Shown piece by piece: positions 1-64,000 of a stretch of DNA of 64,000 nucleotides. The stretch spans positions 248,001-312,000 of the forward strand of contig NC_015672.1 of the NCBI RefSeq assembly GCF_000218625.1. The letters are read 5' to 3'. This stretch comes from Flexistipes sinusarabici DSM 4947 (lineage in GTDB: Bacteria; Chrysiogenota; Deferribacteres; Deferribacterales; Flexistipitaceae). The notes below the pieces were generated by a model. The model was not told where the DNA came from. It was given only the letters and a program-made list of their open reading frames with translations, and searched no databases. The translations under genes were made by a program, and so were the position numbers. How positions within the stretch are numbered: the first letter of the stretch is position 1; each line of letters starts with the position of its first letter.

Positions 1-1
1 A

Positions 2-703
2 GTGCAACAGGGGGCTTCACTTTATATCAGACCTTTTGTTTTTGGCACACAAGATTCGCTTGGCGTTTTTCCCAGCTCGTTTTATACTTTTGCAGTAGTT
101 CTTTCTCCAAGCGGACCGTACTATCCCCAAGGTTTTACTTCTCCAATAAAACTATTGATAACTAAAAAGTTTCATCGTGCTGTTCCCGGAGGGACAGGGC
201 ATGTAAAAGCTTCCGGCAATTATGCTGCCTCACTTCAGGCTGGTGAATATGCCTACAAAAACGGTGCCAATCAGGTATTGTATCTGGATCATACAAATAC
301 TTATATCGATGAAGCCGGCTCCATGAATCATTTTCATATTACCCGTAATGATAATGTTGTTATCCCTGAGTTTACAGACACAGTACTGCGTTCCATTACT
401 TCCGAGTCTGTCATAGAATTGCAAAAAAGACTTCAACTGGATATTGTTCAAAAACGGATTAAGGTGGATGATTTTATTTCAGAAATTAAAAACGGTGGGA
501 TTAAAGAAGCCGGTGGATTCGGCACAGCAGCCGTGGTCTCAGCTGTTGGGGAATATCTGCTTGAGGACGGAGGTAAGCTGACAGTGGGCAACGGCGAAGT
601 GGGCGAGATTACCAAATATATCTATGATTTATATACAGGAATTCAGACGGGCAAATATGAAGCGCCTGAAGGCTGGCTTCAAAAGGTGGAAAGAAATATC
701 TAA
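2..703 (+). CDS. ilvE: Branched-chain amino acid aminotransferase, 3' part
   Basis: This is the C-terminal part (233 codons visible) of a fold-type IV, PLP-dependent aminotransferase that transfers the amino group of Leu, Ile or Val to 2-oxoglutarate. The stretch GGTGHVKASGNYAAS contains the PLP lysine (visible residue 69) in the context typical of the BCAT family, and YIDEAGSMN follows, matching the family's cofactor and substrate region. The window begins inside the gene: the reading frame is open from base 2 and the family's N-terminal ~100 residues are missing, so the GTG at base 2 is not a real start. The stop codon overlaps the convergent hypF stop by four bases, leaving no room for a terminator. 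Confidence 0.9.
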   Translation: MQQGASLYIRPFVFGTQDSLGVFPSSFYTFAVVLSPSGPYYPQGFTSPIKLLITKKFHRAVPGGTGHVKASGNYAASLQAGEYAYKNGANQVLYLDHTNTYIDEAGSMNHFHITRNDNVVIPEFTDTVLRSITSESVIELQKRLQLDIVQKRIKVDDFISEIKNGGIKEAGGFGTAAVVSAVGEYLLEDGGKLTVGNGEVGEITKYIYDLYTGIQTGKYEAPEGWLQKVERNI

Positions 704-2946
704 CGGTTATCCAGTATATATTTATAAACCTGTCCCAATGAAATCCCCCCATCATTTGGGGGGATATTTTTATGGATATATACGTTGAAGCCGTATTTCT
801 GCAGAAGTTTTTCCGATTTTTCCAAAAGATATATATTCTGAAAAACTCCGCCGCTTAAAACAACACTTGTGCATCCGCTTTGCTGCCGGATTTTGTTGCA
901 TATATCTGTTATCATCATTGCTACACTGTTGTGAAATTTCTTTGATATGACTCCAGGATGAAGACCTTTGTCAAAATCGTGCAGTATTCCTTCAAAAAAA
1001 TTTTTAAAGTCAATTTCGTCTTTCTTTAAATCCCACGGATAGTATTCGGATGTTTGCTCATCTTCAATTATATTTTCCAAAAGAATAGCGGTGAAACCCT
1101 CGTACTCATTTACTGTTTCGCCGGTCAAAAGAGTCCCGGCAGCCTCAAAAAGCCTGCCTGCGCTTGAAGTGGGGATACTGTTGAGTTTTCTGTCTGTCAT
1201 CTTTTTTATCAGATTTATCTCATTTTGCCGGATCAAAGGTGTAATTTTATCGATATGCTCATTCAACAGATTCATCTGATGCAGATAACCTGTAAGCATG
1301 CGGACAGGATGTTTTGCTGCAGAGTCCAGGCCCGGCTGAAGATAATTTTTCAGATGAAATTGCCTGCTGAGACTTTTTTGGAGAAGAAAAAATTCACCAC
1401 CCCAGATGCTTCCGTCACTGCCCAAACCGGTTCCATCAAATATAACGCCTATAACATTGTCTGTAATACCGTATTCAGCCATGCATGAATATAGATGCGC
1501 ATGGTGATGCTGTATGGTTACAATTTTTTCTGTGCAGATTTTTTGGGCAAATTTTGAAGAAAAATAATCCGGATGGAGATCTGTCAACAAAATTTCAGGT
1601 TTGAGGCCGAAAAGTCGCTTCATCTTTTCATAAACCTCTTGGTAAAAATCTGTTGTTTTGCTGTTGTCAAGGTCTCCTATGTACTGACTTGTGAAAGCAT
1701 AGTCGTTTTTTGCCAGTGTAATGCTGCTTTTAAGATGGGCTCCCATTCCCGCAATGCACAAACATGTCTTTTCAGGCAAAATAACAGGGAGAGGCGCATA
1801 TCCCCGTGCTCGTCTGAGCATATATTCTTTGTTGCCGGCAGTTGTGATGACTGAATCGTCTACTCTGGTGTGAATTGGTCTGTTATGGATGAGAAAATCT
1901 TTGCTGAAATGAGATAATTTATCGTATGCTTCCTGCTCATTTATACAGATGGGCTCATCCACCAGGTTGCCGCTGGTTGCTACTATAAAGTCCGTTTTCA
2001 GATAACTGAAAAGAATGTGATGAAGCGGCGTGTAAGCTTTCATAATGCCGATTTTCTCCCCTGTGGGGTTTATGTATGCAGATACAGGGAGTTTACCCCA
2101 ATTTTCTATAACAATAGGTGCAGAAGGTGTATCAAGGATTTTGATGGTTTTTTGGCTGTCAATGCTGATATGTTTTCTCAATGTATCGGCATCTCTTACC
2201 ATTAAGGCTAAGGGTTTGTTTTTTCTGTTTTTTAGTTTTCTGAGTTTTTTTACTGCCTTGTCATCAGCGGCGTTGCAGATGATCTGATAGCCTCCGAGAC
2301 CTTTTAAATTGAGAAATCCGCCTTCATTTATTATCGCGGCAGCAGCTTTAAAAGCATTCTCACCTGTTTGCCCGTTAAACATTATCTGAGGACCGCAAAC
2401 ATGGCAACAGACAGGCTGAGCGTGATACCTGCGGTCGAGAACATCTTCATATTCGATCAGACACGATTCGCACATCTGAAATTCTGCCATTGTCGTTTTG
2501 GATCTGTCATAAGGTATGTTTTTAATAATGGAATATCTCGGTCCGCAGTTTGTACAATTTGTGAATGGATACCTATAACGTTTGTTGTCAGGTTCAGAAA
2601 TATCTTTTATGCAGTCAGAACATATAGACAGATCTGGAGGAATTGCCGTTAGTCCTTCGGAGTGTTCTGATTTTATGATTTTAAATTCTGAATAATTGGT
2701 ATTTTCGCACTGTTTATACTCAATATCTCTTATTATCGCTCCGGGCGGGGATAAATCTTTAATATCCCGGCAAAAAAGCTGTAATTGATTTATTGAGGCA
2801 TCAGATATAAGAATTTCCACACCGTTTTTCGTATTTTTGACAAAACCGTTGAAGTTGTAATTTTTAGCAAGTTTATAGATAAAGGGTCTGAATCCTATCC
2901 CCTGCACTACACCTTTTACAATTATTTTAAATGACTGTTTATCCAA
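700..2946 (-). CDS. hypF: Carbamoyltransferase HypF, hydrogenase maturation
   Basis: HypF uses carbamoyl phosphate and ATP to build the thiocarboxamide on HypE that becomes the cyanide ligand of [NiFe]-hydrogenases. At 748 residues it is full length. The order is: acylphosphatase domain (VVQGIGFRPF, ~13-22), two zinc motifs (C109-x2-C112 with C131-x2-C134; C159-x2-C162 with C181-x2-C184), a YrdC-like domain, then a Kae1-like domain with HHHAHLYSC and the C-terminal VVLSGGVFQN motif. The start is TTG, with an upstream cgggga-like ribosome site; it puts the acylphosphatase domain at the usual distance from the N terminus. No other hyp genes or hydrogenase genes are visible, so it stands alone here. 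Confidence 0.93.
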   Translation of the reverse strand: MDKQSFKIIVKGVVQGIGFRPFIYKLAKNYNFNGFVKNTKNGVEILISDASINQLQLFCRDIKDLSPPGAIIRDIEYKQCENTNYSEFKIIKSEHSEGLTAIPPDLSICSDCIKDISEPDNKRYRYPFTNCTNCGPRYSIIKNIPYDRSKTTMAEFQMCESCLIEYEDVLDRRYHAQPVCCHVCGPQIMFNGQTGENAFKAAAAIINEGGFLNLKGLGGYQIICNAADDKAVKKLRKLKNRKNKPLALMVRDADTLRKHISIDSQKTIKILDTPSAPIVIENWGKLPVSAYINPTGEKIGIMKAYTPLHHILFSYLKTDFIVATSGNLVDEPICINEQEAYDKLSHFSKDFLIHNRPIHTRVDDSVITTAGNKEYMLRRARGYAPLPVILPEKTCLCIAGMGAHLKSSITLAKNDYAFTSQYIGDLDNSKTTDFYQEVYEKMKRLFGLKPEILLTDLHPDYFSSKFAQKICTEKIVTIQHHHAHLYSCMAEYGITDNVIGVIFDGTGLGSDGSIWGGEFFLLQKSLSRQFHLKNYLQPGLDSAAKHPVRMLTGYLHQMNLLNEHIDKITPLIRQNEINLIKKMTDRKLNSIPTSSAGRLFEAAGTLLTGETVNEYEGFTAILLENIIEDEQTSEYYPWDLKKDEIDFKNFFEGILHDFDKGLHPGVISKKFHNSVAMMITDICNKIRQQSGCTSVVLSGGVFQNIYLLEKSEKLLQKYGFNVYIHKNIPPNDGGISLGQVYKYILDNR

Positions 2947-3021
2947 AAAAGTCCCCGTATGCTGCCTTCACAGCTGATTATTATTGCAATTGTTTCAACA
3001 ATTATCTATTAATAAATTAAT

Positions 3022-4398
3022 ATGTCCATTATTAATTTAAAACGATTTGAAGATAAATACAAATATTTATTGGGTGAAAAGTTCAGCGGGTTTCATGAGG
3101 CTTTACATCTTCCGCCCCTGAAGTATTTTAGAATCAATTCTGTCAGAAATATTAATTATTTAAAAGAGCTGGATGACAGGGGAGTTAAGTATTTACCCGA
3201 CCGTTATTTTGGTGATTTTTACAAATTAACGGATGATATTTCTGTTTCTGATACGATAGCTTTTTTAACCGGAGGCATATATATACAAAACCCCTCGTCA
3301 ATAATACCTGTGGATATGCTTTCCCGTGCTTTAAAAAATAATGAGGAGCCCGTTGTGCTGGATATGTGCGCTGCACCCGGCGGGAAAACTACCGGACTAA
3401 GTGAAAAAATTGCCCGCAGAGGCTTGATTGTGGCAAATGAGGTTTCCAAATCCAGATTAAAATCACTTCATTTCAATCTGGAGAAATACGGTGCATGGAA
3501 TGTTAAAACCACTTCTGTCGATGGAAGGGTGGTTGGAAAAATGTTCCCTGAAACTTTTGACGGCATTCTTCTTGATGCACCGTGCAGCAATGAAAATAAA
3601 ATATTCAGGAATCCTGAGGTCAGCCGGAATTGGTCTGAAGATTTAGTGAAAAAAATGCAGAAGCTTCAGACTGAGTTGATTTTTAGCGCTTATGAGGCTC
3701 TGAAGCCTGGTGGTGTTTTGGTGTATTCCACCTGCACTTTTTCCGTTGAAGAGAACGAAGATGTGATCAAAAGCCTTTTAGACACATACCAGGATATCAA
3801 ATTTATTAGGTTTGAGGCTGATTTTTCATATAAAGGACTCAGCGGGGAGGGGCGAATTGATGATAATGTATTTCGAATTCTGCCCGAAATAGAAAATATG
3901 AAAAATAAGATGCAGCGAACCACTTATGACGGTTTTTTCTCTGCTGCTTTAAGAAAACCGGGGGCAATGCAGCAGAAGGCCAGCAGAAAAGAGTCAAAAA
4001 ACAAATATACTCAAACTTTTCAGAGATTTTTTAATAAAGAACTGCCACAGGGGGTGTTTAGAGAAGTAAAAGGTTTGATTTTTATGGAGAATAATATTGA
4101 CCCCGGCATAAAATTTTTCAAAACAGGATTAAAAGCGGGAAAATTTGCAGGAGATGATATTGAGATTTCCTCACAGTTTTTATGGGAATTCGGTTGCTCG
4201 GCAAAGGAGCCTTACATAGTAAGGCTGAGTATCGATGAAGCCGACAATTACCTCAAGGGCAATGATATTAATAAAGTACCTCCGTTAAAAGGGAATAATC
4301 TGTTTGCATTTTATGACAACTTACCTGTGGGAACCGTTAAGGGAGTTAACGGCAGACTGAAAAATAAGCTGGACAGATATTTTCTGTACGGGAAATAA
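3022..4398 (+). CDS. NOL1/NOP2/Sun-family RNA m5C methyltransferase (RsmF-like)
   Basis: SAM-dependent cytosine-C5 RNA methyltransferase of 458 residues. The SAM site LDMCAAPGGKTTGLSE lies near residue 112, and the two family cysteines are visible: C188 in LDAPCSNE and C238 in YSTCTFSVEE. The C-terminal ~150 residues resemble the extra RNA-binding region of RsmF/YebU proteins and end in a lysine- and arginine-rich segment. By analogy it should methylate 16S rRNA, but members of this family also act on tRNA or other rRNA positions, so the target is inferred. It is divergent from hypF with a 75-bp gap and convergent with the HD-domain gene. Confidence 0.85.
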   Translation: MSIINLKRFEDKYKYLLGEKFSGFHEALHLPPLKYFRINSVRNINYLKELDDRGVKYLPDRYFGDFYKLTDDISVSDTIAFLTGGIYIQNPSSIIPVDMLSRALKNNEEPVVLDMCAAPGGKTTGLSEKIARRGLIVANEVSKSRLKSLHFNLEKYGAWNVKTTSVDGRVVGKMFPETFDGILLDAPCSNENKIFRNPEVSRNWSEDLVKKMQKLQTELIFSAYEALKPGGVLVYSTCTFSVEENEDVIKSLLDTYQDIKFIRFEADFSYKGLSGEGRIDDNVFRILPEIENMKNKMQRTTYDGFFSAALRKPGAMQQKASRKESKNKYTQTFQRFFNKELPQGVFREVKGLIFMENNIDPGIKFFKTGLKAGKFAGDDIEISSQFLWEFGCSAKEPYIVRLSIDEADNYLKGNDINKVPPLKGNNLFAFYDNLPVGTVKGVNGRLKNKLDRYFLYGK

Positions 4399-4406
4399 GT
4401 GTCTTG

Positions 4407-4961
4407 TCACACTTCCAGCTTATCCGCTATTTCGGATAATGATTTTATAACGAACTCAATATGCCCGTCCTTATCCACATCAAGTTCTATTATTCCTTTT
4501 TCAATATCGTCTCTGTTGACGCCTTTTGCGAACGATTTATCCTTTAGCTTTTTCTTTACGCTTTTTGTTTTTACATTCTCGATTTTTCTGTCAGGTCTCA
4601 CGTAAGCACATGCCATAAGAAAACCGCATAGTTCATCCACAGCAAAAAGTGTTTTTGCCATGAGAGATTCCCTTTTAACCCCTGTATAGTCAGCATGAGA
4701 TAGAACAGCATCGATAACATCCTGAGGATAGGCGTTGTTTTTAAGTATTTCAGCACCTTTAAACGGATGCTGGTCAGCAGAAGGATACTGTTCGTAGTCA
4801 AAATCGTGCAGCAGACCGGTGATACCCCATTTTTCAACATCCTCACCGAATTCTGAAGCATATGAGCGCATAGCCTGCTCCACAGCATAAGCATGTTTTA
4901 ACAGAGAATCGGATTTTGTATATTCTTTTAAAAGTTTTTCGGCATCTTCTCTTGTTTTCAT
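4407..4961 (-). CDS. HD-domain metal-dependent hydrolase
   Basis: A 184-residue HD-superfamily protein. Metal-binding residues are visible as H23, the H52-D53 pair in LLHDFDYEQYP, H65, and an SHADYTG motif further on. The C-terminal ~45 residues are lysine-rich and charged. Related small HD proteins are annotated only as hydrolases or phosphohydrolases, and I do not assign a substrate. Its ATG overlaps the lgt stop in an ATGA arrangement, and the lgt codons for Lys-Arg-Arg-Asn (AAAAGGAGGAAT) provide its ribosome binding site, so translation is probably coupled to lgt. Confidence 0.75.
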   Translation of the reverse strand: MKTREDAEKLLKEYTKSDSLLKHAYAVEQAMRSYASEFGEDVEKWGITGLLHDFDYEQYPSADQHPFKGAEILKNNAYPQDVIDAVLSHADYTGVKRESLMAKTLFAVDELCGFLMACAYVRPDRKIENVKTKSVKKKLKDKSFAKGVNRDDIEKGIIELDVDKDGHIEFVIKSLSEIADKLEV

Positions 4962-5905
4962 ATATTCCTCCTTTTAAGCGCTATTATTATAATACCGCTT
5001 ATAATCATAACAAAGCTTGCCACATGCGGCGCTCTGAACATCCACATCATAAGATCATCAGCCCTGAAAAATGAAACAAAGAAACGTATAATACCGTAAA
5101 ATATTAGATACAGGCCGGTTATGAAACCTTTACCGATATTGTCGTCATTCTTCCAGAAGTAAATCAGTATAGATGCAAATATAACATTCAGAATCATTTC
5201 ATAAAAGAATGTCGGATGTACAGCCAGTGTGCCGAATTCCTGATATGCCGGTGGATTGTATTTTGGAGGAAAGCTGATCCCCCATGGTACATATTCCTTT
5301 AGTTCGTACATTTTTCCCTGAAAATTGATAATAATTTCTCTGTTTTTATCAATCATTTCTGCCAGTTTGCTCATCCCTTCAGGAGTGTTTGACAGATTCA
5401 GCGTATTTAATACTTTATGCCAGAATTCAGGAAAAATATTTTGCATTTTAAAAATAATGGAAGGGGGTGTTATTACAGGTACTCCATGGGCTTCGCCGTT
5501 GGCGAAATTGCCAAATCTTCCTATTCCCTGTCCCAGCAGTAAAAAAGGAAGTATTATATCACCGAAAGTGAACAGTTTTATTCCATAGTGTTTCCCAACC
5601 AAATATGCAGTAATAATTCCGCCTATGATTCCACCGTGTATTGCCAGACCGCCGTGCCATATTGCAATGATTTCCAAGGGGAACTGCGAGTAATACTCCC
5701 ATTTGAACAGAACATAATAGATCCTTGCCCCTAAAATACCTCCCAGAAAGGCAAAAATAACAATATTTTCAGTATGGTTTGGATTTATACCCATTTTTTT
5801 GCTTTTTTTACGTGCGAAGTACAGCGCAATTAAAACGGCTATCAGATACATCACGCTGTATATACGAACCTGAAAACCGCCTATTTCAAAAAGATATGGA
5901 AACAT
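4958..5905 (-). CDS. lgt: Prolipoprotein diacylglyceryl transferase
   Basis: Inner-membrane enzyme that moves diacylglycerol from phosphatidylglycerol onto the lipobox cysteine of prolipoproteins. The 315-residue sequence has about seven membrane segments, the HGGLAIHGGIIGG motif near residue 85 and the Lgt signature GRFGNFANGEAHG near residue 130, including the catalytic-region arginine. It carries a longer-than-usual soluble insert around residues 145-215. It begins immediately after the upstream EamA gene's stop codon and overlaps the HD-domain gene downstream, so it belongs to a four-gene minus-strand operon. A lipoprotein-type cytochrome encoded at 56.1-56.5 kb would be among its substrates. 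Confidence 0.93.
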   Translation of the reverse strand: MFPYLFEIGGFQVRIYSVMYLIAVLIALYFARKKSKKMGINPNHTENIVIFAFLGGILGARIYYVLFKWEYYSQFPLEIIAIWHGGLAIHGGIIGGIITAYLVGKHYGIKLFTFGDIILPFLLLGQGIGRFGNFANGEAHGVPVITPPSIIFKMQNIFPEFWHKVLNTLNLSNTPEGMSKLAEMIDKNREIIINFQGKMYELKEYVPWGISFPPKYNPPAYQEFGTLAVHPTFFYEMILNVIFASILIYFWKNDDNIGKGFITGLYLIFYGIIRFFVSFFRADDLMMWMFRAPHVASFVMIISGIIIIALKRRNI

Positions 5906-6805
5906 TTAGCTTTCCTTTGCTCCTCTTCTGGAAGCTGTTATTATAGCGGCAAAAATCAGTATCATGCCTGTCAGCTGAAATATACCCAGCTTTTCTTCAA
6001 ATATAAAATAAGCAAGAATGGATGCTCCAATAGGCTCGCCTAAAATAGATATAGCAACCATACTTGTCTTTAAATGCTTCAGCGCCCAGTTGAAAGAAGT
6101 ATGTCCTAACAGCTGGGGCACAACTGCCAGTAAAATCATAAAAATATATGAAGACGAATTATAGCCTGTAAACGGAGTTTGCGTCAACAGTGAGGTAACA
6201 ATTAGTGTCGCTGCACTGAATCCGTATGCAATGGTGATATATGTCAGTAAGTCTACATTTTCCCTTACTTTGCTCCCCAAAATAAGATAGCCGCTTGCTG
6301 CTATTGCACCAAGCAGTGCAAGTCCGTCACCTATAAGGGCTGTTTTGTCTGTCAGCGCCAGATTGTGCAGTCCGCCGTCGCCCACAGCGAGTATAGCGCT
6401 GCCCAGAAAAGAAAGAACTATACCGGCGATTAGAGCCGGACTCTGTTTTTCTTTCAGTATGAACCATGAAAAAATTCCCACGAAAATAGGATTTGTGGTA
6501 ACAAGTACCACACTGCTTGCCACTGAGGTCATTTTTATGGAAGCAAACCAGCTGACAAAGTGAATTGAAAGAATGATGCCGCTCAGCATAGAGAGTAAAA
6601 GATCCTTCTTGTTCAATCTGCCGAAGGTATGCCCTCTTAATCTGTATATTACCGCAAGAATTATTGAGGCAATTGTTAAGCGGTAAGTGGCAATCATAAG
6701 GGAAGGAACATCGGCGCAGAATCTGACGAATATAGCAGCAAATGATATGGAAATAATTCCCACAAGGAGTACGGAAAAGGTTTTCAGCATTTTTTCTTTC
6801 TCCAT
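5906..6805 (-). CDS. EamA/DMT-family membrane transporter
   Basis: Drug/metabolite transporter superfamily protein of 299 residues with ten predicted membrane segments arranged as two EamA repeats (roughly residues 10-145 and 155-295). The glycine-rich ends of each repeat (LAVGDGG; GEPIGASILAYFIFEEKLG) are typical. Substrate cannot be read from sequence; exporters of amino acids or metabolites are common in the family. The given ATG overlaps the upstream EamA gene by 22 bases. A second ATG at 6790 has a better-spaced GGAGAAAG ribosome site and overlaps the upstream TGA, so the true start may be five codons later. Confidence 0.85.
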   Translation of the reverse strand: MEKEKMLKTFSVLLVGIISISFAAIFVRFCADVPSLMIATYRLTIASIILAVIYRLRGHTFGRLNKKDLLLSMLSGIILSIHFVSWFASIKMTSVASSVVLVTTNPIFVGIFSWFILKEKQSPALIAGIVLSFLGSAILAVGDGGLHNLALTDKTALIGDGLALLGAIAASGYLILGSKVRENVDLLTYITIAYGFSAATLIVTSLLTQTPFTGYNSSSYIFMILLAVVPQLLGHTSFNWALKHLKTSMVAISILGEPIGASILAYFIFEEKLGIFQLTGMILIFAAIITASRRGAKES

Positions 6806-7686
6806 TTAAGAGATGTTCCTGTTTCAGCGATTATCATAGCAGAGAACATTAAAAATGCACCAATATATTGTTTGATTTTAAGTATTTCTCCGGCTATGAA
6901 ATATCCAAAAAACGGGGCTGAAACCGGTTCCATGGACAGGATTATTGCGACTTTTGTGGGCGTTGTGTACTTTTGCATGGAGGTTTGTATAAAAAAAGCG
7001 ACAACTGTTGCAAAAACCCCCGTTAACATTAGTGCGAAAATGTTCTGGATATCAGGGATGAAGTTGAAATTGCCTGAATCCATCAGCAGAATCAGTATAA
7101 AAGATGCAAAGGCGATAAAAGTCATCTGAACCGTTGTAAGCTCAAAAGCACTGAATTTTCTGGAATAATGATCTGTCAGTATCACATGAACAGCCAGAAA
7201 AAAAGCGTTAAGCAGCAGAATAATTTCACCCTTATTGAAAGAAAAGCCGCTGCCCGATGTTATATAAAACAGCCCGGCCAGTGATACACACACCCCTACC
7301 CAGGACATTGGATGAGGATACTTTTTGAGGAATACCGTTGAGAGTATCGGGACAAAAACGATGTTCAGACCTGTCAAAAATCCTGCTACTGATGCCGGGG
7401 CAAGACCTATTCCAACTGTTTGGAAAGTAAAAGTAAGAAAAAGGGCACTTCCGAGAACGCATCCGCCTTTGATGACATCCTGATTATATTTTCTTTTTAA
7501 TATAATGGAAAGTATTATAAGCAATACAGATGCAATCAGAAATCTGTAAAAATTAAAAAGGTACGGGCTCATACCTTCAAGGGATTCCTTGATTATGATA
7601 AAAGTACTTCCCCACAAAAGAGCCACAAAAAAAAGAGAGGTATCAGCAAAATACTCCCAGGTTTTTCCTTTGAAACGGTTTATCAT
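6784..7686 (-). CDS. EamA/DMT-family membrane transporter
   Basis: Second EamA protein (300 residues, ten predicted membrane segments, two repeats). It is only distantly similar to its neighbour downstream, so this is a pair of paralogues rather than a recent duplication. FVALLWGSTFIIIKES at the N terminus is the usual first helix of the family. It is the first gene of the EamA-EamA-lgt-HD run; its promoter should lie just upstream, at the edge of a repetitive stretch (7.7-8.0 kb). Transport substrate is unknown. Confidence 0.85.
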   Translation of the reverse strand: MINRFKGKTWEYFADTSLFFVALLWGSTFIIIKESLEGMSPYLFNFYRFLIASVLLIILSIILKRKYNQDVIKGGCVLGSALFLTFTFQTVGIGLAPASVAGFLTGLNIVFVPILSTVFLKKYPHPMSWVGVCVSLAGLFYITSGSGFSFNKGEIILLLNAFFLAVHVILTDHYSRKFSAFELTTVQMTFIAFASFILILLMDSGNFNFIPDIQNIFALMLTGVFATVVAFFIQTSMQKYTTPTKVAIILSMEPVSAPFFGYFIAGEILKIKQYIGAFLMFSAMIIAETGTSLKWRKKKC

Positions 7687-7719
7687 TTACAACCCGCCTT
7701 TGAAAAAAGCCAATATTAT

Positions 7720-8035
7720 CATTTTAAAATTCTTTTGCAACATATAAAAAGCAATTGAAATGGTGAGATGGGGAGGTTGTGAAAAGGGGAAATAAATAAG
7801 TGGTGGCAAAGGTAAAAATTGAGATAGTTGAAAGGGTTGACTGGTAAATTTATATGTTGGTGTATTGGTGGCAAGTATGAAGTGTTAAGTGCTAAGATTA
7901 AGGTAGAAAGTCCAGGTTGAGGTTGAGATGGTTGAAGAGGTTGATACATGGGTTGGGGTTACGTGTGATGGCACGTTTTACGTCTTACATCTTACCCCTC
8001 ACGTTTTCACTAAAACTGAAAAAAATATAAAACCG
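7720..8035. repeat. Low-complexity intergenic island
   Basis: A ~420-bp gap between the EamA gene and pta with no credible gene. It is built from short imperfectly repeated words such as ggttgaggttgagatggttg, gtgttaagtgctaag, tattggtggcaag and, at its right end, ttacgtcttacatcttac. Read on the other strand, the same vocabulary (cttaacactta-like, caccaatatac-like, tctcacc, ttacgtcttac) occurs in the islands at 40.8, 51.8 and 59.8 kb. A 76-codon reading frame across it on the minus strand is rich in Pro, Leu, Ser and His and is a by-product of the repeats. Confidence 0.65.
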
Positions 8036-8036
8036 C

Positions 8037-8065
8037 TTGACATTGAATATATATGATTTTATAAG
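8037..8065 (+). promoter_or_regulatory. Sigma70-type promoter of pta-ackA
   Basis: A consensus -35 TTGACA (8037-8042), a 17-bp spacer and a near-consensus -10 TATAAG (8060-8065). The pta start is 40 bp downstream with an AGGAGG ribosome site at 8093-8098. This is the strongest promoter-like match I found in the window. Confidence 0.75.
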
Positions 8066-8104
8066 AGTAAAAAATAAAATACTATTTTATTTAGGAGGCA
8101 TATT

Positions 8105-9091
8105 ATGTCGCTTATGGATCAGTTTTGGGAGATGGCAAAGTCGGCAAAAAAGACTATTGTTCTGCCGGAAGGAAATGATGAGAGAACAATTCATGCTGCA
8201 CATACTATTACGGAAAACGGTCTGGCTAAAGTAATTGTTTTAGGTAATGAAGAAGATGTCAAAAATCTTTTTAAGCAGAAGGGTTATCCTGTCAACTGCG
8301 AAATAATGGATACTGAAAAAAGCTCATATCTTGATGAATTTGCAGATGAATACTACATGATAAGAAAATCGAAAGGGATCAGCAGGGATGAAGCCCTCGA
8401 AACAATGAAAGACGTTTTATATTTCGGCAGTATGCTTATCAAAAAAGGTATTGCTGACGGCTGTGTTACGGGAGCCTGCCACACTACTGCGGATGTGCTT
8501 CGTTCGGCAATTAGGATTATCGGCACAAAAGAAGGAATGAATACTGTATCAAGCTGTTTTATCATGGTTACAAATAAAAAAGAGTTTGGCAAAGACGGTG
8601 CTCTTGTTTTTGCCGATTGCGCTGTGAATCCTAACCCGGATTCTTCACAGCTGGCGGATATAGCGCTTGCTACGGCCGAGAGCTGTAAATCTTTTCTGGA
8701 AGAAGAACCGAAGGTGGCTATGCTTTCCTTTTCGACCAAAGGCAGCGCAAGTCACCCTGATATTGACAAGGTTAATGAGGCATTAAAAATAATCAAACAA
8801 AATTCGCCTGATCTGAAAGTGGATGGAGAGTTACAGGCTGATGCAGCACTGGTTAAAAGTGTAGGGGAGAGAAAAGCAAAGGGCAGCGAAGTGGCAGGAA
8901 ATGCAAACGTACTAATTTTTCCCGATTTGGATGCAGGTAACATAGGTTACAAACTGGTGGAAAGAGTAGCCGGCGCAGAGGCGATTGGTCCGATTATTCA
9001 GGGTTTAAATAAACCGGTTAATGACTTGTCCAGAGGATGCAAGTATATGGATATTGTAAATGTAGCGGCTATTACCGCTGTACAAGCTTAG
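8105..9091 (+). CDS. pta: Phosphate acetyltransferase
   Basis: Converts acetyl-CoA and phosphate to acetyl phosphate and CoA in the cytoplasm, the first half of the acetate/ATP pathway (reversible, so it can also activate acetate). The 328 residues match the short, single-domain Pta family. Landmarks are [14 protein letters not shown] near residue 20, [15 protein letters not shown] near 120, the [13 protein letters not shown] region and the C-terminal [16 protein letters not shown]. The ATG is preceded by AGGAGG at seven bases. It is followed after 17 bases by ackA, with which it forms an operon. Confidence 0.96.
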
Positions 9092-9108
9092 TTTCAGGAG
9101 GTTTATGG

Positions 9109-10356
9109 ATGAAAATTTTAGCATTAAACTGTGGAAGTTCTTCGGTAAAATATCAGCTCTATTACTGGGAAGAGCATAGGGTTATCGCAAAAGGTGTTGT
9201 TGAAAGAGTCGGTATCGGCGATTCTTTTATTGTTCATGAAGTACCCGGAAGGGATACTTATAGAGATGAATATGAGTGTCACGATCACAATACGGCAATA
9301 AATCTGATAGTTGATACGCTCGACAGCGGTGATACTGCTGTTATAGATAAGATTACTGATATATCAGCGGTTGGGCACAGAGTTGTACATGGCGGAGAAA
9401 AATTTGCGAAAAGCGTAATGCTTGACGATGATGTTATTAAAGCTATTGAGGAGGTTCAGCATCTTGCACCGCTGCACAATCCTCCTAATCTTGCAGGGAT
9501 TAAAGCAGCCAAAAACGTTTTACCTGATGTACCTCATGTGGCTATTTTCGATACAGCTTTTCATCAAACAATGCCTGATTATGCCTATACTTATGCTGTA
9601 CCTTATGAATGGTATGAAAATTATGGTGTAAGGCGCTACGGTTTTCACGGTACCAGCCATTTATATGTTTCAAAAAGAGCGGCTGCATTACTCGGTAAAC
9701 CCGCCAAGGAATGTAATATTATCACAATGCACATTGGAAACGGTGTTTCCCATACTGCCATTAAAAACGGAGTTTCTGTGGACACATCCATGGGACTTAC
9801 ACCCCTTGAAGGGGCGGTTATGGGAACGCGCTGTGGTGATCTGGATCCTGCAATACCGCTTTTTATGCAACAGCAGCTTAATATAGGACCGAAAGAGATG
9901 GATACGATTTTAAATAAAAAATCCGGTATTTTAGGCATTACCGGAAAATATACCGACCGCAGGGATGTATTAAAGCACTGTGACATGAATGAAAAACGCT
10001 GTCAGGTTGCAGTGGATGTAGAGTCTTACAGGCTGAAAAAATATATAGGGCAGTATTGTGCAGTATTGGGAAGAGTTGATGCTATTGTTTTTACCGCGGG
10101 AGTTGGAGAAAATGCCGGTATAATCAGACAAAAAGCATTGGAGAATTTAGAAAATCTTGGGATAGTAATTGATAAAGAAAAAAATCTTTCCACCTTCAGC
10201 AAATCAGGTGAAACTGAAATTTCTACCCCTGAATCCAAAGTAAAGGTTTTTGTGATACCTACCAATGAGGAGCTTGTTTTTGTGGAAGATGTTGTTGCAA
10301 TTCTGAACGGAACATATAAAGATCACACGGAATATCCCTATACATTTTTAGATTAA
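9109..10356 (+). CDS. ackA: Acetate kinase
   Basis: Transfers phosphate from acetyl phosphate to ADP, yielding acetate and ATP; with Pta it gives substrate-level phosphorylation or acetate activation. The protein is 415 residues from the ATG at 9109, chosen because the sequence then begins MKILALNCGSSSVKYQ as in the family and AGGAGG lies ~7 bases upstream; the open frame extends further upstream, but that part has no family character. Visible motifs are NCGSSSVKYQ (phosphate-binding), FDTAFHQTMP, GVRRYGFHGTSH with the catalytic arginine/histidine region, and MHIGNGVS. Confidence 0.96.
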   Translation: MKILALNCGSSSVKYQLYYWEEHRVIAKGVVERVGIGDSFIVHEVPGRDTYRDEYECHDHNTAINLIVDTLDSGDTAVIDKITDISAVGHRVVHGGEKFAKSVMLDDDVIKAIEEVQHLAPLHNPPNLAGIKAAKNVLPDVPHVAIFDTAFHQTMPDYAYTYAVPYEWYENYGVRRYGFHGTSHLYVSKRAAALLGKPAKECNIITMHIGNGVSHTAIKNGVSVDTSMGLTPLEGAVMGTRCGDLDPAIPLFMQQQLNIGPKEMDTILNKKSGILGITGKYTDRRDVLKHCDMNEKRCQVAVDVESYRLKKYIGQYCAVLGRVDAIVFTAGVGENAGIIRQKALENLENLGIVIDKEKNLSTFSKSGETEISTPESKVKVFVIPTNEELVFVEDVVAILNGTYKDHTEYPYTFLD

Positions 10357-10403
10357 TTGTTAAGCACAGTTGCATATTTATTCATGGTATCGTTTCATAT
10401 GGT

Positions 10404-10540
10404 AGAGATTTCTCACTTCGATTGAAAGAATGCCTGCGGCTAGCACCAGTCTTTTAGACTGGTAAATATGTGTAACATCCTATTTATCCGCCCAAGGCGG
10501 ATGTTAGACAACAAGTTATGTCGAAGCCGAGGGATCTCTA
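10404..10540. repeat. Structured intergenic repeat after ackA
   Basis: Between ackA and the convergent dppF is a short, highly structured stretch. Its ends form an imperfect inverted pair (agagatttctcacttcg at 10404-10420 and cgaagccgagggatctct at 10522-10539). Inside are two perfect hairpins: ccagtct-ttt-agactgg (10446-10462) and atccgcc-caa-ggcggat (10486-10502). The outer sequence resembles the agagat...cttcg repeats scattered in many bacterial genomes. I see no reading frame in it. It may be a mobile repeat or simply a 3' UTR structure. Confidence 0.55.
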
Positions 10541-10574
10541 TCTATGTACTAATAATATCTGCGTATCTGCTTAT

Positions 10575-10600
10575 GAGGGGTTTTAGCCCCTCTTCTTTTC
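10575..10600 (+). terminator. Probable terminator of pta-ackA
   Basis: A six-pair GC stem gagggg / cccctc with a six-base loop (10575-10592), followed on the plus strand by the T-rich tcttcttttc. It lies ~220 bp after ackA and right at the stop of the convergent dppF. On the minus strand no T-run follows, so it fits plus-strand transcripts better. Confidence 0.5.
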
Positions 10601-11609
10601 AAATCCTTCCTTCCTCCACGCCGTGACAGGCTATTTTTCTGCCGTCTTTCTCAATAAGAGCGGGCACTTCGTTTTTGCATCTCACGTTTGCATATCTGCA
10701 TCTGCCGTGGAATACGCAGCCGGAAGGCAAATTTATAGGTGTCGGCACTTCCCCCTTGAGTGGGATATGTTTGGTTGAGGGGATACCCAGCTTTGGAATT
10801 GCACTGAAAAGTGCTTTGGTGTATGGATGTCTGGGATCGGAAAATAACGTTTTTGTATCCGCAAGTTCGCAAATTGTCCCCAGATACATCACCATCACTT
10901 TATCGCTAATATGCTCCACCACTGATAAATCGTGGGCAACAAAAAGGTATGTCAGCCCTCTTTTATTTTGCGCTTCTATCAGAAGATTGATTATTTGAGC
11001 CTGAATGGATACATCAAGTGCTGAAATAGGTTCGTCAGCCACTATAAATTCAGGATCTACAATCAAAGCCCTTGCAATGCTGATTCTTTGTCTCTGCCCT
11101 CCGGAAAATTCATGTGGAAGCCTTTTGAACCAAGCTGTGTCACCACCCACCAGCTCCAGCACTTCTGAGGCTTTATCATTTATTTCAGCAGCGGATAAAT
11201 CCGGAAAATGAAATTTCAGGGGTGCCGTTAAGATACTTTTAACATTTTTTCTGGGGTTAAGAGACGCGTAGGGATCCTGAAAAACCATCTGCATTTTTTT
11301 TCTGTAATCAAGCATCTGCTTTTCACTTAAATTATCAATCCGTTTGCCGGAGTAATAAATCTCACCCTGATTGATTTTATATAAGCCTATAATACTCCGT
11401 CCCAAGGTGGATTTACCGCATCCGCTTTCACCAACAACGCTGAACGTTTCACCGGTATTTATATCAAAAGAAACATTGTTGACGGCTTTTACATAAGTTT
11501 TGTTAAGATAAGGTTTGCCCTTTTCAAAGCTGAGCTTATCGAGAAAACCGCCTGAAATATCAAAATGTTTGTATACTCCTTTTACTTCCAATAACGGGGT
11601 TTCCGGCAT
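10599..11609 (-). CDS. dppF: Peptide ABC transporter ATP-binding protein (DppF/OppF type)
   Basis: One of the two ATPases that drive a dipeptide/oligopeptide importer. The 336 residues contain Walker A GESGCGKST (60-68), the Q-loop region MVFQDPYASLNP, the ABC signature SGGQRQR and Walker B IVADEP. The C terminus holds the oligopeptide-family zone with CVFHGRCRYANVRC, a four-cysteine pattern that in DppD/DppF-type ATPases binds an iron-sulfur cluster. The ATG overlaps the dppD stop by one base (taATG) and has AAGGAG upstream. Last gene of the dppABCDF run. Confidence 0.9.
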   Translation of the reverse strand: MPETPLLEVKGVYKHFDISGGFLDKLSFEKGKPYLNKTYVKAVNNVSFDINTGETFSVVGESGCGKSTLGRSIIGLYKINQGEIYYSGKRIDNLSEKQMLDYRKKMQMVFQDPYASLNPRKNVKSILTAPLKFHFPDLSAAEINDKASEVLELVGGDTAWFKRLPHEFSGGQRQRISIARALIVDPEFIVADEPISALDVSIQAQIINLLIEAQNKRGLTYLFVAHDLSVVEHISDKVMVMYLGTICELADTKTLFSDPRHPYTKALFSAIPKLGIPSTKHIPLKGEVPTPINLPSGCVFHGRCRYANVRCKNEVPALIEKDGRKIACHGVEEGRI

Positions 11610-12589
11610 TACTGCTCCTTTTCATTGTAAAGATGACACGATATTTTGCGGTGCAATTTTTTATATTCTTTTAATTCAGGCTCATCCGTTAAACAGATGT
11701 CCATCATTTTAGTGCACCGTGGATGGAAACTGCATCCCTCGGGTATTTTGCCCAGTCCGGGCATATTGCCCGGTATTTGATTAAGCTTCTCTTTTGTATC
11801 TGCACTTTCAGGCAGCGCTGCAATCAGTCCTTCAGTGTAAGGGTGCTTGGGATTTTCAATGATTTCCAGAGTGTTGCCTTCTTCAATAATTTTCCCCGCA
11901 TACATCACAGCCATTCTGTCGGTAACCTGGGATACAACAGCCAGATCGTGTGTAATGAGAATTAATCCCATACCCATGGAATCACACAGCTGGAGAAGCA
12001 GTTCCATAATTTCAGCCTGAATTGTTACATCCAGAGCAGTCGTAGGTTCATCAGCAATAATCAGTTCCGGATCAGTGAGCAGTGAAATAGCAATAATTAT
12101 ACGCTGTCTCATTCCGCCGGAAAACTCATGTGGATACTGTTCAAGCCTTTTTTCCGGAGAAGGGATATGGACCTTTTTTAATTTTTCTACGGCAATCTTT
12201 CTGGCTTCAACTTTTGATATATTTTTGTGTGCCATCAGTGTTTCCATCATTTGGGTTCCGATGGTAAGCACGGGATTAAGTGTCATCATCGGATCCTGAA
12301 ATATCATGCTGATACGGTTGCCGCGAATTTTTCGGATCGATTCGTAATCCAGTTTTGCCAAGTCTTTATTTTTGAAAAGTATTTCTCCTGATTTTATGTA
12401 TCCGGGTTTACTGATAAGGTTTATTATCGAAAAGCCCGTCACAGATTTACCGGCTCCGCTTTCACCAACTAATCCGAATTTTTCCCCTTTTAGCAGAGAG
12501 AAGGAAACATCGTTAATTGCCGTCACCTCACCGCTGCGCATTTTGAAATTCACAACAAGATTTTTAATCTCAAGTAACTTTTCGGACAT
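11609..12589 (-). CDS. dppD: Peptide ABC transporter ATP-binding protein (DppD/OppD type)
   Basis: Partner ATPase of the peptide importer, 326 residues from the ATG at 12589. That start gives the family N terminus MSEKLLEIKNLVVNF and has an AAGGGG ribosome site overlapping the dppC stop; an upstream extension of 18 codons lies inside dppC and lacks family similarity. Walker A GESGAGKS (43-50), MIFQDPMMTLNP, signature SGGMRQR and Walker B IIADEP are intact. The C-terminal CSFHPRCTKMMDIC is the cysteine-rich zone typical of peptide/nickel transporter ATPases. Confidence 0.9.
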   Translation of the reverse strand: MSEKLLEIKNLVVNFKMRSGEVTAINDVSFSLLKGEKFGLVGESGAGKSVTGFSIINLISKPGYIKSGEILFKNKDLAKLDYESIRKIRGNRISMIFQDPMMTLNPVLTIGTQMMETLMAHKNISKVEARKIAVEKLKKVHIPSPEKRLEQYPHEFSGGMRQRIIIAISLLTDPELIIADEPTTALDVTIQAEIMELLLQLCDSMGMGLILITHDLAVVSQVTDRMAVMYAGKIIEEGNTLEIIENPKHPYTEGLIAALPESADTKEKLNQIPGNMPGLGKIPEGCSFHPRCTKMMDICLTDEPELKEYKKLHRKISCHLYNEKEQ

Positions 12590-12596
12590 TGAGTCT

Positions 12597-13517
12597 TTAC
12601 CCCTTGTAAAGTTTCGGATTGAGAGTATCCCGCAGCCAGTCACCCAGCATATTTACAGATAATACAAGAATGACCAGTACGATACCAGGAAAAGCCGTGA
12701 TCCACCAGGAACCGCTGAAAATATATTCGAAACCTGAATTTATCAGTGAGCCAAGGGAAGGTCTCGTTACAGGCATACCGAGTCCCAGAAAGGATAGGGC
12801 GGCTTCGCTCATTACGGCATTTGCCACCTGAATTGTTGAAAGTACAAAAATTGGTGATAAACAGTTGGGCAGTATATGTGACCACATAATTTTTACGGAT
12901 CCAAAACCTGTAACCCTCGCTGCCTGCACGTATTCTTTCTCTTTCTCAGCCAATACAGAAGCCCGTACAGTTCTGGCATACTGAGGCCACTGGGCAAGTC
13001 CTATAACAATTATGAGGAAGGGTACAGCCACTTCACCGAAAGTGCCGACACCGAAAGCGGCTTTGAATATTGCACTGAGAAAAATTGCCACCATAAGATA
13101 TGAAAACGAAAGCTGAACATCGGCCAAACGCATAAAAAAAGAATCTATTTTGCCGCCTACGTAGCCTGAAATTAGTCCTATTATTATTCCCAGTATTGCC
13201 TGCAAAAGCACTGCACCTATACCGATGATTATTGATATTCTCAGTCCGTAAATCATTGTGGAGAGTAAATCTCTGCCCTGATCGTCCGTACCCAACAGAA
13301 ATTCTTTGCTCCCTCCGTCAATCCAGAAAGGAGGCATTTCGGCATTGAGAATAAAAATATTGTCAGGGCTGTAAGGGTTATAAGGTGCGATAAGCGGGGC
13401 AAACACTGCTATAATTAACAGTAACATGAAAATCAAAAAACTGCCTATTGCGAATTTGTCATTTTTAAAACTGTACCAGAGGTATGAGTTTCTGAATTTG
13501 CTGATTTTGTCCATCAT
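12597..13517 (-). CDS. dppC: Peptide ABC transporter permease (DppC type)
   Basis: Inner-membrane subunit of the importer, 306 residues with six predicted membrane segments. The N-terminal segment is followed by a large periplasmic loop containing FLLGTDDQGRDLLS, the DppC/OppC hallmark; the cytoplasmic EAA loop is near VRASVLAEKEKEYVQAAR. Two in-frame ATGs sit at the dppB stop (ATGATG), so translation is probably coupled to dppB. Confidence 0.9.
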   Translation of the reverse strand: MMDKISKFRNSYLWYSFKNDKFAIGSFLIFMLLLIIAVFAPLIAPYNPYSPDNIFILNAEMPPFWIDGGSKEFLLGTDDQGRDLLSTMIYGLRISIIIGIGAVLLQAILGIIIGLISGYVGGKIDSFFMRLADVQLSFSYLMVAIFLSAIFKAAFGVGTFGEVAVPFLIIVIGLAQWPQYARTVRASVLAEKEKEYVQAARVTGFGSVKIMWSHILPNCLSPIFVLSTIQVANAVMSEAALSFLGLGMPVTRPSLGSLINSGFEYIFSGSWWITAFPGIVLVILVLSVNMLGDWLRDTLNPKLYKG

Positions 13518-14491
13518 TTTCCCGACCCCGTCACTCTGATTGTGGGATTTACAAGTCCGTATATTATATCAACCAATGTATTTACAACAACCATTACGAT
13601 ACCTACGAACATAATATATGCAATGAGCAGGGATGTATCTGAACGCTCAACCGCTTCCATAAAAAGAAAACCCAAACCCTGCCACTGAAATACGGTCTCA
13701 GTAAGTATTGTAAAAGCAATTGTTATCCCCAGCTGTACACCGCCCACAGTTATTACAGGCAGAAGTGTATTTTTGAAAGCATGGACAAACCAAACCCGGT
13801 ATTTATCAAGCCCTTTAGCCCATGCGTATTTTATGTATTCCGACTCGAGAACTTCCATCATTTCCGAGCGTATCAGTCTGATGAAAAGCGGAAGCATGAT
13901 TGAAGAAAGTGAGATGCTGGGCAGGATTAGATGTTTCCACCCGCTTATAGTTAGAAAACCTGTCTGCCAGCCGTTGATATTAACCAATTCGCCTCTTCCG
14001 TAAGAGGGGAGCCATCCCAGTTGAATGGAAAAGATATAAATTAACACGATTGCCGTAAGAAAAACAGGTATGGAAACACCGACAATACTTCCCCCCATTA
14101 AAAATCGTGAGAAAAGTTTTTTCGGATAAATTGCCGAATAAATACCCAAAGGCACGGACAGAAAAACTATTATAAATGAGCTGACTGCGACAAGTTCAAT
14201 AGTAGCCGGAGCCTTGGCAATTATGACGTCCACGGCAGGTTTTTTGTAAAAGTAGGAGATACCGAAATCCCCCTGGACTGCTTTTTTCATAAATCTGAAA
14301 TACTGTATGTGAACGGGATCATTTAATCCGAGCTTCTCCCTCAGCTCATCCCTTTCTTTTTCCGATACGGATACACCTGTCATCTGTCTGACTGGATCAC
14401 CGACATTACTTTTAATGGCAAATGAAATGATGCTGATGACGAAAACCACAATAAGAGCCTGCACAATTCTTCTTACTACAAAAGCAAACAA
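13514..14491 (-). CDS. dppB: Peptide ABC transporter permease (DppB type)
   Basis: First permease subunit, 325 residues, six predicted membrane segments, beginning with the family pattern FVVRRIVQALIVVFVIS and the DPVRQMTG segment. The EAA loop is in IRSEMMEVLESEYIKYAWAKG. It lies 57 bases downstream of the solute-binding protein gene, the two being separated by a strong hairpin, which suggests a lower expression level than the binding protein. Confidence 0.9.
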   Translation of the reverse strand: MFAFVVRRIVQALIVVFVISIISFAIKSNVGDPVRQMTGVSVSEKERDELREKLGLNDPVHIQYFRFMKKAVQGDFGISYFYKKPAVDVIIAKAPATIELVAVSSFIIVFLSVPLGIYSAIYPKKLFSRFLMGGSIVGVSIPVFLTAIVLIYIFSIQLGWLPSYGRGELVNINGWQTGFLTISGWKHLILPSISLSSIMLPLFIRLIRSEMMEVLESEYIKYAWAKGLDKYRVWFVHAFKNTLLPVITVGGVQLGITIAFTILTETVFQWQGLGFLFMEAVERSDTSLLIAYIMFVGIVMVVVNTLVDIIYGLVNPTIRVTGSGK

Positions 14492-14521
14492 AATATTCCC
14501 CTCAATAAATTTTTCATAAAG

Positions 14522-14543
14522 AAGCGGGCATTAAAGCCCGCTT
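14522..14543 (-). terminator. Intercistronic hairpin after dppA
   Basis: On the minus-strand transcript an eight-pair stem aagcgggc / gcccgctt with a six-base loop follows the dppA stop, then TCTTT. Only a short T-run follows, so it is either a leaky terminator or a 3' end stabiliser. Such structures after solute-binding protein genes commonly raise the binding protein over the membrane subunits. Confidence 0.6.
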
Positions 14544-14548
14544 TCTGA

Positions 14549-16102
14549 TTATTTTATTACGAGATCACTAAAATATGGGAAATTCATTACATTTACAATA
14601 GGTTTTATCTGCAGATTGTCTTTTCCTGCCCATGATAAGTGCTGCCAATGCAGCGGTACATATGCTGCATCATTATAAACAATACGGGCTGCTTCTTTTA
14701 ACAGCTTGGCACGTTTTTTTGTGTCTGTTTCACTTTGGGAAGCAAGTATAAACTTGTCGACCTTTGGATTACAGTAATTGCCGCTGTTATATTGTCCGTA
14801 ACCTGTCTCTTTGCTCGGACACATAAGAAGAAATTCAAAATAATTTGCCGAATCCTCAGTATCAGGGTGCCAGCCTATCATCTGCATATCAGCCACCTGC
14901 TTGTCAAATTCTGACCAATACTGGGCTTTTGGCATCGTTGTGAGATTGACTTTTATATTGATTTTACCAAGCATGGAAACAATTGCTTCTGCAATTTTTT
15001 CATCATTAACATATCTGTTATTCGGTGCAATCATACTCAGTTCGAACCCGTCTTCATAGCCGGCTTCTTTCATCAATTTCTTAGCTTTTTGAAGATCGTA
15101 CCTCGGTTTCAATTCCGGCACATGACCGAGAAAGCCTTCCGGGGACTGCTGACCTGCTGCAGTTGCTTTTCCTTTCATGAGTATTTTTGCAATGCCCGGG
15201 TTATTGATTGCATGTACAATTGCCTGGCGTACTTTTGTGTTCTTCAGTTCCTCTTTGCGCTCCTGATTCATCTGGAAAGTGATGATTCTACTGCCGGGCA
15301 TTGTTACAAGTTTGACACCTTTTGTTCTTTCTATTCTGGCATAATCCTGGGGAGGGACAGGCATGATAAAGTCTACATCCCCTGATAACAGTGCAGCTAC
15401 TCTTGTGGCATCCTTTTTGATAGGTGTTAAAACAATTTTATCCACATTGCCGGGGGATTTTTTATCCCAATAATAGCCGGTGGCTTCCAAAACCATCTTT
15501 ACTCCCTGCTCACGATATGTGACCTTGTACTTACCGGTTCCTGATTCATGGGAGTTTGCAAAAGATGCGCCCACTTTTACAATGGCATCCTTTGGTTTGC
15601 CGTTTTCATCCACCCCGGAATAAAAGTCTTTATCCATGGGAAAGATGTATGTAGCCATATTCAGCAACAACGGATAAGGTTTTTTGGTAACAATATCCAC
15701 CGTGTATTTGTCCACTACCTTTGCACCTTTAAACGGTTCAAAAAGACCTTTGAAATCAGGACTTCTTTTCAATCTGTCAAGTGTCCAGACCACATCTTCA
15801 GCGGTGAACTCGTTACCGCTGTGAAATTTCACTCCTTCTCTTAGGTAAAATCTCATTGTCGTATCGTTGAGTCTTTCCCACTTTTTTGCCAGTCTGGGCT
15901 CAAAGGTCATATCCTGAGTCCATCTGACAAGTGGATCAAAGACCATATGGGAATATTGAAGCATTCCTCCTGAAAGCTGGGAGTGCGGATCCAGAGAAAC
16001 GGGATCGGCATCCATGGCAAGCTCAAGTGTTTTGGCGTTTGCACTTAATGCAAATATGCCGGTGATGAAAAAAACTGATAAAAAGGTAAAAAGCTTCTTC
16101 AT
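14549..16102 (-). CDS. dppA: Peptide-binding protein, extracytoplasmic (SBP family 5)
   Basis: Periplasmic binding protein that captures the substrate for the DppBCDF importer. From the ATG at 16102 it is 517 residues and starts with a clean signal peptide (MKKLFTFLSVFFITGIFALSANA, cleaved after ~23). The start is supported by AGGAGG at the right distance; ten further upstream codons are in frame but dilute the signal peptide. LELAMDADPVSLDPH and EGVKFHSGNEFTAEDVVWTL are typical of family 5. Substrate is probably di- or oligopeptides, but nickel or other ligands are known in the family. A TTGACA hexamer at 16198-16203 on the minus strand may be its -35, though the matching -10 is poor. Confidence 0.92.
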   Translation of the reverse strand: MKKLFTFLSVFFITGIFALSANAKTLELAMDADPVSLDPHSQLSGGMLQYSHMVFDPLVRWTQDMTFEPRLAKKWERLNDTTMRFYLREGVKFHSGNEFTAEDVVWTLDRLKRSPDFKGLFEPFKGAKVVDKYTVDIVTKKPYPLLLNMATYIFPMDKDFYSGVDENGKPKDAIVKVGASFANSHESGTGKYKVTYREQGVKMVLEATGYYWDKKSPGNVDKIVLTPIKKDATRVAALLSGDVDFIMPVPPQDYARIERTKGVKLVTMPGSRIITFQMNQERKEELKNTKVRQAIVHAINNPGIAKILMKGKATAAGQQSPEGFLGHVPELKPRYDLQKAKKLMKEAGYEDGFELSMIAPNNRYVNDEKIAEAIVSMLGKINIKVNLTTMPKAQYWSEFDKQVADMQMIGWHPDTEDSANYFEFLLMCPSKETGYGQYNSGNYCNPKVDKFILASQSETDTKKRAKLLKEAARIVYNDAAYVPLHWQHLSWAGKDNLQIKPIVNVMNFPYFSDLVIK

Positions 16103-16360
16103 AAAATCCTCCTGTAAAATTTGCCTGAACAAAAATAAGTTAAACTTAAGTTTTGCTTTATTAGCAATTATATACAGATAAGAAATATTTTATAAGGTGT
16201 CAATATATTTATTAAGGTTTAATAATTGTGTTAATTTTTATGTTTAATTGTTTTATGAAATGGTTTGGTAACAAAAAATAAAATAAATTTGCTTGCAAAA
16301 TGTGAGTATTTTTGCCAACAATAAATTAATGACAAGATTGCTCAAAGGTGGTGAAGGGTG

Positions 16361-17581
16361 ATGAAGATAGATCCTTTTGTGGCACTTGAAACAGTTTTAA
16401 GGGAATCTGAAACAAAAGGTTCCGAAATAGTCAGTGTTTTTGATTCACTTAACAGGGTAATTGCAAAAAAAGTTCAATCCGGCAGAAATCTCCCTCCAAG
16501 GGATAATTCAGCTATGGATGGTTTTGCTGTTCGGTATGAGGATATAGAAACAATTCCTGCTGCAGTTAAAATCAAGGGGCTTATAAAGGCGGGGGACAAC
16601 ATCGATTCCCTTAAAATTGAGAAGGGTGAATGTTACAGAATTATGACAGGAGCTTTTGTTCCTGAAGGTGCGGATACAGTTGTTGAATTGGAAGCAACAG
16701 AAGAAGAGGAAAACAGTAAAGTAAAAATTGTCAAAGAGAAAAAACGGGGAGCCAATATAAGAAAGAGGGGAGAGGATATTGGCAAAGGCGATCTGATTGA
16801 TATGTCAGGCTATCCCGTAAATGCATACAGGCAGTCCAGGCTGATTTCCGTCGGTACCACTGTATTGCCGGTTTACAGAAAACCAAAGGTAGCCATTATT
16901 GCGACCGGTGATGAGTTAGAGTATCCTTCGGCCGGTGTTAATGAAGATAAAATTATAGATTCGAATTCATTTTTTATCAAATCCACATTGGATAATATGG
17001 GAATAGATGCCCAATACATCGGAATATCCAAAGATAATGTGGAGGATCTGATTGATATATTTTCCGGTTTGGAAAATTATGATGTGATCGTTACTTCAGC
17101 CGGCATATCTTTCGGTGATTATGATGTTATGACCAATGCCGCCGAAAAACTGGGGATCAACTGGCTGTTTACAACTGTTAATCAAAAGCCGGGCAAACCT
17201 TTTTCATTCGGAAAAAGGGATGGCTCTCTTATATTTTCACTTCCGGGCAATCCCGTAAGCTCTGCTTTCTGTACTTATTTTTATCTTCAGCCGGCTTTGC
17301 GCAAAATGATGGGGTATAAAATGTATCACAATAAACAAATTACAGCCGAGCTGAATGGAAAATTTCACAAACGTAATGAGCGTGTTCATTTTAACAGGGT
17401 AAATATTGTATATGACGATAATCGGTTTTTTGCTGTTCCTTATGATTCCCAGGGCTCTCATCTTATCTCCTCTTTGGTTGTGTCAAACGGTTTTGCAGTC
17501 ATTGATGCTGATAAAACAGGAGAAATACCATCCGGAAAACAGCTGAAAGTGTATGTGTATGATTTCGAATCCATCTTTTAA
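16361..17581 (+). CDS. moeA: Molybdopterin molybdenumtransferase
   Basis: MoeA inserts molybdate into adenylylated molybdopterin, the last common step of molybdenum cofactor synthesis; it would serve the molybdenum enzyme NapA encoded further along. Length 406 is normal. Motifs: NSAMDGFAVR (~50-58), YRIMTGA, the molybdenum-binding MoCF domain with IATGDELEYP, SAGISFGDYD and LPGNPVSSAF. The ATG at 16361 directly follows an in-frame GTG; either could start. The ~258-bp AT-rich gap upstream, shared with dppA, shows no riboswitch-like fold that I could recognise. The last 29 bases overlap the pseudouridine synthase gene. Confidence 0.94.
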   Translation: MKIDPFVALETVLRESETKGSEIVSVFDSLNRVIAKKVQSGRNLPPRDNSAMDGFAVRYEDIETIPAAVKIKGLIKAGDNIDSLKIEKGECYRIMTGAFVPEGADTVVELEATEEEENSKVKIVKEKKRGANIRKRGEDIGKGDLIDMSGYPVNAYRQSRLISVGTTVLPVYRKPKVAIIATGDELEYPSAGVNEDKIIDSNSFFIKSTLDNMGIDAQYIGISKDNVEDLIDIFSGLENYDVIVTSAGISFGDYDVMTNAAEKLGINWLFTTVNQKPGKPFSFGKRDGSLIFSLPGNPVSSAFCTYFYLQPALRKMMGYKMYHNKQITAELNGKFHKRNERVHFNRVNIVYDDNRFFAVPYDSQGSHLISSLVVSNGFAVIDADKTGEIPSGKQLKVYVYDFESIF

Positions 17582-18248
17582 AGAATTTTTAGTATATGAA
17601 GATGAAAGTATAGTTGTGCTGGACAAACCCCATGGTCTGCTGGTAACCCAAGACAGGTACGATAAAAACATACCTTATCTGAAAAATATGCTTTCTGAAT
17701 ATTACTGCAATATCTATGTTGTCCACAGACTTGATAAAGGCACCGGAGGACTCCTGGTTTTTGCCAAAAATAAAGATACCCACCGATTTTTGTGTTCAGC
17801 TTTTGAAAAAGCAGAGGTACGTAAAAAGTATCTTTGTATTGTCAGGGGGAAATTTGAATATGCTGTGACCTGTATGCTACCATTATCGGCAAGAGCTCAG
17901 CGGGGTAAGTATAAAATCAATTTTAAAAGTGGCAGGAAAGCTGTTACATCTTTTTATCCGGTAAAAATCGGGGAAAAATCCAGCCTGGTGAAAGCGGAAT
18001 TGCATACCGGCAGGACTCATCAGGTCAGAATACATTTAAAAGCACTGGGGCATCCCCTCTTTCAGGATTTTTTGTATAATGAAAAGATAGAGGATAAAAG
18101 GTTGACTCTCTATTGCAGCAATATTTCGTTTAAACATCCTTTAAGAGGAGTTACAATGCATTTTGAAAGACCTTTGAGCAGCTTCATGCAGGGTATAAGT
18201 GAGAGATATTTAAATAATTCTGAATTAAAGGTTAAAACATTTGAATAA
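17553..18248 (+). CDS. RluA-family RNA pseudouridine synthase
   Basis: Converts specific uridines in rRNA or tRNA to pseudouridine. The 231 residues contain the family signature HRLDKGTGG with catalytic aspartate D61, preceded by ILDKP-like VVLDKPHGLLV and followed by the TGRTHQVRIHLKALGHPLF motif. It lacks an N-terminal S4 domain, so it resembles the compact RluA/TruC-type enzymes; the target position is not predictable. The given start overlaps the end of moeA by 29 bases; an ATG two codons later is equally possible. Confidence 0.85.
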   Translation: MCMISNPSFKEFLVYEDESIVVLDKPHGLLVTQDRYDKNIPYLKNMLSEYYCNIYVVHRLDKGTGGLLVFAKNKDTHRFLCSAFEKAEVRKKYLCIVRGKFEYAVTCMLPLSARAQRGKYKINFKSGRKAVTSFYPVKIGEKSSLVKAELHTGRTHQVRIHLKALGHPLFQDFLYNEKIEDKRLTLYCSNISFKHPLRGVTMHFERPLSSFMQGISERYLNNSELKVKTFE

Positions 18249-18267
18249 TGCATTCTTATAAATTTTA

Positions 18268-18347
18268 CCACCCCTTAATCCCCTTTTAACTCTTTGATAG
18301 GAGGGGAGATAAAACTCCTCCCCTAAATTAGGGGAGGCTGGGGGGTA
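18268..18347. repeat. C/G-run inverted repeat between rluA-like and cytochrome genes
   Basis: Between two convergent genes lies a stretch of C-runs then G-runs. A nine-pair hairpin cctccccta-aat-taggggagg occupies 18317-18337. An overlapping alternative stem (ggggag 18303-18308 with ctcccc 18318-18323) can form instead, and the outer parts (accacccc near 18268; ggggggt near 18340) are also complementary. It could act as a bidirectional terminator, or be one copy of the widespread C-run/G-run repeat type found between genes in many bacteria. Confidence 0.55.
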
Positions 18348-18416
18348 CTTATTCAAAGCTCTAAGGTTTGCTATTGGGTTAGCTTTGAAATAAAGACTGG
18401 TTAACAGCAGCTGAAA

Positions 18417-18770
18417 CTATTTTTGTGATTTATTGTGGCAGTTCTGACACGTTTCAAGCGGGGCATGATAGCCGTCTTTGGGCCACTGGTCATGGCATTC
18501 AAAACAATTTTCTCCGCACCCTTCATCACCGCGGGGCATATTTAAAAGTGAATCTGCAGACAGATCAGGTTTTTTTTCGGCGGGGTCGTGACAATCAATA
18601 CATGTTTTAAGAGATTTGTGTTCCTCTGAATTCTTAAGTTCCGCATGGCAACTCATGCAGTCACCGGCGCATCCGGCATAAGCTTCATTTCCTGAAATAC
18701 CAAAAGCTATAATTCCCAGATATATTGCTGCACAGAATCCAATAAAAGTGAGCCTTTTTGTGACAGACAT
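18417..18770 (-). CDS. Small tetraheme cytochrome c
   Basis: Periplasmic electron-transfer protein of 117 residues. A signal peptide (about residues 1-32, ending EAYAG) is followed by four CxxCH heme c sites: CMSCH (38), CIDCH (57), CFECH (89) and CQNCH (108). There are additional histidines (H51, H102) that could supply distal ligands. It resembles small class III / NapC-associated cytochromes by spacing only; I do not assign a partner. The first 64 bases, encoding most of the signal peptide, lie within the 3' end of hemW in a different frame on the same strand, so the pair is almost certainly cotranscribed. Confidence 0.85.
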   Translation of the reverse strand: MSVTKRLTFIGFCAAIYLGIIAFGISGNEAYAGCAGDCMSCHAELKNSEEHKSLKTCIDCHDPAEKKPDLSADSLLNMPRGDEGCGENCFECHDQWPKDGYHAPLETCQNCHNKSQK

Positions 18771-19795
18771 AAGTTGTCTCCATTTACAGTTAGTAATTCT
18801 TCGTCAATAAGAATAGATATATTGTTTATAAAATCAGAAAAATTTTTATCGTATTTTTTTGCAATAAAATCAAGGTTAATTCCCTCAGTTTTCCGCAATC
18901 CGAAAACAACATCTTCCCTGAACATCTCTTCTTTTGAAATATGATTAATTTCTTTGCTAAAAGTTCCCGACAAATATGTGTTTAGGTCGGCCGGGTTTGA
19001 ATAACGGACTCTGCAGCCGTTTTCATTATATAGCATGGAATGGGCCGCAGCACCAAGACCAATGTATTCGTTCATATTCCAGTAAAGAAGATTGTGTCTG
19101 GAATGATACCTCTGTTTGCAGTAATTGGATATCTCATACTGTGTGTAACCGTTTTGTGAAAGTGTATCTTTTACCAGCATGTATTCTTCTTCAGAGTCTT
19201 TTGAGTCTATATTTTTAAAATAATCGGTATCGGTGGAGAAAGTGTATGCGGAAATATGTTCCGGCTGAAGTTTTTTTAAATAATGCAGTGAATTTTCTGT
19301 GTTTTGTTTGGAAATACCGGGAATGTCAAAAATAATATCAAGGTTTATTGCAATGTGATCGCTGAAACTCCTTATCATTTCATAAGATTTCAGTATGTCA
19401 TCTTTTTTATGAATTCTTCCCAGGTATTGAAGTACATAGTCATCAAAAGATTGTGCACCGAGACTTATTCTGTTTGCTCCGTACTTATGCAATATTCTCA
19501 GCTGATCAATAGTAAAGGATTCCGGGTTAACTTCAAAGGTAAATTCGGTATCCTTATATTTAACAATTTTGAACAATTCACTGAAAAGCTTGTCCAGCAT
19601 TGTTGGATCTATTATACTGGGAGTGCCGCCCCCTATATAAAGTGTATCGAAGTTTCTGTTTTGAATTTCAGAAGCTTCTTTTATAAGTGAGTCAATGTAT
19701 TGTGAAATATAACCGTTATAGTTTGACAGGGAATAAAAACCGCAATATTTACACTTGCTTTTGCAAAATGGGATATGTATATATAAACCTCGCAT
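18707..19795 (-). CDS. hemW: HemW-like radical SAM protein (heme chaperone)
   Basis: Radical SAM protein of the HemN/HemW group, ~362 residues from the ATG at 19795. The cluster motif C11-x3-C15-x2-C18 (FCKSKCKYCGF) and the GGGTPS motif are present. The cysteine directly following the cluster motif in true HemN (CxxxCxxCxC) is absent (CGFYS), which favours HemW, a heme-binding chaperone proposed to deliver heme to respiratory enzymes, over coproporphyrinogen dehydrogenase. An ATG nine codons upstream (19822) is also possible. Its last 64 bases overlap the tetraheme cytochrome gene. It is divergent from the msbA-like gene with ~20-50 bp between starts. Confidence 0.82.
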   Translation of the reverse strand: MRGLYIHIPFCKSKCKYCGFYSLSNYNGYISQYIDSLIKEASEIQNRNFDTLYIGGGTPSIIDPTMLDKLFSELFKIVKYKDTEFTFEVNPESFTIDQLRILHKYGANRISLGAQSFDDYVLQYLGRIHKKDDILKSYEMIRSFSDHIAINLDIIFDIPGISKQNTENSLHYLKKLQPEHISAYTFSTDTDYFKNIDSKDSEEEYMLVKDTLSQNGYTQYEISNYCKQRYHSRHNLLYWNMNEYIGLGAAAHSMLYNENGCRVRYSNPADLNTYLSGTFSKEINHISKEEMFREDVVFGLRKTEGINLDFIAKKYDKNFSDFINNISILIDEELLTVNGDNLCLSQKGSLLLDSVQQYIWEL

Positions 19796-19841
19796 GATAG
19801 ACTTATGGTAGATATTTTTCAAAGATAATCAAGAGGTTAGT

Positions 19842-21572
19842 TTGAAATTTCTCAAAAGATTATGGCAGTATTTTAAAGAATATAAGCTGCTCATAGTACT
19901 TTCTTTTATTTTCTCACTTATTGTTGCTGCCACTAACGGAAGCATTGCCTATATCGTAAAGCCGACTCTTGACGGTATATTTATCAATAAAAATGAGGAC
20001 AAACTCATTTTGATGCCGTTTGTTATTGTTGGTATTTATCTGATAAAAGGTGTTTTCAGGTTTTTGCAGAATTATCTGATGAAAAAAGTAGGTCAGTTGG
20101 GTGTTGCAGAAATACGTAATGATTTATATGCCAAAATTATTAAGCTGCCGCTTAATTTTTTCGGCAAAAGTTCCACCGGCACTCTTATGTCCAGAATAAC
20201 CAATGATGTTAATCTTATGCAAAATGCTGTTACCCATGTTGTTACAGGAATCAGGGAGTGCTTTTCCATAATTGGTCTGGCGGCGGTCGTTCTTTATCAG
20301 GATGCATATTTGGGAACCTTTGCACTCTTTGTGTTACCATTAATAGTTATTCCGATTGTGCTGATAGGTAAAAAAATCAGAAAATACAGCAAGCGCGGCC
20401 AAACAAAAATGGGAGATTTATCTGATGTTTTACAGGAAACTTTTTCGGGGATAAAAGTTGTTAAAGCTTTTGTCAATGAAAAGTATGAACAGTCAAAGTT
20501 TAAGGCTCATAACAATAAATATGTGAAGTTCCAGTTAAGAAGAATGGTTTATAATGAAGCCAGCTCCCCTTTGATGGAACTAATCGGTGCAATCGGTTTA
20601 GCGCTGGTAGTATATTATGGCGGATTAAAAGTAATCAACGGCGAATCTACGCCGGGGACTTTTTTCTCTTTTATGACAGCTATAGTAATGATGTATGACC
20701 CTTTTAAAAGAATAAATAATGCAAACAATGCCATTCAGGCAGCTATCGGAGCAGCTGAGAGGGTTTTCTATGTTATGGATACTCATAATGAAATACTTGA
20801 AAATGACGGAGAACGCGATTGCAAAGCAGTTAATAAACAAATCAGTTTTAACAATGTTTATTTCAAGTATTCAGAAAATGACGATTATGTTTTAAAGGAT
20901 ATAAATATTAATTTTTCACCGGGTACAACAAACGCTTTAGTTGGATCAAGCGGAGCCGGTAAAAGTACTTTTATTAATCTGATACCCAGGTTTTATGATG
21001 TAAGCGAAGGCTCAATAAAAATAGGCGATGTGGATCTCAGAGATTTTAAGGTGTATTCTCTAAGAAGCAACATTGGAATAGTTTCACAGGATCCTTTTTT
21101 GTTTAACGACAGTGTTACACGTAACATAGCCTATGGTATCGAAAATGTAAGTCAGCAGGATGTTGTTAATGCTGCTAAAGCGGCGTTTGCACACGATTTT
21201 ATAACTGACTTGCCGGAGGGATATGAAACAATTATAGGTGAAAGAGGTGTCAGGCTTTCAGGCGGTCAAAAACAGAGGATTACGATAGCAAGAGCTATTC
21301 TGAAGAATCCGCCCATCCTTATACTGGATGAAGCAACAAGCGCTTTGGATACGGAATCGGAAAAAATTGTTCAAAAGGCCCTTGAAAATCTGATGAAAGA
21401 CAGAACCAGCTTTGTTATCGCACACAGATTATCCACAGTGATAAATGCCGATAAAATTGTAGTTTTGGATAATGGCGAAATAGCCGATACGGGAAAACAT
21501 TCGGAACTTCTGGAAACGTCTGAAATCTATAAAACACTTTACAGAATGCAGCTCAAGGATAATGAAGAGTGA
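19842..21572 (+). CDS. msbA: MsbA-like lipid/LPS ABC exporter
   Basis: Half-transporter of 576 residues: six membrane segments (about 1-310) fused to an ATPase domain with Walker A GSSGAGKST (~368), signature LSGGQKQR (~472) and Walker B ILILDEATSALD (~490). The length and the placement at the head of a polysaccharide region fit lipid A-core flipping across the inner membrane, although multidrug exporters share the fold. The start is TTG, with AGAGG eight bases upstream; no ATG gives a complete first helix. The stop overlaps the next glycosyltransferase (GTGA). Confidence 0.85.
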   Translation: MKFLKRLWQYFKEYKLLIVLSFIFSLIVAATNGSIAYIVKPTLDGIFINKNEDKLILMPFVIVGIYLIKGVFRFLQNYLMKKVGQLGVAEIRNDLYAKIIKLPLNFFGKSSTGTLMSRITNDVNLMQNAVTHVVTGIRECFSIIGLAAVVLYQDAYLGTFALFVLPLIVIPIVLIGKKIRKYSKRGQTKMGDLSDVLQETFSGIKVVKAFVNEKYEQSKFKAHNNKYVKFQLRRMVYNEASSPLMELIGAIGLALVVYYGGLKVINGESTPGTFFSFMTAIVMMYDPFKRINNANNAIQAAIGAAERVFYVMDTHNEILENDGERDCKAVNKQISFNNVYFKYSENDDYVLKDININFSPGTTNALVGSSGAGKSTFINLIPRFYDVSEGSIKIGDVDLRDFKVYSLRSNIGIVSQDPFLFNDSVTRNIAYGIENVSQQDVVNAAKAAFAHDFITDLPEGYETIIGERGVRLSGGQKQRITIARAILKNPPILILDEATSALDTESEKIVQKALENLMKDRTSFVIAHRLSTVINADKIVVLDNGEIADTGKHSELLETSEIYKTLYRMQLKDNEE

Positions 21573-22645
21573 AAATCCTTCATGTTGATACGGGCAAAGA
21601 ATGGAGAGGCGGCCAGCGCCAGGCGTTGCTTCTGCATGAAGGTTTGTTGGAAAATAGTGTCGAAAGCTATCTGGCGGGAAATGAATCGGGAAAACTAATT
21701 AAGAAATGTAAAAAAAATTGCATACCTTACAGATATAAAGGTGAAATCAATCCGGTCAGTATTTTTAATCTGAAAAAGATTATCGATCATGTTAAGCCTG
21801 ATATAGTCCATTCCCATGATGCACATTCCCTTACACCCTCATTAATATTAAAATATTTAGGGTTTAAATATAAACTGGTGCACACACGCAGAGTGGATTT
21901 TCATATAAAGAATGGTTTGATGAGCAGATGGAAGTATAATAATAAAAATACCGATTCTTTGGTCGCTATTTCCGAAGCTGTGAAAAATATTCTTATTAGT
22001 GACGGCATAAAAAGGCCCGTTGAAAAGATTTACAGCGGTTTAGACATGAGTTCCGTTGTTAAGCTTTCAGATAATAAGAAAAATGATTTAAGAAAAAAGC
22101 TGGGGATAAATCCCGGTGATTTTATAATAGGCAGTGTGGGAAACTTTGTTCCTCATAAAGATTTTGCAACACTAATCAGAGCTTTCAGATTGGTTTATGA
22201 TGAAAAAAAGAATGTTAAACTTTTGCTTGTGGGGGAAGGAGAGCTTTTAAATGAAATGAGGAAGCTGGCAGAAGATCTTAATATTTCTGATAAAATAATA
22301 TTTACAGGTTATGCGGAAAATGTCGATGAACTGATGAATATTATGGATTTATATGCCGCCACTTCCCAGGAAGAAGGGCTTAATACATCTGTGATTGAGG
22401 CAATGATGCACGGCTTGCCGGTAGTTGCTACAAAAGCAGGGGGATTGCCTGAGTTGGTAAAAGATGATTATAATGGTTATCTGTGTGATATTAAAGATTA
22501 CACAGGTGTAGCTGATAAGCTTACTATCCTTTTGAATGATGAAGAAAAAACACATAGGTTTTCTTTGAACTCATTTGAAATTTCCGAAAAGTTCGAAGAG
22601 GCACATGTGGTAGAAAAATACAGGAATCTTTATCAGAAGATTTAA
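21569..22645 (+). CDS. Glycosyltransferase family 4
   Basis: Retaining GT-B glycosyltransferase, 358 residues. N-terminal KILHVDTGKEWRGGQRQ is the acceptor-side loop of many LPS-core GT4 enzymes. The C-terminal domain has IIGSVGNFVPHKDF and the donor-site motif EEGLNTSVIEAMMHGLPVVAT with the E-x7-E pattern. It starts with GTG overlapping the msbA-like stop, so it is coupled to the exporter and probably acts on the exported lipid. Donor sugar and linkage unknown. Confidence 0.85.
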   Translation: MKILHVDTGKEWRGGQRQALLLHEGLLENSVESYLAGNESGKLIKKCKKNCIPYRYKGEINPVSIFNLKKIIDHVKPDIVHSHDAHSLTPSLILKYLGFKYKLVHTRRVDFHIKNGLMSRWKYNNKNTDSLVAISEAVKNILISDGIKRPVEKIYSGLDMSSVVKLSDNKKNDLRKKLGINPGDFIIGSVGNFVPHKDFATLIRAFRLVYDEKKNVKLLLVGEGELLNEMRKLAEDLNISDKIIFTGYAENVDELMNIMDLYAATSQEEGLNTSVIEAMMHGLPVVATKAGGLPELVKDDYNGYLCDIKDYTGVADKLTILLNDEEKTHRFSLNSFEISEKFEEAHVVEKYRNLYQKI

Positions 22646-22661
22646 ATTGCTTAATAGAAAA

Positions 22662-23351
22662 TCATATTAACTTTTTTCCCAACTTTTCCTCAAGATATTT
22701 TTCAGAAAAATCTATTTTAACAGAGAAATTCTTAATAAATTCTTTCATAGCTTTTAAATTCAAATAGTAACTGTCATGTTTATCAATTACCTTATAATGA
22801 GCCTGTTTATTTAAAATTTTTTCAAAGGCATCTACTATTTCAAAAATGGTGTATCTATAGGGGTTAGCAAAATCGACAACCTGCCGCGGTGGCATTTTAT
22901 AAATAAATTTTGTTACAAGCAATTTGACATCATTAACTTCTATAACATATCTAAAACCATCTTTGTAAATGAAAAACGACTCTTCGTTGATTATTTTATG
23001 GTGGAGAAAATTCAACAGGGTGTTGTGCTCTTTAAAAATGTTGCCTATGAGCTGGGGCAGTCTAATGATGTAATAATTCTCCGATTTTGCTCTTATTATA
23101 TTTTCCATATTCTTTTTGTGGAGATAGTACTCATTTAAAGGGTAATCTTTTGCAGATAAAGCACAGCTGCTAAAATATACAAATTTTTTATTGTTTGATA
23201 GTTTAAGGTTTTTTTTTAGTAAATTTTCTTCTCGAATAAACTCATTTTTATCTGTGCACTTAGAATTGGCTACGCCACTTGCAAAAATTAGTACATCTTT
23301 ACTATCTTCATGTGTGAAAGCCTTTGCAATCTGTCCCGAGCCTATTATCAT
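22662..23351 (-). CDS. NAD(P)-dependent sugar epimerase/dehydratase-like protein
   Basis: A 229-residue extended-SDR-like protein. It starts almost directly with a nucleotide-binding glycine motif (MIIGSGQIAKAF), has VYFSSCALSA in the place of the catalytic Ser/Thr strand and YYLHKK as the Y-x3-K pair. It is shorter than typical epimerases (~300), lacking part of the C-terminal substrate domain. It is on the opposite strand from its neighbours, and its upstream region is interrupted ten bases before the ATG by a hairpin-rich element, so its native promoter may have been displaced. Substrate not assigned. Confidence 0.65.
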   Translation of the reverse strand: MIIGSGQIAKAFTHEDSKDVLIFASGVANSKCTDKNEFIREENLLKKNLKLSNNKKFVYFSSCALSAKDYPLNEYYLHKKNMENIIRAKSENYYIIRLPQLIGNIFKEHNTLLNFLHHKIINEESFFIYKDGFRYVIEVNDVKLLVTKFIYKMPPRQVVDFANPYRYTIFEIVDAFEKILNKQAHYKVIDKHDSYYLNLKAMKEFIKNFSVKIDFSEKYLEEKLGKKLI

Positions 23352-23361
23352 GATATTAAAC

Positions 23362-23578
23362 TCCGTTACTCAAGTTTCGCACTTCGCTATGTTATCGCGA
23401 CCGAGCACTTAAGGGGTTAAGTGCCCGGGTGGCAATCTCAAAAAAATATAAAAGGAGAGATTGCTTCGTCGTTGCCACTCCCTGCCCTGTTAAATGCCGC
23501 AGGCAATCAGCGAAGCTGATATTTAACAGGGTAAACAAAGACGTGCAATAAGTGCAAGTGCGAAACTTGAATCCGTTA
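23362..23578. mobile_element. MITE-like structured element with target duplication
   Basis: A ~203-bp non-coding element. Perfect 15-bp terminal inverted repeats: tcaagtttcgcactt (23370-23384) and aagtgcgaaacttga (23556-23570). It is flanked by a 7-bp direct repeat tccgtta (23362-23368 and 23572-23578), as left by transposition. Inside are three strong stems: gcacttaa/ttaagtgc with a gggg loop (23405-23424); gcaatctc/gagattgc (23432-23464); and ccctgttaaat/atttaacaggg (23485-23531) enclosing a second stem atcagc-gaa-gctgat. No reading frame of note. It sits ten bases upstream of one gene and ~80 bases before the next. This is consistent with a non-autonomous transposable element; a structured RNA is the alternative. 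Confidence 0.75.
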
Positions 23579-23655
23579 TTTCAATTGATATGATATCTAT
23601 TGAAATACATATATTAATACTATATAAAATTCTATCAATATTTATAAGGGATTTT

Positions 23656-24435
23656 ATGAGCGAGGAAATTACAGGAATTGTACTAACGTATAATGGTGAG
23701 AAGTATCTTGATCCGTGTCTGAACTCTTTAAGAGCCTGCGTGGAAGAGCTTGTTATAGTTGATTCAGGCAGTGGGGATAGGACATTGGAAATAGCTGAAA
23801 AATATTCTGAAAATGTTATTCATCATAATTTTGAGAATTATGGCAAACAATGCATATATGCCATTGGGCAGGCGTCCAATCGCTGGATTTTTATTTTGGA
23901 CCAGGATGAAATTTTAGAAAATAAACTAATCAGCGAAATCAATGCTCTGAAAAAATCGGGGTTTGCTCATGACGCCTATTCTATTAGAAGGAGGAATTTT
24001 CTTTTTAATAAAGAGATAAAACATGGAGGATGGGGAAATGATTTTGTTATAAGATTATTTGATAGAAATAAAGCTTTTCCAACGGATAACAACTTTTCTG
24101 TAGTTAAGACTGAAGGAAATGTAAAAAGGTTAAAAAATAGAATAATTCATTACCCATGTGATTCCATAGATAAATATTTTGCCAAGATGCATAGTTATGC
24201 TAGTATTTCTGCTAAGGAAATGTTGGGAAAAAACAGAGAGTTCCGGTTGTATAATCTATTGTTCAATCCTTTATATAGAGCTTTTAAAAAATATGTTTTA
24301 CAAAAAGGTTTTCTTGACGGTATGTATGGGGTTATTCTGGCTGTTATCTCGTACTATTTTGTGTTTCTTAAATATCTCAAGCTTTGGGAGATTACTAATA
24401 TTAATCATGAAAACAAAAATAATGGTGATATATGA
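23656..24435 (+). CDS. Glycosyltransferase family 2 (WaaE/KdtX-like)
   Basis: Inverting GT-A enzyme, 259 residues from the ATG at 23656, chosen because MSEEITGIVLTYNGE is the family N terminus and ATAAGGG precedes it; the frame extends 22 codons further upstream into AT-rich DNA without family character. LVIVDSGSGDRT and ILDQDE (nucleotide-sugar and metal site) are visible. Overall pattern resembles WaaE-type beta-1,4-glucosyltransferases of LPS inner core. The stop overlaps rfbA. Confidence 0.8.
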   Translation: MSEEITGIVLTYNGEKYLDPCLNSLRACVEELVIVDSGSGDRTLEIAEKYSENVIHHNFENYGKQCIYAIGQASNRWIFILDQDEILENKLISEINALKKSGFAHDAYSIRRRNFLFNKEIKHGGWGNDFVIRLFDRNKAFPTDNNFSVVKTEGNVKRLKNRIIHYPCDSIDKYFAKMHSYASISAKEMLGKNREFRLYNLLFNPLYRAFKKYVLQKGFLDGMYGVILAVISYYFVFLKYLKLWEITNINHENKNNGDI

Positions 24436-25316
24436 AGGGTATCATTCTGGCGGGTGGCCGCGGCTCGAGACTCTTTCCAGTTACAAAAGCTGTCTGTAAA
24501 CAGCTTTTGCCTGTTTATGACAAACCGATGATTTATTATCCGCTCTCTGTATTAATGCTGGCTGGCATAAATGAAATTCTTATTATATCAACTCCGGAAG
24601 ATGTCCCGAGGTTTCAAAACCTTTTAGGGAACGGCAGCTCTTTTGGACTAAAATTAAAATATAAAGTACAAAAAACTCCGAGGGGACTAGCTGAAGCGTT
24701 TATTCTCGGTGAAGAATTTATCGGAGATGACGACGTTTGCTTAATTCTCGGTGATAATTTATTTTATGGAGACAGACTTACATCACTTCTTAAAAACAGC
24801 ATTGAACATGTGCGCAACAAAAGAGGAGCCAGGATTTTCGGTTATTGGGTCAAAGATCCACAAAACTACGGGGTAGCCGGGTTTGATGAATTAAATAACG
24901 TTACAAGTCTCCAGGAAAAACCAGAAAATCCAAAAAGCAACTACGCGTTGGTGGGACTGTATTTTTATGATAACAGAGTTGTAGATATAGCAAAAAACGT
25001 TGTACCTTCTGAAAGGGGAGAGCTTGAGATTACATCTGTAAATGAAAAGTACCTCAACGAGAAGAAGCTTTCTGTAGAGCTTTTGGGCAGAGGGTATGCC
25101 TGGCTTGATACTGGTACACATCACGCCTTATTGGAGGCGGGTAATTTTATCAGGACAATTGAAGACAGACAGGGGCTTAAAATAGGCTGTATAGAAGAAA
25201 TTGCGTTTCATAATAAATGGATTGATAAAAAACAGCTGCAAAAACATGTCCAGTTGAACAGGAACAGCCAGTATGGTGATTATTTAGAAATGATCATGAC
25301 ACAGGGAACTGACTGA
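24432..25316 (+). CDS. rfbA: Glucose-1-phosphate thymidylyltransferase
   Basis: Makes dTDP-glucose from glucose 1-phosphate and dTTP, the first step to dTDP-rhamnose and other dTDP-sugars. The 294 residues match RmlA: GGRGSRLFPVTKAVCKQLLP at the N terminus (nucleotide binding), ILGDNLFYGD (metal), EKPENPKSNYALVGLYFYD and WLDTGTH. ATGA overlap with the upstream glycosyltransferase. The next gene of the pathway, rfbB, is only a remnant here, and rfbC/rfbD are not in the window. Confidence 0.94.
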   Translation: MKGIILAGGRGSRLFPVTKAVCKQLLPVYDKPMIYYPLSVLMLAGINEILIISTPEDVPRFQNLLGNGSSFGLKLKYKVQKTPRGLAEAFILGEEFIGDDDVCLILGDNLFYGDRLTSLLKNSIEHVRNKRGARIFGYWVKDPQNYGVAGFDELNNVTSLQEKPENPKSNYALVGLYFYDNRVVDIAKNVVPSERGELEITSVNEKYLNEKKLSVELLGRGYAWLDTGTHHALLEAGNFIRTIEDRQGLKIGCIEEIAFHNKWIDKKQLQKHVQLNRNSQYGDYLEMIMTQGTD

Positions 25317-25317
25317 T

Positions 25318-25482
25318 ATGACTGAAAACAAATATAATAATATTCTGGTAACCGGACTTGATTGTAGATATGCAATTAACTGTGATAAAATTAAGAAAGA
25401 GCTTAACCGGAATCAAAAAGTAAATTTAAAAAAAGAGTTGGATACGACTGTGAATTGGTATATAGCAAATAGCAATAATTGA
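25318..25482 (+). pseudogene. rfbB: Internally deleted rfbB (dTDP-glucose 4,6-dehydratase) remnant
   Basis: A 54-codon frame begins one base after the rfbA stop. Its first 13 residues (MTENKYNNILVTG) are the start of an RmlB Rossmann strand. The remaining ~41 (from LDCRYAINCDKIKKEL to TVNWYIANSNN) match the extreme C terminus of RmlB, where family members read GHDRRYAI...KI..ELGW...TV.WY..N. About 270 codons between are missing, without loss of frame. The catalytic TDK/E and YxxxK residues are gone, so it cannot be a dehydratase. It is a deletion remnant, possibly still translated. Confidence 0.85.
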
Positions 25483-25532
25483 AAAAAAAGCAGAAGTCTT
25501 TATTATCAAATAATGATTATAGAGGAAGTATT

Positions 25533-26282
25533 ATGGAAAACAAACTTGAAAAGCAGGAGATGGAATATAGTTTTCCTTATCATTATATTCCTTCGATAAA
25601 CACATATTTCCAACAACATAAGAATATGCGCTGGGGCTATATATATTTAAGTTACATCAAATTTGTCGTAGATATTATAAATGATTATAAATTTGAATCA
25701 GTTTTGGACATTGGCTGTGGTGATGGAAGGTTTCTTCACGAGTTAAGGAAAAATAATAAATATATTCATTTAGAGGGTATAGACATATCCGAACAAGCTG
25801 TTGCATATGCAATAGCTTTTAACAAAAAAACAGATATTGCTTTTTCATGTGGGGATATTACTAAAAAAGAAAATTTAAACAGGAAGTTTGAATGTATTAC
25901 CTTAATAGAAACTTTGGAACATATACCACCGGAAAAAATAAATTTATTTTTGAAATCTTTAAGTGCCAAATTAAACGAAAACGGAAAACTTATTTTAACG
26001 GTACCTAGCAAGAATGTAAAAGTTGACGATAAACATTTCCAACACTTTGATATAGAGACCTTAAAATTTACTATAAAAGATTTCTTTGAAGTTGAAGATT
26101 ATTATTATGTTAATAGCAAAAGCAGATTTGTTAAAAGAATTGATAAAATAGTAAGCAATAAGAATTTTATTATTACAAACAAAAAATTAGTAAATTGGTT
26201 ATTTGATAAGTATTATAAATATTTCTTTTTTTGTGAAAAAAATAAATGTAAGCGTATAATAGCTATACTTAACAAAAAATGA
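25533..26282 (+). CDS. Class I SAM-dependent methyltransferase
   Basis: A 249-residue methyltransferase from the ATG at 25533 (AGAGGAAG upstream); a TTG 18 codons earlier overlaps the rfbB remnant and is less likely. SAM motif VLDIGCGDGRFLHEL (~55-70), the acidic EGIDIS, and LIETLEHIPPEKI are clear. The C-terminal tail is rich in Lys and aromatic residues. Similar proteins in O-antigen loci methylate sugars or cap chains; the target here is inferred from context only. Confidence 0.78.
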   Translation: MENKLEKQEMEYSFPYHYIPSINTYFQQHKNMRWGYIYLSYIKFVVDIINDYKFESVLDIGCGDGRFLHELRKNNKYIHLEGIDISEQAVAYAIAFNKKTDIAFSCGDITKKENLNRKFECITLIETLEHIPPEKINLFLKSLSAKLNENGKLILTVPSKNVKVDDKHFQHFDIETLKFTIKDFFEVEDYYYVNSKSRFVKRIDKIVSNKNFIITNKKLVNWLFDKYYKYFFFCEKNKCKRIIAILNKK

Positions 26283-27382
26283 AAAAAACTCTTTTTCGTA
26301 TCACAAATAATTTGAATGTGGGGGGTGTGCAAAAAAGGCTACTGGAGACGCTGCCAGAGCTTTTGCCCTATTTTAATATCCATATCATTGTTTATAAAGA
26401 AAGAGGGGCTCTTGCTGAGGAATTTGAAAAAAGAGGGATAAAAGTTCATTTCATACCATCAAAGACCACATGGGACATTTCGTGTATTTTAAGGATTAGA
26501 AATTTGTTAAAAAAATATCAAGCTGATATTGTGCATACTCATTCTTACGGCGGGTGTATAAAAGGTTCTATTGCTGCTAAATTGGCGGGTGTGGAAAAAG
26601 TTGTTTCACATATTCATGTCCCTTTGGAAATGCACTGGTACGGGAAGTGGAAAGTAAAAAAATATAAAAAAATGGTGATAGAAAAATTAGTACATAAATT
26701 TTTTACGGATAGAGTTGTTTTTGTTTCAAAAACATTAAGGGACGAATACATTAATAAGTGTACATTTATAGATAACCGCGGCAAATTGAGAGTTTTATAT
26801 AATGGTTTTGATATATCGAATTTCCCTCTATTGCCCAAAGAATATGATGGAGATGTTTTTATAATAGGAAGCATGGGAAGAATCGTTGAATCTAAAAACT
26901 TTTTCTTTTTTTTGCAAGTTGCATCGGAATTAGTGAAACAGGATGTAAATTTTTTGTTTTATATTATCGGCGACGGACCTTTGCTGAATCGTTTGAAAAG
27001 CTATGTTAAGGAAAAAAACTTAGAAAGACATTTTGTTTTTACAGGAATGATTAAAAACCCTATACGGATGTTAAATGATGTGCATTTGTATCTTTTTTGC
27101 TCGAAAACTGAAGGATTGGGAGGTGCTCTTATAGAGCCTTTATTGACAGGTACACCTGTTCTTGCTGTTGAAAACATGGTAAACAGAGAAATAATGGATT
27201 TAGACAGAGGGGGAGAAGTTTTGGCTGAGGATATAGAGTTATTTGTCAAAAAAATATTTGACATTAAAAATAACTACAATAACTATAAGTCATCTTTGAG
27301 TTTTGAACAATACAGAAGTATTTTTAGTATGGATAGATTGATATCTGACTATAAGGAGTTATATGAAATTGATTCAAAGTAA
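26279..27382 (+). CDS. Glycosyltransferase family 4
   Basis: GT-B fold retaining glycosyltransferase, 367 residues. NLNVGGVQKRLLETLPEL at the N terminus and IVHTHSYGGCIKG are acceptor-domain features; IGSMGRIVESKNF and KTEGLGGALIEPLLTGTPVLA form the donor domain. The usual E-x7-E appears as E-x9-E-like (TEGLGGALIEP). ATG overlaps the methyltransferase stop. One of four GT4 proteins in this run, all diverged from one another. Confidence 0.82.
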   Translation: MKKTLFRITNNLNVGGVQKRLLETLPELLPYFNIHIIVYKERGALAEEFEKRGIKVHFIPSKTTWDISCILRIRNLLKKYQADIVHTHSYGGCIKGSIAAKLAGVEKVVSHIHVPLEMHWYGKWKVKKYKKMVIEKLVHKFFTDRVVFVSKTLRDEYINKCTFIDNRGKLRVLYNGFDISNFPLLPKEYDGDVFIIGSMGRIVESKNFFFFLQVASELVKQDVNFLFYIIGDGPLLNRLKSYVKEKNLERHFVFTGMIKNPIRMLNDVHLYLFCSKTEGLGGALIEPLLTGTPVLAVENMVNREIMDLDRGGEVLAEDIELFVKKIFDIKNNYNNYKSSLSFEQYRSIFSMDRLISDYKELYEIDSK

Positions 27383-28568
27383 AAAATTTTTTCTTTATTT
27401 AGGTTTAATACTATATATCATTTTCAATCCAATATCTATCTCCATCAGGCAGATTGGACTGGGTATTTTAATTTTAGTAATAATTGTTGATTTATTGTCA
27501 GATTACAGAAATCTGTCATTAAATGTTAAAGAACTTATTGATAGTGAAAGTTTGTTAGTTTTATTAATGTTAGCTTATTTTGCTTTAAATACTTTTTTTA
27601 TTTCGATAAATTTTGACAACAGTTTTGAAGTATTTACTAATAGTGTATGGCAATGTTTTTCTCTCTATTTTATAATAAGCTACTATTTAAAAAATAATGT
27701 TGTAAGTGTAAAATGGATTTTATGGTTAATTGTGATTTCTGCTTTTATACAGGGAGTGGATGGAATTTATCAATATTTTATTGGTGTTGATTTTATAAAA
27801 GGAGATCCGGCGTGGGGAACAAGGTTAACAGCTTCTTTAGACACTCCCAGAGTGGGTAACTTTATAAGTTTATGTTTACCAGCTTTTTTGATTTTATTTT
27901 ATCAATTGCGTATAAAAAACAAATTATTAAAAATCTTCTTTTTCGTATTTATTGTCTTCCCGCCTTTTTTTCTACTTATATTTTCACAAACCAGAAGTGG
28001 TTGGACTGGGTTTGCAGCTTTTTTAGTTGTATTTTTATTATTGGATTTGTCTAAGCGTTATTTTTATGCGTTTGCCCTATTCTTGATTCCTCTGGTCTTT
28101 TTTGAAAATATAATCTTGAAAAGATTGGAATTCAGTAAAATTTTAAATGATTCCAGATGGGAGCTATGGGATATTGGTCTTAAATTATTCTCAAAAAAAC
28201 CACTGACAGGGCATGGTATAGCAACATTTTCTGAAGCTTTTAATTATTATGGCTTTATACCCACGCAGTCAACAAAACATATTCCTCATCCACACAATAT
28301 TTATGTGCAATTTTTATGTGAAACAGGTATAATAGGTTTTATACTGTTCTTCGCTATTGTGGTTAAAAGGTTTTATACTCTAGTAAAAAAATATAAAAAC
28401 AAATATAGTGATAATTTTATAACAAGTGTGAACATTGCATGGATAACATCTTATCTTGTAACAGCTGCTACCGCTCATAGTTTTTTTAGGACATGGTGGT
28501 TAGGATCTTTCATGTTGGTTTTTGCTGTTACTTCAGAAACTGTAAGTGAGAGGTGGGGACATAACTAA
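27363..28568 (+). CDS. O-antigen ligase / polymerase family membrane protein
   Basis: A 401-residue polytopic membrane protein with about ten to eleven predicted segments and a large periplasmic loop containing TRSGWTGF and HPHNIYVQFLCETGIIG, the hallmarks of the Wzy_C/WaaL family. It would join undecaprenyl-linked O-polysaccharide to lipid A-core (WaaL) or polymerise repeats (Wzy); these cannot be told apart by motif alone. No flippase gene (wzx) or chain-length regulator is nearby. It overlaps its upstream neighbour by 20 bases and its downstream one by 23. Confidence 0.8.
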   Translation: MKLIQSKKFFLYLGLILYIIFNPISISIRQIGLGILILVIIVDLLSDYRNLSLNVKELIDSESLLVLLMLAYFALNTFFISINFDNSFEVFTNSVWQCFSLYFIISYYLKNNVVSVKWILWLIVISAFIQGVDGIYQYFIGVDFIKGDPAWGTRLTASLDTPRVGNFISLCLPAFLILFYQLRIKNKLLKIFFFVFIVFPPFFLLIFSQTRSGWTGFAAFLVVFLLLDLSKRYFYAFALFLIPLVFFENIILKRLEFSKILNDSRWELWDIGLKLFSKKPLTGHGIATFSEAFNYYGFIPTQSTKHIPHPHNIYVQFLCETGIIGFILFFAIVVKRFYTLVKKYKNKYSDNFITSVNIAWITSYLVTAATAHSFFRTWWLGSFMLVFAVTSETVSERWGHN

Positions 28569-29634
28569 TAAAAACAATATCCTCTTTATTACAGATTCCT
28601 ACAAGCAGTTATCAGGCGGTCTTAAACAATTATATCTGAATGCAATTGGTTTGTTGGAAAAAAAATATCAAATATATTTAGCTGCGAAAAATGATGCAGG
28701 AATAGTTACTTTGCTGCAAAAACATATTTCAGGGTTCCTGCCGCTTGATTTTTCAGATTATAAATCAGATGGTAGACAACTTGCTAAATTTATAAAAAAT
28801 AATCAAATCGATATAGTCCATACTTTTCATAATAAGGGACATAAAGTGGGAGTTTGGGCAAAAAAATATAACTCAGAATTTAAGCTTTTTGTAAACAGAG
28901 GGGTTGATTTTGTCCCCACTAATCTTTTTTATTACCTTAATCCTAAGATTGATGGCTATATATGTAACTCACACAGTGTTGCAAATAAATTAAAAAGAAT
29001 ATTGATTCCAGCTAAAAAAATTAATGTTTTATACAATGCTTTTACAATTGAGGGTGAATTTCACGAAAACAGCAAAAATAATAATATTATCAAAAGTGAT
29101 AAACTAAAGATATGTACCATTGCTTCCGGAGCAAAATGGAAAGGCTTTGACTATACTTTGAAAAGTATTAATGAAGTGAATTGCGATTTTGATTTTTATG
29201 TTTTGGGTGTTGATAAAAAGAATGAGTACATGCAGTTGCAGAGTTCGGATGCGGCTAAAAAAACTCACTGGTTAGGTCGACGTAAAGATATCATTCCTAT
29301 TTTGTCCAAAATGGATTTGTTTATATACACCCCCGTCAGCGGAGATTCCTGCCCCAATGTAATTCTGGAAGCTATGTTTGCCGGTTTGCCGGTTATTTCA
29401 ACTAATGTTGGCGGGATACCTGAGCTTGTTAAGCATGAAAAGGGCGGGATGATTGTTAAGAAGAAGGATTATAAATGTGCTGCCCGAAATATTGAATTGA
29501 TCTTAAAGGATGACCAAAAACGGAAAAATATGAGAGATTTTAATAAAGGACAAATAGGAAAATATTCACTGGAGAGAAAAATTAGCGGTCTTTTGAAAAT
29601 TTACAAAGGTGAAAACATTAAAGAAACTATATGA
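28546..29634 (+). CDS. Glycosyltransferase family 4
   Basis: GT4 enzyme of 362 residues. TDSYKQLSGGLKQLYLNA is the acceptor loop; the donor domain has KICTIASGAKWKGFD and SGDSCPNVILEAMFAGLPVIS with the E-x7-E motif region. A GTG at 28546, inside the end of the ligase gene, is the only start that retains the first strand; no ATG lies close. Function within LPS/O-antigen assembly is inferred from the cluster. Confidence 0.8.
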   Translation: MRGGDITNKNNILFITDSYKQLSGGLKQLYLNAIGLLEKKYQIYLAAKNDAGIVTLLQKHISGFLPLDFSDYKSDGRQLAKFIKNNQIDIVHTFHNKGHKVGVWAKKYNSEFKLFVNRGVDFVPTNLFYYLNPKIDGYICNSHSVANKLKRILIPAKKINVLYNAFTIEGEFHENSKNNNIIKSDKLKICTIASGAKWKGFDYTLKSINEVNCDFDFYVLGVDKKNEYMQLQSSDAAKKTHWLGRRKDIIPILSKMDLFIYTPVSGDSCPNVILEAMFAGLPVISTNVGGIPELVKHEKGGMIVKKKDYKCAARNIELILKDDQKRKNMRDFNKGQIGKYSLERKISGLLKIYKGENIKETI

Positions 29635-30755
29635 AAATAAATCTCTTTGTTAAATATCTTGATGACAAAACGGGAGGAGAAAAGATTGCATATTATTTTG
29701 CAGAGTATTTGTATAAACAAAAAGTCCCCTTCACCGTTTACTGCGGAAAAATAAAAACAAGTAATGTACCCATCTTTACTGAAAATGTAAAAGAATTGGG
29801 TTTAGTTGGTTTAAACAGGTTTACGAAATATTTTAGTTTTCACCGGAAATGTGACAAAATTGTAAAAAATTCAGGAGATATTTCATTTGCATTTGATAGA
29901 ATAGTGGGATGCGATATATATAGAAACGGATCAGGGTTGCATACTGACTATCTTAAGACTTCTATCGAACACTACCCAACTTCCCAAAAACTACTTAAGA
30001 AATTCAAAAGAACCCTGGCTCCGATAAATTATTATCTCAAGAAAGTTGAAGATAAGTTATATGAAAGCAAAAAGTTGGGATATGTAATAGTTAATTCCGA
30101 ATTAATAAAAACTACTTTGACAAATAAATTTCCGTTTCTTGAAGAGAAAATAGAAGTTGTGCATAACGGGATTGATAAAGATAAGTTTAATTTTGATATT
30201 ACTTTGAATAAGAGAAATGAGCTTAAAAAACAGTATAAACTGTATGACTCTTTTGTTATCGGTCATGCTTCAAATAACTTTGAAAGAAAAGGACTCCGAT
30301 TTATTATTCAGGCTTTAGCCAAGCTGCCTGAAAAGTTTATCTTAGTTGTTGCAGGCAGCGGGAGTACAGGATATTACAAAGAATTATCGAAAAAATGCGG
30401 TGTTTCTGACAGAGTGTTTTTTTTGGGGAAGATTGATGATATGACTGAATTCTATCCGATGCTTGACCTGTTTTGTCTTCCAGCCTTGTATGACCCTTTT
30501 CCCAATGTTGTTCCGGAATCCCTTGGTATGGGTATTCCCGTGTTGTGTTCAAAACATATAGGGAGCTTTGAAATTATTAAAAATAATAAAAATGGGATGG
30601 TGTTGAATACAATTTCAGCTGAAGAGATTGCAATATCTGTAAAAGATTGCTCGAAAATTAGGGTTCAGAACTTTTCCCAAAATGTTCCCGGCTTGAATGA
30701 TATGTACGATGAGTATCTTAAAATTATTGAAAAAGTATCAGAAGATAAAAGATGA
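29631..30755 (+). CDS. Glycosyltransferase family 4
   Basis: GT4 enzyme of 374 residues. LDDKTGGEKIAYYFAEYL at the N terminus, VVNSE-like YVIVNSELIK mid-way, then IGHASNNFERKGLRF and YDPFPNVVPESLGMGIPVLC in the donor domain. The set resembles WaaG-type LPS core glucosyltransferases (ERKGL and DPFPNV are shared features), so an LPS core role is a reasonable guess. ATGA overlaps on both sides. Confidence 0.82.
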   Translation: MKINLFVKYLDDKTGGEKIAYYFAEYLYKQKVPFTVYCGKIKTSNVPIFTENVKELGLVGLNRFTKYFSFHRKCDKIVKNSGDISFAFDRIVGCDIYRNGSGLHTDYLKTSIEHYPTSQKLLKKFKRTLAPINYYLKKVEDKLYESKKLGYVIVNSELIKTTLTNKFPFLEEKIEVVHNGIDKDKFNFDITLNKRNELKKQYKLYDSFVIGHASNNFERKGLRFIIQALAKLPEKFILVVAGSGSTGYYKELSKKCGVSDRVFFLGKIDDMTEFYPMLDLFCLPALYDPFPNVVPESLGMGIPVLCSKHIGSFEIIKNNKNGMVLNTISAEEIAISVKDCSKIRVQNFSQNVPGLNDMYDEYLKIIEKVSEDKR

Positions 30756-31831
30756 ATATTGCTTTTGTGACTTCCACTAAAAGATGGGGCGGAGTTAAAA
30801 CCTGGATTCTTGATTTTTCTGAGGAACTTATAAAGATAGGACACAATGTACTTATTTTTGCCAGGGATGAAAATTTTATAAACAGAGCGGAAAAAAACGG
30901 GCTGAAGACGTTTAAAATCGATTTCGGTTTTGATTACAATCCCAAGACCATTGTCAGGTTCATGGGGTATTTTAAAAAATATAATGTTGATATTGCTTGT
31001 CTTAACGTTCAGAAAGAGCTTAGAAGCGCCGGGATAGCTGCAAAAATTATGAAAATACCTGTTGTTCACAGAGTAGGACTAGCAAGTGACATTGTTGATA
31101 AAATTGATTTTAAAATTGCAAATAAATTTTTATCCGACAAAATACTGGTACCTTGCGAAACGATGAAAACGGAGCTTTTAGAGAAACATAAATTCTTGGA
31201 AGAAAAAGATATTTCCGTTATTTACAACGGAAAGAATATACTCTCTGAAAATGCCGGACAAATTTTACATAAACCGGTAAAATTTGTAATAACTTCAAAA
31301 GTTGAGAAAAGTAAGGGACATGATTATCTTGCAAAAGTCCTTTTAAAATTGAAACATAAAGGCTTATCTTTTCATTTTGATATTTTTGGTGAGGGTAATT
31401 TATCCGAGTGGTTTGAAGATTTTATCAAAAAAAATAAATTAGATGATAATGTTCAAATTAAGGGTTTTGAATCGGATGTTAGGCATTTGCTTCCAAAATA
31501 CGATTTCGGCTTATTAACTTCATTTTCTGAAGGCTTTCCTAATGTAATACTCGAATATATGTCGGCCGGCCTGCCTGTAATATCTTCAAATGTTTCGGGT
31601 GTGGCTGAGATTGTTGAAGATGATTTTAACGGCTTTCTATTTATGGCAGGCGATGAGGACAAACTTGAAAGGTTGTTTAAAAAAGCTATCTCAATGAATA
31701 CTGTGACATATAAAAGCATGTCTTTAAATGCACTTAATACTATGAGTAAAAGGTTTAATTTAGAAGATAATGCTTTATCTCTTGCAGGTTTTTTTGAAAA
31801 TGTTAAAAAAACAAAAAACATACAATTGTGA
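30752..31831 (+). CDS. Glycosyltransferase family 4
   Basis: GT4 enzyme of 359 residues. TSTKRWGGVKTWILDFSEEL at the N terminus, donor domain ITSKVEKSKGHDY and SEGFPNVILEYMSAGLPVIS. ATGA overlap with its upstream neighbour. Its last ~30 bases overlap the likely start of the broken sulfatase gene, suggesting that gene was part of the same operon. Confidence 0.82.
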   Translation: MNIAFVTSTKRWGGVKTWILDFSEELIKIGHNVLIFARDENFINRAEKNGLKTFKIDFGFDYNPKTIVRFMGYFKKYNVDIACLNVQKELRSAGIAAKIMKIPVVHRVGLASDIVDKIDFKIANKFLSDKILVPCETMKTELLEKHKFLEEKDISVIYNGKNILSENAGQILHKPVKFVITSKVEKSKGHDYLAKVLLKLKHKGLSFHFDIFGEGNLSEWFEDFIKKNKLDDNVQIKGFESDVRHLLPKYDFGLLTSFSEGFPNVILEYMSAGLPVISSNVSGVAEIVEDDFNGFLFMAGDEDKLERLFKKAISMNTVTYKSMSLNALNTMSKRFNLEDNALSLAGFFENVKKTKNIQL

Positions 31832-33658
31832 ATTAAAAATTAAGAACATTATTAAGAATCAAACCCATTATTTTTTAAGTAATCTTTTTCTGACTTCTTT
31901 TTTATTTATATTTTATATTGTTTTTACAAACAAAAGTGACAGCATATTGTCATGGATTTTTCTGCCTTCAGCACTTCTATCCACATCTTTTATGTTGAAT
32001 TTTATTGTTTATATATTGTTGCTGATTCTCAGTTTGATTTTACGTAAAGCTAAAATAATTTCTGCCGTATCTGTTTTAGCATATTCCGTCTTTTTATCTT
32101 TATTATCGTGGATCTTTTTATCTTCAGACTTTATAATTTTCATTTTAACGGCATGATTGTTAACATGTTATCGACTGATGGATTTTGGGATTCCGTGAGT
32201 CTTGGGGGGAGCACCTGGTTTAGCACATTTATTATTATTGTGTTCGTAATCATTTTTCAGTCTTTTCTGTTGTTTGCAAGCTCAAAGATTCGGTTCAGAA
32301 AATCAGTGTTTACCAAACTATTGATAATTTTGTTAACAATTACCGTTTTTGAGAAATTTCTGTATGCCTATGCTGATATATATAATAAGATAAACATAAC
32401 CCGTTATACTGAATTATTTCCTCTTTACCAGCCTTTTACAATGAAAGGATTTGCAAGCAAATTTATAAATGTGAATAATGAAGAGCGCGTTAATTTTAAT
32501 GCACAGGATTCACTTCTGAACTACCCTAAACAGCCGATAAAAATTTCTAAAAAAAATAAGGAACGACCAAATATAATAATTATAGCTATAGACGGCTGGC
32601 GCTTTGATATGCTTAACAAAGAAGTTAATCCCAACATCAGCCGCTTTGCTGAGAAATCCCTTGTTTTTAAAAATCATTTTAGCGGGGGGAATGCATCCCG
32701 TTTCGGCGTTTTTAGTATATTTTATGGGGTACATGGCTATTACTGGCATTCTTTTTTAAGCGAAAGACAGAGTCCGGTTTTAATGGATACTTTGCAAAAA
32801 CTAAATTATAATTTTGAAATAATATCCAGTACCAGATTAACTTTCCCTGAATTCAGAAAAACTGCTTTTGTGAAAATACCGGATTCTATTTATGACACCA
32901 ATTCAGGGGATAACGCAGCTGAGAAAGATAACAGTTCTATAAGACGTTTTATTAAGTGGCATAAAAATTATAATGAGGAAAATCCTTATTTTAGTTTTAT
33001 TTTTTTGGATGCCCCTCATGCCAGAGAATTTCCCTAACATTTTAATAAGTTTGATGTTGAAAATACCGATACAAATTATCTGTTGGTAGATAAAAAAAGT
33101 ATTGCAAAATTGAAATATGCCTACATGAATGCAATTTATTACGATGACTATCTGTTGGGTAAGCTTCTTGGTTATCTTAAAAAATCAAATTCGCTTAAAA
33201 ATACGATAATAATAATAACTGCTGACCATGGGGAAGAATTTTATGAAGAAGGCAATTTCGGTCATAACAGTGCTTTTACAGAGTACCAGCTGAAAGTTCC
33301 GTTAGTGATGTATATGCCTGAGAAGGGGCATAAAGAAATTGAATATATGACAAGTCACTTGGATATTGTTCCTACTTTAATGAAAGAATTGGGTGTAATA
33401 AATAAACCGTCTGATTACAGTTTGGGTAAAAATATGCTGAGAAAAACCGGGAGAAAATACATTGTTGCCTGTACCTGGGACAGCTGTGCAATTTATGACA
33501 GGAAAACTTCTCTGGTTTTTTCCTTTGAAACATATGATTCCTCTTTCGCTGAACTGTACAATGAGGATTACCAGCTGGTGGAGAATCAGAAAATGGTAAA
33601 CAGAAAATCAGAGCGTATCCTGCCTGTTGCAAAAGATTTTGCTCATTTTTTCAAATAG
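31800..33658 (+). pseudogene. Broken YejM/PbgA-like membrane sulfatase
   Basis: Three consecutive frames together encode one ~620-residue protein of the YejM type: an N-terminal domain with five membrane segments (DUF3413-like, including FHFNGMIVNML) and a periplasmic sulfatase-fold domain (IIIAIDGWRFDML; TADHGEEFYEEGNFGH). Two lesions interrupt it. Around 32105-32125 the frame shifts, with a base missing relative to an intact gene, near a run of five T. At 33035-33037 an in-frame TAA interrupts the sulfatase domain, and the same frame continues afterwards. YejM regulates LPS synthesis and outer-membrane lipid balance in enteric bacteria. The catalytic Thr/Ser region reads NASRFG. Sequencing error could explain one lesion, less easily both. 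Confidence 0.8.
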
Positions 33659-33670
33659 TTTTAAAAAATT

Positions 33671-34282
33671 CTAACGTTTTCTGTTCTTTTTACCATAAAG
33701 TACAGGATTCAGATTTGGATCGTTATACATTTTCATCTGCCTGTATACTTTGAAATATTTAGTACCTTTTATTAAATCATTCATGAGTTCAGCAAGGCAG
33801 ACAGATAAGTCCTTCTTTTGTATTTCCAGGATATTCAATTTTTGTCGGCAGCTTTCAATATGCTTTTGAGAAGCATCCGTTCTTTGTGTCTGTTCTTGCA
33901 TGTGGTAAATTTTAAGCATATTTATCGAGAGCCTGTCAATTATACTCCCCGGAGTTTCGCTGTTCATTGTTGCATCTTTGCTAACTTCAATATTTTTATC
34001 AGAGAGAATATCGGATATCTTTTCATCCACTTTTTCAATCATGTCATTCCGTTTTTGATTCAGCTTATCGATATTTCGCTTAACCCGGGCTATTTCTGTA
34101 TCAGTCGCTTTGGGATCACGTGCAATATCTTCCTGATGCCAGAGTTCATAGTTGTAGCGCAGCAAAAGAACAACGGCATCTTCCAGGCTGCTGCTCAATG
34201 AGCCAATGTGAAAATTGTCTTCAATATGCCAATCTGAAATAAATCGGTACATCTTATCAGCCAGATTGTGTAGCTCAATCAT
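33671..34282 (-). CDS. DUF4254-family protein
   Basis: A soluble, helical 203-residue protein with no membrane segment. LHNLADKMYRFISDWH at the N terminus, a conserved acidic/aromatic stretch NYELWHQEDIARDP, and a long charged helical middle (about 60-110) likely to form a coiled coil. It matches my memory of DUF4254 proteins, which are found beside LPS heptosyltransferase genes; no activity is known to me. Its ATG overlaps the upstream GT9 gene's stop. Confidence 0.65.
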   Translation of the reverse strand: MIELHNLADKMYRFISDWHIEDNFHIGSLSSSLEDAVVLLLRYNYELWHQEDIARDPKATDTEIARVKRNIDKLNQKRNDMIEKVDEKISDILSDKNIEVSKDATMNSETPGSIIDRLSINMLKIYHMQEQTQRTDASQKHIESCRQKLNILEIQKKDLSVCLAELMNDLIKGTKYFKVYRQMKMYNDPNLNPVLYGKKNRKR

Positions 34283-35286
34283 AATAACTCCTCATTTTTT
34301 ATTATATTTTCAATTTCATCGATTACTCTTTTGGTGGTAATTAACTTAAGACATTCTAAGCCGCATTCAGGATAAGTGCAATTTTTTTTGCATCCGGGGT
34401 CATATTCAATTCCAGCGTTTATATCTGAATCAGGCGGTGTCCATCTTGCAGCCATCGGTCTGCCGAAAATTGCAACTGTAGGTATACCTGATGAAATTGC
34501 TATGTGCATGGGACCGTTGTCATTGCCTATATGCATCACAGCTTTTTCAAATACCGCTCTGGTTTCTGAAAGGCTGATAGGCGGATAGAGCGGCAGCGTA
34601 TCATTATTCATCATTGATTTTACATCTTCAATGAAATGTTCTTCGCCGGGGCCGTAAATAAAAAGAATTTTCACTTTGTATCTTTCTATTAAATAGTCGC
34701 AAATCTCTGCAAAATTTTCTTCCGGCCACACCTTATATGGCTGTCTTGAAACCGGGGATACTGTGACTATTTTTTCGTTTTCTTTTATGCCAAGGGTGTT
34801 TAAAAAATTTTTTGCGAAATGCCTCTCCTTGTCTGATATGAAAAAATCAATTTTTGTGAAAATTGGCTCAATCCCGGTTTCTTCAAGAAGGCTCAGTTTG
34901 GAGTAGGCTGTATAAAAATATTTCCCGGTTTTTACTGTATGTGTATAAAAGTATTTTCTTAATTTATGATATTTTCCCACGCTCTTTTTTGCCCCGGTAA
35001 GAAAAGTAAACCAGCCGCTGGAAGGGTTGTTGTGAAAGTCAATGACCAGGTCATATTTTTCTTTGCGGAATTGTGATATCAGCTTGGGTCTGCTCATAAA
35101 ATGTGCGTCTTTTTGCAGTGTTATTATCTTATTGATAAAAGGATTATATTGTAATACCTGATCAGCCGGCGGCTCTGTAAGAAAATGTATAACGGCATCC
35201 GGATAAGCTTTTCTCACAGACCTCACAGCCGGAGTGCACATCACAACATCACCGATTCTTCTGAGCTGAATTAAAAGTATTTTCAT
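34279..35286 (-). CDS. ADP-heptose:LPS heptosyltransferase (GT9)
   Basis: GT9 enzyme of 335 residues that adds heptose to the LPS inner core. N-terminal KILLIQLRRIGDVVMCTPAV is the family signature, and the donor site motif HIGNDNGPMHIAISSG is intact. A C-terminal cysteine cluster (CKKNCTYPECGLEC) is unusual-looking but occurs in some GT9 members. The ATG at 35286 is preferred to a TTG four codons upstream. It is cotranscribed with the DUF4254 gene and convergent with the sulfatase pseudogene. Confidence 0.87.
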   Translation of the reverse strand: MKILLIQLRRIGDVVMCTPAVRSVRKAYPDAVIHFLTEPPADQVLQYNPFINKIITLQKDAHFMSRPKLISQFRKEKYDLVIDFHNNPSSGWFTFLTGAKKSVGKYHKLRKYFYTHTVKTGKYFYTAYSKLSLLEETGIEPIFTKIDFFISDKERHFAKNFLNTLGIKENEKIVTVSPVSRQPYKVWPEENFAEICDYLIERYKVKILFIYGPGEEHFIEDVKSMMNNDTLPLYPPISLSETRAVFEKAVMHIGNDNGPMHIAISSGIPTVAIFGRPMAARWTPPDSDINAGIEYDPGCKKNCTYPECGLECLKLITTKRVIDEIENIIKNEELL

Positions 35287-35378
35287 TTTTAAACCCAAAA
35301 TGTATTTGAAAGAGAACTAAAGTATTTTTCATAAAACTTCAAGTGTTTTAGATTTCTGAAGTTGAAGTTCAATATTTA

Positions 35379-35406
35379 TTGACACGGCCGGCAGTATCTA
35401 TAAAAT
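35379..35406 (+). promoter_or_regulatory. Sigma70-type promoter for the heme-sensor kinase operon
   Basis: Consensus -35 TTGACA (35379-35384), 16-bp spacer, -10 TAAAAT (35401-35406). It lies 24 bp before the next start codon, which is preceded by GAGGGGG. The spacer is GC-rich (cggccggc). Confidence 0.65.
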
Positions 35407-35429
35407 AACTTAACAAACGAGGGGGCTTT

Positions 35430-36044
35430 ATGGATAGAAATTCTAAACTAATGCTTGTTGGAATATTGCTGGTAATAGCTTTTACGGTTTTTATTTATTA
35501 CAGGTTAAATGTAAGTAAAAACAGCATGAATAATATTGATCAGAAAACGGAGCAATTGTTTTCAAAAGAATTAAAAACATACAGTCTTGAGAATATAGGG
35601 CTCAAAATTAAGTCACCGGCTCCTTTGAAGGAATTGGATTCAGGACTTAATGCTAAAAGTGAAGCTGTTATAGAAAGTTTCGGTGCATACGGATATAATA
35701 TGGGCTTTTTCAGCATCAGAGCTTCAAAAGCGGTATTTAGGCAAGAGGGGATGGCCAGTTTGCCCCGTATAAAAGATTCTCTGATTCAACAGATTTCAGG
35801 TGTACAGGGAATATCGGCTCCTGAATTCAGCTATGAAAGAACCACTTTTTCCGGTTTGCAGGCTATGAGGATAAGCGGCAAGGCTGATATTGATGATTAT
35901 AAAAAACAGCTGGGCGTTAGAAGTTTGCTTTTTGTTGATAACAAGACGTTCTGGCAGGTGGTTGTCACTTATGCTAAGGCGGATAAGAATGTTGCAGATA
36001 AAATTAATGAAATAATGGATTCCATTGAGCTGATTAAAAAGTGA
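35430..36044 (+). CDS. Membrane-anchored periplasmic protein, unknown function
   Basis: A 204-residue protein with one N-terminal membrane segment (residues ~7-24, LMLVGILLVIAFTVFIYY) and a soluble domain outside. The soluble part (LKIKSPAPLKEL...; AMRISGKADID...; LLFVDNKTFWQVVVTY) resembles the alternating-strand proteins that bind at membranes (PsbP/DUF1795-like), but this is only a pattern impression. It overlaps the sensor kinase gene by four bases (GTGA), so the two are translated together, and it may modulate or report to the kinase. Confidence 0.6.
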   Translation: MDRNSKLMLVGILLVIAFTVFIYYRLNVSKNSMNNIDQKTEQLFSKELKTYSLENIGLKIKSPAPLKELDSGLNAKSEAVIESFGAYGYNMGFFSIRASKAVFRQEGMASLPRIKDSLIQQISGVQGISAPEFSYERTTFSGLQAMRISGKADIDDYKKQLGVRSLLFVDNKTFWQVVVTYAKADKNVADKINEIMDSIELIKK

Positions 36045-37564
36045 AGTCATTGAAAAATAAGAGGTACATTAATCTTCAAATTAAGATAACAGTTCTGGTT
36101 TTTGTTATTCTTCTTTCTCTGTCTTATCTTATCGGGCTTTACTTGTCCTCAAATGTAAAAAACAAAGCTCTAAGTATTTCTAAAACATATCTTACAAGTC
36201 TTCCTTCTCTGATAGATAATTCCATCAATAATTTTATGGTAGCCGGTGACAAAACTGTTGTTAAACAGCTTGTAAAAGAATTGTCTACGGATGAAAATAT
36301 CATCGGCATTCATATTTTTGATGCGGAAGGTGATATTTCCTGTGCTTTTTCCGACTTTGAATCGCGGTATCCCAACAAATATTTGCACATGATATATTCC
36401 AACTATACGAAAAAAGAGACTTTGAAAGAAATTAAATCGGAAAAGATCGACATGCTGGCATATTACAAACCTTACGAAAATAAAAAAGAATGCAGAAGAT
36501 GCCATCCTTCCGAGAAAAAGATTATCGGTGTATTAAATATTAATGTTGATATGAGCCAGTTTACAGGAGAGTTAAAATCTGAAGCTAATACTGTTCAGGC
36601 TATACTGATGATTTCTGCCTTTGTTTTGGCGGGCATACTCTCTTATGTTATCAATTATCTCATTACCAGGCCTGTCAGAAAGCTTGAGAATGGGATGAAA
36701 GAAGTATCCAATAATAATCTTAACACAACTGTTGAGATAAACTCCCGGGATGAGCTTGAAAAGCTTGCCGATTACTTTAATCAGATGGTAAAATCTTTGA
36801 GAAAAGCAAACAAAGAAATAGATTCATTTCAGAAAAGCCTTATCCATACGGACAGATTAATGACGGTAGGTCAACTTACAGCTTCCCTGAGTCATGAGAT
36901 AAAGAATCCTCTCAATTCTATCTTTATAACGGCAGATCTTCTTCTTGAAAAATGCGAACAATTTGATGACCCCTATTATACAAGACTAATAGATAACATT
37001 GTAAGTGATTCGGAGAGGATAAGGGATATTATCAGCCAGACGCTGAATTTTTCAAAGCTGGATAATTCAGGTTTAGAGGCTGTCCCTATAAAAGACCTTC
37101 TGAACAATATCTTAATTTATGCCGGCAGGATACTTTTTGATAATGAGAGAATCAATTTTGAGCTGGATGCAAATGACAGGCTTATGCAGTGTAATTTGAA
37201 GGTTAACAAAACGAGTATGGAGCAGGTGTTTATCAATCTGCTGAAAAATGCGGTTGAAAGTATTCCAGATAATGAGGAAGGTGAAGTAAGGCTTGTCATT
37301 AAAAGGGACGATGTCAATTATGTCACTTTTGTTATTAGTGACACAGGAGTGGGAATTCCGGAATCTGTTCAGGATGATATCTTTAATCAGTTTTATACCA
37401 CCAAAAAGCAGGGCACCGGTCTCGGACTTTCCATTGTGAAGGAACTCGTTGAATTCCATGACGGTGAAATCTATGTGGAGTCTGAAGAAGGAAAAGGAAC
37501 AAGTTTTATTGTCAAACTTCCGGTGGCTGACTGTGAGCAGGCTGCTTCCCGTAACGGGGAGTAA
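36041..37564 (+). CDS. Sensor histidine kinase with periplasmic heme c site
   Basis: Membrane sensor kinase of 507 residues. Membrane segment 1 (~15-33), a periplasmic domain ending with a single c-type heme motif CRRCH (~residue 151), membrane segment 2 (~187-208), HAMP, then a dimerisation/phosphoacceptor domain with the histidine in LSHEIKNPLNS, and an ATPase domain with N box LLKNAVES, DTGVGIP and GTGLGLSIVKELVE. The heme c in the sensor domain suggests redox, NO or CO sensing. No response regulator gene follows, so its partner is elsewhere. GTG start, coupled to the gene upstream. Confidence 0.87.
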   Translation: MKSLKNKRYINLQIKITVLVFVILLSLSYLIGLYLSSNVKNKALSISKTYLTSLPSLIDNSINNFMVAGDKTVVKQLVKELSTDENIIGIHIFDAEGDISCAFSDFESRYPNKYLHMIYSNYTKKETLKEIKSEKIDMLAYYKPYENKKECRRCHPSEKKIIGVLNINVDMSQFTGELKSEANTVQAILMISAFVLAGILSYVINYLITRPVRKLENGMKEVSNNNLNTTVEINSRDELEKLADYFNQMVKSLRKANKEIDSFQKSLIHTDRLMTVGQLTASLSHEIKNPLNSIFITADLLLEKCEQFDDPYYTRLIDNIVSDSERIRDIISQTLNFSKLDNSGLEAVPIKDLLNNILIYAGRILFDNERINFELDANDRLMQCNLKVNKTSMEQVFINLLKNAVESIPDNEEGEVRLVIKRDDVNYVTFVISDTGVGIPESVQDDIFNQFYTTKKQGTGLGLSIVKELVEFHDGEIYVESEEGKGTSFIVKLPVADCEQAASRNGE

Positions 37565-37694
37565 AAAACTCATTGATTTTTAAATGGATGAGGTTTATAG
37601 GATATGTGCTGTTTAATATAGAATATTTTTAGATGCAAACAAAATTACGCCTTCTCTTCACTAGGCAATCACATATTCTTCGGAGGCATTCTAA

Positions 37695-38411
37695 TTGCAG
37701 GAAGGTTATTCTGTTGTCGTACCGGTTTTCAATGAGGAAGGAAATATTGCACTGCTTTATAAGGAACTGAGTACTGTATTAAAATCTCTTGATTTGCCTT
37801 ATGAAATAATTTTCATTGATGACGGAAGTACAGATAACAGCCTACAGGAAATAAAAATTCTAACGTCAAAAGATGTTTCAGTGAAATACATCTCTTTTAA
37901 AAAAAATCTCGGGCAGTCCGCCGCTTTAAAGAGCGGTTTTCAGCACTGCAAATACAGTGTTACAATAACAATGGATTCAGATTTGCAGAATGATCCGGCT
38001 GATATTCCCGGGCTTTTACAATTTTACGGTGAGTATCAGATGGTTAACGGCTGGCGTAAAAATCGGAGAGATAATTTTTCCAAAAAAATCGGGAGCAAAA
38101 TCGGAAATTTTGTAAGGAATCTGTTTGTTCATGACAATATAAAAGACACAGGATGCTCCCTGAAAGTAATGGATACGGCGATGCTTAAAAGAATAAAAAT
38201 CTATAAGGGTCTGCACCGTTTTTTACCGGTTTTGATGATGAGTGAAGGAGCAAAAGTAAAGGAAGTGCCTGTTAACCACAGACAGAGAATGCATGGAACT
38301 TCAAAGTATAATAATCTCGGAAGGGCTTTTGCCGGATTATATGATTTGATATGCGTCAGATGGATGGTAAAACACCAAATAAATGAAGAAATAAAGGAAA
38401 AAAATGTCTAA
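37695..38411 (+). CDS. GT2 polyprenyl-phosphate sugar transferase (DPM1/ArnC-like)
   Basis: GT-A family enzyme of 238 residues that transfers a sugar from a nucleotide to undecaprenyl phosphate. IFIDDGSTDNS (~35-45) and the DxD-type TMDSDLQNDP (~93-102) are present, with a late basic HRQRMHGTSKYN. Unlike ArnC and GtrB it stops before the two C-terminal membrane helices. TTG start with GGAGG eight bases upstream. It overlaps the LAB_N gene and, with the ArnT-like gene, forms a lipid A/LPS decoration set. Confidence 0.85.
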   Translation: MQEGYSVVVPVFNEEGNIALLYKELSTVLKSLDLPYEIIFIDDGSTDNSLQEIKILTSKDVSVKYISFKKNLGQSAALKSGFQHCKYSVTITMDSDLQNDPADIPGLLQFYGEYQMVNGWRKNRRDNFSKKIGSKIGNFVRNLFVHDNIKDTGCSLKVMDTAMLKRIKIYKGLHRFLPVLMMSEGAKVKEVPVNHRQRMHGTSKYNNLGRAFAGLYDLICVRWMVKHQINEEIKEKNV

Positions 38412-38691
38412 GTCAGAGATTATAATGTTGGTTATCGGCTTTACCGGCCAGTTTATGTTTTTTATGAGATTTTTTGTACAGTGGCTTTATGCGGAAAAAT
38501 ACAGAAAGAGTATAATACCGGTGGCTTTCTGGTATTTCAGCTTGGGTGGAAGTTTTTGCCTTTTAACATATGCTATTTTGCGTAAGGACATTGTTTTTAT
38601 TGTCGGACAGTCTACAGGGTCAATAATATATCTGAGAAATCTTTATTTCATACATAAGGAAAGGGAAAGGAAACTGTATGAAAATGACTAA
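38404..38691 (+). CDS. Lipid A biosynthesis N-terminal domain (LAB_N) membrane protein
   Basis: A 95-residue protein with three predicted membrane segments. GFTGQFMFFMRFFVQWLYAE and IPVAFWYFSLGGSFCLLTYA match the LAB_N domain, which is found alone beside GT2 and ArnT-type genes or fused to them. It may act as a small flippase-like or scaffold partner for the lipid-linked sugar; this is inference. It overlaps both neighbours by 8 and 14 bases. Confidence 0.8.
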   Translation: MSKSEIIMLVIGFTGQFMFFMRFFVQWLYAEKYRKSIIPVAFWYFSLGGSFCLLTYAILRKDIVFIVGQSTGSIIYLRNLYFIHKERERKLYEND

Positions 38692-40294
38692 TAACAGAAA
38701 TATAGTCTTTTTTTTGCTTTTATATTTTTTTATTCTTTTGATTCCTACTTACAATCTCCCCTTATTCGAGACAACTGAAGCCCGTTATTCCGAAGTTGCA
38801 AGGGAAATGATTGCAACGGGTAATTATCTGGAGCCTTATTTTGAAGGCGTGAAGCATTTCCACAAGCCGCCGTTTGCCTACTGGATGATGGCCGCTGGGG
38901 TGAAGATCTTCGGCACCAATGGTTTTGGTGTCAGGTTTTTTGGAGTCATTGCAGCAGTCTTTTCTGTCTTTTTTTTATACAAAACGGCGAGACTTTTTTT
39001 TAAGGAAGAGGACGACTGGTTTTTAAGTTTATTGGTTATGGCTTCATCTTTACTTTTTCTTGTAATTTCCAGAATTGCTTCTACGGATATTTATTTGACA
39101 TTTTTTACTATTGCGGCTCAATATTTTCTGTTTAAACAGATATTTTACGAAAAATCCGCTCTTAATGCTTCAATCTACGGGATTCTGCTGGGGCTCGGAT
39201 TTCTTACAAAGGGGCCAATAATATTTCTATTTACTATTTTGCCTTACCTGTCTGCAAAGATATTCTTTAAGTCTCACCGTAAATGTTTTAATCTTAAAGA
39301 TATTTTGTTGTCTGCCGCCTTGTTTGCTGTAATTGCACTTCCCTGGTATATAGCTGTGATTGTAAAAAACTCTGATCTGTTATATTATTTCCTAAAGGTT
39401 CAGACTGTTGACAGGGTTGCCACTAACAGATTTGGTAGAGACCAGGCATTTTATTTCTTTTTTGTTATATTTTTAGTGTCCTTTTTTCCTCATATTGTTT
39501 ATTTTATAAAATCCATAATCAATTTTAAGAAGCTGGACAGCTTTGTTAAAGCCATTTTAATATATATCTTGTTGCCGTTTATTGTATTTCAGATTTCAGT
39601 GAGTAAGCTTGCAACCTATATTCTTCCCTTTTACGGTACAGCCTCTTTGGTCGCATATTATGGGTACAAAAATTTCAGTTCCACCGTTTTAAACAGAACA
39701 ATAATATTTATCTCATTTATTTTTCCTGCAGCGCTCGCTCTTTCGGGATATTTTTATGAACCGTTATACGATTTTCGTTATTATACCATGTTATGTGCTC
39801 TGATTTTAATTACTTTTCTTTTTTCTCTTTTTAAGCATATTTATAGTTTTAAAAGCTTTTTGACAGGTATCGCTTTCTTTTATATTATGCTTACCTTATT
39901 ACTCTATTTTTTCATTCCATATATTGGTCCGAATATAAAAGGGTATAAACAGATGAGTCATAAACTTAACAGTATTGATCCGGAAAAAAATATACAAACA
40001 CTGCTTTTCAGGACAAGCAAACCTTCTGTATCTTTCTACAGAAATAAGCTTGCAGTGACTGCATTGGAAGATGACAGATATCTCGGTTTTCAGAAAACAG
40101 ATGAATATAAAAAATATTATTATACATCAGAAGAGCAAGTGCAGCAATTTGTGGTTACCCATGAAATGTTTTTCCTGGTAACAAAGCCGGAAAAATATCT
40201 TGACTTTCAAAAGGAGTATGGAACACAATGTGAAAGAGTGTTTGAACAGAGAAAATACTCAGCTTATAAGTGTAGCAGCAAGGGGTTAAAATGA
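38678..40294 (+). CDS. ArnT-like GT-C glycosyltransferase
   Basis: Integral membrane glycosyltransferase of 538 residues with about 11-12 membrane segments. The first periplasmic loop holds TTEARYSEVAREMIATGNY, the PMT/ArnT catalytic region, followed by HFHKPPFAYWM. It should move a sugar from an undecaprenyl carrier onto lipid A or the core on the periplasmic side. The donor sugar need not be aminoarabinose: no arnA/arnB genes are in view. The C-terminal periplasmic domain is ~120 residues. Overlaps the nitroreductase gene by four bases. Confidence 0.85.
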   Translation: MKMTNNRNIVFFLLLYFFILLIPTYNLPLFETTEARYSEVAREMIATGNYLEPYFEGVKHFHKPPFAYWMMAAGVKIFGTNGFGVRFFGVIAAVFSVFFLYKTARLFFKEEDDWFLSLLVMASSLLFLVISRIASTDIYLTFFTIAAQYFLFKQIFYEKSALNASIYGILLGLGFLTKGPIIFLFTILPYLSAKIFFKSHRKCFNLKDILLSAALFAVIALPWYIAVIVKNSDLLYYFLKVQTVDRVATNRFGRDQAFYFFFVIFLVSFFPHIVYFIKSIINFKKLDSFVKAILIYILLPFIVFQISVSKLATYILPFYGTASLVAYYGYKNFSSTVLNRTIIFISFIFPAALALSGYFYEPLYDFRYYTMLCALILITFLFSLFKHIYSFKSFLTGIAFFYIMLTLLLYFFIPYIGPNIKGYKQMSHKLNSIDPEKNIQTLLFRTSKPSVSFYRNKLAVTALEDDRYLGFQKTDEYKKYYYTSEEQVQQFVVTHEMFFLVTKPEKYLDFQKEYGTQCERVFEQRKYSAYKCSSKGLK

Positions 40295-40809
40295 TTGAAC
40301 TGTTAAGAAAAAGAAGAAGTGTTCGTAAATTTAAGGAAAAAAGTATTGAATCGGAAAAAATTGAAATATTGAAAGAGGCGGTTCTCAGGGCGCCCACTTC
40401 GAGAAATATCATGCCTTGGGAATTTATTTTTGTTACAGATAAGGATAAATTGAAAAAATTGTCCGAAGCAAAACAGCACGGCTCAGCTTTTGTTGCAGGT
40501 GCTCCCTTGGCTGTTGTTGTCTGTGCTGATACAGACAGATCAGATGTTTGGGTGGAAGATTGCAGTATCGCTTCTATAATACTTCAGTTAACCGGGCTTG
40601 AGCATGGGCTGGGCAGCTGCTGGGCCCAGATCAGAAACCGTAAGCATAATGAATCAGAATCAGCTGAGGAGTATATCAAAAATTTGCTCGGTATCCCTGA
40701 ACACTTTGCGGTGGAAAATATAATTGCTTTGGGTTATCCTGATGAAGAAAAAGAGCCTGTACCGTATTCAGCTTTGTCGCTGGAAAAAATTCATATGCAA
40801 AAATTTTGA
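40291..40809 (+). CDS. Nitroreductase-family flavoprotein
   Basis: FMN-dependent oxidoreductase of 172 residues. The N terminus IELLRKRRSVRKFKEK and APTSRNIMPWEF carry the flavin phosphate-binding Arg/Ser residues, and HGLGSCWAQIR and ALGYPDEEK are also typical. The short form with no extra domains gives no clue to substrate. It is translationally coupled to the ArnT-like gene, an unexpected partner, and ends the operon at the edge of a repeat island. Confidence 0.85.
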   Translation: MIELLRKRRSVRKFKEKSIESEKIEILKEAVLRAPTSRNIMPWEFIFVTDKDKLKKLSEAKQHGSAFVAGAPLAVVVCADTDRSDVWVEDCSIASIILQLTGLEHGLGSCWAQIRNRKHNESESAEEYIKNLLGIPEHFAVENIIALGYPDEEKEPVPYSALSLEKIHMQKF

Positions 40810-40839
40810 ATTTCTTTATAACATAATAGTTAACAAAAT

Positions 40840-41200
40840 ACTACTTTTCTACTTCTCCACTTCACTATCTTACCGATTATCCCAAAACCCATCACCCATC
40901 ATACCAAGTTGCAGTCAAGAAGGTAACAAACTTATTAGTATTAAGTACTAAGTTTTAAGCGCTAAGTTTACACCTCTAATACTAAATTGTAGTCAAGATA
41001 GTAATAAAATTTAGAAGGAGATACTTGTCTTTTGGAAGTGGGGCTTCAGCCCCGCCATGACCAGAATAACAGCTTTGCAAAACTACTTTGGCACGCCTGA
41101 AGACGTGCTTCCTGCTTTGTTGTAAATCCTCAGATATTACTCAAACAAACGCAACTTGGTATCATCTATAACCCAAAACCCATCACCCATCACCATATAT
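40840..41200. repeat. Repeat island with nested inverted and direct repeats
   Basis: The 584-bp gap between nitroreductase and the regulator has no credible gene. It contains a 21-bp direct repeat (40881-40901 and 41172-41192, cccaaaaccc atcaccc type). Just inside is a 12-bp inverted pair, ataccaagttgc (40901-40912) and gcaacttggtat (41151-41162). In the middle is the palindromic ggggcttcagcccc (41040-41053) and a hairpin gcacg...cgtgc near 41092-41108. Two blocks, at 40900-40920 and 41032-41057, recur almost exactly at 52191-52211 (20/21) and 52242-52267 (26/26). The stretch 41200-41390 is simply AT-rich upstream DNA. Confidence 0.65.
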
Positions 41201-41393
41201 TCTCACTTCCGGATTATTCAAAGCACCTTTCTATAAGAAACCAATGAAAAATTAACAATAAATTATGATATATTTTTATACATAAAATACTTTATACTAA
41301 TTAAACATGTGGTGTAAAACAACGCAGAAGTTATAATAAAATATAATTATATTTTTTATTGACTTGAAAGATAAAAAACGAGATCGTAATAAT

Positions 41394-42311
41394 ATGAATA
41401 ATAATACTGTATCCGCATTTAACAAATCTGCAGCTGTGAAAGCCTATATTATAAAAATGATATTTGAAAAGCGCAGCGGTAATATTCCCACTTCTGAGGA
41501 GCTTGCAGCAAAACTATGTGCCAATGTTAACACTGTCAAAAAAGTCATAAAGGATTTAGCCAAAGAAGGGTACATAAAAACAAACAAAAAAGCCGGAACC
41601 GCCATAAAGACTCCGATTCCAACAGAAGCTTCTAACAGTTTCAAAATGTATATGGAAAATCTTGTAAGTCTTATAATGGAGATGAAAAGCAGTGGATTAG
41701 GCGAGACCGAAGTGGAGTCCATTTTTATAAATGCTCTCAGTGAAAATAAGAAAGCCGAAAGCAATATTATTTATATAGATACATCACCGGAATCGCTGAT
41801 TGTTGGCAAAATAGAGCTGGAGTCCAAACTCGGATTTAATATAACGACCATGCTTCTTGAGGATTTCCTGCGCAAATATGAAAAGATTAAAAATGATGAA
41901 AAGATATTCGTCACCACTTATATCTGTTTCCAACATCTGGTAAATAGAAATATTAATGAAAATATTATCCCTCTCAAAATTACGCCGCCTTTGGATTTGC
42001 TGGTGAATTTTGATAAAATACCAATGGATACCAATGTCGTTTCGGTTGTGCTGAGTGAGCAGATTCAGGAGCGCATATATGATGTTTACGGCTTGATTCT
42101 GGAGAAATTCAGAAATTTTAAGATTTATACGTTGTCTGAAGTTAAAAGAAAGCCCGTTCTGCTGGATAACTGCGATTTGCTGTTAACATTGAAAAGCATT
42201 TACAGGGAAAACGAAGAGTATTTTTCAAAAGTTTCAAATGTTATTACTTACAACAGGTTTCATGATGATGAGGGGATAGAGCTGATTAAAAGTTATTTGA
42301 AAAGACCATAA
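41394..42311 (+). CDS. GntR-type transcriptional regulator
   Basis: DNA-binding regulator of ~305 residues. The winged-helix domain occupies ~15-75 (IPTSEELAAKLCANVNTVKKVIKDLAKEGYI is the helix-turn-helix region). The C-terminal ~200 residues form an effector domain that I cannot assign to a standard GntR subfamily; it has the strand pattern of a periplasmic-binding-protein-like fold. The ATG at 41394 is chosen over a TTG ten codons upstream. It lies 17 bases before hyuA in the same direction, so it probably controls the hydantoinase/TRAP operon in response to its substrate. Confidence 0.78.
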   Translation: MNNNTVSAFNKSAAVKAYIIKMIFEKRSGNIPTSEELAAKLCANVNTVKKVIKDLAKEGYIKTNKKAGTAIKTPIPTEASNSFKMYMENLVSLIMEMKSSGLGETEVESIFINALSENKKAESNIIYIDTSPESLIVGKIELESKLGFNITTMLLEDFLRKYEKIKNDEKIFVTTYICFQHLVNRNINENIIPLKITPPLDLLVNFDKIPMDTNVVSVVLSEQIQERIYDVYGLILEKFRNFKIYTLSEVKRKPVLLDNCDLLLTLKSIYRENEEYFSKVSNVITYNRFHDDEGIELIKSYLKRP

Positions 42312-42328
42312 TTTATGGAGGGTTGGTA

Positions 42329-44308
42329 ATGGAGATCGTAGGTGTTGATACTGGAGGCACGTTTACTGATTTTATATATAAGTCGGGGGAAAAATGGGGA
42401 GTGTTTAAGCATCTCTCAACTCCAGAAAATCCTGCGGAAGCCGTTCTTGGCGGTTTAAAAAAAATCCTGAAAAATGAAAATTTTCAGGTTGTTCACGGAT
42501 CTACTGTGGCGACCAATGCAATACTGGAAAGAAAAGGCGCCAACACGGCTTTAATAACCAACAAAAAATTTGAAGATGTTTTTGAGATAGGGAGACAGAA
42601 CAGAAGCGAGTTGTATAACCTGAAATATCGAAGGGAGAATATGCTCGTTCCCGCCACTTTAAGATTTGGTCTTAACTGCAGAATAAATGTAGATGGTGAA
42701 GAGATTGAACCTTTTGATGAGCAGGAAGCCAGAAGCATTATAGCAAAGCTTAAACAGGCAGAAGTTGAGTCAGTTGCTGTTTGTTTCCTTTTCTCATATC
42801 TGAATCCCACCCATGAAATCCAAATGGGAGAGCTTCTCAGAGAAGCTGAAATTCCTTTCTCACTCTCACATAAAGTTTTGTCGGAGTTCAGGGAATATGA
42901 AAGGACATCCACTACTGTGGTAAACGCCTATGTATCCCCCAAAATGAAAAGATATATAACTTATATCATGCAGAATTTCGGCGGTAATGAATTAAGGGTT
43001 ATGCAGTCCAACGGCGGAAGTATTTCAGCTGATACGGCAATGGAAGAATCTGTCAGAACAATTCTCTCAGGTCCTGCAGGCGGTGCAGTTGGAGCTTATG
43101 AGATAGCAAAAAAAGCGGGTTTTGACAAAATTATTACATTCGATATGGGCGGCACTTCCACCGACGTGGCTCTTCTGGATGAAGGACTGCCCCTTACGAT
43201 GGAATCCACCATATCCAACTTTCCTGTGAAAGTTCCCATGATAGATATCCATACCGTTGGCGCAGGAGGCGGATCGATTGCATATATTGACAAAGGCGGA
43301 TCACTAAAAGTCGGACCTGAAAGTGCCGGAGCCGATCCTGGCCCCATATGCTACGGTAAAGGGAAGGATATTACAGTGACCGATGCCAATCTTTTTCTGG
43401 GCAGACTTGTCCCTGAGAATTTCCTGGGCGGCAATATGAAGCTTAATACCGATAAACTTAAAAAAAGCTTCGGTGAAATGTCAAAAAAGATAAATCTGAG
43501 CTCAAACGAAGTGGCTGAAGGTATATTGGCGGTTGCCAATACAGCGATGGAAAGGGCTATCCGGGTAATATCCGTTGAACGGGGGCATAACCCACAGGAG
43601 TTTGCACTCTTTTCTTTCGGCGGTGCCGGTGGAATGCATGCGGTTTCACTTGCCAGACTGTTGAAAATACCAAAAGTTATAATACCGATGAATCCGGGGA
43701 TTTTATCAGCAATCGGTATGCTTATGGCGGATCTTATAAAAGACTACTCACTGACTGTAATGCTCAAGAATGAAAATATAAGCCGTGATGAAATAGACAG
43801 CAGGTTTGTGCCGATCCAGGGCAAAGCTTATGATGAAATGAGACTGGAGGGGATTGATAAAGAGGATGTTATCATCGAAAAGTATCTTGATATGCGCTAT
43901 CAGGGGCAGTCTTATGAAATACTTGTACCTTATAAAGATGATTTTGAGGATGAATTTCACAAGCTGCATGAGCAAAACTACGGGTATTGCAACAAAAATA
44001 AACCTGTTGAAGTTGTGAATATCAGATTAAGAGCCCGGGGAATGCCCGAAAAACCGGTTTTTGAAAAAATACAAAAGGGTACAAAAAAAACTGAAAGCAA
44101 AGCTTATCTGGGAAGTCAGGATGTTGTTTTTGACGGTGAAACTTACCGTACCGGGCTTTATGACAGAAAGGAGCTTAAGAGTGGAAATGTAATAGAAGGA
44201 GCAGCTATACTTCTGGAATATTCTTCCACGATTGTTCTGCCGCCTCATTCAAAAGCGGAAGTTGATGATTACGGCAATTTAGTCATCGATACTGAAGGGG
44301 GCATTTAA
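42329..44308 (+). CDS. hyuA: Hydantoinase/oxoprolinase subunit A
   Basis: ATP-dependent ring-opening amidohydrolase subunit, 659 residues from the ATG at 42329 (GGAGG upstream; a TTG two codons earlier is less likely). The actin-like ATPase fold shows VDTGGTFTDFIY at the N terminus, HGSTVATNAILERKGA, and ITFDMGGTSTDVALL in the middle, then ESAGADPGPICYG. The family includes N-methylhydantoinase, 5-oxoprolinase and acetone/acetophenone carboxylases; the small third subunit needed by carboxylases is absent here, which favours a hydantoin- or oxoproline-type reaction. Confidence 0.88.
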   Translation: MEIVGVDTGGTFTDFIYKSGEKWGVFKHLSTPENPAEAVLGGLKKILKNENFQVVHGSTVATNAILERKGANTALITNKKFEDVFEIGRQNRSELYNLKYRRENMLVPATLRFGLNCRINVDGEEIEPFDEQEARSIIAKLKQAEVESVAVCFLFSYLNPTHEIQMGELLREAEIPFSLSHKVLSEFREYERTSTTVVNAYVSPKMKRYITYIMQNFGGNELRVMQSNGGSISADTAMEESVRTILSGPAGGAVGAYEIAKKAGFDKIITFDMGGTSTDVALLDEGLPLTMESTISNFPVKVPMIDIHTVGAGGGSIAYIDKGGSLKVGPESAGADPGPICYGKGKDITVTDANLFLGRLVPENFLGGNMKLNTDKLKKSFGEMSKKINLSSNEVAEGILAVANTAMERAIRVISVERGHNPQEFALFSFGGAGGMHAVSLARLLKIPKVIIPMNPGILSAIGMLMADLIKDYSLTVMLKNENISRDEIDSRFVPIQGKAYDEMRLEGIDKEDVIIEKYLDMRYQGQSYEILVPYKDDFEDEFHKLHEQNYGYCNKNKPVEVVNIRLRARGMPEKPVFEKIQKGTKKTESKAYLGSQDVVFDGETYRTGLYDRKELKSGNVIEGAAILLEYSSTIVLPPHSKAEVDDYGNLVIDTEGGI

Positions 44309-45879
44309 TGAAAGTTAATCCTATTCTTTTGGAAGTTTTTAAGAACCGGTTTTCCTCGATTTCCGAGGAAATGGGTGTGACACTTAACAGAACTGCATTT
44401 TCACCTAATATCAAAGAAAGAAGAGATTTCTCCTGTGCTGTGTTCGATGAGAATGGCGAAATGGTGGCTCAGGCTGCCCATATACCTGTTCACCTGGGCT
44501 CAATGCCTATGTCGGTAAAATCCGCCATTTCAAGCTGTGATTTAAAACCGGGTGATATGGTAATGCTGAATGACCCCTATAAAGGTGGAACTCATTTGCC
44601 GGATATAACGATTGTTGCTCCCGTTTTTATCGAAGGGGGTAAACCCAGTTTCTATGTGGCAAACAGAGCTCACCATTCAGATGTAGGCGGGATGACTGCC
44701 GGCTCAATGCCGCTCTCCACATCTATATTTCAGGAAGGTGTTATTATACCTCCTGTTAAAATTATGGAAAATGACAAAGTGGACGAAAAATTGATGCAAT
44801 TCTTCCTGAACAATGTCCGGACTCCTGTTGAGAGGGAAGGGGACTTCGCAGCCCAGATTATGGCAAATATTACCGGAATCAAAAGGATTAAGGAATTAGT
44901 AGAAAAATACAGTGAAGAGACCGTTTGTTTTTACGCTTCTGCGCTTATGGAATATTCGGAAAAAATCACAAAAAATACGATAAAAAATATACCCGACGGA
45001 AAATATACGTTTGAAGACTTTATGGATGATGACGGCAAGACAAAGGATAAAATCCCTGTAAGGGTTAATCTTATTATCAAAGAGGACAAGGTTGAGCTCG
45101 ATTTCCGCGATTCCGGGGATCAGGTTGCCGGCAGTGTGAATGCCGTTTATTCGATAACATTATCTGCCGTTTTGTATGTTTTCAGAGCCTTAACTGAAGA
45201 AAATATTCCCACAAATGCCGGATGTCTGAGACCTATAAACGTCAAAACAAAAAAAGGTACAATTGTGGATGCTGAATTTCCCTCTGCAGTTGCCGGAGGA
45301 AATGTCGAAACATCACAGAGAATTGTGGATGCCATTCTCGGAGCACTTTCAGAAGCAATCCCGGATAAAGTGTGTGCAGCCGGACAGGGTACGATGAATA
45401 ATACAGCAATAGGCGGATTTGATAAAAAGAAAAACTCACCCTTTACATATTATGAAACCCTCGGCGGCGGGATGGGAGCATCAAGCGAAAATCATGGAGA
45501 AAGTGCTGTGCATTCACATATGACGAATACCTTAAATACTCCGGTGGAAGCTCTTGAATACAGCTTTCCTTTTCTTGTTACCGAATACTCCATAAGAAAG
45601 AATTCCAGCGGAGGCGGTAAATTTAAAGGGGGCAACGGCATGGTCAGAGAAATTAAACTGTTAGCCGATGCCGAAGTCAGCGTCCTTTCAGAAAGACGTT
45701 CATTTCCGCCGTACGGTTTGTGCGGAGGCAAGCCCGGAAAGTGCGGCAGGAATATTATAATTTCCGGTAAAAGCAAAAAGGAGATGCCCGGTAAATTTCA
45801 TGCTGAACTGAAAGAAAATGATATCATAAGGATAGAAACTCCTGGTGGCGGAGGTTATGGAAAAATAAAAGGTAAATAA
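44308..45879 (+). CDS. hyuB: Hydantoinase/oxoprolinase subunit B
   Basis: Partner subunit of HyuA, 523 residues. NRTAFSPNIKERRDFSCAVFD and HIPVHLGSMPMSV at the N terminus, NDPYKGGTHLPDITIVAPVF, AHHSDVGGMTAGSMP, and late SFPFLVTEYSIRKNSSGGGKF are all characteristic. Its ATG overlaps the hyuA stop by one base (taATG). With the TRAP genes downstream it should process an imported cyclic amide or related acid. Confidence 0.9.
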   Translation: MKVNPILLEVFKNRFSSISEEMGVTLNRTAFSPNIKERRDFSCAVFDENGEMVAQAAHIPVHLGSMPMSVKSAISSCDLKPGDMVMLNDPYKGGTHLPDITIVAPVFIEGGKPSFYVANRAHHSDVGGMTAGSMPLSTSIFQEGVIIPPVKIMENDKVDEKLMQFFLNNVRTPVEREGDFAAQIMANITGIKRIKELVEKYSEETVCFYASALMEYSEKITKNTIKNIPDGKYTFEDFMDDDGKTKDKIPVRVNLIIKEDKVELDFRDSGDQVAGSVNAVYSITLSAVLYVFRALTEENIPTNAGCLRPINVKTKKGTIVDAEFPSAVAGGNVETSQRIVDAILGALSEAIPDKVCAAGQGTMNNTAIGGFDKKKNSPFTYYETLGGGMGASSENHGESAVHSHMTNTLNTPVEALEYSFPFLVTEYSIRKNSSGGGKFKGGNGMVREIKLLADAEVSVLSERRSFPPYGLCGGKPGKCGRNIIISGKSKKEMPGKFHAELKENDIIRIETPGGGGYGKIKGK

Positions 45880-45911
45880 AAGCCACAAAACAAACAAACG
45901 GGAGGTTTGCA

Positions 45912-46883
45912 ATGAAAAAGTTACTTTTGTTCCTAATTTTTACTTGTTTTACCACTTCAGGCGTTTTCGCCGCCGATGTGAAAATGAACCTCAATGCTAT
46001 TTATGGTCAGAACAGTTTTCATACCCAGGGTGCGATGTATTTTGCCGATTTGGTTGAAGAGTACACAGACGGTAGTGTTGATATTACCGTTCACCCCGGT
46101 GGCAGCCTTGGTTTTAAAGGACCTGAGCTTTTGAAAGCGGTCAAAGATGCCCAGGTACCGATGTCAGATATCCTTATGGGCGTTGTTGCAGGCAGTGAGC
46201 ATGTTTTTGGTATCAGCTCTCTCCCAAGACTGGCTTCATCTTTTGACGAGGCAAAAGAACTGTATGAAGACACCAAGCCATTGTACAAAGAAGCGGCTGC
46301 CAAATGGAACCAAAAGTTTCTCTATGCAGCACCGTGGCCGCCGAGTGGTCTTGTTACAAAAAATAAGGTGGAAACAGCCGCGGATATTAAAAATGCTAAA
46401 ATAAGAACATATGATAAAAACGGTGCAAATTTTCTCAGGGAATTAGGAGCTGCCGGTATATCTATGCCTTGGGGTGAAGTGTATTCTGCGCTCAGAACAG
46501 GTCTGATCGATGGTGTTCTCACTTCTGCCGAATCAGCCAAAAACGGAAAATTCTGGGAAGTATTGGGACATTTCAACAATATTAACTATGCCTTTCCTCT
46601 TAATATGGTTACCATTAACAAAGATTACTGGGATTCATTGAGCGATGAACAGCAGAAAGCTATGCTTAAGGCCGCCGCTGAAACAGAAAAACATCAGTGG
46701 GAAAGCTCAGAGGCAAAAACCAAAGAAGCACTTAATGTTATTGAGGAGAACGGTATTGTAATATCCCAGCCCAGCGAGAAATTTGCAGAACAGATGGATG
46801 CAGCGGCAAAGGTTATTGTAAACAACTATCTTGAGGATGCATCATCAGAGACGGAGAAAGTTCTGGAGAAGTACATTAAATGA
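45912..46883 (+). CDS. dctP: TRAP transporter substrate-binding protein (DctP family)
   Basis: Periplasmic binding protein of 323 residues with a signal peptide (~1-20, ending GVFAA). Family marks are YFADLVEEYTDGSVDITVHPGG near residue 50 (split here by my reading), KIRTYDKNGANFLRELGA with the conserved arginine that grips a substrate carboxylate, and GLIDGVLTSAESAKNGKF. It delivers an organic acid to the DctQM permease, driven by a sodium or proton gradient. GGGAGG precedes the ATG; 32-base gap after hyuB. Confidence 0.9.
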   Translation: MKKLLLFLIFTCFTTSGVFAADVKMNLNAIYGQNSFHTQGAMYFADLVEEYTDGSVDITVHPGGSLGFKGPELLKAVKDAQVPMSDILMGVVAGSEHVFGISSLPRLASSFDEAKELYEDTKPLYKEAAAKWNQKFLYAAPWPPSGLVTKNKVETAADIKNAKIRTYDKNGANFLRELGAAGISMPWGEVYSALRTGLIDGVLTSAESAKNGKFWEVLGHFNNINYAFPLNMVTINKDYWDSLSDEQQKAMLKAAAETEKHQWESSEAKTKEALNVIEENGIVISQPSEKFAEQMDAAAKVIVNNYLEDASSETEKVLEKYIK

Positions 46884-47380
46884 TCGGTAAGCTGAACGGT
46901 TTTATAAGGAAGGTATCGGATTTCGGTGCCTTCCTTTCTTCAGTATTTATGATTCTGATAACATTACTGATAGGTTTGGAAGTTTTGCTTCGTTCTGTTT
47001 TTGATACCACAACTCACATTTCAACCGAGTACAGTACTTATTTTTTCATAGCTCTTGTTTCATTGGGGTTGGCTTATACTATGAAAGAAAACGGTCATAT
47101 AAGAATCACACTTCTTACCGGAAGACTGAAAGGCAAAGCAAAAATGGTACAGGAAATTTTGACAACTGTTTTGGCTTTAATTATTTCTCTGTTTTTGTTG
47201 TATTTTTCTGTATTGATGACTTATGAAACTTATTCATTGGGAATGCAGGCCGACACTGTATCGGAAACTCCGTTGTATATATCACAATTAGCTATCCCGG
47301 TAGGGGTTTTATTATTAACTTTTCAATTAATCGGCAGAATCTTGGGGATAATTTATGATTTCAGATCCACTGATACTTAG
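46880..47380 (+). CDS. dctQ: TRAP transporter small permease (DctQ)
   Basis: A 166-residue membrane protein with four predicted segments, the small subunit of the TRAP permease. LIGLEVLLRSVFDTTTHISTEYS and ALVSLGLAYTMKENGHIRITLL are typical of the DctQ family. ATGA overlap with dctP and 26-base overlap with dctM. Confidence 0.88.
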   Translation: MIGKLNGFIRKVSDFGAFLSSVFMILITLLIGLEVLLRSVFDTTTHISTEYSTYFFIALVSLGLAYTMKENGHIRITLLTGRLKGKAKMVQEILTTVLALIISLFLLYFSVLMTYETYSLGMQADTVSETPLYISQLAIPVGVLLLTFQLIGRILGIIYDFRSTDT

Positions 47381-48719
47381 TATTGTTCTTTTCGGTTTCA
47401 TGTTTTTACTGTTGTTTGCCGGTTTGTGGATCGGTTTTTCACTGTTTGCCGCTGGTGTATTCGGCATGTTTATATACGATCTTAATCTTCCTCCTGTACT
47501 TTCCATCTGGGATAAGATTGGAAGTCTCATGGCTAATTCCATGTACAACAGTCTTAATTCATGGTCATTAACCGCTTTGCCTCTTTTCATTTTTATGGGC
47601 GAAATTCTTTTCAGAACAAAAATTTCCACCAAACTCCTTAACGGACTGGTTCCGTGGTTATCTTCAGTGCCGGGCAAGCTACTGCATATAAATGTGGTTG
47701 CATGCTCTCTATTTGCAGCTGTTTCAGGCTCAAGTGCTGCCACAACTGCTACCGTTGGCAAAATTACGCTTGAGGAGCTTAAAAAACGTGGTTACGACAG
47801 GCAATTAGCTCTCGGCTCTCTGGCTGGTGCAGGAACGCTTGGCTTTTTAATCCCGCCGAGTTTAATTATGATTATTTACGGTATACTTTCAGATACATCT
47901 ATAGGAAAATTGTTTATAGGCGGTATCATACCGGGTGTGATACTGGCTGGTATGTATTCGCTTTTTATCATTGTCAGAATTTTATTGAACAGGAATCTGG
48001 TTCCTCAATTGAAAGAAAAATATACATTTACAGAAAAAATTAAAGCTTCTTACGAACTGATACCGGTATTGTTTTTAATAATTATTGTACTGGGCGGCAT
48101 ATACATGGGAGTAACCACTCCTACGGAGGCCGCTGCAATAGGTGTTATAGGGGCTTTTGTTCTCGCTGCGGTTTTTAAGAATCTTTCCTGGGAAAACTTC
48201 AAAAGCTCCCTTACAAATGCTGTAAAAACGTCCTGCATGATCTGTTTTATTATAGCAGGTGCCGGATTTTTGTCCCAGGTGGTTGCTTTTATAGGCATAG
48301 CCAGAGCACTCAGTGAATTTATAGTATCTTTGGGGCTGAATGCCTGGATGCTGATCCTTATTGTGGGTTTTATGTATTTCCTGTTGGGAATGATACTGGA
48401 CGGAATTTCCATTGTGGTTATGACACTGCCCATAGTTTTGCCGATTGTTTTAGAGGCAGGTTATCATCCGCTCTGGTTTGGTATTTTTCTGGTTATTATG
48501 GTTGAACTTTCACAGATAACGCCCCCTGTGGGCTTCAGTCTTTTTGTGATTGAAGGTATTTCAGGTGAAAATATCACCACAATTCTTAAAGCCACTTTTC
48601 CGTTTTTCATCATTATGGCTTCGATGGTTTTGATTCTGCTTCTTTTCCCTGATGTTGTATTCTTTCTACCGTCTAAAAAGACTGTTCTGTTTATTTTCCA
48701 CTGCGGAGTGTTATTGTAA
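47355..48719 (+). CDS. dctM: TRAP transporter large permease (DctM)
   Basis: The transport channel subunit, 454 residues with about 12-13 membrane segments. GSSAATTATVGKITLEELKKRGYDRQLA and GTLGFLIPPSLIMIIYG are the conserved loop, and QITPPVGFSLFVIEGISG the C-terminal one. Family members usually end soon after the FP..FFLP pattern seen at ~435; this one carries ~18 extra residues because the frame runs on over the convergent sensor kinase gene by 29 bases, a possible loss of the original stop. Confidence 0.9.
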   Translation: MISDPLILSIVLFGFMFLLLFAGLWIGFSLFAAGVFGMFIYDLNLPPVLSIWDKIGSLMANSMYNSLNSWSLTALPLFIFMGEILFRTKISTKLLNGLVPWLSSVPGKLLHINVVACSLFAAVSGSSAATTATVGKITLEELKKRGYDRQLALGSLAGAGTLGFLIPPSLIMIIYGILSDTSIGKLFIGGIIPGVILAGMYSLFIIVRILLNRNLVPQLKEKYTFTEKIKASYELIPVLFLIIIVLGGIYMGVTTPTEAAAIGVIGAFVLAAVFKNLSWENFKSSLTNAVKTSCMICFIIAGAGFLSQVVAFIGIARALSEFIVSLGLNAWMLILIVGFMYFLLGMILDGISIVVMTLPIVLPIVLEAGYHPLWFGIFLVIMVELSQITPPVGFSLFVIEGISGENITTILKATFPFFIIMASMVLILLLFPDVVFFLPSKKTVLFIFHCGVLL

Positions 48720-50229
48720 CAAGTGTAAATGATCCTTCTTTTGATTTGATTTCCAGTTTACCATTCAAGTCGTCAATAATGCGCTTAACAATACTCATCC
48801 CCAAACCGCTTCCTGCATATTTTCTCTTGATATTTTCAACTCTGTAAAAACGCTGAGTTATCTTTTGAATTTCGCCGGCAGGAATACCTATGCCGGTATC
48901 ATAAAAGGATAATATGACCTGCTTATCTTTTTCTTCGGCTGATATCTCAATCTCACCATTCTTTTTGTTATATTTTATGCTGTTGCTGATCAGATTATTT
49001 ACAACATAGGATAATGCTTGTGAGTCTGCATAAAAGATAAAATTTTCAAGGATATTTGTTTTAACTGTCAGATTTTTAAGGTTAATTTCTTCTTGAAAAG
49101 ATTCCATTTTGTCTTTTATAAAGTCATAGAAATATATCTGTTCATTTTGATATTCGTAACCGAAATGTTCAAGTTTGGTAATTGTAATCACCTGGTTAAA
49201 GAGCATATTCAGCGTTTTTGAGTTTCTTTTTATCACGTGAACAGCCTTTTCAAGCACCTCCTCATCATTTTTCATATTTGGATCTAAGAGAATCTCCGTG
49301 TATGAGAGTATTTTGGTCATAGGAGTTCTTACTTCATGAGCTACCGAGTCCAATACATCTGTTTTAAACTTGGTTGTTCTTCTCAGCTCCTGATTCTTTT
49401 TTCGCAGCTCTTCATTTAGTTTTACATATCCGGATACAGCGTCTTTAAGCCGGTTTTTGAGATTTTCTTCGCTTTTTGCCACCCTTTTGCACATAATCTC
49501 AAAAGCATCCGAAAGCTCCTGTATTTCATCGTTTGTTTTTATATCGGTCTTTATATTGTAATTTTTGTTAAATACCGAATGTGCAGCTTTATTGAGTTTT
49601 TTTAGGGGTTTCAGTATCAGATTATTCAGGAGTACGATAATGGCGAATATAATCCCCGTATAAATGATAAAACCCGAGATATAAAAGAGAAAATTGGTGG
49701 ACTGCATTGCAGACTCAATGTTTTTCAAAGGGACATATACCGATATTCCGCCCCGGAAATCTCCTACTTCATACCCCTGATAGTAGTGGCATTTAAGGCA
49801 TGATTTGTTTATATAAAGGGGAGCCATGTACCTGTAAATTTTCTCTCCTTTGTCATCTTTAATTATTGTTGCATATTCGTCAGCCCGCCCCTTTTTAAAA
49901 GCCTGCATCGCCTTTTTCTCAAATTTATCGGGAGCATTTGCCGGATCTACCAGCTTATCGCTTGTTATATGAAATCTAAAATCTGCCATTCTGCTGGCGT
50001 ATTGGGAAAGCTCTTTAGTTGCTACAGCAGGTACAGGATCTATTCGTTTGTCGTTTTCAGCCACCCATTGCCTCGTAATAACAATCATTTTAAATAACGT
50101 TTCGGCTTGAACCTTTGCCTGCTCCAACAAAGTGTTGCGCTGATGATTCCATATAAGCAGAGAAGCCGGAATAAGAATTATTAAAGTGATCACAGAAAGA
50201 AAGGTAACAATTTTACCGGTTAATTTCAT
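48691..50229 (-). CDS. Sensor histidine kinase with heme c Tll0287-like domain
   Basis: Sensor kinase of 512 residues. Membrane segment ~6-24, periplasmic DUF3365/Tll0287-like domain with one heme c site CLKCH (~145) followed by GDFRGGISVYVPL, second membrane segment (~178-200), HAMP, coiled coil, phosphoacceptor DSVAHEVRTPMTKIL, and an ATPase domain with NLISNSIKYN, DTGIGIP and GSGLGMSIVKRI. It sits directly behind the nap genes with its response regulator, so a role in nitrate/nitrite, NO or redox control is likely. ATGA overlap with the regulator gene. Confidence 0.9.
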   Translation of the reverse strand: MKLTGKIVTFLSVITLIILIPASLLIWNHQRNTLLEQAKVQAETLFKMIVITRQWVAENDKRIDPVPAVATKELSQYASRMADFRFHITSDKLVDPANAPDKFEKKAMQAFKKGRADEYATIIKDDKGEKIYRYMAPLYINKSCLKCHYYQGYEVGDFRGGISVYVPLKNIESAMQSTNFLFYISGFIIYTGIIFAIIVLLNNLILKPLKKLNKAAHSVFNKNYNIKTDIKTNDEIQELSDAFEIMCKRVAKSEENLKNRLKDAVSGYVKLNEELRKKNQELRRTTKFKTDVLDSVAHEVRTPMTKILSYTEILLDPNMKNDEEVLEKAVHVIKRNSKTLNMLFNQVITITKLEHFGYEYQNEQIYFYDFIKDKMESFQEEINLKNLTVKTNILENFIFYADSQALSYVVNNLISNSIKYNKKNGEIEISAEEKDKQVILSFYDTGIGIPAGEIQKITQRFYRVENIKRKYAGSGLGMSIVKRIIDDLNGKLEIKSKEGSFTLVTITLRSGK

Positions 50230-50921
50230 GATTCAACTTTGTATCCCACACCTGAAACGGTTTTAATAAAACTGGGGTTCTTTGGATTATTCTCTATTTT
50301 TTGCCTTAGATGCTGCACATGTACATCAAGACTGCGTGAAAATTTATATAAAGTATCCTTGTCCCAAAGCTCTTTTATTATCTTGTCTCTGCTCAGTGTT
50401 TGTCCTTTGTTACGAATAAAGTATAGCAGCAGGTCATATTCTTTCGGTGTCATATCAATATATTTGGAGTTTTTCTGTACATTTCGCTCGTGTGTGTTAA
50501 TTACCAGATCTTTATAATGTATTTCCCCGTCCTCATTTTCATCTTTTTCCGTTTCCGGGCAACACCTGCGCATGATTGCCTTTATTCTGGCAACCAGTTC
50601 TATGTTCTCGAAAGGTTTTGTCAGGTAATCGTCAGCACCGTATTCAAAGCATAAAACCTTGTTTGTAGCGCTTGCTTTGGCGGAAAGAATCAGAATAGGT
50701 GTATTGTACTGTTTTCTGATTAATTTACAGAGCTGTTCTCCGTCGATATCCGGCAAACCCAGATCCAGTATTACCAAGGAGTAACTGTTGTTTTTTAAAA
50801 GCTCCAGCCCCTCCAGTCCCGTAGTGCTGGTAATAACTTCAAAATCCTCCATTTTGAGGAGTATTTTTACCAAATCAAGTAGTTCAATGTCATCGTCTAT
50901 TACAAGTATTCTACATTTCAT
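50226..50921 (-). CDS. OmpR-family response regulator
   Basis: Two-component regulator of 231 residues. Receiver domain with D9-D10-D11, phosphorylation site D53 in VILDLGLPDIDG and the conserved lysine in YLTKPF. The C-terminal winged-helix DNA-binding domain contains TPKEYDLLLYFIRNKGQTLSRDKII and VDVHVQHLRQKIE-like residues. Pairs with the heme-sensor kinase downstream. Its start is only 30 bases from the napH stop, so it may be cotranscribed with the nap genes. Confidence 0.92.
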   Translation of the reverse strand: MKCRILVIDDDIELLDLVKILLKMEDFEVITSTTGLEGLELLKNNSYSLVILDLGLPDIDGEQLCKLIRKQYNTPILILSAKASATNKVLCFEYGADDYLTKPFENIELVARIKAIMRRCCPETEKDENEDGEIHYKDLVINTHERNVQKNSKYIDMTPKEYDLLLYFIRNKGQTLSRDKIIKELWDKDTLYKFSRSLDVHVQHLRQKIENNPKNPSFIKTVSGVGYKVES

Positions 50922-50951
50922 TGAACAATAATATCATATACATATCATAAT

Positions 50952-51755
50952 TCAATAGAATTTAAATCTGAGTGTGTTTCTTTTTTTGTTATCTGGACAG
51001 GAATCTATACATATTCCGCAGTTGTGACATAACGGATTTTTTTCTTCATTCATAGGGTCTATTACCATAGGGCAGGATTTGATGCAGGATTTGCACATGC
51101 TGCACTCCGGCTGGATTTTTGTGACTTTCATAGCTTTTTTCCGGTCGATTAGGGATAAAAAAATTCCTGTGGGGCACAGCAGCCGGCACCAGAAAAAGTA
51201 AAAGAAAAAAAACTCCATAATCAGCAGGAAAAGTATAAATACAATTTCAAATGTAAAATAGTGAAACTTCACCAGAACAAGTGCCTGTGATGATATTATG
51301 CCGGGGGCAGAAATAAGATTGAGCAAAGGAATTCCCGCTATTCCTGTGATAAACAACCCAATAAGCAGAAAAAGCAGCCGTATGCGGTTACTTCTGTTAA
51401 CCAAGCTTTCTGAATATTCAGGCTTTTTTGATTTCAGTTTTAATAAATTTCTTAATTTTTGCAGCATCTCCACCAGAAAATGGTAGGGGCAGAACCAGCT
51501 GCACCATACACGTCCGAAAAACATGGCAAGCAAAACCGGTATGATTACAGAAATCAACATTACTGTATTTATTGTCTCAGACGTAATTACAGACTGGAAA
51601 ACAGCCAGCGGATCAGCCATGGCCACATCACCGACATCGATAGAGTAAAAGGTTCCTTTTATAAAATAAATTTCAAGAATATTAAGCAGGGGAACTACAA
51701 ATATTCCAATCAAAACAAGAAGCTGAACGACCCTTCTGTAAAATGAAATTTTCAT
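50952..51755 (-). CDS. napH: NapH-type quinol dehydrogenase membrane subunit
   Basis: Membrane iron-sulfur protein of 267 residues with four predicted membrane segments. The motif GRVWCSWFCPYHFLVEML lies after segment 2 and the matching WCRLLCPTGIFLSLIDR after segment 4, as in NapH/NosR. The C terminus has two [4Fe-4S] sites, CSMCKSCIKSCP and CHNCGICIDSCP, on the cytoplasmic side. It should take electrons from menaquinol and pass them, with NapG, toward NapA. It is separated from napG by ~810 bp of repeats but has its own good AGGAGG site. Confidence 0.88.
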   Translation of the reverse strand: MKISFYRRVVQLLVLIGIFVVPLLNILEIYFIKGTFYSIDVGDVAMADPLAVFQSVITSETINTVMLISVIIPVLLAMFFGRVWCSWFCPYHFLVEMLQKLRNLLKLKSKKPEYSESLVNRSNRIRLLFLLIGLFITGIAGIPLLNLISAPGIISSQALVLVKFHYFTFEIVFILFLLIMEFFFFYFFWCRLLCPTGIFLSLIDRKKAMKVTKIQPECSMCKSCIKSCPMVIDPMNEEKNPLCHNCGICIDSCPDNKKRNTLRFKFY

Positions 51756-51908
51756 CTTATATCCCTCCTAAAGGAGTCCTACGTTCAAGATTCAACGTTT
51801 GGAACGTAAGACGTTAGATGTGAAACGAAATGGGTAGTATGGGTAGTACGGTTAGTATGGTTGTAGAGATGTAAATTGCGTTTGACCCTGTGAGCTTGGA
51901 ACAATCCC

Positions 51909-52115
51909 GGAAGTGGGGCTTCAGTCCCGCCACAGTATAACGTCAGTTTTCAAACAGAGTCCCGTGCAACTGCAGGGCTAAACCCCTGCCTCCGAAACTT
52001 AACACTTAGTACTTTTACACCAATATACAAATACACTACTCAACCAATAACTATTTCACCATCTCTCCACTTCACTCCCTCACCACTTCACTCCCTCACC
52101 ACTTCCCTATCTCAC
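51909..52115 (+). repeat. Direct repeat copy 1 (207 bp)
   Basis: First copy of a long direct repeat. It begins ggaagtggggcttcag, includes a gcaggg/ccctgc hairpin (51971-51988 area) and ends ctatctcac. It differs from copy 2 by a few substitutions and by a second tandem copy of the 16-bp unit cactccctcaccactt, which fully accounts for its 16-bp greater length. Confidence 0.85.
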
Positions 52116-52243
52116 GCATTACGTCTTACGGCTTCTCCCCTTGCACCTCGAGCCTTGGCCCTTTGAACTGCTGAATGTGCGATACCCAATCATATCAAGT
52201 TGCAGTCAAGAGTGATAAAACCAAAAAAGCATATTCATCTATT

Positions 52244-52434
52244 GGAAGTGGGGCTTCAGCCCCGCCACAGTATAACGTCAGTTTTCAAACAAAGTCCCGT
52301 GCAACTGCAGGGCTAAACCCCTGCCTCCGAAACTTAACACTTAGTACTTTTACACCAATATACAAATACACTACTCAACCAATAACTATTTCACCATCTC
52401 TCCACTTCACTCCCTCACCACTTCCCTATCTCAC
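52244..52434 (+). repeat. Direct repeat copy 2 (191 bp)
   Basis: Second copy, nearly identical to 51909-52115 apart from one fewer 16-bp unit. It starts with the perfect palindrome-containing block ggaagtggggcttcagcccc, which also occurs at 41034-41053. The ggggct-tc-agcccc core resembles REP-type palindromes. No transposase of the REP-associated (TnpA_REP) type is in the window. Confidence 0.85.
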
Positions 52435-52566
52435 CATACCTTCCTCAACCTTTACCTCTGCCTTCCCCGCCTTACGCATTACGTTTCACGTTTTTTCCTC
52501 TCACGTCCACTTCCACTTCCACTATCACGCATCACGCTTTACGGCTTCTCCTCTACTTCCAACTTC

Positions 52567-53322
52567 TCAATCCCAGCCCTCTATTTCATTCTGTATTTCA
52601 AAGTCATTTTCAAAATCGGGTTCCGAGCCGAAGGATGATATCCCCTCTTTTTTCTTAATTGTTTTTTTATGTTTGTTAGTACTGTTATTGTCCATTTCTT
52701 CTGCAGGTTTTATATTGTATTTCCGGTAAAAGAATCCTGCTTCCTGTTTATTTATCATCCCTTCAGGAATAATGTTTATAGCTTTTTCCGGCTTGGTGGG
52801 GCATTTTTCCGTGCATATCCCGCAGCCCACACACTTTTCCGTTGTAACGGGGAGAATAAATTTTTCCATTACGATTGCTTCATCCATAAGCGGGCAGGCG
52901 TTATAACATGTGGAGCAGAGGAGTGCTTTATCGCTGACTTCCCCCTTTTTTTCTTCTTTATAATAAATGTAATTATAGCATAGCTCCTGATCTATAACGG
53001 CTTTGCCCATTGTTACCTCTCTTTTGTCGGTAACTTTGGGATCAAGGGCTTTGGTGGGACAGACTTCCGGACATTTCATACACAGATAACATGCTTTGTC
53101 CTCTGCAAAAACATATGGTGTGCCAATCTGAAGCCTTTCATAAAGGTCAGCCCTCTTGATAGAGTCATATGGACATACTTCTATACATCGTGCACAGCGG
53201 ATGCACAGCTCCATGAACCGTTTTTCTGAAACTGCTCCGGGCGGTCTCAGCCTGTTGATTTTGTAATAACCTTTAAAAGGGTTATTATTAAGTAAATATC
53301 TTAAATCCTCCAGGATGCTCAT
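52567..53322 (-). CDS. napG: NapG-type iron-sulfur protein without Tat signal
   Basis: Ferredoxin-like protein of 251 residues with four [4Fe-4S] sites: CIRCARCIEVCP (~39), CYLCMKCPEVCP (~78), a CSTCYNACP-centred site (~135) and CVGCGICTEKCP (~165). RLRPPGAVSEKRF before the first site matches NapG. Unlike most NapG proteins it has no twin-arginine signal at the N terminus; the ATG overlaps the napD stop, so a longer form is unlikely. A hydrophilic Lys/Glu-rich tail of ~50 residues follows. It is expected to relay electrons between NapH and the terminal cytochrome/NapA, but on which side of the membrane is unclear. Confidence 0.82.
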   Translation of the reverse strand: MSILEDLRYLLNNNPFKGYYKINRLRPPGAVSEKRFMELCIRCARCIEVCPYDSIKRADLYERLQIGTPYVFAEDKACYLCMKCPEVCPTKALDPKVTDKREVTMGKAVIDQELCYNYIYYKEEKKGEVSDKALLCSTCYNACPLMDEAIVMEKFILPVTTEKCVGCGICTEKCPTKPEKAINIIPEGMINKQEAGFFYRKYNIKPAEEMDNNSTNKHKKTIKKKEGISSFGSEPDFENDFEIQNEIEGWD

Positions 53323-53630
53323 AATTGCTTTTTATTCTTTTTACCAAAGCCTTTAAGGCTTATGTTCCGTTTGTTTCCTTTTTCAATTTCTTCCACCTCT
53401 TCTTCAAAATGAAAATAATGATGTGCAATATTTATAATATTTTCATTACTGTTTAATGTATTACTCAGTTCTTCCAACTCCTCATCACTTTCTGCTTCAA
53501 TAGCCACAACAATATTTTGTTTATCTTCAGAAGAGGTATAAATTTCAACCTGAGGGTAGTTTTTTAAAAATTCTGTAACATCATTCAGTTTGTTTTCCTT
53601 TACGGTAATCAGGCTTCCCGAAAAGATCAT
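53319..53630 (-). CDS. napD: NapD-like chaperone
   Basis: Small cytoplasmic chaperone of 103 residues that binds the Tat signal of NapA and holds it until the molybdenum cofactor is inserted. FSGSLITVKENKLNDVTEFL and VEIYTSSEDKQNIVVAIEAES give the ferredoxin-like alpha/beta pattern of NapD. The lysine-rich tail (~80-103) is longer than usual. It lies 57 bases after napA and overlaps napG. Confidence 0.8.
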   Translation of the reverse strand: MIFSGSLITVKENKLNDVTEFLKNYPQVEIYTSSEDKQNIVVAIEAESDEELEELSNTLNSNENIINIAHHYFHFEEEVEEIEKGNKRNISLKGFGKKNKKQL

Positions 53631-53687
53631 TATGCCTCCTAATATTGATTTGATTAGGGGCGGTATTATACCGCCCCTGTAAATGTT

Positions 53688-56081
53688 TTATACTCCCGGA
53701 AATTCAGAGTTTATATCTTTAATGACATATCTATCTGCGACATTCTTGGGTCCGGATATACGCTCGATCTTAACGGCAGCTATTTTGAATTCCGGCTCTT
53801 TTGAGCCTTTATCCACTGCGTCATTGCAGACAAAATTTATCATTTCGCTAATACGCTGATCAAACCAGGGGACAAAAAGTATACCAGGCATCGAGTTTTC
53901 GACTATTACTGCAGGAAGAATGCTTGTGCCGCGTCTGCTTGTAATTTTTATCATATCTCCGCTGGTAATATTGTATTTTTTTGCATCGTCCGGATGGATT
54001 TCAACGTATGCGTTGGGATGTGCTCTTGCTAATTCAGGCACTCTCATTGTCATTGTACCTGTATGCCACTGTTCAATTACTCGTCCTGTAGTCAAATAGA
54101 AAGGATAGGCTGCAGAAGGAGTTTCAGCAGGTCCGGCATACGGTCTGAGGAAAATATTGGCTTTGCCTTCACCTTTTTTATCCATATAGAAAAAAATTTT
54201 TTCATCCGAAGGGATATCCTTGTTAAACAATTTTTTGAATCCTTCGTGATTGAACATCGGGTCCATTCCACGCACATATCTTTTATATGTGCCGGGATGA
54301 TCAATGGAAGGGCAGGGCCACTGAAGGCCGGCAGGTTCTTTTTTCAGTCTGTCATATTTTGCCCCCCACAGAGTATGGTCTGTATCTTTGGTTACAGTGA
54401 TGTATTCTGTCCATGCTTTTTCATTTGCAGCCATTGAATCATCATCGTTCCACGGGATAAGCCTTTCCAGCCCCATCCTTTTCGCCAGCTGGGCTGCAAT
54501 CCACACATCAGGTTTTGCCTCACCGGGAGGGTTTACACATTTTTCCGTTAATTGGCTTCTCCGTTCGGAACATCCGTATACCCCGCCCTTTTCATAAATG
54601 AAAGCTGCAGGCAGGACTACGTCGGCAAGCTGGGTTGTCCTTGTGGGAAAAATATCCAGAACAACTAAGAAAGAGTCTTTCATGCCTTTTAAATATTTAT
54701 TTAGATTTGGAAGTGACTGGGCAGGATTTGTGGTGGATGTCAGCATTCCTTTGATCGGTTTATCCGGGTTGTTCTCTCCGCCTAAATTGTCAAACATCTT
54801 AATTGTATGAAAGCCCGGCTTCGGATCTATCGTACCTTCTGGTATTTTCCATGCTTTTTCCACGTAGCTGCGCCACATGTCACTAGCTACAGGCTTTGTA
54901 CCCGGCAGCAAATGACACAGTGAACCTGTTTCCCTAACACCGCCGCATGCATTAGGCTGACCTGTTAAAGAAAATGGATCCGCTCCCGGTTTTGCTATGT
55001 TGCCTGTTAACAGATGTAGATTATGCATAAGATTGTTTGCCCACACACCTCTGGTTCTCTGATTCAGCCCCATTGTCCACATTGTATAAGTTGCACCGCT
55101 GTTTGCGAACCACTCGGCAGCTTTCCTTATGTCTTCTGCAGGGCAGCGGGTCAATTTTTCCACTTTTTCCGGAGTGAATTGATCGACAAAGTCAGCATAT
55201 TTCTTAAAATCGTAGGTGTTCTTTCCGTCGGTAATTCTGGCATTATTTTTTACAAAATCTTCATTGTACCAGTTGTTTTTTATAATTTCCCTGGCCATGC
55301 TGTGAAATACGGCTAAATCTGTTCCCGGGTCCACCGGCAGCCACAAATCGGCAATTTTAGCCGTGTTTGTCTTTCTCGGTTCACACACGATAATTTTTAC
55401 ATCGGGGTTGTTTAGCTTATGTCTCATAACACGCCGGAATATAATAGGGTGACATTCACTGGTGTTGGATCCCACAAGAAAGATACATTTAGATTTTTCT
55501 ATATCGGCATAACTCCCCACAGGCTCATCGGAGCCGAATGTTGAAACATATCCGCCGACCGCACTAGCCATACAAAGCCTTGGATTCCCTTCAACCATGT
55601 TACTTCTGAATCCGCCTTTCCAGAGCTTGTTAAACGTATAGCTTTCTTCTGTCGTACACTGACCGGAGCCGTAATAAGCCACTGCATCTTTGCCGTATTT
55701 GTTTTGTAAATATTTAAATTTATCCGCAACATAATCCAGGGCTTTGTCCCAGCTTACCTTTTCAAAGTTGCCGTTTTTTTGTCTGATCATCGGATATTTA
55801 AGTCTGTCAGGATGATACATCACTTTATATGCCAAAAACCCTTTAACGCACAGAAAACCGAAGTTTGTTTTTGCATCCGGATTGCCTTTTATTGCTACCG
55901 CCTTGCCGTTTTTTACACCAACATAAACGCCACATCCTGTGCCGCAGAATCTGCATGCACCTTTCACCCATTTATCCACATTTCCCTGAGCGTTGGCTTT
56001 TTGGGGAAAATTTATTCCCACTGAAGCAGCAGTAGCCGCTGCAGCACTTAACTTAATAAAATTACGTCTGCTTACATTCAT
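53688..56081 (-). CDS. napA: Periplasmic nitrate reductase catalytic subunit
   Basis: Molybdenum bis-MGD enzyme that reduces nitrate to nitrite in the periplasm. The 797-residue precursor has a Tat signal (SRRNFIK, then an alanine-rich stretch to ~31), a [4Fe-4S] site C43-x2-C46-x3-C50-x27-C78, the molybdenum ligand C170 in NPRLCMASAV followed by FGSDEP, and a C-terminal MGD-binding domain (LTTGRVIEQWHTGTMT; HPDDAKKY). AGGAGG precedes the ATG. No napB diheme subunit and no napC are in the window, so electrons probably come through NapH/NapG and the tetraheme lipoprotein. Confidence 0.94.
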   Translation of the reverse strand: MNVSRRNFIKLSAAAATAASVGINFPQKANAQGNVDKWVKGACRFCGTGCGVYVGVKNGKAVAIKGNPDAKTNFGFLCVKGFLAYKVMYHPDRLKYPMIRQKNGNFEKVSWDKALDYVADKFKYLQNKYGKDAVAYYGSGQCTTEESYTFNKLWKGGFRSNMVEGNPRLCMASAVGGYVSTFGSDEPVGSYADIEKSKCIFLVGSNTSECHPIIFRRVMRHKLNNPDVKIIVCEPRKTNTAKIADLWLPVDPGTDLAVFHSMAREIIKNNWYNEDFVKNNARITDGKNTYDFKKYADFVDQFTPEKVEKLTRCPAEDIRKAAEWFANSGATYTMWTMGLNQRTRGVWANNLMHNLHLLTGNIAKPGADPFSLTGQPNACGGVRETGSLCHLLPGTKPVASDMWRSYVEKAWKIPEGTIDPKPGFHTIKMFDNLGGENNPDKPIKGMLTSTTNPAQSLPNLNKYLKGMKDSFLVVLDIFPTRTTQLADVVLPAAFIYEKGGVYGCSERRSQLTEKCVNPPGEAKPDVWIAAQLAKRMGLERLIPWNDDDSMAANEKAWTEYITVTKDTDHTLWGAKYDRLKKEPAGLQWPCPSIDHPGTYKRYVRGMDPMFNHEGFKKLFNKDIPSDEKIFFYMDKKGEGKANIFLRPYAGPAETPSAAYPFYLTTGRVIEQWHTGTMTMRVPELARAHPNAYVEIHPDDAKKYNITSGDMIKITSRRGTSILPAVIVENSMPGILFVPWFDQRISEMINFVCNDAVDKGSKEPEFKIAAVKIERISGPKNVADRYVIKDINSEFPGV

Positions 56082-56109
56082 ATCTTTACCTCCTAATAAA
56101 ATTTAGATG

Positions 56110-56505
56110 TTATTTGTGATACGCGAATCTGTGTTCCTTGTGACATGAACTGCAGCTCTTTTCAGGTTGAGGATTATGGGAATATTGTTTCGCATGGCAC
56201 CCTCTGCACGTTTCATTGGGGGGTGTTGCAACAAAATTGTCCTGGCTTCCATGACAAACCTGGCATTTTACCATTGCAAGACCGTGCAGACTTTTCTCCC
56301 ATTCTTTGTATAAATCGGGAGTCATTTCGCTGTGGCACTCACTGCAGTCTTTATTCTCCATATCAACAGGGTGTTCAGCCGCTTTTTTCAATTGAACATC
56401 AGAGCTCTTTCCTGAAACACTTTGGCTGTTCATTGCACAGGCGGATATAAATAAAGCTGTGCAGAATATTAATAGAACGGAAAAATAAAAATTTTTGGAC
56501 CACAT
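56110..56505 (-). CDS. Tetraheme cytochrome c lipoprotein (NapM-like)
   Basis: A 131-residue protein from the ATG at 56505, chosen because AGGAGG lies five bases before it; a GTG two codons upstream overlaps that site. The signal ends in a lipobox (ISAC, Cys23), so it is likely lipid-anchored. Four c-type heme motifs follow: CSECH, CQVCH, CRGCH and CSSCH (about 54, 81, 100, 118). It is the first gene of the nap operon and is the natural electron donor to NapA in place of NapB/NapC. The link to NapM of other bacteria is by position and heme count. Confidence 0.82.
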   Translation of the reverse strand: MWSKNFYFSVLLIFCTALFISACAMNSQSVSGKSSDVQLKKAAEHPVDMENKDCSECHSEMTPDLYKEWEKSLHGLAMVKCQVCHGSQDNFVATPPNETCRGCHAKQYSHNPQPEKSCSSCHKEHRFAYHK

Positions 56506-56533
56506 GTCCACCTCCTGATTTGGTATTGTTCAA

Positions 56534-56561
56534 ATTGTACAGGTAATTTTGTTAATGTGAG
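56534..56561 (-). promoter_or_regulatory. Promoter of the nap operon
   Basis: On the minus strand: -35 CTCACA (56561-56556), 16-bp spacer, -10 TACAAT (56539-56534). It would start transcription near 56527, just ahead of the AGGAGG of the tetraheme lipoprotein gene. The -35 lies within a 20-bp sequence repeated in inverted form at the divergent hao promoter. Confidence 0.6.
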
Positions 56562-56650
56562 GTAAAAAGAAAAAAGAATAAGTAAATTTTGTAAAAACTG
56601 TTGTTAACATTTTTTACAACCCAATAACTTCTTTTACCTGACATTAACAA
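56549..56650. promoter_or_regulatory. Shared divergent nap/hao operator region
   Basis: A 20-bp sequence cttttacctSacattaacaa (S = C or G) occurs on the minus strand at 56568-56549 and on the plus strand at 56631-56650, with 19 of 20 positions identical. Each copy covers the -35 of one divergent promoter. Midway is a nine-base dyad ttgtaaaaa (56589-56597) / tttttacaa (56611-56619) around ttgttaacat. A further dyad aacccaat/attgggtt (56618-56625, 56654-56661) overlaps the hao promoter. These are candidate sites for one regulator controlling both operons. Confidence 0.7.
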
Positions 56651-56666
56651 GCAATTGGGTTATATT
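56638..56666 (+). promoter_or_regulatory. Promoter of the hao gene
   Basis: -35 CTGACA (56638-56643), 17-bp spacer, -10 TATATT (56661-56666); each hexamer matches the sigma70 consensus at five of six positions. The predicted start near 56673 gives a short leader with ACAGGAGG before the ATG at 56697. Confidence 0.65.
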
Positions 56667-56696
56667 TTAATATCAAAACTTACAGGAGGTATTTTT

Positions 56697-58298
56697 ATGA
56701 GGAAGTTTCTACTATTGTTTATTGTGGCGGCATTAACAATGTTGTTTGCCGGTACGGTATCCGCTATTACCATTAAAGGTGCCCAGGTGGATGCTGAATC
56801 GGCTAAGTGTATCAGCTGCCACGAAGATCAAGTTGTTGCGCCCAAAGGTATTGAGCAGTGGTCTCACAGTGCTCACGCAAAAAACGGTATAGGATGTCTA
56901 TCATGCCATACTGCCGAAAAAGGTGATTTTGATGCAATGAATCACCACGGGCAATATGTTGCCAAGCAGCCGACTCCCAAAGACTGCGCAATGTGCCATC
57001 CACAAGAGGTGGAGGAAAACACCAAAAGTAAACACGCATATCCTTTCTGGCTGTACGCAAACGCCGACAGATCTGTTTTTTCGCCTATTATTGGAACTAA
57101 GCAAGGATGCGAATCATGTCACAATATTTCAGCAATGTGGCCGGACGGAAGTGTAGGTGAGTGTGATGTATGTCACTCCAAGCACACTTTTGATGTTAAA
57201 CAGGCAAGACATCCAAATACCTGCGGTGAATGCCACCTTGGCCCCGATCATCCTCAGAGGGAAATTTATTATGAATCCAAGCACGGAAATATTTTCAGAG
57301 CGAATGAAGCCAAGATAAATCTTGACTATGACTCATCTGAAGTTGACGGTATTCCGCTTCCTTCACCAGTGTGTACAACATGTCACATGGATGATGTTCC
57401 CGGAGTAAAGGGAACCCACAATGTCAGCGCAAGGTTGGCATGGGAATCACAGGCTCCATGGAGTTACAGAACCATCTGGTTTGAAGAGGAGCTGGGAACC
57501 TGGCAGGAAAAGAATGAAAGAATGAAGAGAGTATGCAGGAGCTGCCATGCACCTGATTTTGTTGGAGATTATTTCATGATGTATGATCTTGTAAACCTTC
57601 AGTACAACGAAATCAGACGCCAGTTTGTTAAATGGGCAAAACTGTATGTAAAAGAAGGGCTGATCAAGCCCCTTAAAGAAACAACTGTTGATGGGCATAC
57701 AAAAACATATTCAGGTACAGTTATTAATGCAAGCTGGTACACAAAAGCCAGTGAACTTCTTTACAATTCATGGCATCATGAGGGCAGAAGATTTAGAATG
57801 GGTGCGGCCATGCAAGCGCCTGATTATGTCCAGTGGCACGGTATCTGGGAACTTCAGCATAATCTTCAGGAAATGATCGCCTGGGGTGCTGAAAGAGGAG
57901 TTGAAGAAGCCAAAAAGATTTATGAAAGCGATTCTCCTACAAAATTTTTCACCTATAAGATTTACGATGTACCCGGTGGTTTATATTCACTTACGACAAA
58001 GGAACAGAATGATACGCCGATGCTTTATAAGGTAATTCCAAACTACTGGAAAAAGGTGAAAGCAAACGTCAAAGCCGCATATGATCAAGGACTTATTACT
58101 AGAGAAACCTGGGAAAGATGGCTTGCAAGGTATAACAACAAAGACAAATATCTTGGAAAGGATTATCCCGATAATAAGGTTTTCAAAGCATATAAAAAGA
58201 GAAAAGACATGGAGCTTGCAGATCCGAACGGACCTCTGAAAAAAGTTATTAACCTTGACTTGCCTTCGGAATCACCGTTTGCAGAAAAAGAAAAATAA
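56697..58298 (+). CDS. hao: Octaheme cytochrome c of the hydroxylamine oxidoreductase family
   Basis: Periplasmic multiheme enzyme of 533 residues from the ATG at 56697 (strong AGGAGG; the in-frame extension upstream lies in the promoter). Signal peptide ~1-23, then eight CxxCH motifs at about 38, 67, 97, 138, 156, 176, 226 and 280, the HAO spacing, followed by a long helical C-terminal region with PDYVQWHGIWELQHNLQEM. In bacteria without nrfA, HAO-type proteins are proposed to reduce nitrite to ammonium via hydroxylamine; whether the heme-crosslinking tyrosine of oxidative HAO is present needs an alignment. Divergent from nap under a shared control region, which supports use of the nitrite made by NapA. 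Confidence 0.87.
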   Translation: MRKFLLLFIVAALTMLFAGTVSAITIKGAQVDAESAKCISCHEDQVVAPKGIEQWSHSAHAKNGIGCLSCHTAEKGDFDAMNHHGQYVAKQPTPKDCAMCHPQEVEENTKSKHAYPFWLYANADRSVFSPIIGTKQGCESCHNISAMWPDGSVGECDVCHSKHTFDVKQARHPNTCGECHLGPDHPQREIYYESKHGNIFRANEAKINLDYDSSEVDGIPLPSPVCTTCHMDDVPGVKGTHNVSARLAWESQAPWSYRTIWFEEELGTWQEKNERMKRVCRSCHAPDFVGDYFMMYDLVNLQYNEIRRQFVKWAKLYVKEGLIKPLKETTVDGHTKTYSGTVINASWYTKASELLYNSWHHEGRRFRMGAAMQAPDYVQWHGIWELQHNLQEMIAWGAERGVEEAKKIYESDSPTKFFTYKIYDVPGGLYSLTTKEQNDTPMLYKVIPNYWKKVKANVKAAYDQGLITRETWERWLARYNNKDKYLGKDYPDNKVFKAYKKRKDMELADPNGPLKKVINLDLPSESPFAEKEK

Positions 58299-58308
58299 CA
58301 GTTAAATA

Positions 58309-58337
58309 GGGAGCGGATTTTCCGCTCCCCTTTTTTT
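58309..58337 (+). terminator. Rho-independent terminator after hao
   Basis: Eight-pair GC-rich stem gggagcgg (58309-58316) / ccgctccc (58322-58329) with a five-base loop, then c and a run of seven or more T. It lies 11 bases after the hao stop. Confidence 0.88.
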
Positions 58338-58409
58338 ATATTTGTCCCGATTTCCATCTAAATCCTTAGGTGATTTTCCGGCTGAATATAAAAGATTAGG
58401 AGGAAATTT

Positions 58410-58925
58410 ATGAAGAAGGTTTTGGGTATTTTGCTGGTGATTATTATGGCAGGAGTTTTATCAACAGTCAGTGCGGAACAAAAAATTGCCCGTCTTGATG
58501 GTGAGATTATAACAAAAGCAACGTTAGAAAAGTATGTCGATAATTTTTTGGGTAAAGAATATGAAAAAATGTTGAATTCGGAGAGCGGACTGAAGAAACT
58601 TGCTGATTTCTACATCAACAGGCAGATTATACTGGAAAAGGCAAAAAAAACGATAAAACCTGAAAACGAACTGCTAAAGGGGCATATGCACGGTAAAAAG
58701 GAAAACATGAGAGTTAAAAACACTATGTATATTACCGCATTCTTAAAGCAGGAAATTAATGACAAACTTAACCTTACAAAAAAGGAGATGCAGCGCTATA
58801 TGAAACAAAACAATATCGACTCAAAGAGGGAAGCTGAAATAAAATTGAGTAATGAAAAAAGAAAAAAGATGTTCGGAGAACTCATTGCAGATTTGAGGGC
58901 GGAACACACGATAGAGTATTTCTAA
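58410..58925 (+). CDS. SurA/PrsA N-terminal-like periplasmic protein
   Basis: A 171-residue exported protein: signal peptide ~1-22 (ends VSA), then a helical domain. IARLDGEIITKATLEKYVDNF and LKKLADFYINRQIILEKAK resemble the chaperone part of SurA/PrsA-type peptidyl-prolyl isomerases (the x-x-NG/DG-E-I-x-x-x-L pattern), but the isomerase domain is absent. It could help fold the neighbouring multiheme cytochrome; that is inference from position only. AGGAGG precedes the ATG. The hao terminator lies between the two genes. Confidence 0.65.
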   Translation: MKKVLGILLVIIMAGVLSTVSAEQKIARLDGEIITKATLEKYVDNFLGKEYEKMLNSESGLKKLADFYINRQIILEKAKKTIKPENELLKGHMHGKKENMRVKNTMYITAFLKQEINDKLNLTKKEMQRYMKQNNIDSKREAEIKLSNEKRKKMFGELIADLRAEHTIEYF

Positions 58926-58997
58926 AAAAATTTAATAATTCGGGAGATGGTTTTGAATACTGAGTCCTGAACGTTAAGAGTTAGGCAGAGGCAGAGA

Positions 58998-59069
58998 TAG
59001 AGGTAGAGGTAGAGGTAGAGGTAGAGGTAGAGGTAGAGGTAGAGGTAGAGGTAGAGGTAAAGGTAAAGG
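58998..59069 (+). repeat. Hexanucleotide tandem repeat (TAGAGG)10(TAAAGG)2
   Basis: Ten perfect tagagg units (58998-59057) followed by two taaagg units (59058-59069), with degenerate gcagag/agagat units before them from 58984. It occupies the gap between two convergent genes and ends eight bases before the exonuclease stop codon. Likely to vary in copy number by slippage. Confidence 0.95.
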
Positions 59070-59077
59070 CGGTTTGT

Positions 59078-59704
59078 TTATCTGTTATTAAGTAGGTTTT
59101 CAAGATCTACAAATGTAAAACAGGTTTCTCTGAAAATACGTTTCATTAATATGCGAAAAAAAACGGAAGTAGCTTCAGCGTCGTAAAGCGCCCTGTGCCT
59201 TTGATAAGGCCCTTTGATTTTGATGTTATACATTTCTGTGATATTATCCAGATTGTGTCTGCCTGCAGTTGGATTCATAATGCGGGAAAGTTTCAGTGTG
59301 TCCAGGACGAACCGGAAAGGATTTGTGATACTGTAGTCTTTCATTTCACTTTTTAAAAAAGCGAAATCTTTCCGGGCGTCGTGCGCAACAATTATGCTGT
59401 CTTTCGCGAAATCAATAAAATTATAAAGTGCTATGCAAATATTCGGAGCATCGCTGACTTTCTCATTTGTAATCCCGTGAATTTTTGTGGAGGACTCTGG
59501 TATTGCTATTTCAGGATTTACCAGCGTGTGAAATTTGGGAGGCTGAATCCTGAAACAGGGTGCTATTTTTACGGCTCCGATTTCAACAATTTTATCCCCT
59601 TCCTCAGGGTTAGTGCCGGTGGTTTCCAGATCAAAAACAACGTAGCTGAGTTTATTAAGCGGTGTATCCAGAATTTCAACCGCCTTACTGTCCAAATGCT
59701 TCAT
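59078..59704 (-). CDS. DnaQ-family 3'-5' exonuclease
   Basis: DEDDh exonuclease of 208 residues, related to the epsilon subunit of DNA polymerase III. Exo I has D25 and E27 in VVFDLETTGTNPEEGDKIVE, Exo II is around VAHDARKDFAFL, and Exo III is HRALYDAEAT with catalytic histidine and aspartate. It has no polymerase-binding tail, so it may be a stand-alone proofreading, repair or RNA-trimming exonuclease. Single-gene unit; the hexanucleotide repeat abuts its 3' end. Confidence 0.85.
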   Translation of the reverse strand: MKHLDSKAVEILDTPLNKLSYVVFDLETTGTNPEEGDKIVEIGAVKIAPCFRIQPPKFHTLVNPEIAIPESSTKIHGITNEKVSDAPNICIALYNFIDFAKDSIIVAHDARKDFAFLKSEMKDYSITNPFRFVLDTLKLSRIMNPTAGRHNLDNITEMYNIKIKGPYQRHRALYDAEATSVFFRILMKRIFRETCFTFVDLENLLNNR

Positions 59705-60027
59705 AATATCCTTTTATATTTGAGTATTTTGATAAAAAATCCCCGGGTGTTTTGTAATATCACTGTCTGCTTCATAGTTACATTTTTGGTTAAGGAAATA
59801 ATTTTTGCCACACTACCATTTATCCGTGAAAAAGTGAATTAGGCAGAGGTAAATGTTGAGAAAGCTGAATAGGTTGAAATTTTATAATGTTATGTGCTTT
59901 GTTGCATATTAAATATTTACTACCTATACGACCCATAATACCCATACTACCTCAACTATTCCAACAGATTACCCCAGGCATTTCCCATATAAATGCAAAA
60001 ATTTTAGGAAGTTGTCCAAAAAGTTTT
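59705..60027. repeat. Gap with low-complexity words
   Basis: A 323-bp space between the exonuclease start and the larB stop. No credible gene. 59841-59860 matches 52444-52463 in inverted orientation (19/20). From ~59919 a periodic series ctacctatac-gacccataat-acccatacta-cctcaac runs to ~59955, the complement of the gggtagtat-type units at 51831-51855. The first ~100 bases (upstream of the exonuclease) probably hold its promoter, but no clear hexamers stand out. Confidence 0.6.
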
Positions 60028-60783
60028 TTATTTTTCAACCTGACCTGATTTTAATATGCGGAATGCAGCCATTGCTGCTCCAAAACCGTTGTCTATATTT
60101 ACCACAGTTATTCCCCCTGCGCAGCTTGAAAGCATCGACAGCAAGGCACTGTATCCGCCTGCTGACACACCGTAACCCACTGAAGCAGGTACAGCTACCA
60201 CAGGCTGAGCAAATATGCCGCCGATCACTGTGGGAAGTGCTCCTTCCATCCCGGCGATCACTATCAGTACATTTGATTCGGCAATTTCCTTTTTGAAGTG
60301 AAATATTCTGTGGATTCCCGCTACACCTATATCTATAAATTTTTCACAGTTTACACCGAGACAGTTCAATATCTCTCCCGTTTCGTGCGCCACTTTTGCA
60401 TCGGAAGTTCCTGCCGTTATTATAGCCGCTTTGCCTTTTATTTTAGGCGGAACGGATGAAATATTTTTCATGATGCCTGCTTTGGGAATAAACTCGAATT
60501 CGGGATACCGTTTTTTTAAAATGTCTATTTTTCTATCATCCAGACCGGTACATATAAAATCAAGTTTTTCCTGTTTGTATTTATCCGTTATCTTAGCTAT
60601 CTGATCCACCGTTTTGGACATTCCGAAAATTATTTCATCAAAACCAAGCCTTTGTTTCCGGTGTCTATCGATGAAATAATCGTCCCCGATCATTTCATTC
60701 TTTTTTATAAGATTCAACGCCTCATCTGCAGATAATTCACCGGCTTCAATTCTGGCAAAAAGTTCTGCGATTTTATTTTCCAT
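60028..60783 (-). CDS. larB: LarB, nickel-pincer cofactor synthase (AIR carboxylase-like)
   Basis: Carboxylates and hydrolyses nicotinic acid adenine dinucleotide to make the precursor of the nickel-pincer nucleotide used by lactate racemase-type enzymes. 251 residues from the ATG at 60783, which starts the typical MENKIAELFARIEAGELSAD; a longer frame upstream runs through rlmE and is not family-like. IITAGTSDAKVAHE, FIDIGVAGIHR, VIAGMEGALPTVIGG and PVVAVPASVGYGVS are the PurE-like active-site segments. larC and larE are not in the window. Overlaps rlmE by 11 bases. Confidence 0.87.
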   Translation of the reverse strand: MENKIAELFARIEAGELSADEALNLIKKNEMIGDDYFIDRHRKQRLGFDEIIFGMSKTVDQIAKITDKYKQEKLDFICTGLDDRKIDILKKRYPEFEFIPKAGIMKNISSVPPKIKGKAAIITAGTSDAKVAHETGEILNCLGVNCEKFIDIGVAGIHRIFHFKKEIAESNVLIVIAGMEGALPTVIGGIFAQPVVAVPASVGYGVSAGGYSALLSMLSSCAGGITVVNIDNGFGAAMAAFRILKSGQVEK

Positions 60784-61366
60784 CTGTGTATCCTTTGCAT
60801 ATAAGATAAATTTCGAAAGAGTTTTTTCTTGTGGATTGAGGTCTGTAGATAGAAACCTTATTGAAAGACTTTTTAAGACCATCCACAAAATCTTTGGTAT
60901 CTTCTCCGTCGAAAAGTTTAGCGATGAAATTACCGTCATTTTTTAAAACTTTTTTGCTGAAAGCATATATATTTTTGACAAGCTCGATACTTTTTGCATG
61001 ATCGGCAAATTTCTGTCCGGAGGTATTGGGAGCCGCATCTGATACCACAACATCATAAGATCCGCTTATGTTAAGAATTTTCTCAAGAGTATCGTCCTCA
61101 AAAAGATCTCCTTTTATGAATGCAAAATTATTGCCGCGGATCCCTTGTACATCAAGTAGATCAACCCCGACAACCATCCCGCCCTTGCCGACGGTTTCAA
61201 GTAAAATTTGAGACCATCCGCCCGGGGCAGCACCGGCATCCAGAACATAATCATTTTTTGATATAATATTGTGTTTGTCGTTGATTTCTTTCAGTTTATA
61301 GGCAGCTCTGGATTTGTAGCCTTCCTGTTTTGCCTTTTTATAAAACCTGTCCTTTCTTTTGTACAT
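60773..61366 (-). CDS. rlmE: 23S rRNA 2'-O-ribose methyltransferase RlmE (FtsJ)
   Basis: Methylates a uridine ribose in the peptidyl-transferase A loop of 23S rRNA. 197 residues. SAM motif VLDAGAAPGGWSQIL (~41-55) and the K-D-K-E tetrad are visible: K24 in YKLKEI, D in VVSDAAPNTSG, K in FIAKLFDG, E in NSFEIYLIC. The ATG overlaps the rng stop by one base (taATG). Confidence 0.93.
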   Translation of the reverse strand: MYKRKDRFYKKAKQEGYKSRAAYKLKEINDKHNIISKNDYVLDAGAAPGGWSQILLETVGKGGMVVGVDLLDVQGIRGNNFAFIKGDLFEDDTLEKILNISGSYDVVVSDAAPNTSGQKFADHAKSIELVKNIYAFSKKVLKNDGNFIAKLFDGEDTKDFVDGLKKSFNKVSIYRPQSTRKNSFEIYLICKGYTDGK

Positions 61367-62901
61367 TACATCTTTTCCAGTGGAATGACGTCGAAATGTT
61401 CCAGGTGATATTTATCGTTCGGTTTGATTTCTATATCTATGCTGTACGTAAGCTCTATTTCGTCGATGCTTTCCTTTTCATAGTTTAGTATATTGTCAAC
61501 CACTTCTGAATGGGCTTCCACAAAAATTCTCTTCTTGCTAAAATAGGGGGCAATTCTCCTGACTTCTCTAAGGATATCGTAACATGTTGTTACTTTTGAT
61601 TTAACCAAACCTCTACCCTCACAATAGGGGCAGGCTTCACTCAATGTTTTTGTCAGGCTGTCCTGAACACGTTTCCTGGTTATTTCAAAAAGTCCGAGCG
61701 GGGAAATATTTACCACCGAGGCTTTTGCCCTGTCGCTTTTCAGTTCATTTTCCAGAGTCTGAAGAACTTTCTGCTTATGTTCTTCTTTTTCCATATCGAT
61801 AAAATCAACTATGATGATGCCTCCGAGATTTCTCAAACGCAGCTGCAAAGCTATCTCTTTGGCTGCCTCCAGGTTTGTTTTCAGAACTGTTTCGTCAAAA
61901 TTTCTTTTGCCCACATATCGACCCGTGTTCACGTCTATCACTGTAAGTGCTTCAGCCTGGTCAATAACGATATAACCGCCCGATTTTAACCATACCCTTC
62001 TGTCAAGCAGTCTGCTTATTTCTATTTCAATATTATAATAATCGAAAATCGGCATATCGTTTTCATAAAGCTGCAAATCCATTTTTAAATCGGGCAGGTA
62101 TTCACGTATAAAGGATTTCATATTCATAAAAGTGGATTTATTGTCAATAATAATGGATTTTACATCATCCGTGGTCATATCCCTTAATATTCTGTAAACA
62201 AGATCCAGGTCTTCATATATCAGAGATGGAACTTTTCCCTGTTGTGAATGATTCTGTGTTTTCGACCAGATACGCATAAGATAATCCATATCCTGTCTTA
62301 ACTCCTGTTCCTCGGAGCCTTCACTTACTGTTCTTGCAATCAGGCCGATATTATCAGGTTTGATTGAGAGCAGTATATTTTTCAGCCGCTCTCTTTCCTC
62401 CTCGCTTTCAATCCTTCTGGATACCCCGATATGGTCGTAAGTGGGCATCAGTACAAGGTATCTTCCCGGTATTGTCAGGTGGGTGGTTATACGGGCACCT
62501 TTTTGCCCAATCGGTTCTTTTGCCACCTGAACAACTATTTCCTGTTCTTCCTGGAGAAGCTCTTCTATAGGAACAAAAACTTTTTCCTTTATGCCGCCGT
62601 TTTCATCCACATCCACTTCATCATCTATCTCATTGGCAACCCTGTCTTCCATGAGTGAAAAATGATCCATGTCGCTTATATATACATCTGCCACATGCAG
62701 AAAAGCCGCTTTATTCAGTCCGATATCCACAAAAGCGGACTGCATACCGGGCAGAACTTTTACAACTTTCCCTCTGTATATGTTGCCTGCAACGCCTTTG
62801 TTTTTAGTTCTTTCTATATAGATTTCAGATACGCTGCCGTTATCCAGAACGGCGATGCGTGCCTCGTTTACTGTCGAATTTATTATTATGTCTTTTGCCA
62901 A
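61366..62901 (-). CDS. rng: Ribonuclease G/E family endoribonuclease
   Basis: Single-strand-specific endoribonuclease for rRNA maturation and mRNA turnover, 511 residues. The N-terminal S1 domain (~35-125) includes GNIYRGKVVKVLPGMQSAFVDIG. The catalytic core has VIDVNTGRYVG and IIIVDFIDM supplying the metal-binding aspartates, and a CPYCEGRG zinc-link motif (~405). Lacks the long C-terminal scaffold of RNase E, so RNase G-like in size. First of the rng-rlmE-larB run. Confidence 0.93.
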   Translation of the reverse strand: MAKDIIINSTVNEARIAVLDNGSVSEIYIERTKNKGVAGNIYRGKVVKVLPGMQSAFVDIGLNKAAFLHVADVYISDMDHFSLMEDRVANEIDDEVDVDENGGIKEKVFVPIEELLQEEQEIVVQVAKEPIGQKGARITTHLTIPGRYLVLMPTYDHIGVSRRIESEEERERLKNILLSIKPDNIGLIARTVSEGSEEQELRQDMDYLMRIWSKTQNHSQQGKVPSLIYEDLDLVYRILRDMTTDDVKSIIIDNKSTFMNMKSFIREYLPDLKMDLQLYENDMPIFDYYNIEIEISRLLDRRVWLKSGGYIVIDQAEALTVIDVNTGRYVGKRNFDETVLKTNLEAAKEIALQLRLRNLGGIIIVDFIDMEKEEHKQKVLQTLENELKSDRAKASVVNISPLGLFEITRKRVQDSLTKTLSEACPYCEGRGLVKSKVTTCYDILREVRRIAPYFSKKRIFVEAHSEVVDNILNYEKESIDEIELTYSIDIEIKPNDKYHLEHFDVIPLEKM

Positions 62902-62904
62902 AAT

Positions 62905-63486
62905 TTACCCCTTAATCTTTTTGATCACATCCTTGGCTATGCCCTTCAATGTGTCAAAAACGCCCTTTCCCTGAATGGCGATAGCTTCATAAGATTTGAT
63001 ATTTCTGTAATTGAGTGCTTTCTCCAGCTCACTTACAGGAACAATATCTGCCAGATCTCTCTTATTATATTGCAGTACCAGCGGCATCTTGTCCAGGTTA
63101 TAGCCGTGCTCCTGGAGGTTATCACGGAGGTTTTCAAAACTGTCCATATTTGCATCCATTCTGTCAACCTGTGAATCTGCCACAAAAACAACACCGTCTG
63201 CACCTTTGAGAATCAGCTTTCTGCTGGCATTGTAAAAAACCTGACCAGGAACGGTGTAAAGATGAAAACGCACTTTAAAACCTTTGATTTCTCCCAGTTT
63301 GAGGGGCATGAAATCAAAAAAGAGTGTCCTCTCTGTTTCGGTGGCAAGAGAAATCATCTTCCCTTTGTTTTTTTCATCCGTTTTATTGTAGATGTATTGT
63401 AAATTTGTGGTTTTGCCGCATAATCCCGGACCGTAATATACGATTTTACAGTTAAGTTCTTTGGTGGAATAGTTTATAAATGACAA
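62905..63486 (-). CDS. MglA-like small Ras-type GTPase
   Basis: Bacterial Ras-like GTPase of 193 residues. P-loop GPGLCGKTTNLQYI (19-32), the switch/FDFMPLKLG region, and NKxD as QYNKRDLAD (~127). It matches MglA/gliding-type GTPases that set cell polarity in Myxococcus; many non-gliding bacteria have the same protein with unknown roles. The roadblock gene lies 11 bases upstream, so the pair is an MglA-MglB-like switch. It is followed after three bases by rng. Confidence 0.88.
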   Translation of the reverse strand: MSFINYSTKELNCKIVYYGPGLCGKTTNLQYIYNKTDEKNKGKMISLATETERTLFFDFMPLKLGEIKGFKVRFHLYTVPGQVFYNASRKLILKGADGVVFVADSQVDRMDANMDSFENLRDNLQEHGYNLDKMPLVLQYNKRDLADIVPVSELEKALNYRNIKSYEAIAIQGKGVFDTLKGIAKDVIKKIKG

Positions 63487-63497
63487 TGTGCACCCCT

Positions 63498-63992
63498 TTA
63501 TTGCTCAGATTCTTTTGGGTCGAACAGACCTTCTATTTCATCATCGGTTATATCTCCAAAAATATTTTTTGGATGATTGTCAGTATCTTGAAAAGAAGAT
63601 TTCAGAAATTCCTCTATTTTAGTTATAAATTTTTTTACCCGCAGTCTTATAAGGCCCAGTGATGTTGATTCATCGAAGATAACAACAAGAATTATAACAT
63701 TAAAAATCAGGCTTATGTGTACGTGCTCATTTTCACCTTCGTGGAAAAGAAGAGAGAATTCTTTTTCCCCGAGAAGTTTTGCCAGACCATCGGTAGCAGC
63801 TACATTGCCCGCCACCAGGGCTGCAATTGAAGTAGTATCATACTCGGACACCGACGTAGAAGTTGCAACAGGCTGCCCGTTTTTGTCCACAAGGAAGGCG
63901 GCTGTTGCACCTGACTCATTTTTCAGCAGCTCAACTTCTTTTTCCAGTCTTTTTATGATTTTCTCATCATAGATCCATGAACTGTCGCTCAT
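63498..63992 (-). CDS. Roadblock/LC7-domain protein (MglB-like)
   Basis: A 164-residue protein with a roadblock domain (~15-120: SGATAAFLVDKNGQPVATST and FSLLFHEGENEHVHISLI), the fold of MglB, which acts as GTPase-activating partner of MglA. The C-terminal ~40 residues form an acidic tail. The ATG is eight bases from the window edge, so the ribosome site and promoter cannot be fully seen. Confidence 0.83.
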   Translation of the reverse strand: MSDSSWIYDEKIIKRLEKEVELLKNESGATAAFLVDKNGQPVATSTSVSEYDTTSIAALVAGNVAATDGLAKLLGEKEFSLLFHEGENEHVHISLIFNVIILVVIFDESTSLGLIRLRVKKFITKIEEFLKSSFQDTDNHPKNIFGDITDDEIEGLFDPKESEQ

Positions 63993-64000
63993 AATATAAT

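Follow-up and report, generated by a model that had tools for sequence, protein, structure and literature searches.

The 203-bp element lying between two divergent genes in the window (the whole 64,000-nucleotide stretch of the Flexistipes sinusarabici DSM 4947 chromosome that was analysed) is a real transposable element. Its best explanation is very probably a MITE with the ends of the ISPepr1 subgroup of the IS4 family, in which palindromic modules occupy slots and are probably exchanged by short-patch recombination. Flexistipes is a heat-loving bacterium, and three genomes of the genus were searched: the window's own (G000), a finished circular chromosome in a single contig of 2,526,590 bp; that of a congener (G002), a draft in 30 contigs; and a third one (G001).

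The element consists of the terminal inverted repeats (TIRs) plus one extra base per end (C...A), is non-coding, and contains no transposase. The features of the locus are the following.

22662–23351, minus strand: flanking ORF with weak likeness to RmlD/NAD-dependent epimerases; starts 10 bp away from the duplication
23362–23368, no strand: left target site duplication, TCCGTTA; the cognate IS is likewise flanked by 7-bp duplications
23369–23571, no strand: whole element, 203 bp, C + TIR ... TIR + A; the family orientation is the minus strand
23370–23384, plus strand: left TIR, TCAAGTTTCGCACTT; outer bases the same as in the Denitrovibrio IS
23401–23428, no strand: hairpin slot 2, CCGAGCACTTAAGGGGTTAAGTGCCCGG; defined by the copy alignment, compensatory changes, and swaps at shared sites
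23432–23464, no strand: central stem, GCAATCTC / GAGATTGC, with an A-rich loop of 17 nt
23481–23535, minus strand: module M1 in slot 1, a 55-bp Y-shaped palindrome with a long stem and the small hairpins ATCAGCttcGCTGAT and GCCtgcGGC
23556–23570, minus strand: right TIR, AAGTGCGAAACTTGA
23572–23578, no strand: right target site duplication, TCCGTTA
23656–24435, plus strand: family 2 glycosyltransferase; likely start 23656, longest-frame start 23590

The perfect 15-bp TIRs (15/15 matching positions) and the 7-bp duplication reported in an earlier note on this DNA are both present at the ends it gave. Its three internal stems hold in part: the 8-bp central stem (arms 23432–23439/23457–23464) and the 11-bp stem (23485–23495/23521–23531), which encloses two small hairpins, are as described, but the first stem, in slot 2 (23401–23412/23417–23428), is 12 bp with 11 paired positions, not 8 bp. 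The dense pairing is beyond chance. The fold energy of the element is 8.5 standard deviations below that of dinucleotide shuffles (z = -8.5) whether it is folded as RNA or as DNA, and 0/200 shuffles fold as stably.

The insertion lies ten bases before a start codon, as the same note had proposed (the minus-strand ORF has its ATG at 23351), and the duplication does include part of the ribosome-binding sequence: CTCC at 23361–23364, GGAG in the sense of the gene, overlaps it. An intact copy of GGAG still adjoins this ORF. At the corresponding site of G002 the element is absent and about 50 bp of unrelated sequence stand instead. The expectation of an empty site in a relative is thus borne out cleanly for other copies (see below), but not for the window's own, whose site in G002 is rearranged nearby. 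We also observed in G002 another kind of repeat, about 234 bp long, directly before the start of the same glycosyltransferase (L147:1490–1730; C2, about 180490–180730). Because this repeat differs from the window element, the region upstream of the glycosyltransferase carries an unrelated insertion in each species.

The 217-bp query gave 54 alignment pieces in G000, 45 in G002, and 31 in G001, the last mostly the internal M1 module alone; G000 and G002 each carry dozens of complete or partial copies of the element. A mismatch-tolerant scan for the TIR found 30+32 sites in G000 and 45+55 in G002 (copy numbers throughout are those recovered by the searches run here). From these two genomes we assembled 77 TIR-bounded elements, which include a few decayed or spurious ones. 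Of the 77, taken over both genomes, 51 are flanked by a direct repeat of 6 bp or longer, against a mean of 3.9 and a maximum of 10 expected from randomly re-paired flanks, and the target consensus is AT-rich, about TTAWTAA. For twelve G000 copies, the two flanks were joined and compared with G002: three insertions (677378, 1178351, 1478559) have clean empty sites there with a single copy of the duplication, and a fourth (2240810) has a near-clean one with a small deletion. In the other direction, one G002 insertion is empty in G000 near 15222–15230, where the flanks overlap by the 9 bp of its duplication. Nearly all tested insertion junctions (60/63) fall outside long open frames. One copy spans the numbering origin of the chromosome (G000 C1:2526504–2526590 and 1–48), and the same insertion is present in G002 (L195).

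The element is therefore short and non-coding, with TIRs, multiple copies, target duplications, and empty sites, as is typical of MITEs. Transposition, which had been proposed from the inverted ends and the duplication, stands on the many copies with the same ends and different flanks that the genome-wide search recovered in G000 and G002, on their varied AT-rich duplications, on empty sites in both directions, and on an IS that shares these ends and also makes 7-bp duplications. A chance origin of the inverted repeats, in an intergenic region of the usual sort, would account for the short arms and nothing beyond; the many copies, the empty sites, and the duplications already refute this reading, which has practically no probability left.

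That IS occurs in a Denitrovibrio genome (G012) in about 16 copies of 1526 bp, whose ends are CTCAAGTTTCGCA[CT]CT and whose 7-bp duplications are in register with those of the Flexistipes MITE. Its transposase has 466 amino acids, belongs to the IS4 family (NF049925, 335 bits for a cut-off of 250), and contains the YREK motif (YGQRWAVEVLFKDAK, Y343-GQ-R-WAV-E-VLFKDA-K). We found an IS with these ends only in the genus Denitrovibrio (G012, and a fragment in G013). The ISPepr1 subgroup is defined by ends YT-AA-YTT---A, AT-rich duplications of 7–8 bp, a size of 1500–1600 bp, and YREK (table 1 of PMC2266710), and the Denitrovibrio IS agrees with this row in ends, size, YREK, and duplication length. 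The left end of the Flexistipes element, CTCAAGTTTCGCA, fits every fixed position of YT-AA-YTT---A, and its right end, TTCAAG..., likewise fits; the base adjoining the TIR is T or A in many other Flexistipes copies. The family thus has the ends and the duplications of the subgroup, whereas the 1526-bp YREK element is in Denitrovibrio and not in the host. Neither an ISPepr1-type transposase nor an IS with such ends turned up in any of the three Flexistipes-genus genomes (G000–G002), although an autonomous partner in the same genome is usual, if not strictly required, for a MITE. Outside the TIR, the MITE and the Denitrovibrio IS have nothing obvious in common.

Since the source IS was not found in Flexistipes, the family looks like an orphan MITE with ISPepr1-type ends. 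Because the ends and the duplications are shared with the Denitrovibrio IS, we infer that an ISPepr1-type transposase probably moved it; this helper is drawn from the genome of another family because none was detected in the genus. Flexistipes has an IS4-like element of its own, with a 473-aa transposase (L167–L172; six near-identical full copies and one diverged partial copy), which we rejected as the source: its ends, about GTCACCCCATTTT, differ. A 1260-bp stretch of G000 (C1:1346346–1347605; L071:1347–2606) lies between perfect family TIRs and encloses a small gene pair, the second gene of which encodes a ParE-like toxin (Pfam PF05016); its flanking repeats are degenerate (5/7). It is possibly a cargo-bearing relative of the MITE.

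Inside the TIRs, the alignment of copies reveals a core, roughly 141 bp long, in which at least three slots take alternative palindromes. Slot 1 either contains M1 or is vacant; slot 2 is occupied by a hairpin of one of three types, with CCGCCCACTTAAGGCGTTAAGTGGGCGG or AACCCTGTTTCCACAGGGTT in other copies replacing the one present at this locus; and slot 3 is either vacant or filled by a longer palindromic stretch, of which there is a short and a long form. The same sub-terminal linkers are found with many combinations of modules, whose kinship we judged by sequence alone. The interior does not derive from an IS but is a fold-back core with slots for alternative palindromic modules.

Insertion sites common to G000 and G002 number 13; the modules differ at 8 of them and are of the same type at 5. 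Some of the differences may be assembly errors in the G002 draft, but the copies carry copy-specific arm markers and unique flanks. Where the modules differ, the arms are nearly identical. M1 differs at 53770, 158935, and 2406886 (the last also in slot 3), and 158935/L203 is the cleanest case, with elements identical except for M1 and its junction bases. The slot-2 hairpin differs at 1755050/L214 and 2166673/L183, several parts differ at 163834 and 2199174, and at 551045 the interior is inverted and the hairpin changed. In G000, the elements at C1:163834–164195 and 2199174–2199535 also have an additional palindromic repeat (GAGATTGCTTCGCTACGCTCGCAATGACGGACAAACGACGTCATTACGAGG...) nested within the core. 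The suggestion that the pairing goes beyond the needs of an ordinary MITE holds: the internal stems are real, separate modules, and their pairing is kept by compensatory changes.

Matches to M1 number 44, 25, and 60 across the three Flexistipes-genus genomes (25 in G001), with none in 43 other genomes of the order. Among about 85,000 species, its 26-base core was found elsewhere only in one Deferribacteraceae MAG (UBA1873). Judged from these searches, M1 is confined to the genus Flexistipes, its core in UBA1873 aside. It occurs by itself in unique sequence, in the MITE slot, and within another repeat (GATCCCTCGGCTTCG...GAGGGATGACA). There are also chimeras in which half a MITE and half of the other repeat meet at M1 (one at 2461516 of the finished G000 chromosome, one at L212). 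Within the MITE, M1 copies share a single junction, at which the bases replaced are the same (GCGA -> GTT...CAG). Among divergent copies of M1, both sides have changed in 12/24 pairs, giving 39 compensatory cells against 20.9 after shuffling and 3–14 after sliding; the 16 closest copies gave no covariation, which appeared only once the divergent ones were added. The slot-2 hairpin also has compensatory changes. Because of these paired changes in both, the fold of M1 and of slot 2 is maintained, which DNA-level processes could explain as well as RNA selection does.

The very stable fold, these compensatory changes, and the position of most junctions outside long open frames are what one would expect if the element were mainly a structured RNA (a terminator, a processing signal, or a small RNA), the stems being kept by selection on a transcript and mobility having only spread it. 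An Rfam search with E up to 1 returned no match, and arm-to-arm copying or repair of DNA can keep perfect palindromes and give the same pattern. Moreover, since a slot can take unrelated hairpins and is often vacant, no single RNA structure is conserved. We regard a primarily RNA function, such as the folded RNA envisaged in the earlier note, as quite unlikely.

A different question is whether M1 and the other hairpins reach the slots by homologous recombination or are themselves tiny mobile elements, inserted, for example, by a RAYT-like tyrosine transposase of the IS200/IS605 type. That M1 stands alone in unique sequence and within other repeat families, and is numerous in the genus with no match in the rest of the order, speaks for insertion, as does the presence of Y1 (IS200/IS605-type) transposase genes in G000 and G002, one of which (G002 C4:44541–45478; L309) lies a few hundred bases upstream of an M1 palindrome. 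Yet most Y1 loci have no M1 nearby, and G001 has no Y1 match despite its 25 matches to M1. The single junction within the MITE looks like one origin followed by conversion. The link between Y1 transposases and M1 is weak, and self-moving hairpins seem rather doubtful.

We return to the MITE with exchangeable modules. An ISPepr1-type transposase would bind the CTCAAGTTTCGCA ends and cut the element out, which would then be pasted into an AT-rich 7-bp target near TTAWTAA, duplicating it. For the module differences seen at shared sites we infer, as the simplest reading, that short-patch recombination between copies would exchange the hairpin modules after movement. Breaks at extruded hairpins, made for example by SbcCD, may speculatively start the exchange; the hairpins might be the exchanged part because the breaks would fall there. 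One might go further and suppose that palindromes at fixed slots are swapped time and again by a hairpin-targeted process (SbcCD-type cutting with repair templated by a second copy, or the action of a Y1 transposase on single strands), which also moves the genus-specific M1 three-way-junction module between unrelated repeat families. We put this forward as a tentative possibility, well short of even chances.

Mobile insertion cassettes, e.g., MIC231, offer one comparison: in the 1260-bp G000 relative the same TIRs enclose a ParE-like toxin gene, whereas the 203-bp element carries no gene. The term is used in PMC2266710. Like the ISPepr1 subgroup (PMC2266710), the family has outer ends YT-AA-YTT---A, 7-bp AT-rich duplications, and a cognate 1526-bp YREK IS, in Denitrovibrio; it differs in having no transposase, no IS-derived interior, and no source IS found in the genus. 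The BOX elements of Streptococcus (PMC3049150) are also small, folded, modular MITE-like repeats whose module content varies between strains at a given locus. However, BOX varies mainly in the number of boxB, while the Flexistipes element alternates unrelated palindromes at fixed slots and has clear target duplications and cognate IS ends. QMITE2 of Coxiella resembles it in size (about 190–200 bp), TIRs, 7–9 bp duplications, and a very stable fold, but has different ends, and slot exchange is not described for it in the parts of the review consulted (PMC10969869). M1 recalls the REPs associated with RAYT transposases (PMC3733652), being a short dispersed intergenic palindrome that also lies beside other repeats; unlike them, it is Y-shaped, has no GTAG/CGTC tag recognisable by eye, and has no steady link to a RAYT gene. 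A literature search, in which subscription papers were thinly covered, returned no published description of the Flexistipes MITE.

These findings tie an orphan MITE family to the enzyme that probably moves it, known from a different family of the same phylum. The palindrome swaps inside these small transposons form a natural record, in which the insertion and the arms are the same and the hairpin is different, and they make the origin and spread of bacterial palindromic repeats directly testable by comparing strains.
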